This document shows positions 1 to 10,383 of a DNA stretch of 10,383 nt, in pieces (the stretch's first letter is position 1; every line of letters begins with the position of its first letter). The translations under genes and the position numbers were made by a program. The notes beneath the pieces are model-generated. The model was given only the letters and a program-made list of their open reading frames with translations. It searched no databases and had not been told where the DNA came from. This DNA comes from Deltaproteobacteria bacterium (GTDB taxonomy: Bacteria > Desulfobacterota > Syntrophia > Syntrophales > UBA2210), in the NCBI GenBank assembly GCA_016935935.1, contig JAFGPZ010000179.1, positions 1 to 10,383 on the forward strand. The letters run 5' to 3'.

Positions 1-187
1 ATCGAAAAAAATAAAAATGGTCAATTATCTGTTTAATATTAAAGAGTTATATCATGTTGTTGAACTTTTAACCGGACAGTAGTGACTCCGAACATAAAAA
101 AGTAATGTCTTATCAATAAAATATCCTGCTAGCTGCTCAATACGGTTCATGCGGTTCTTGCATGCTTTTCTGGAAAACGGGTGATAC
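1..187. other. AT-rich leader region upstream of the transporter operon
   Basis: No convincing gene lies here. The first 36 bases could encode the end of an upstream + strand gene (a frame from base 1 reaches TAA at 34-36), but that is too short to support. The stretch is AT-rich and presumably carries the promoter of the following operon, although I find no -35/-10 pair with good spacing. A short inverted repeat, CATGC-7 nt-GCATG, at 148-164 is followed by CTTTTC, and GCGGTTC-like words repeat around 143-157. This could be a weak attenuator or an operator. Confidence 0.4.
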
Positions 188-1021
188 ATGTTGAAAAGAC
201 TTCTTCTTACCTGCCTGACGCTGGTGGGCGTCGTTTTCTTAAGCGGGGCTCAGCCATACGAATATCCCCCCGATATGAGGGAAATCGCGAAACGGGGCAA
301 GCTTGTCGTGGCCATGTGCGCGCAAGACCGGCCCCCGTTCGTCGTAACGGGCGCAGACGGCACTCTGTCCGGGATGGATGTGGAACTGGCGCGGAGCATA
401 GGGGATCGCCTCGGCGTGCCGACCGAAATAGACCGGAGCGCCGCAACCTATGATGAGGTCATCAACCGGGTGGCAAAGGGGAACGCCGATATCGGAATAT
501 CACTCTTGAGCGCTACGACCGAACGTGCCCGCCGCGTCCTTTTTACTGAGCCCTACCTTTATGTATGTCCATCCCTTCTGGTAAACCGCAGAAAGGAAAT
601 CGATTTGAAACGGAAAGCGGCCGGAAAGGACTGGCTGCACGGACCGGGGGTTTCCATCGGGGTGATGCGGGGTTCATCCTACGAGGAATTTGTGCGGGAG
701 TTTTTCCCCTCGGCGCAGATAACGACATACAACCGGTGGAAAGTGCTGAACGGGGCGGTTCTCAGGGGAGATGTCACGGCGGTCCTCCAGAGCGGGGCTG
801 TTCTGTGTAATATGATCATGGATGAACCGGCGATCTACCTTACACACCGCCTTATACGGATCGAGGGGAAAGAGGATCGCTTCGCATGTGCCCTGCCGGC
901 AACCTCAATCTATTTCCTGACCTGGGTTAACCTTCTGCTTGCCCAGCGGGAAAATTTATCCCACAGACCTCTGGAAGAGGTCATGATCAGAAACTGGAAT
1001 AATACAGGGGCAGTGAGATGA
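188..1021 (+). CDS. Periplasmic solute-binding protein, SBP_bac_3 family (first of two)
   Basis: This 277-residue protein binds a small solute in the periplasm. Residues 1-21 form a Sec signal peptide (basic MLKR, hydrophobic core, SGA before the likely cut), and there is no lipobox. The mature part follows the family-3 (amino-acid type) fold: RGKLVVA near 36-42, SGMDVELA near 61-68, ADIGIS at 100-105, TTERA at 110-114 with the family ligand Arg at 113, EPY at 121-123 and RGSS at 161-164. Where family members usually have an Asp contacting the ligand alpha-amino group, this protein reads AVLQSG (198-203), so the ligand may not be a standard alpha-amino acid. The ATG at 188 follows a modest ACGGG ribosome site. 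Its TGA overlaps the symporter ATG (ATGA), and no ABC permease or ATPase is present. A family-3 domain is near certain; the substrate is unknown. Confidence 0.9.
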   Translation: MLKRLLLTCLTLVGVVFLSGAQPYEYPPDMREIAKRGKLVVAMCAQDRPPFVVTGADGTLSGMDVELARSIGDRLGVPTEIDRSAATYDEVINRVAKGNADIGISLLSATTERARRVLFTEPYLYVCPSLLVNRRKEIDLKRKAAGKDWLHGPGVSIGVMRGSSYEEFVREFFPSAQITTYNRWKVLNGAVLRGDVTAVLQSGAVLCNMIMDEPAIYLTHRLIRIEGKEDRFACALPATSIYFLTWVNLLLAQRENLSHRPLEEVMIRNWNNTGAVR

Positions 1022-2289
1022 TTTGGAAGTGGAAGAAGATATCGTTGCACAAGCGACTTACGATGCAGAGTCCCTGGGTGATCCTTGGGGCCATTATCGC
1101 CGGCGGTCTCTTCGGATATTTCTTCAAAGGACCGGCCCAGCACCTTACCGCGCCGGGCAGAATCTTTATCGGTCTCATGCAGATGTGCATCCTGCCCATC
1201 ATGATCACAGCCATCATTTCCAGTGTGGGAAGGCTGGTCAAAGAACCGGGATCGATCCGGATCATCAGAACCCTCTTCATCCTCATCTTTACGGGCCTTT
1301 TTCTGGCCAGCGCCGTTGGACTGGGGGCCGGTCTTGCGGGAAGGCCGGGGGCCGCCCTTTCACAGCAGGCAAAGGCAGGCATGGGCAAGATGCTCTTTAT
1401 GTCCGAACAGAGTGCCGTAAAGGAAACCGCCAAAAGCAATACCCCCCTTGCCGACTTTTTTGTCAAAATCGTGCCGACAAACATATTTGCGGCCCTCAGC
1501 GAGGGCAACAGTCTCCGGATACTTCTCTTTACACTTCTGCTGGGGGTTGCCATCGGCCTGGTACCTCATGCCGCCAGCGAGACCATCATCGATTTTATGA
1601 TCGCCCTTTTCGAGGCCTTTAAAACTATTATCGGCTGGGTGATGAAGGCACTGCCTGTCGGCCTCTTTTGCGTCTTTGCAGGCAGCGTTGCCACGACAGG
1701 CCTGGGCATATTCCAATCGCTGGGCAAGCTGCTTGCCGTAATCTACGGGTCTGCCGTGGTCCTTTTTATCATCTACCAGCTTCTGATCAGTATTTCCTCC
1801 AGACAATCCATCTGGCAATCCTTTGTCGCCCTGCGCGAGACCTACCTGGTTGCCCTGGGAACGGCGAACAGCTTTGTCGCTCTGCCCTCGGCCTTAAACA
1901 GTGTGCAGAAGAATCTTAAACTGGACGAGAAGATGTCCAATCTTATCATCCCCCTGGGAATCGTAATAAACCGTCAGGGGGTGGTGCTCTGTTTTGCCGT
2001 GACCGCCGTATTCCTCGCCCAGTTATACGACGTTACTCTGGGAGTGGAAAAGATGGTGATCATCCTTGTCGGCGCCGCACTGGCAGGTATGGCCGCCCTG
2101 GGGAGACTGGGCGTGGCCGCATCGCTACTCGCATTCGTTCTTGAGCCTCTGGGGTTGCCGGTAGAGACGGCCTTTATTGTCCTTTTCTCGCTTGAAATCT
2201 TTCTGGATCCCCTGACGGCCGTTTTAATCATTCAATCGAACTGCGGAACCGTGGCAGTTCTGGAACGGATTAACAGGCAAGGTCCATGA
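1018..2289 (+). CDS. DAACS/SDF-family secondary symporter (divergent GltP/DctA relative)
   Basis: This 423-residue inner-membrane protein resembles sodium- or proton-coupled dicarboxylate/amino-acid symporters. Visible hallmarks are the TM2 stretch FIGLMQMCILPIM (50-62), the VPTNIFAAL region (152-160), an HP1-like LGTANSFVALP (280-290) and the TM7 segment LIIPLGIVINRQGV (309-322). An HP2-like ALGRLGVAAS (360-369) and TM8 LEIFLDPLTAVLIIQSN (392-408) follow. The fold is clear but key residues are changed. The canonical NMDGT is NRQGV, and by hand alignment to GltPh TM8 the Arg397, Asn401 and Asp405 positions are Thr, Ile and Asn, while Asp394 is kept (D397 here). Cation coupling and substrate therefore probably differ from known members. 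The ATG at 1018 has AGGGG at 1006-1010 and overlaps the upstream stop by four bases; its own stop overlaps the next start in the same way. Tight coupling to two binding proteins suggests they feed it. Confidence 0.88.
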   Translation: MIWKWKKISLHKRLTMQSPWVILGAIIAGGLFGYFFKGPAQHLTAPGRIFIGLMQMCILPIMITAIISSVGRLVKEPGSIRIIRTLFILIFTGLFLASAVGLGAGLAGRPGAALSQQAKAGMGKMLFMSEQSAVKETAKSNTPLADFFVKIVPTNIFAALSEGNSLRILLFTLLLGVAIGLVPHAASETIIDFMIALFEAFKTIIGWVMKALPVGLFCVFAGSVATTGLGIFQSLGKLLAVIYGSAVVLFIIYQLLISISSRQSIWQSFVALRETYLVALGTANSFVALPSALNSVQKNLKLDEKMSNLIIPLGIVINRQGVVLCFAVTAVFLAQLYDVTLGVEKMVIILVGAALAGMAALGRLGVAASLLAFVLEPLGLPVETAFIVLFSLEIFLDPLTAVLIIQSNCGTVAVLERINRQGP

Positions 2290-3098
2290 AATTTCTGTTG
2301 CGTATATTACTAATCATCATTGCACTGCCGGCCTTTTTCGGAAGTCATGCCTATGGGAGGGACCTCTCTTCTCCCGATATGGCGAGAATACTGGAAAGGG
2401 GGAAACTCGTCGTGGCAGTGGTCGTAACGGAGGATTACCCCTTTTTCATGAAGACACCCGGGGGGAATGATACCGGTTTTGATATCGATATGGCCAGGGA
2501 TATTGCAGCGCGTCTGGGTGTAGGAGTCGAATTCAATCGGAAAGCCGCCACCTATAATGAGGTGATCGATATCGTGGCGCACAAGGAGGCCGATCTGGGC
2601 ATTTCCGATCTGACAACCACCCTGGAAAGGGCAAAAAAAGTGAGCTTCACGATCCCATACCTGAAGCTGAATACCTATATCCTTGCCAACCGCCGACAGG
2701 CGATCGCCTATCGGCATACCTCAACCCGGGGGATCGTCAACCGGCATGGGGTAACGATTATGGCGGAACGGGGTACTTCCTACGTGCAATTTGTAAAAAA
2801 GGAGTTTCCCCTCGCTACGGTCATCCTCCACGAGGATTTCGATGAGGGCCTTCAGGAGGTATTGAAGGGGAATGCCTTCGGCTTATTCGCCGGAGAGGCT
2901 TATGTCAAGACACTGGTCAGGGAAAGATCCGAAGTCTACCTGTATCTGGAGACCCTTATGATCGAGGGGCTGACGGACCGCATTGCTATCGCCGTTCCCT
3001 GGGCAAGCGTCCACCTGCTCGCCTGGCTTAATCTCTACCTGAAAACCGACATGGCGGGGATAACCATCGACGAGATTCTGAACCGCTATCCCCGATAA
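2286..3098 (+). CDS. Periplasmic solute-binding protein, SBP_bac_3 family (second, paralogous)
   Basis: This 270-residue exported binding protein is a clear paralogue of the protein encoded at 188-1021. They share the RGKLVVA, AATY-EVI, AD-GIS, ERA-KV, PYL and NRR blocks in the same order. Residues 1-22 form a signal peptide (MKFLLR, hydrophobic core, SHA). Ligand-site landmarks are TGFDIDMA (63-70), ADLGIS (102-107), ERAKKV with Arg115, and RGTS (162-165). The site that usually carries a ligand Asp reads LFAGEA (200-205), so this copy also lacks the standard alpha-amino contact but has a Glu nearby. The two paralogues differ most in the lobe-1 contact segment (VVTEDYPFF versus CAQDRPPFV), which hints at different ligands. 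The ATG at 2286 overlaps the symporter TGA (ATGA) with AAGG just upstream. No ABC components are nearby. Confidence 0.9.
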   Translation: MKFLLRILLIIIALPAFFGSHAYGRDLSSPDMARILERGKLVVAVVVTEDYPFFMKTPGGNDTGFDIDMARDIAARLGVGVEFNRKAATYNEVIDIVAHKEADLGISDLTTTLERAKKVSFTIPYLKLNTYILANRRQAIAYRHTSTRGIVNRHGVTIMAERGTSYVQFVKKEFPLATVILHEDFDEGLQEVLKGNAFGLFAGEAYVKTLVRERSEVYLYLETLMIEGLTDRIAIAVPWASVHLLAWLNLYLKTDMAGITIDEILNRYPR

Positions 3099-3275
3099 TG
3101 CCTCTACAAAAATATAGGCAGTGCCCCTTGTTTTTATGTTTTCCCGGGATGCATTAGATGTGAGGAGGAAGGGAACAGTTCGACAAAGAAAGCCAACGTA
3201 TTCAAGATAAGTGTGCTTCTGATGCCTTCAAAGATGGAGGTTCATCTGCGGAGGAAAGATGCACTGAAACGAATT
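3099..3275. other. Intergenic region after the transporter operon
   Basis: A small inverted repeat TGCCT (3099-3103)/AGGCA (3116-3120) starts right after the operon stop. A T-rich tract (GTTTTTATGTTTT) lies about ten bases further on. This may be a weak terminator, but stem and U-tract are not adjacent, so I do not call it firmly. Short frames reach only about 20 residues and none resembles a known protein. The region leads into the repeat copy at 3276. Confidence 0.4.
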
Positions 3276-3301
3276 GGGAAGTGTCCCTGATTTTTCCAAT
3301 T
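3272..3301 (+). repeat. Dispersed repeat copy 1 (core GGGAAGTGTCCCTG)
   Basis: The core GGGAAGTGTCCCTG sits at 3276-3289, followed by a T-rich arm and CC at 3296-3297. The copy lies inside its own inverted repeat: AATTGG at 3272-3277 pairs with CCAATT at 3296-3301, with an inner GGGA/TCCC mini-stem. Related cores occur at 5220-5236 (opposite strand) and 8267-8292 (same strand). It lies 30 bases upstream of the small secreted-protein gene. The pattern fits a REP-like intergenic repeat or the end of a mobile cassette; no transposase is in the window. Confidence 0.7.
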
Positions 3302-3330
3302 ATCTGGAAATGTATAAAGGGGAGAACAAA

Positions 3331-3621
3331 ATGAAAACAGGCATAAAAAATAAAATAGTGAGAAAAGTTGTTTTTACGCTCATACTTATCTGCATATTGG
3401 TACTACTTATATCACCCATGTCATCAGCCAACGACGGCAAATACGTCTGTAAGTGCAAAGGGATACCGTCTTGGTGGCCGTTATGGACCATTTACACTAG
3501 CTGCGGCAATAGTTTTATAGGGAGCGACAAGGATCAAATCGATACGGAAATCACAGAGCAAAATCCGGACGTCCTCGAAAAACGAAACCGATGTAATATG
3601 GGAGTATTCCTGGTTGTATGA
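3331..3621 (+). CDS. Small secreted cysteine-containing protein, unknown function
   Basis: I do not recognise this 96-residue protein. Residues 1-33 look like a Sec signal peptide (MKTGIKNKIVRK, a long hydrophobic run, SSA before the likely cut), leaving a mature part of about 63 residues. That part has four cysteines (residues 40, 42, 58 and 88, including a CKC pair) and an aromatic patch SWWPLW (48-52), which suggests a small disulfide-stabilised or metal-binding periplasmic protein. I chose the ATG at 3331 because AAAGGGGAG lies just upstream at 3317-3325; an earlier TTG at 3274 would start inside the dispersed repeat. The TGA overlaps the antiporter ATG (ATGA at 3618-3621), so the two are probably co-translated. 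Composition is AT-richer than the antiporter, and the C-terminus (GVFLVV) is hydrophobic. It could be an accessory factor of the antiporter or a hitch-hiking foreign gene. Confidence 0.6.
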   Translation: MKTGIKNKIVRKVVFTLILICILVLLISPMSSANDGKYVCKCKGIPSWWPLWTIYTSCGNSFIGSDKDQIDTEITEQNPDVLEKRNRCNMGVFLVV

Positions 3622-5219
3622 ACCCTTTATGGATTATAGCCGCCTTCGTCTTCGGTGCCATCGTCAGCAGGATCGGACTGCCTCCCCTCGTGGGATATCT
3701 CCTTGCCGGCTTTGCGCTGCACGGAATGGACATCACTGGCGGTGTCGTGCTGGAACGGGTCGCCGATGCCGGTGTGACGCTGCTCCTCTTTACTATCGGT
3801 CTCAAGTTGAAGATAAAGGGCCTGGCAAAGCCCGACGTCTGGGCCGGGACATCCATCCACATGCTTGTGACGGTCTCTCTCTTCGGCTTTGTGATATGGC
3901 TCCTGGCACTTTCAGGGTTACCCCTCTTTGATCGACTGAACGGCCGCACCGCCCTGCTCATCGCCTTCGCCCTCAGTTTCTCCAGTACGGTCTTTGCGGT
4001 GAAGGTGCTCGAGGAAAAGAAGGAGATGGCATCCCGCCACGCCGTTACCGCCATCGGTATTCTCATCATGCAGGATATCATTGCCGTGATATTCCTGGCC
4101 GCATCCACCGGCAGGGTTCCCTCCCTCTGGGCCGTACCACTCGTGGCTTCACTCTTCATTGTGCGGCCCCTGCTGGGACGGTTCATGGCACAATGCGGCC
4201 ATGGCGAACTGCTGATGCTCTTCGGTATTCTCATGACCGTCGCCGGTTACAGCAGCTTTGAAGTCGTGGGATTGAAAGGCGACCTGGGGGCACTGGTCTG
4301 CGGCATGCTCTTCGCCAATCATCCCAAGGCCCCTGAATTGGCGGAGCGGTTGCTCGGCTTCAAGGACCTCTTTCTCATCGGCTTCTTTCTCAATATCGGC
4401 ATGTCCGGCTTTCCCACGTCCACCGGTTTCATGATTGCCCTCCTGCTGGCGCTGATCATGCCCGTCAAGGCAGGGTTGTTCTTCCTTATTCTGACGCGGC
4501 TGAGGCTGCGCGCACGGACATCGCTCCTGGCTTCGCTCAGCCTGGCGAATTACAGTGAATTCGGTCTCATCGTCGGGTCCATCGGTGTGGCACAGGGCTG
4601 GATCGGCAGTGAATGGCTGGTCATTATTGCCCTTGCCCTGTCATTGACCTTCATCATGGCTGCACCGCTGAATGCCGCCGCCCACAACCTGTACGCACGT
4701 CTGTCAAGCCCCCTGAAATTCTTCGAAACTGCGAAACGACTCCCCGAAGACGCGCCCGTTGACTCCGGTGATGCCGAGATTGTCATTATCGGTATGGGAG
4801 GGGTGGGGACAAGCGCCTATGATGAAATGAGTCGCCGGTACGGCGATATTGCCATCGGTATCGATTTTAATATCGAAACGGTGGAGAAACATCAAAAGAG
4901 AGGTCGCAACGTGATTTACGGCGACGCCGAGGACAGCGATTTCTGGAAACGTATCGACCCTGCAAAGAGTCAGGTCATGCTGGTGATGCTGACCCTGCCC
5001 GCTCCCCGGGCGGGCGTATTTGCCATTCACCAGATGAGGGAGCGGGGCTACACGGGGCAGATCACCGCGTCGGTACGCTATGATGACGAGGCGTACCTCC
5101 TGCAGGATGCAGGGATCGATGCCGTATACTTTCTCTATGAAGAGGCCGGCGTCGGCTTCGCCGATCACGTGTGTGAACACATGGACTACTGCAGACTCAA
5201 AGAAGAAAGTGAAAAATAG
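3618..5219 (+). CDS. CPA2-family cation:proton antiporter with C-terminal RCK (TrkA-N) domain, KefB/YbaL-like
   Basis: This 533-residue inner-membrane protein exchanges K+ or Na+ for protons, or acts as a gated K+ efflux system. The membrane part covers residues 1-360. It includes the family start IGLPPLVGYLLAG (19-31), LFTIGL (57-62), FALSFSSTVFAVKVL (117-131), the QD pair at 152-153 whose Asp is the ion/proton site in CPA2 proteins, and LSLANYSEFGLIVG (307-320). A cytoplasmic Rossmann RCK domain spans about 385-520, with GMGGVG (392-397) and an acidic Asp416 at the end of the second strand, as expected for NAD(H) binding. No TrkA-C domain follows. The protein ends in KEESEK, and its TAG abuts the repeat at 5220, so the tail may have been changed by that repeat. 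The start overlaps the preceding stop, and GGGAG lies rather far upstream (3600-3604). Confidence 0.92.
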   Translation: MNPLWIIAAFVFGAIVSRIGLPPLVGYLLAGFALHGMDITGGVVLERVADAGVTLLLFTIGLKLKIKGLAKPDVWAGTSIHMLVTVSLFGFVIWLLALSGLPLFDRLNGRTALLIAFALSFSSTVFAVKVLEEKKEMASRHAVTAIGILIMQDIIAVIFLAASTGRVPSLWAVPLVASLFIVRPLLGRFMAQCGHGELLMLFGILMTVAGYSSFEVVGLKGDLGALVCGMLFANHPKAPELAERLLGFKDLFLIGFFLNIGMSGFPTSTGFMIALLLALIMPVKAGLFFLILTRLRLRARTSLLASLSLANYSEFGLIVGSIGVAQGWIGSEWLVIIALALSLTFIMAAPLNAAAHNLYARLSSPLKFFETAKRLPEDAPVDSGDAEIVIIGMGGVGTSAYDEMSRRYGDIAIGIDFNIETVEKHQKRGRNVIYGDAEDSDFWKRIDPAKSQVMLVMLTLPAPRAGVFAIHQMRERGYTGQITASVRYDDEAYLLQDAGIDAVYFLYEEAGVGFADHVCEHMDYCRLKEESEK

Positions 5220-5240
5220 GGGACACTTCCCGTATTTTTT
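5211..5240 (-). repeat. Dispersed repeat copy 2, inverted, at the antiporter stop codon
   Basis: On the - strand, bases 5236-5220 read AATACGGGAAGTGTCCC, identical over 17 bases to the + strand at 8267-8283. It is inverted relative to copies 1 and 3. It starts one base after the antiporter TAG (5217-5219), and the A/T-rich arms GAAAAATA and GTATTTTTT on either side could form a weak stem. The GTATTTTTT run could also help terminate + strand transcription. Confidence 0.75.
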
Positions 5241-5414
5241 AAGTCTCACAGCCGGCGATCATGAGGGCGACGCTATCATCAGGCGGGTAATCGTGCGGAC
5301 CGCGCCGTCTATCGACACCGTGAAAACGACACACAGAGAAACATCTCTGCATTTTATTTTGCTTATAAGCAAATATTATTGTAAATATTTTTGCTTTGTG
5401 GTAAATAAACTCGC
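5241..5414. promoter_or_regulatory. AT-rich leader with 16-bp perfect palindrome upstream of the ATPase
   Basis: Bases 5241-5340 hold nothing I recognise. From 5340 the composition turns strongly AT-rich. A perfect palindrome TTTGCTTATAAGCAAA spans 5358-5373. A second, looser dyad follows at about 5369-5393 (GCAAATATT, spacer, AATATTTTTGC), and the half-site TTTGCTT recurs near 5390. Overlapping dyads with a repeated half-site fit an operator for a dimeric regulator. The regulator is not evident in the window. The ATPase start at 5415 has no strong ribosome site. Confidence 0.5.
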
Positions 5415-6581
5415 ATGATAATACCACGATATCTCACAGAACCAATCCGCCGCGACCTCGAAGAAAAGATGGTCTTTATTTCCGGGCCCCGGCAGGTCGG
5501 TAAGACAACGCTGGCGAAGACCTTTCTGGAAGGGAAAGAACACCAGTACTATAATTGGGATAACCGGTCAGATCGGAAGAATATACTGGCTGCGCAATGG
5601 CCGGCCGTTGAAAGCATCGTCGTATTTGACGAACTCCACAAATACAGGAACTGGAAGGGCTGGATCAAGGGGGAATATGATTCGCATGGCCATCGAATCC
5701 GGTTTATCATAACGGGTAGTGCCCGGCTGGATATATACCGAAGGAGCGGAGATTCATTACAGGGGCGTTACCACGCACACCGCCTGCACGGGTTTTCAGT
5801 AGGCGAGCTGCAGAAGACTTCTTTACCCCTCATCCCCGAACGGGAAATAGTATTTCCGGACAGGACCGACCGGGATGTGCTTCCCCTGTTGTTCCGCTTC
5901 GGTTCCTTTCCCGAACCCTTCCTGAAGCAGAACGAACGCAGCCTGAGGCGATGGCAGCGGGAACGGATGGATCGCTTTTTTAGGGAAGATGTGCGCGATC
6001 TCGAAAACGTCAGGGATTTGTCATCGATGGAACTGCTGGCATCCATGCTCGACGATCGTATCGGCAGTCTTCTTTCCCTTCAGTCATTGCGGGAAGATCT
6101 TGAAGTCAGCCATCGGGCTGTTTCCAACTGGATGGCCATTCTTGAACGTCTGTATCACTGTTTTAGTGTGACACCATTTGCACACAGCTCTATACGATCA
6201 CTTAAAAAAGCCGCTAAAGTATATCTCTGGGACTGGTCAGTGGTGCCTGATGAGGGTGCACGCTTCGAGAATCTCGTTGCCTGTCACCTCTTAAAAATGA
6301 AACATGCCCTTGAAGATCAGGAGGGGTACAGAATCGGCCTCCATTACCTGAGAGATGCGGGCAAGAGAGAAATCGATTTCCTGGTAACCGTTGAGGGAAA
6401 GCCCTGGTTTGCCGTAGAATGCAAGACGTCGGGCAGAACGCCAAATCCTGCACTAAACTACTATGGCGAACGACTGAACGTTCCCTTTCTGTATCAGATA
6501 ACTCGTGAAACGGGAGCCGATACCTTCGACGGCAGAGTCAGGGTGATGCCTGCCGCTAAGTTTCTGGGAGCATTGCCGTAA
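5415..6581 (+). CDS. AAA_14/DUF4143 family ATPase with C-terminal nuclease-like fold
   Basis: This 388-residue cytoplasmic protein belongs to the widespread AAA_14-DUF4143 ATPases, whose cellular role is poorly defined. The N-terminal ATPase has Walker A GPRQVGKT (24-31), Walker B IVVFDEL (68-74) and the sensor-like segment IITGSARLDIYRRSGDSLQGR (98-118), which is typical of the family. A central helical part (about 180-250) resembles a winged-helix region. The C-terminal DUF4143 part ends in REIDFLV (318-324) and WFAVECK (331-337), the D...E-x-K spacing of a PD-(D/E)XK-like fold. Length matches the family. It appears to be a stand-alone gene with an AT-rich, dyad-rich leader and a convergent neighbour downstream. 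Its composition matches the host rather than the foreign gene at the right end. The ATG at 5415 gives the normal family N-terminus (IPRYL), so the start is secure despite the weak ribosome site. Confidence 0.9.
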   Translation: MIIPRYLTEPIRRDLEEKMVFISGPRQVGKTTLAKTFLEGKEHQYYNWDNRSDRKNILAAQWPAVESIVVFDELHKYRNWKGWIKGEYDSHGHRIRFIITGSARLDIYRRSGDSLQGRYHAHRLHGFSVGELQKTSLPLIPEREIVFPDRTDRDVLPLLFRFGSFPEPFLKQNERSLRRWQRERMDRFFREDVRDLENVRDLSSMELLASMLDDRIGSLLSLQSLREDLEVSHRAVSNWMAILERLYHCFSVTPFAHSSIRSLKKAAKVYLWDWSVVPDEGARFENLVACHLLKMKHALEDQEGYRIGLHYLRDAGKREIDFLVTVEGKPWFAVECKTSGRTPNPALNYYGERLNVPFLYQITRETGADTFDGRVRVMPAAKFLGALP

Positions 6582-6762
6582 TAAACGTGAAAGAGGAAAA
6601 TATTAGATCACTCTCGTATCTTATATGTCTGAAGACCTGCGAGGATCAAGGCAAAGCTCCGTTAAAGCCGGACATTGCGCCAAGCAGAGCGCCCAAACCA
6701 TTCCCGCTGGTTCAATCTTGCAGATTGAACCACAACAGTATTTACATGTGACTTTATCCGCC
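6582..6762. other. Convergent intergenic region with a strong hairpin
   Basis: This 181-base gap lies between the ATPase (+) and the rhodanese (-). I see no gene in it. Its one clear element is the hairpin at 6708-6732, listed separately. Confidence 0.5.
6708..6732. terminator. 11-bp perfect stem-loop between convergent genes
   Basis: TGGTTCAATCT (6708-6718) and AGATTGAACCA (6722-6732) are perfect reverse complements around a three-base TGC loop. The position, 127 bases after the ATPase stop and 30 bases after the rhodanese stop, suits a shared 3' end. Neither side has a U-tract, so classical intrinsic termination is doubtful. RNA 3'-end protection or a protein-binding dyad are alternatives. 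Confidence 0.45.
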
Positions 6763-7239
6763 CTAACCCTCCTCCCGGGCAAAGCACGAACAGGTACCGC
6801 GCAGCATCGTTTTGACCTTTTTGTAAGCAGTCAGCGAGGCAACAACGGGGCAGAAGGAGGATATGTTCGTACCCCCCGTCCCCTGGGCGAAGGGAAGCCC
6901 CTCATCCTCCCAGAGCATCGTCCCGCCGATGACGTTATACACCCGCCTGAACCCCATCCGCGCCATCATCTTCTGGACAATGCTGCTCCGTCCCCCTACC
7001 TTGCAGTAGACCACATAGGTCTTCTCCCGATCCATCATTCCCAGCCGGGCCTTGAAGAACCGGGAAAAGAGACTCACATTGATGGCCCCCTGCAGGTGCA
7101 GCCCCCGGTACTCCATGGGAGTGCTCACGTCGAGAATAACCAGATCCTCTTTGTCCTCTGTCGATATCAGCTCCCACGCCTCGGCGGGAAAGATATTTTT
7201 CGATACCTGAACATCCGTTTTTTCAACCGCTTCGTACAT
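6763..7239 (-). CDS. Rhodanese-domain sulfurtransferase with cysteine-containing C-terminal tail
   Basis: This 158-residue protein carries a single rhodanese domain at about residues 15-118. Hallmarks are VILDVSTPMEYRGLHLQGAINV (34-55) and the active-site loop YCKVGGRS (78-85), with Cys79 as the persulfide-carrying residue. There is no signal peptide, so it is probably cytoplasmic and moves sulfane sulfur between thiol acceptors. The roughly 40-residue tail beyond the domain contains three more cysteines (130, 150, 152, the last two as CSC) in a basic context, which could act as a second sulfur relay or a metal site. The ATG at 7237-7239 has CGGAGGT seven bases upstream. It follows the ECF sigma gene on the same strand after 137 bases, so it may be its target or operon partner. 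Confidence 0.9.
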   Translation of the reverse strand: MYEAVEKTDVQVSKNIFPAEAWELISTEDKEDLVILDVSTPMEYRGLHLQGAINVSLFSRFFKARLGMMDREKTYVVYCKVGGRSSIVQKMMARMGFRRVYNVIGGTMLWEDEGLPFAQGTGGTNISSFCPVVASLTAYKKVKTMLRGTCSCFAREEG

Positions 7240-7376
7240 ACTGACTACCTCCGTACTTTTTTCTTTTGCTCTTTAGACGAAGGAGGGCACGAAAAGGATA
7301 CATGCGCGGCTCATTTTTTTACATGAAAGGCCCCGTAAGGGGAATGAAACGGGCGGCGTGACAGTCGGGCAGGCCG
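7240..7376 (-). other. Spacer between sigma factor and rhodanese genes
   Basis: No gene is supported here. On the - strand, CCCC-TTAC-GGGG (within about 7331-7346) can form a short stem but lacks a U-tract. A CGTCTAA word (7279-7273) resembles the -10 of ECF promoters, but I see no matching GGAAC -35. The rhodanese may have its own promoter or be read through from the sigma gene. Confidence 0.35.
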
Positions 7377-7991
7377 TTACCGATCGTCAGACGGGGGTTT
7401 TGACGCTATGCCGGCGGGTTTCCGGTCACAGGCAAAGACGTTTTCTTCGTTGCGGTAAAAGACACAGCCTTTCTCGAGGGCCGTCCTGAGTTTTGCCCGG
7501 GCACGGTGCAGGCGGATCTTCGCGTTATTCAGTGAAATCTCAAGGACGTCGGCTATTTCCTCGTTGGACAATCCCTCCAGTTCGCTGAGCACGATGACCG
7601 TTCGGTCGTCGGGCGGCAGCCTGTCGATGAACTCCTTGACGCAGTCGCTCATTTCCCTGCGGATAAGGGTCCTATCGGAGGCCTCGTCATCATGATCGGC
7701 CGGATCGGGCAGGCATGCCGCGTCGACGGCCTCTTCCAGCGGGAACAGTTCCTTCGTATATCTGTACGCGGCGGATCGTCTGCTGTCGATGGCGGCGTTG
7801 GTCGCTATCCGGTAAATCCAGGTCGAGAGCTTCGACTGTCCCCGAAAGTCTCCCAGGTTGCGATGGACCCTGTCGAAGACCTCCTGGGCGATATCCTCGG
7901 CATCGGTCGCGCCGACCACCCGCGTCAGATACCGAACGATTTTCGGATGATATTCATCATAAATCGTTCTGAAATCATATTCATCGGTCAT
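7377..7991 (-). CDS. ECF-type sigma-70 family RNA polymerase sigma factor
   Basis: This 204-residue sigma factor directs RNA polymerase to alternative promoters. Region 2 spans about residues 7-72 (YDEYHPKIVRYL, ATDAEDIAQEVFDRVH, KLSTWIYRIATNAAID). Region 4 spans about 118-172 (FIDRLPPDDRTVIVLSELEGLSNEEIADVLEIS, then NNAKIRLHRARAKLR as the -35 recognition helix). Between them lies an acidic linker. A tail of about 30 residues after region 4 has cysteines at 176 and 188 (GCVFYRNEENVFACDRK), longer than a minimal ECF factor. I chose the ATG at 7991 because GGGAGGGT lies six bases upstream and the protein then starts directly before region 2; an upstream ATG at 8075 would add 28 residues unlike the family. 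No anti-sigma factor is adjacent, so activity may be controlled through the tail or by transcription. Confidence 0.92.
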   Translation of the reverse strand: MTDEYDFRTIYDEYHPKIVRYLTRVVGATDAEDIAQEVFDRVHRNLGDFRGQSKLSTWIYRIATNAAIDSRRSAAYRYTKELFPLEEAVDAACLPDPADHDDEASDRTLIRREMSDCVKEFIDRLPPDDRTVIVLSELEGLSNEEIADVLEISLNNAKIRLHRARAKLRTALEKGCVFYRNEENVFACDRKPAGIASKPPSDDR

Positions 7992-8082
7992 GGTGACACC
8001 CTCCCCCGGGGTATGTCTTTGTGGCAGCCATTCTACCACGGAATACCTTCCTTTTCCATTCCCCATATCCCCCATAAAATCC

Positions 8083-8110
8083 TTGACTTTTAATATATTG
8101 GGAGTATTAT
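8083..8110 (+). promoter_or_regulatory. Sigma-70-like promoter reading rightward
   Basis: TTGACT (8083-8088) and TATTAT (8105-8110) are separated by 16 bases, close to the housekeeping consensus, with an AT-rich spacer. It points away from the sigma gene and towards the terminator at 8207, with no protein gene between. Transcription would start near 8117. Confidence 0.55.
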
Positions 8111-8116
8111 CAAATT

Positions 8117-8237
8117 CACTTTTGCTCTGTGTTTCACAACCCGTATCAGGAGTCCTAATTCTTTAACGTCAAAAAAGAGGGATTTATGGTCTGATTCAAA
8201 AACACACCCCGATTCACATCAAGTGGCGGGGTTTTTT
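8117..8237 (+). ncRNA. Candidate small RNA of about 120 nt
   Basis: This interval is bounded by a good sigma-70-like promoter and a strong intrinsic terminator, and contains no real open frame. The only start with a ribosome-site-like GAGGGA is ATG GTC TGA at 8186-8194, a two-codon frame. I recognise no known RNA family. It could instead be the remains of a lost gene, with the terminator serving read-through from elsewhere. The 5' end is an estimate from the -10 position. Confidence 0.4.
8207..8237 (+). terminator. Intrinsic terminator
   Basis: CCCCG (8207-8211) pairs with CGGGG (8227-8231), with an inner CAC/GTG helix (8215-8217/8223-8225) around a five-base loop, followed at once by six T (8232-8237). 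This is a textbook rho-independent signal on the + strand. The - strand read has a TGTGTTTTTG run after the stem, so it may work both ways. Confidence 0.8.
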
Positions 8238-8266
8238 ATTGTGCAAGGCGACGAATAAATCGAATT

Positions 8267-8310
8267 AATACGGGAAGTGTCCCTGGTTTTCCTGGCTTTC
8301 ACTGGTTTTC
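8267..8310 (+). repeat. Dispersed repeat copy 3 with three short tandem units
   Basis: AATACGGGAAGTGTCCC (8267-8283) matches 5236-5220 on the other strand over 17 bases. It continues into GGGAAGTGTCCCTG plus a T-rich arm, as in copy 1 at 3276. It then runs into three imperfect units of 9-10 bases: CCTGGTTTT, CCTGGCTTT and CACTGGTTTT (8282-8309). The copy marks the left border of the AT-rich foreign gene. The tandem units could be a binding site or part of the repeat family. Confidence 0.7.
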
Positions 8311-8367
8311 ATGTACATGTTTAAAGAGATGTCATGCGTTTAATAAATTTTCCATAACGGAGTTATT

Positions 8368-10314
8368 ATGTGTATTAGATATTTAGACGAAATGCAGAAT
8401 CCAGATTTCTTATCGCCGTTATTATATGAAATAGAAGCTAAAAGATCTGAAGCGAGAAGAAAAGCAAACCAATTTATCTATAAAACAGTTATTGAAGCTG
8501 ATTTAGAAGAATATTTGGCTAAAGAATGGGATATATCAAAAAAAAATAAGAAGAGTTATCGGTTAAAGAAATTCAAGAGCCACGATATTGCACTAGAGGA
8601 TAGGGTTTGGTGTTTAGTTGAAAAAATGGGATATCACACAATGAATGGTGATAAATTTGTTATTACATATGAACGTGATGATAATAGTCAAGGCAAAAAG
8701 CAAATTGATGTTTTTGGTTGTGATGAAGAAACTGCATTAGTCATTGAATGTAAATCAAAAAAAGATCGAGGAAGAAAATCTCTGCAAAAGGATCTCCACG
8801 AAACCATATATCTTCAAGAGTTTATTAGAAAATCCATTTATAAACACTACACAAACAAGCCTTTACCAAAAATCATTTGGATCTATGCTACGAACAACAT
8901 CATATGGTCTGAACCTGATGTTGAAAGAGCACTTTCAGGTAACATAATCATAATAACAGAAAACGAACTTCAATATTTTGAGACTTTCATTAAACATATG
9001 GGTCCCGCAGGAAAATATCAGATTCTTGCCGAATTTTTAAAAAATCAAAAGGTAGCGGGACTGCCAGAAGTTAAGATTCCATGTATTAAAGGTAAAATTG
9101 GGGGTGAAGTCTTCTATAGTTTTGTGACAACGCCAAGGATTCTTTTAAAAATTGCATTTGTCAATCATCAGGCTTTAAATCATCCTGATGGCAGACCGGC
9201 TTATCAAAGAATGATTTCATCTGCGAGGATCAATGAAATTGGGAAATACATCATTAATGGTGGATATTTTCCAACCAATATAATTGTAAATTTTTTAAAC
9301 CCTCCAAATTTCCAATATCTTCCAAACAAAGAAAATACAGATCCCATGATAAAATTTGGATGGATTGCGCTACCTAAAAAGTTTAGAAGCGCATGGATAA
9401 TTGATGGACAACATCGTCTGTATGGCTATTCAAAATTAGACGACAAATATTTGGATCAAAGCCTGCTTGTTCTTGGGTTTGAAAAAATGGATACAAGGAA
9501 AGAGGCAGATCTTTTTATAACGATTAATCACAAACAAAAAAGTGTACCAAAAAGTCTGCTGGTCAGCCTATTGGCAGATATACGCTTGGGCTCTGATGAT
9601 CCAAAAACAGCATTGTCTGCATTAGCTTCAGCAGTTGTTAGGACATTATATTCAGACAATACAAGTCCTTTATTTAGACGATATAGTCTGCCAGGTGTAC
9701 CTCCATCACCAAGTCAAAACTTAACTATTTCAGAGACAGTCAATGGTTTTAATAGATCTATGCTTTTGGGTAAGATCATCCATGGCACAATTGTGCCGGG
9801 GCCACTTAGTGCAGCAACCGATACTGAAACGATACAACGTGCCCGCCTTGTATTAAATGAGTATTTTGAGGCAATAAGAAAAACAAATCCCGAAAGGTGG
9901 GAACGGGGGAAAACAGCATATATATGTGTAAACCCCGGAATACGAGCACATTTGTCTTTATTGAGTGAGATCATTAAATACCTAGAACTGAAGAAAAATA
10001 TAGATTTTCAGCTGCTAAATGAGCGGGATTTTATAAAAATGGTTCTTGGCATTGCAAAACCAGTTATAAAATACATCAAAAATGCAAGTGACAATGAGAT
10101 TTATGAAAGTTTCTCAAGAAAATTTGGAGAAGGTGGTGTTAAAGAGTATTTTTACAAAATGTGTGAAATCGTAAGTGAAGAATTTAGCGATTTTGGATCC
10201 GACGAATTTAAAGATTTTATGGTAAAAAGAGATGACGAACGTGTTGCCGAGGCCGATCAATTTATTATAAAACTTACAAATGATATTTCTAATTATGTAA
10301 TTAGTCCCCCCTGA
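8368..10314 (+). CDS. PD-(D/E)XK nuclease-DGQHR (DndB-like) fusion protein
   Basis: This 648-residue protein joins two recognisable parts. Residues about 70-210 resemble a Mrr/Holliday-resolvase-type PD-(D/E)XK nuclease: VEKMGYHTMNGDKF (84-97), KQIDVFG with Asp114 (111-117) and LVIECKSKK with Glu127 and Lys129 (124-132), spaced as catalytic residues. Residues about 240-560 form a DGQHR domain: PAYQRMISSARINEIGKYI (277-295), SAWIIDGQHRLYGY (341-354) and LFITINHKQKSVPKSLL (382-398). DGQHR proteins include DndB, a regulator in phosphorothioate DNA modification, and are related to ParB/sulfiredoxin folds. The remaining C-terminal part is helical and unassigned. No dnd, ssp or dpd partner is in the window. 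The ATG at 8368 follows GGAG at 8359-8362. The gene is far AT-richer than its neighbours, which indicates horizontal transfer. A role in phage or plasmid defence is inferred. Confidence 0.85.
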   Translation: MCIRYLDEMQNPDFLSPLLYEIEAKRSEARRKANQFIYKTVIEADLEEYLAKEWDISKKNKKSYRLKKFKSHDIALEDRVWCLVEKMGYHTMNGDKFVITYERDDNSQGKKQIDVFGCDEETALVIECKSKKDRGRKSLQKDLHETIYLQEFIRKSIYKHYTNKPLPKIIWIYATNNIIWSEPDVERALSGNIIIITENELQYFETFIKHMGPAGKYQILAEFLKNQKVAGLPEVKIPCIKGKIGGEVFYSFVTTPRILLKIAFVNHQALNHPDGRPAYQRMISSARINEIGKYIINGGYFPTNIIVNFLNPPNFQYLPNKENTDPMIKFGWIALPKKFRSAWIIDGQHRLYGYSKLDDKYLDQSLLVLGFEKMDTRKEADLFITINHKQKSVPKSLLVSLLADIRLGSDDPKTALSALASAVVRTLYSDNTSPLFRRYSLPGVPPSPSQNLTISETVNGFNRSMLLGKIIHGTIVPGPLSAATDTETIQRARLVLNEYFEAIRKTNPERWERGKTAYICVNPGIRAHLSLLSEIIKYLELKKNIDFQLLNERDFIKMVLGIAKPVIKYIKNASDNEIYESFSRKFGEGGVKEYFYKMCEIVSEEFSDFGSDEFKDFMVKRDDERVAEADQFIIKLTNDISNYVISPP

Positions 10315-10334
10315 AAAACAGGACTTTATAAAGT
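10303..10334 (+). terminator. Weak hairpin and palindrome at the end of the DGQHR gene
   Basis: CCTG-AAAAA-CAGG (10310-10322) overlaps the stop codon and could extend through AGTC/GACT with a bulge. Directly after it lies a perfect 12-base palindrome ACTTTATAAAGT (10323-10334), then T-rich sequence. This may be a weak terminator. Confidence 0.3.
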
Positions 10335-10346
10335 ATTTTGTCATTT

Positions 10347-10359
10347 TGTTCTTTGAAAA
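10347..10359 (+). promoter_or_regulatory. boxA-like antitermination motif near the window edge
   Basis: TGTTCTTTGAAAA, within TGTTCTTTGAAAACTGAAG, resembles the boxA element (E. coli TGCTCTTTAACA) that recruits Nus factors in rRNA leaders and spacers and in some CRISPR leaders. The window ends 24 bases later, so the element it would serve is not visible. Confidence 0.4.
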
Positions 10360-10383
10360 CTGAAGATAAATGTGGATGAGGTA

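What the first reader, a model, noticed from the sequence alone, without database searches (positions are those of the whole stretch)
188..3098. SBP-symporter-SBP operon: possible binding-protein-dependent DAACS transporter
Two paralogous family-3 periplasmic binding proteins flank a DAACS/SDF symporter with four-base stop/start overlaps on both sides, and no ABC permease or ATPase is present. Such binding proteins normally serve ABC importers or sensors, and DAACS symporters normally act alone; SBP-fed secondary transport is established for TRAP and TTT systems. The arrangement suggests an SBP-dependent (or SBP-sensed) symporter with two ligand inputs.
Basis: partly seen in the sequence, partly recalled or inferred. 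Interest (0 to 1): 0.8.

Follow-up and report, generated by a model that had tools for sequence, protein, structure and literature searches.

The report
Binding-protein-linked SDF transporter family
Bacteria carry a rare but scattered branch of the glutamate-transporter family whose genes usually sit beside, or are fused to, a periplasmic binding protein and which lacks key sodium-binding residues, suggesting a new type of binding-protein-dependent transporter that some lineages also wire to signalling enzymes.

Summary
SBP1 (188-1021), SDF (1018-2289) and SBP2 (2286-3098) are intact and overlap by four bases at both junctions. The pairing is not local. The window's SDF falls in one clade (73 of 73 members, two trees). 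Of 28 clade genes found in 1,393 genomes by SDF sequence alone, 21 have an SBP_bac_3 gene adjacent or fused, 3 one gene away, 2 in the same cluster, 2 none in the stretch read; of 59 control SDF loci (about 1.5 kb flanks) none does. Fusions occur in both orders, each with the extra helix that keeps the SBP outside. The Asp of NMDGT and the Na1 Asp are absent in 73 of 73, so classical sodium coupling is unlikely. In seven genomes of one order the operon is SBP, dCache-cyclase, SDF; one Lachnospiraceae SDF is fused to dCache-HAMP-SpoIIE; in two other loci a DcaP porin gene precedes SBP-SDF. Best reading: an SBP-dependent elevator carrier for a carboxylate, sometimes coupled to signalling (0.6); main rival: a receptor without transport (0.25). 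Nearest published case: TAXI-GltS.

The parts
188..1021 (+). SBP1, family-3 solute-binding protein with N-terminal signal-type segment
   Evidence: PF00497 E 2.8e-18; HisJ R77 equivalent kept, D11 and D161 equivalents A and S
1018..1021 (+). ATGA overlap, SBP1 stop and SDF start
   Evidence: sequence
1018..2289 (+). SDF/DAACS-fold membrane protein of the SBP-linked clade; NRQGV in place of NMDGT
   Evidence: PF00375 E 8.2e-68; AlphaFold2 pLDDT 76.5, best PDB matches ASCT2, GltPh, GltTk; clade
2286..2289 (+). ATGA overlap, SDF stop and SBP2 start
   Evidence: sequence
2286..3098 (+). SBP2, family-3 solute-binding protein
   Evidence: PF00497 E 7.3e-20; model pLDDT 91.1 resembling amino-acid SBPs; R77 kept, D11 and D161 equivalents V and G

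Best explanation
The three genes encode one functional unit: two secreted family-3 binding proteins and a membrane protein of a distinct, binding-protein-linked clade of the SDF (SLC1/DAACS) fold. Shown by sequence: co-location, start/stop overlap, conserved pairing in relatives from several phyla, natural fusions in both orders, common ancestry of the SDF partners, loss of the NMDGT Asp and the Na1 Asp. Inferred: the SBPs capture a scarce carboxylate-bearing solute in the periplasm and dock on the SDF, whose elevator domain carries it inward; the altered cation site (D312 to Q/F/Y, D405 to N, often M311 to R, GltPh numbering) means the cycle is not the classical three-Na+ one and is probably H+-coupled or has a fixed Arg charge in place of a Na+. 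In some lineages the same unit is wired to a dCache signalling enzyme, so that uptake and sensing are joined.
For: Of 28 clade SDF genes at E<=1e-70 in 23 of 1,393 genomes, 21 have SBP_bac_3 directly adjacent or fused, 3 one gene away, 2 within 7 kb, 2 none; 0 of 59 control SDF loci (Fisher p 1.6e-14 for 21/28, not corrected for kinship). In the contig scan 23 of 25 loci, some of them close kin. Ten of the pairs overlap by exactly 4 bases (L001, L002, L015, L018, L019, L020, L021, L023, L024, L150). Fusions: L140 signal-SBP-helix 365-391-SDF; P0110/P0116 SDF-helix 401-419-SBP. One clade, 73 of 73, support 0.83 and 0.98, the P0110 fusions as sister. No HisQ/HisM/GlnP homologue in 47 loci, window included. 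DcaP porin gene 27 and 17 bases before SBP-SDF in L017 and L018. Elevator fold. HisJ R77 kept in 74 of 80 SBPs, about half of which are homologues of unknown neighbourhood.
Against: No transport, binding or complex has been measured. Loss of D312 and D405 in all 73 and of R397 in 58 could also mean a protein that no longer transports. dCache-cyclase or SpoIIE partners suit a receptor. Clade members without an SBP in the stretch read exist: L137 and L139 among the 28, L014 (7 kb each side), and L153 at a contig edge.
Confidence: 0.6

Rival explanations
1. SBP and SDF form a receptor, not an importer. The SDF has become a transmembrane signal relay (as SDF-family DctA is co-regulator of DcuS), and the loaded SBP signals through it to a dCache cyclase, SpoIIE phosphatase or histidine kinase.
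For: SBP, dCache-cyclase, SDF operon in all 7 SDF-positive genomes of the 9 searched in one order, whose genomes are 0.8-1.3 Mb; cyclase-model match in 13 of 53 clade loci; at the same 1.5 kb flank 5 of the 28 clade genes (L060, L061, L063, L064, L067) against 0 of 59 controls; L021 SDF fused to dCache-HAMP-SpoIIE (Pfam), and the dCache part of L021 and of the like-sized L022 matches the cyclase model; L024 followed by HisKA kinase and sigma-54 regulator; NMDGT and Na1 Asp lost in 73 of 73. DctA-DcuS precedent: PMC8307970, passages read.
Against: In the other 40 of the 53 loci the cyclase model finds no cyclase (other signalling families were looked for only in selected neighbours); the window's downstream neighbours are not signalling partners of the pair, its upstream side is unknown; porin, racemase and phosphonate genes beside other members suit uptake; the binding region is conserved rather than decayed (T275 in 72 of 73, D394 in 54).
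Confidence: 0.25
2. SBPs and SDF take up the same nutrient in parallel without touching: the SBPs serve an ABC importer or sensor encoded elsewhere and the SDF works alone.
For: The window's upstream side is missing; orphan SBPs that share an ABC permease are known in general (recalled).
Against: Fusions in two different orders, single clade, 0 of 59 controls, no HisQ/HisM/GlnP homologue in 47 loci.
Confidence: 0.09
3. The SBPs only regulate (gate or inhibit) a self-sufficient SDF carrier.
For: Compatible with adjacency and fusions.
Against: No precedent among the papers I saw; substrate residue R397 and cation residues are changed in most or all members, which suggests dependence on a partner.
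Confidence: 0.06

Closest known systems
TAXI-GltS (PMC12344293; abstract, passages, Results section on GltS and Discussion read)
   Same: SBP gene overlapping an elevator-type glutamate symporter gene in diverse bacteria, with gene fusions; proposed as SBP-dependent secondary transporter
   Different: SBP is TAXI type and membrane part is ESS/GltS; here SBP_bac_3 (once Peripla_BP_6) and SDF. There the SBP's ligand was measured, the coupling inferred
TRAP transporters (DctPQM, SiaPQM)
   Same: SBP-fed elevator secondary transport
   Different: No DctQ/DctM-type membrane protein; SDF fold; different SBP family
DAACS/SDF carriers (GltPh, GltTk, DctA, EAAT)
   Same: Fold and Pfam family
   Different: NMDGT replaced, D312 and D405 absent in 73 of 73 clade members, SBP partner
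Polar amino acid ABC importers (HisJQMP, GlnHPQ)
   Same: SBP family 3
   Different: No permease partner found; SDF instead
DctA-DcuS co-sensor unit (PMC8307970, passages)
   Same: SDF-family carrier paired with a sensor protein
   Different: No SBP there; here dCache with cyclase or SpoIIE output, and an SDF-dCache-SpoIIE fusion

Membership tests
SDF / DAACS (PF00375, TC 2.A.23) | Sequence family and fold | tested here: met
   PF00375 E 8.2e-68; query TM-score 0.77 to ASCT2, 0.76 to GltTk 7ngh, about 0.7 to outward GltPh
SDF / DAACS (PF00375, TC 2.A.23) | NMDGT motif and Na1 Asp (D405 in GltPh; PMC5110648 passages) | tested here: not met
   Window NRQGV and N; 0 of 73 clade members keep either Asp, controls 46 and 54 of 59, distant homologues 38 and 51 of 76
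SDF / DAACS (PF00375, TC 2.A.23) | Cation-coupled transport without a binding protein | not testable with these tools
   needs uptake assay
SBP family 3 (PF00497) | Family match, export signal, carboxylate-binding Arg (role recalled) | tested here: met
SBP family 3 (PF00497) | Ligand amino-group Asp (HisJ D161; role recalled; typical of amino-acid binders, not of the Pfam family as a whole) | tested here: not met
   S in SBP1, G in SBP2; D in 42 of 80 relatives
Polar amino acid ABC importer | Permease and ATPase genes beside the SBP | tested here: inconclusive
   no permease homologue in 47 clade loci including the window, but the window ends 187 bases upstream
TRAP / TTT transporter | DctQM or TctAB membrane proteins | tested here: not met
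   Pfam of nine window ORFs
TAXI-GltS | TAXI SBP with ESS symporter | tested here: not met
   PF00497 and PF00375 instead
SBP-dependent secondary transporters (general kind) | Conserved coupling of SBP and secondary carrier genes | tested here: met
   21 of 28 adjacent or fused vs 0 of 59
SBP-dependent secondary transporters (general kind) | Transport requires the SBP | not testable with these tools
   needs uptake assay

The most novel reading that the evidence does not exclude
A new class of transceptor: loaded binding protein drives an SLC1-fold elevator that is no longer sodium-coupled and whose movement controls a dCache cyclase or phosphatase, so that one complex both imports and reports its solute; SBPs of different families (SBP_bac_3, Peripla_BP_6) can be plugged into the same membrane part.
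Probability: 0.25. Interest if true: 0.92.

Novelty: new variant of a known kind. Interest (0 to 1): 0.78.

Why it matters
The TAXI-GltS authors asked why so few secondary transporters use binding proteins and suggested that an elevator mechanism may be what permits it, testable with further classes (PMC12344293, Discussion). SDF is one of the best-studied elevator families (GltPh, EAATs), so an SBP-dependent SDF branch would allow that test with a large structural toolkit. The natural loss of the NMDGT and Na1 Asp together with a binding protein asks how coupling is replaced, and the cyclase and SpoIIE partners would link an SLC1-fold protein to second-messenger or phosphatase control.

Tried and rejected
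Single-sequence genome-contig scan found nothing; the profile scan worked. The plasmid search listed only SDFs below 31% identity among the 15 rows shown of 485, and the viral scan two distant SDFs, L026 and L027. The R276-S278 rows used a wrong anchor and were discarded; one search gives them correctly. My first SBP model missed one divergent SBP (L002 8325-9146), so a wider model was built; that SBP was in its training set, so HisJ and GlnH tblastn (13 and 2 of 47 clade loci, 0 of 59 controls each) is the independent check. The ORF caller missed the SBP of L173; tblastn showed it. Ligand naming by synteny: racemases (L011, L143-L145), an asparagine-synthase-like gene (L015 by Pfam; L016 and L020 by like start only) and phosphonate genes (L002) point to acidic amino acids or their analogues but disagree with the lost amino-group Asp in the window's SBPs, so I name only 'carboxylate'. 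ABC-partner reading rejected for lack of permeases. Rows dropped: L122 removed from the 60 controls as a clade member; L025 (contig edge, broken frame) left out of alignments; L019 and L154 left out of the SBP count; L154 and L141 repeat L007 and L002.

Limits: controls come from two classes only (Gammaproteobacteria, Clostridia), are high-scoring SDFs, and have 1.5 kb flanks (54 of 59 with 1 kb or more on both sides), so only the 21 adjacent cases are a like-for-like comparison, not the 3 cases one gene away. The whole-genome searches scored only part of the candidates in larger genomes (for example 7 of 15), so 28 is a lower bound. Genomes that served as search centres are among the 23 positives. 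Fisher values ignore kinship. The protein search scored only the 7,996 candidates sharing most words. 'Triple conserved in close relatives' rests on equal contig lengths. No coordinates or complex models were available.
Full report
Observation. The window holds three co-directional, intact ORFs: SBP1 188-1021, SDF 1018-2289, SBP2 2286-3098. Pfam places them in SBP_bac_3 (PF00497) and SDF (PF00375). The NCBIfam models they match (DctA, GltP, SstT, ABC binding proteins) score far below their cut-offs, so none is an orthologue of a protein named there. Both junctions are ATGA overlaps. The SBPs are 37% identical and both have a signal-type N-terminus. The next sizeable gene downstream is a CPA2 antiporter at 3618, which I do not count as part of the unit. 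The contig begins 187 bases before SBP1 and no whole genome is held.

Structure. AlphaFold2 of the SDF with 28 sequences gave pLDDT 76.5 and pTM 0.74. The best Foldseek matches in the PDB are ASCT2, GltPh, GltTk, EAAT3 and an ancestral uncoupled aspartate transporter; query TM-scores among the 50 rows shown run from 0.51 to 0.77. SBP2 modelled at pLDDT 91.1 and matches amino-acid binding proteins such as AncCDT-1 and a Trp-bound SBP.

A clade, not a local accident. The SDF homologue search shows a group with 33-86% identity (P0002-P0028), then a drop in score from 221 to 131 bits to other SDFs, with fused SDF-SBP_bac_3 proteins P0110-P0113 and P0116 further down. A genome-contig scan with the group's profile, which uses only the SDF, returned 25 loci from Omnitrophota, Cyanobacteria, Desulfobacteraceae, Lentisphaerae, Thiomargarita, Clostridia, SAR324, Alphaproteobacteria and others by record title. 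In 23 of these 25 an SBP_bac_3-type ORF lies directly upstream on the same strand; the exceptions are L014 and L025, the latter at a contig edge. Some of the 25 are close kin (for example L003-L006, L018 and L019).

Whole-genome search with the profile (E<=1e-70): Desulfobacterota phylum 4 of 247, Alphaproteobacteria class 9 of 240, Gammaproteobacteria class 4 of 274, Cyanobacteriota phylum 4 of 194, Clostridia class 1 of 245, Omnitrophota phylum 1 of 193 (group names follow the titles of the centre loci, the tool names none). That is 28 genes in 23 of 1,393 genomes: rare and patchy, and a lower bound. Of the 28, 21 have the SBP adjacent or fused (one divergent at 124 bases, one downstream, one fused), 3 are one gene away, 2 lie in the same Omnitrophota cluster (3.5 and 6.3 kb), and 2 (L137, L139) have none in the stretch read. 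Control: of 60 SDF loci found by PF00375 in the same Gammaproteobacteria and Clostridia groups, one (L122) is a clade member; of the other 59 none has an SBP_bac_3 ORF in about 1.5 kb. Fisher p is 1.6e-14 for 21/28 against 0/59, ignoring kinship. Later searches gave 7 of 9 genomes in the order of G289, 4 of 150 in the order of L016, and only the centre itself among 180 in the family of L021. Of the six new genes, four have SBP_bac_3 adjacent, one is tandem behind one of these, and one has a Peripla_BP_6 gene instead.

In the close relatives of the window, SDF P0005, SBP1-type P0150 and SBP2-type P0124 are each reported on a 4,050-base contig, and other pairs share 4,364, 3,698, 2,957 or 6,838 bases. 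I infer that the triple is conserved there. L142 has SDF-SBP-SBP and L002 SBP-SDF-SBP, so two SBPs recur elsewhere.

Fusions and phylogeny. L140 (in the phylum of L008) is one 815-residue ORF: signal segment, SBP, hydrophobic helix 365-391, SDF. P0110 and P0116 have the opposite order: SDF, hydrophobic helix 401-419, SBP (Pfam on P0110; hydropathy). In each case the extra helix is what the topology needs to put the SBP outside (inference from the known SDF topology, recalled). In trees of 211 SDFs from two alignments and two models, all 73 clade members, including the few without SBP, form one group without intruders (support 0.83 and 0.98), with P0110-type fusions as sister (0.93 and 0.90).

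Altered site. In GltTk/GltPh, Na1 is held by the Asp of TM8 (D405 in GltPh), Na3 lies between the NMDGT region and TM3, and the motif's Met (M314 of GltTk) ligates Na2 (PMC5110648, passages read; the part of the motif Asp in Na3 is recalled). In the clade the motif Asp is kept in 0 of 73 (controls 46 of 59) and D405 in 0 of 73, with Asn in 56 (controls 54 of 59); R397 is kept in 15 (controls 46). The motif Met is Arg in 46 of 73 and in 0 of 59 controls. T275, S278 and D394 remain common (72, 59 and 54 of 73), and the clade has its own TM2 signature QMC (54 of 73). This looks like selection for a different site, not plain decay. Against specificity: among 76 distant homologues, the motif Asp is present in only 38, D405 in 51, and Arg replaces the Met in 17, so such changes are not confined to this clade.

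Ligand. Both window SBPs keep the HisJ R77 equivalent (carboxylate) but have lost the D161 and D11 equivalents (residue roles recalled). Across 80 SBPs, about half from clade loci and half from homologue searches, R77 is present in 74 and D161 in 42. A carboxylate ligand is likely; a standard alpha-amino acid is uncertain for the window.

Partners. No HisQ, HisM or GlnP homologue occurs in 47 clade loci including the window (a few places counted twice); ATPase matches occur in L007 (= L154), L012, L016 and L152, kilobases from the pair. Signalling partners: cyclase-model matches in L008, L009, L135, L136, L138, L144, L146, L149 and L168-L172, 13 of 53 clade loci (L001-L025, L071, L135-L153, L168-L176, without L141). 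Pfam was run on seven of the 13 (L008, L135, L136, L138, L144, L146, L149): all seven have Guanylate_cyc, and dCache_1 is above its cut-off in six, below it in L144. In eight the order is SBP, cyclase, SDF; in L144 and L146 the cyclase is on the other strand. At the same 1.5 kb flank 5 of the 28 clade genes and 0 of 59 controls have a cyclase match. L021 is SDF-dCache-HAMP-SpoIIE by Pfam; L022 is its like by length, and the dCache parts of both match the cyclase model. L024 is followed by a histidine kinase and sigma-54 regulator. Transport partners: DcaP porin genes 27 and 17 bases before the SBP in L017 and L018, amino-acid racemases in L011, L143, L144, L145, phosphonate genes in L002. In L175 a third SDF is preceded by a Peripla_BP_6 protein instead, as if the binding protein had been exchanged. 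Neighbours were annotated in selected loci only.

Interpretation. That SBP and SDF act as one unit is, in my judgement, above 0.9. Whether the unit imports (0.6 with altered coupling) or only senses (0.25) is open. The genomic evidence is of the type offered for TAXI-GltS (overlap, synteny, fusions), except that there SBP binding was also measured. [quoted passage not shown]

Literature. In searches of the open-access library I saw no paper on SBP-SDF pairs among the rows listed (20 of 151, 20 of 64, 15 of 17, 5 of 5, 4 of 4, 12 of 20, 3 of 3, 0); subscription papers and preprints are not held, so this is weak evidence of absence. PMC8276074 was seen as passages only; the DctA-DcuS papers as listing and PMC8307970 as passages.

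Noticed in passing
window 3274-3621 / 3618-5219: Small ORF (115 aa from TTG, inner ATG near 3331) with signal-type N-terminus and several Cys, no Pfam match, overlapping by 4 bases the start of a CPA2 antiporter with TrkA_N domain (KefC-like).
   Followed up: no
window 8368-10314: 648-aa protein whose C-terminal part matches DGQHR/DndB (TIGR03187, 152 bits) and whose first 235 residues match nothing in Pfam; they contain a stretch that reads to me like a PD-(D/E)XK nuclease.
   Followed up: no
L021 6980-10333, L022 6980-10301: SDF fused to dCache-HAMP-SpoIIE (Pfam run on L021 only) behind an SBP gene; L022 has a HATPase_c_2 anti-sigma-type gene upstream.
   Followed up: partly
L135, L136, L168-L172: Conserved operon SBP, dCache-cyclase, SDF in small (0.8-1.3 Mb) genomes of one order; a T6SS TssF gene follows in L169.
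   Followed up: partly
L175 14679-17268: Clade SDF preceded at 73 bases by a Peripla_BP_6 gene rather than SBP_bac_3; the same contig also has SBP_bac_3 with two tandem SDFs.
   Followed up: partly
L141 6187-16772 (L002): Omnitrophota cluster with three clade SDFs, PEP mutase, phosphonopyruvate decarboxylase, aminotransferase-like gene and two SBPs.
   Followed up: partly
L013 1906-5157: Peripla_BP_6 fused to MscS-type channel domains, directly downstream of an SBP-SDF pair.
   Followed up: no
L008 9769-10836: TAXI-type TRAP solute-binding gene (TIGR02122, 335 bits) about 1.4 kb downstream of the SBP-SDF pair, followed by a large ORF that may be its membrane part.
   Followed up: no
L020: Contig labelled Stygiobacter carries an SBP 97% identical to that of G1721, a genome in the order of Magnetospirillum L016: probable misbinning.
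   Followed up: partly
L001 7625-8913: Second clade SDF split between two frames next to an intact SBP-SDF pair.
   Followed up: no
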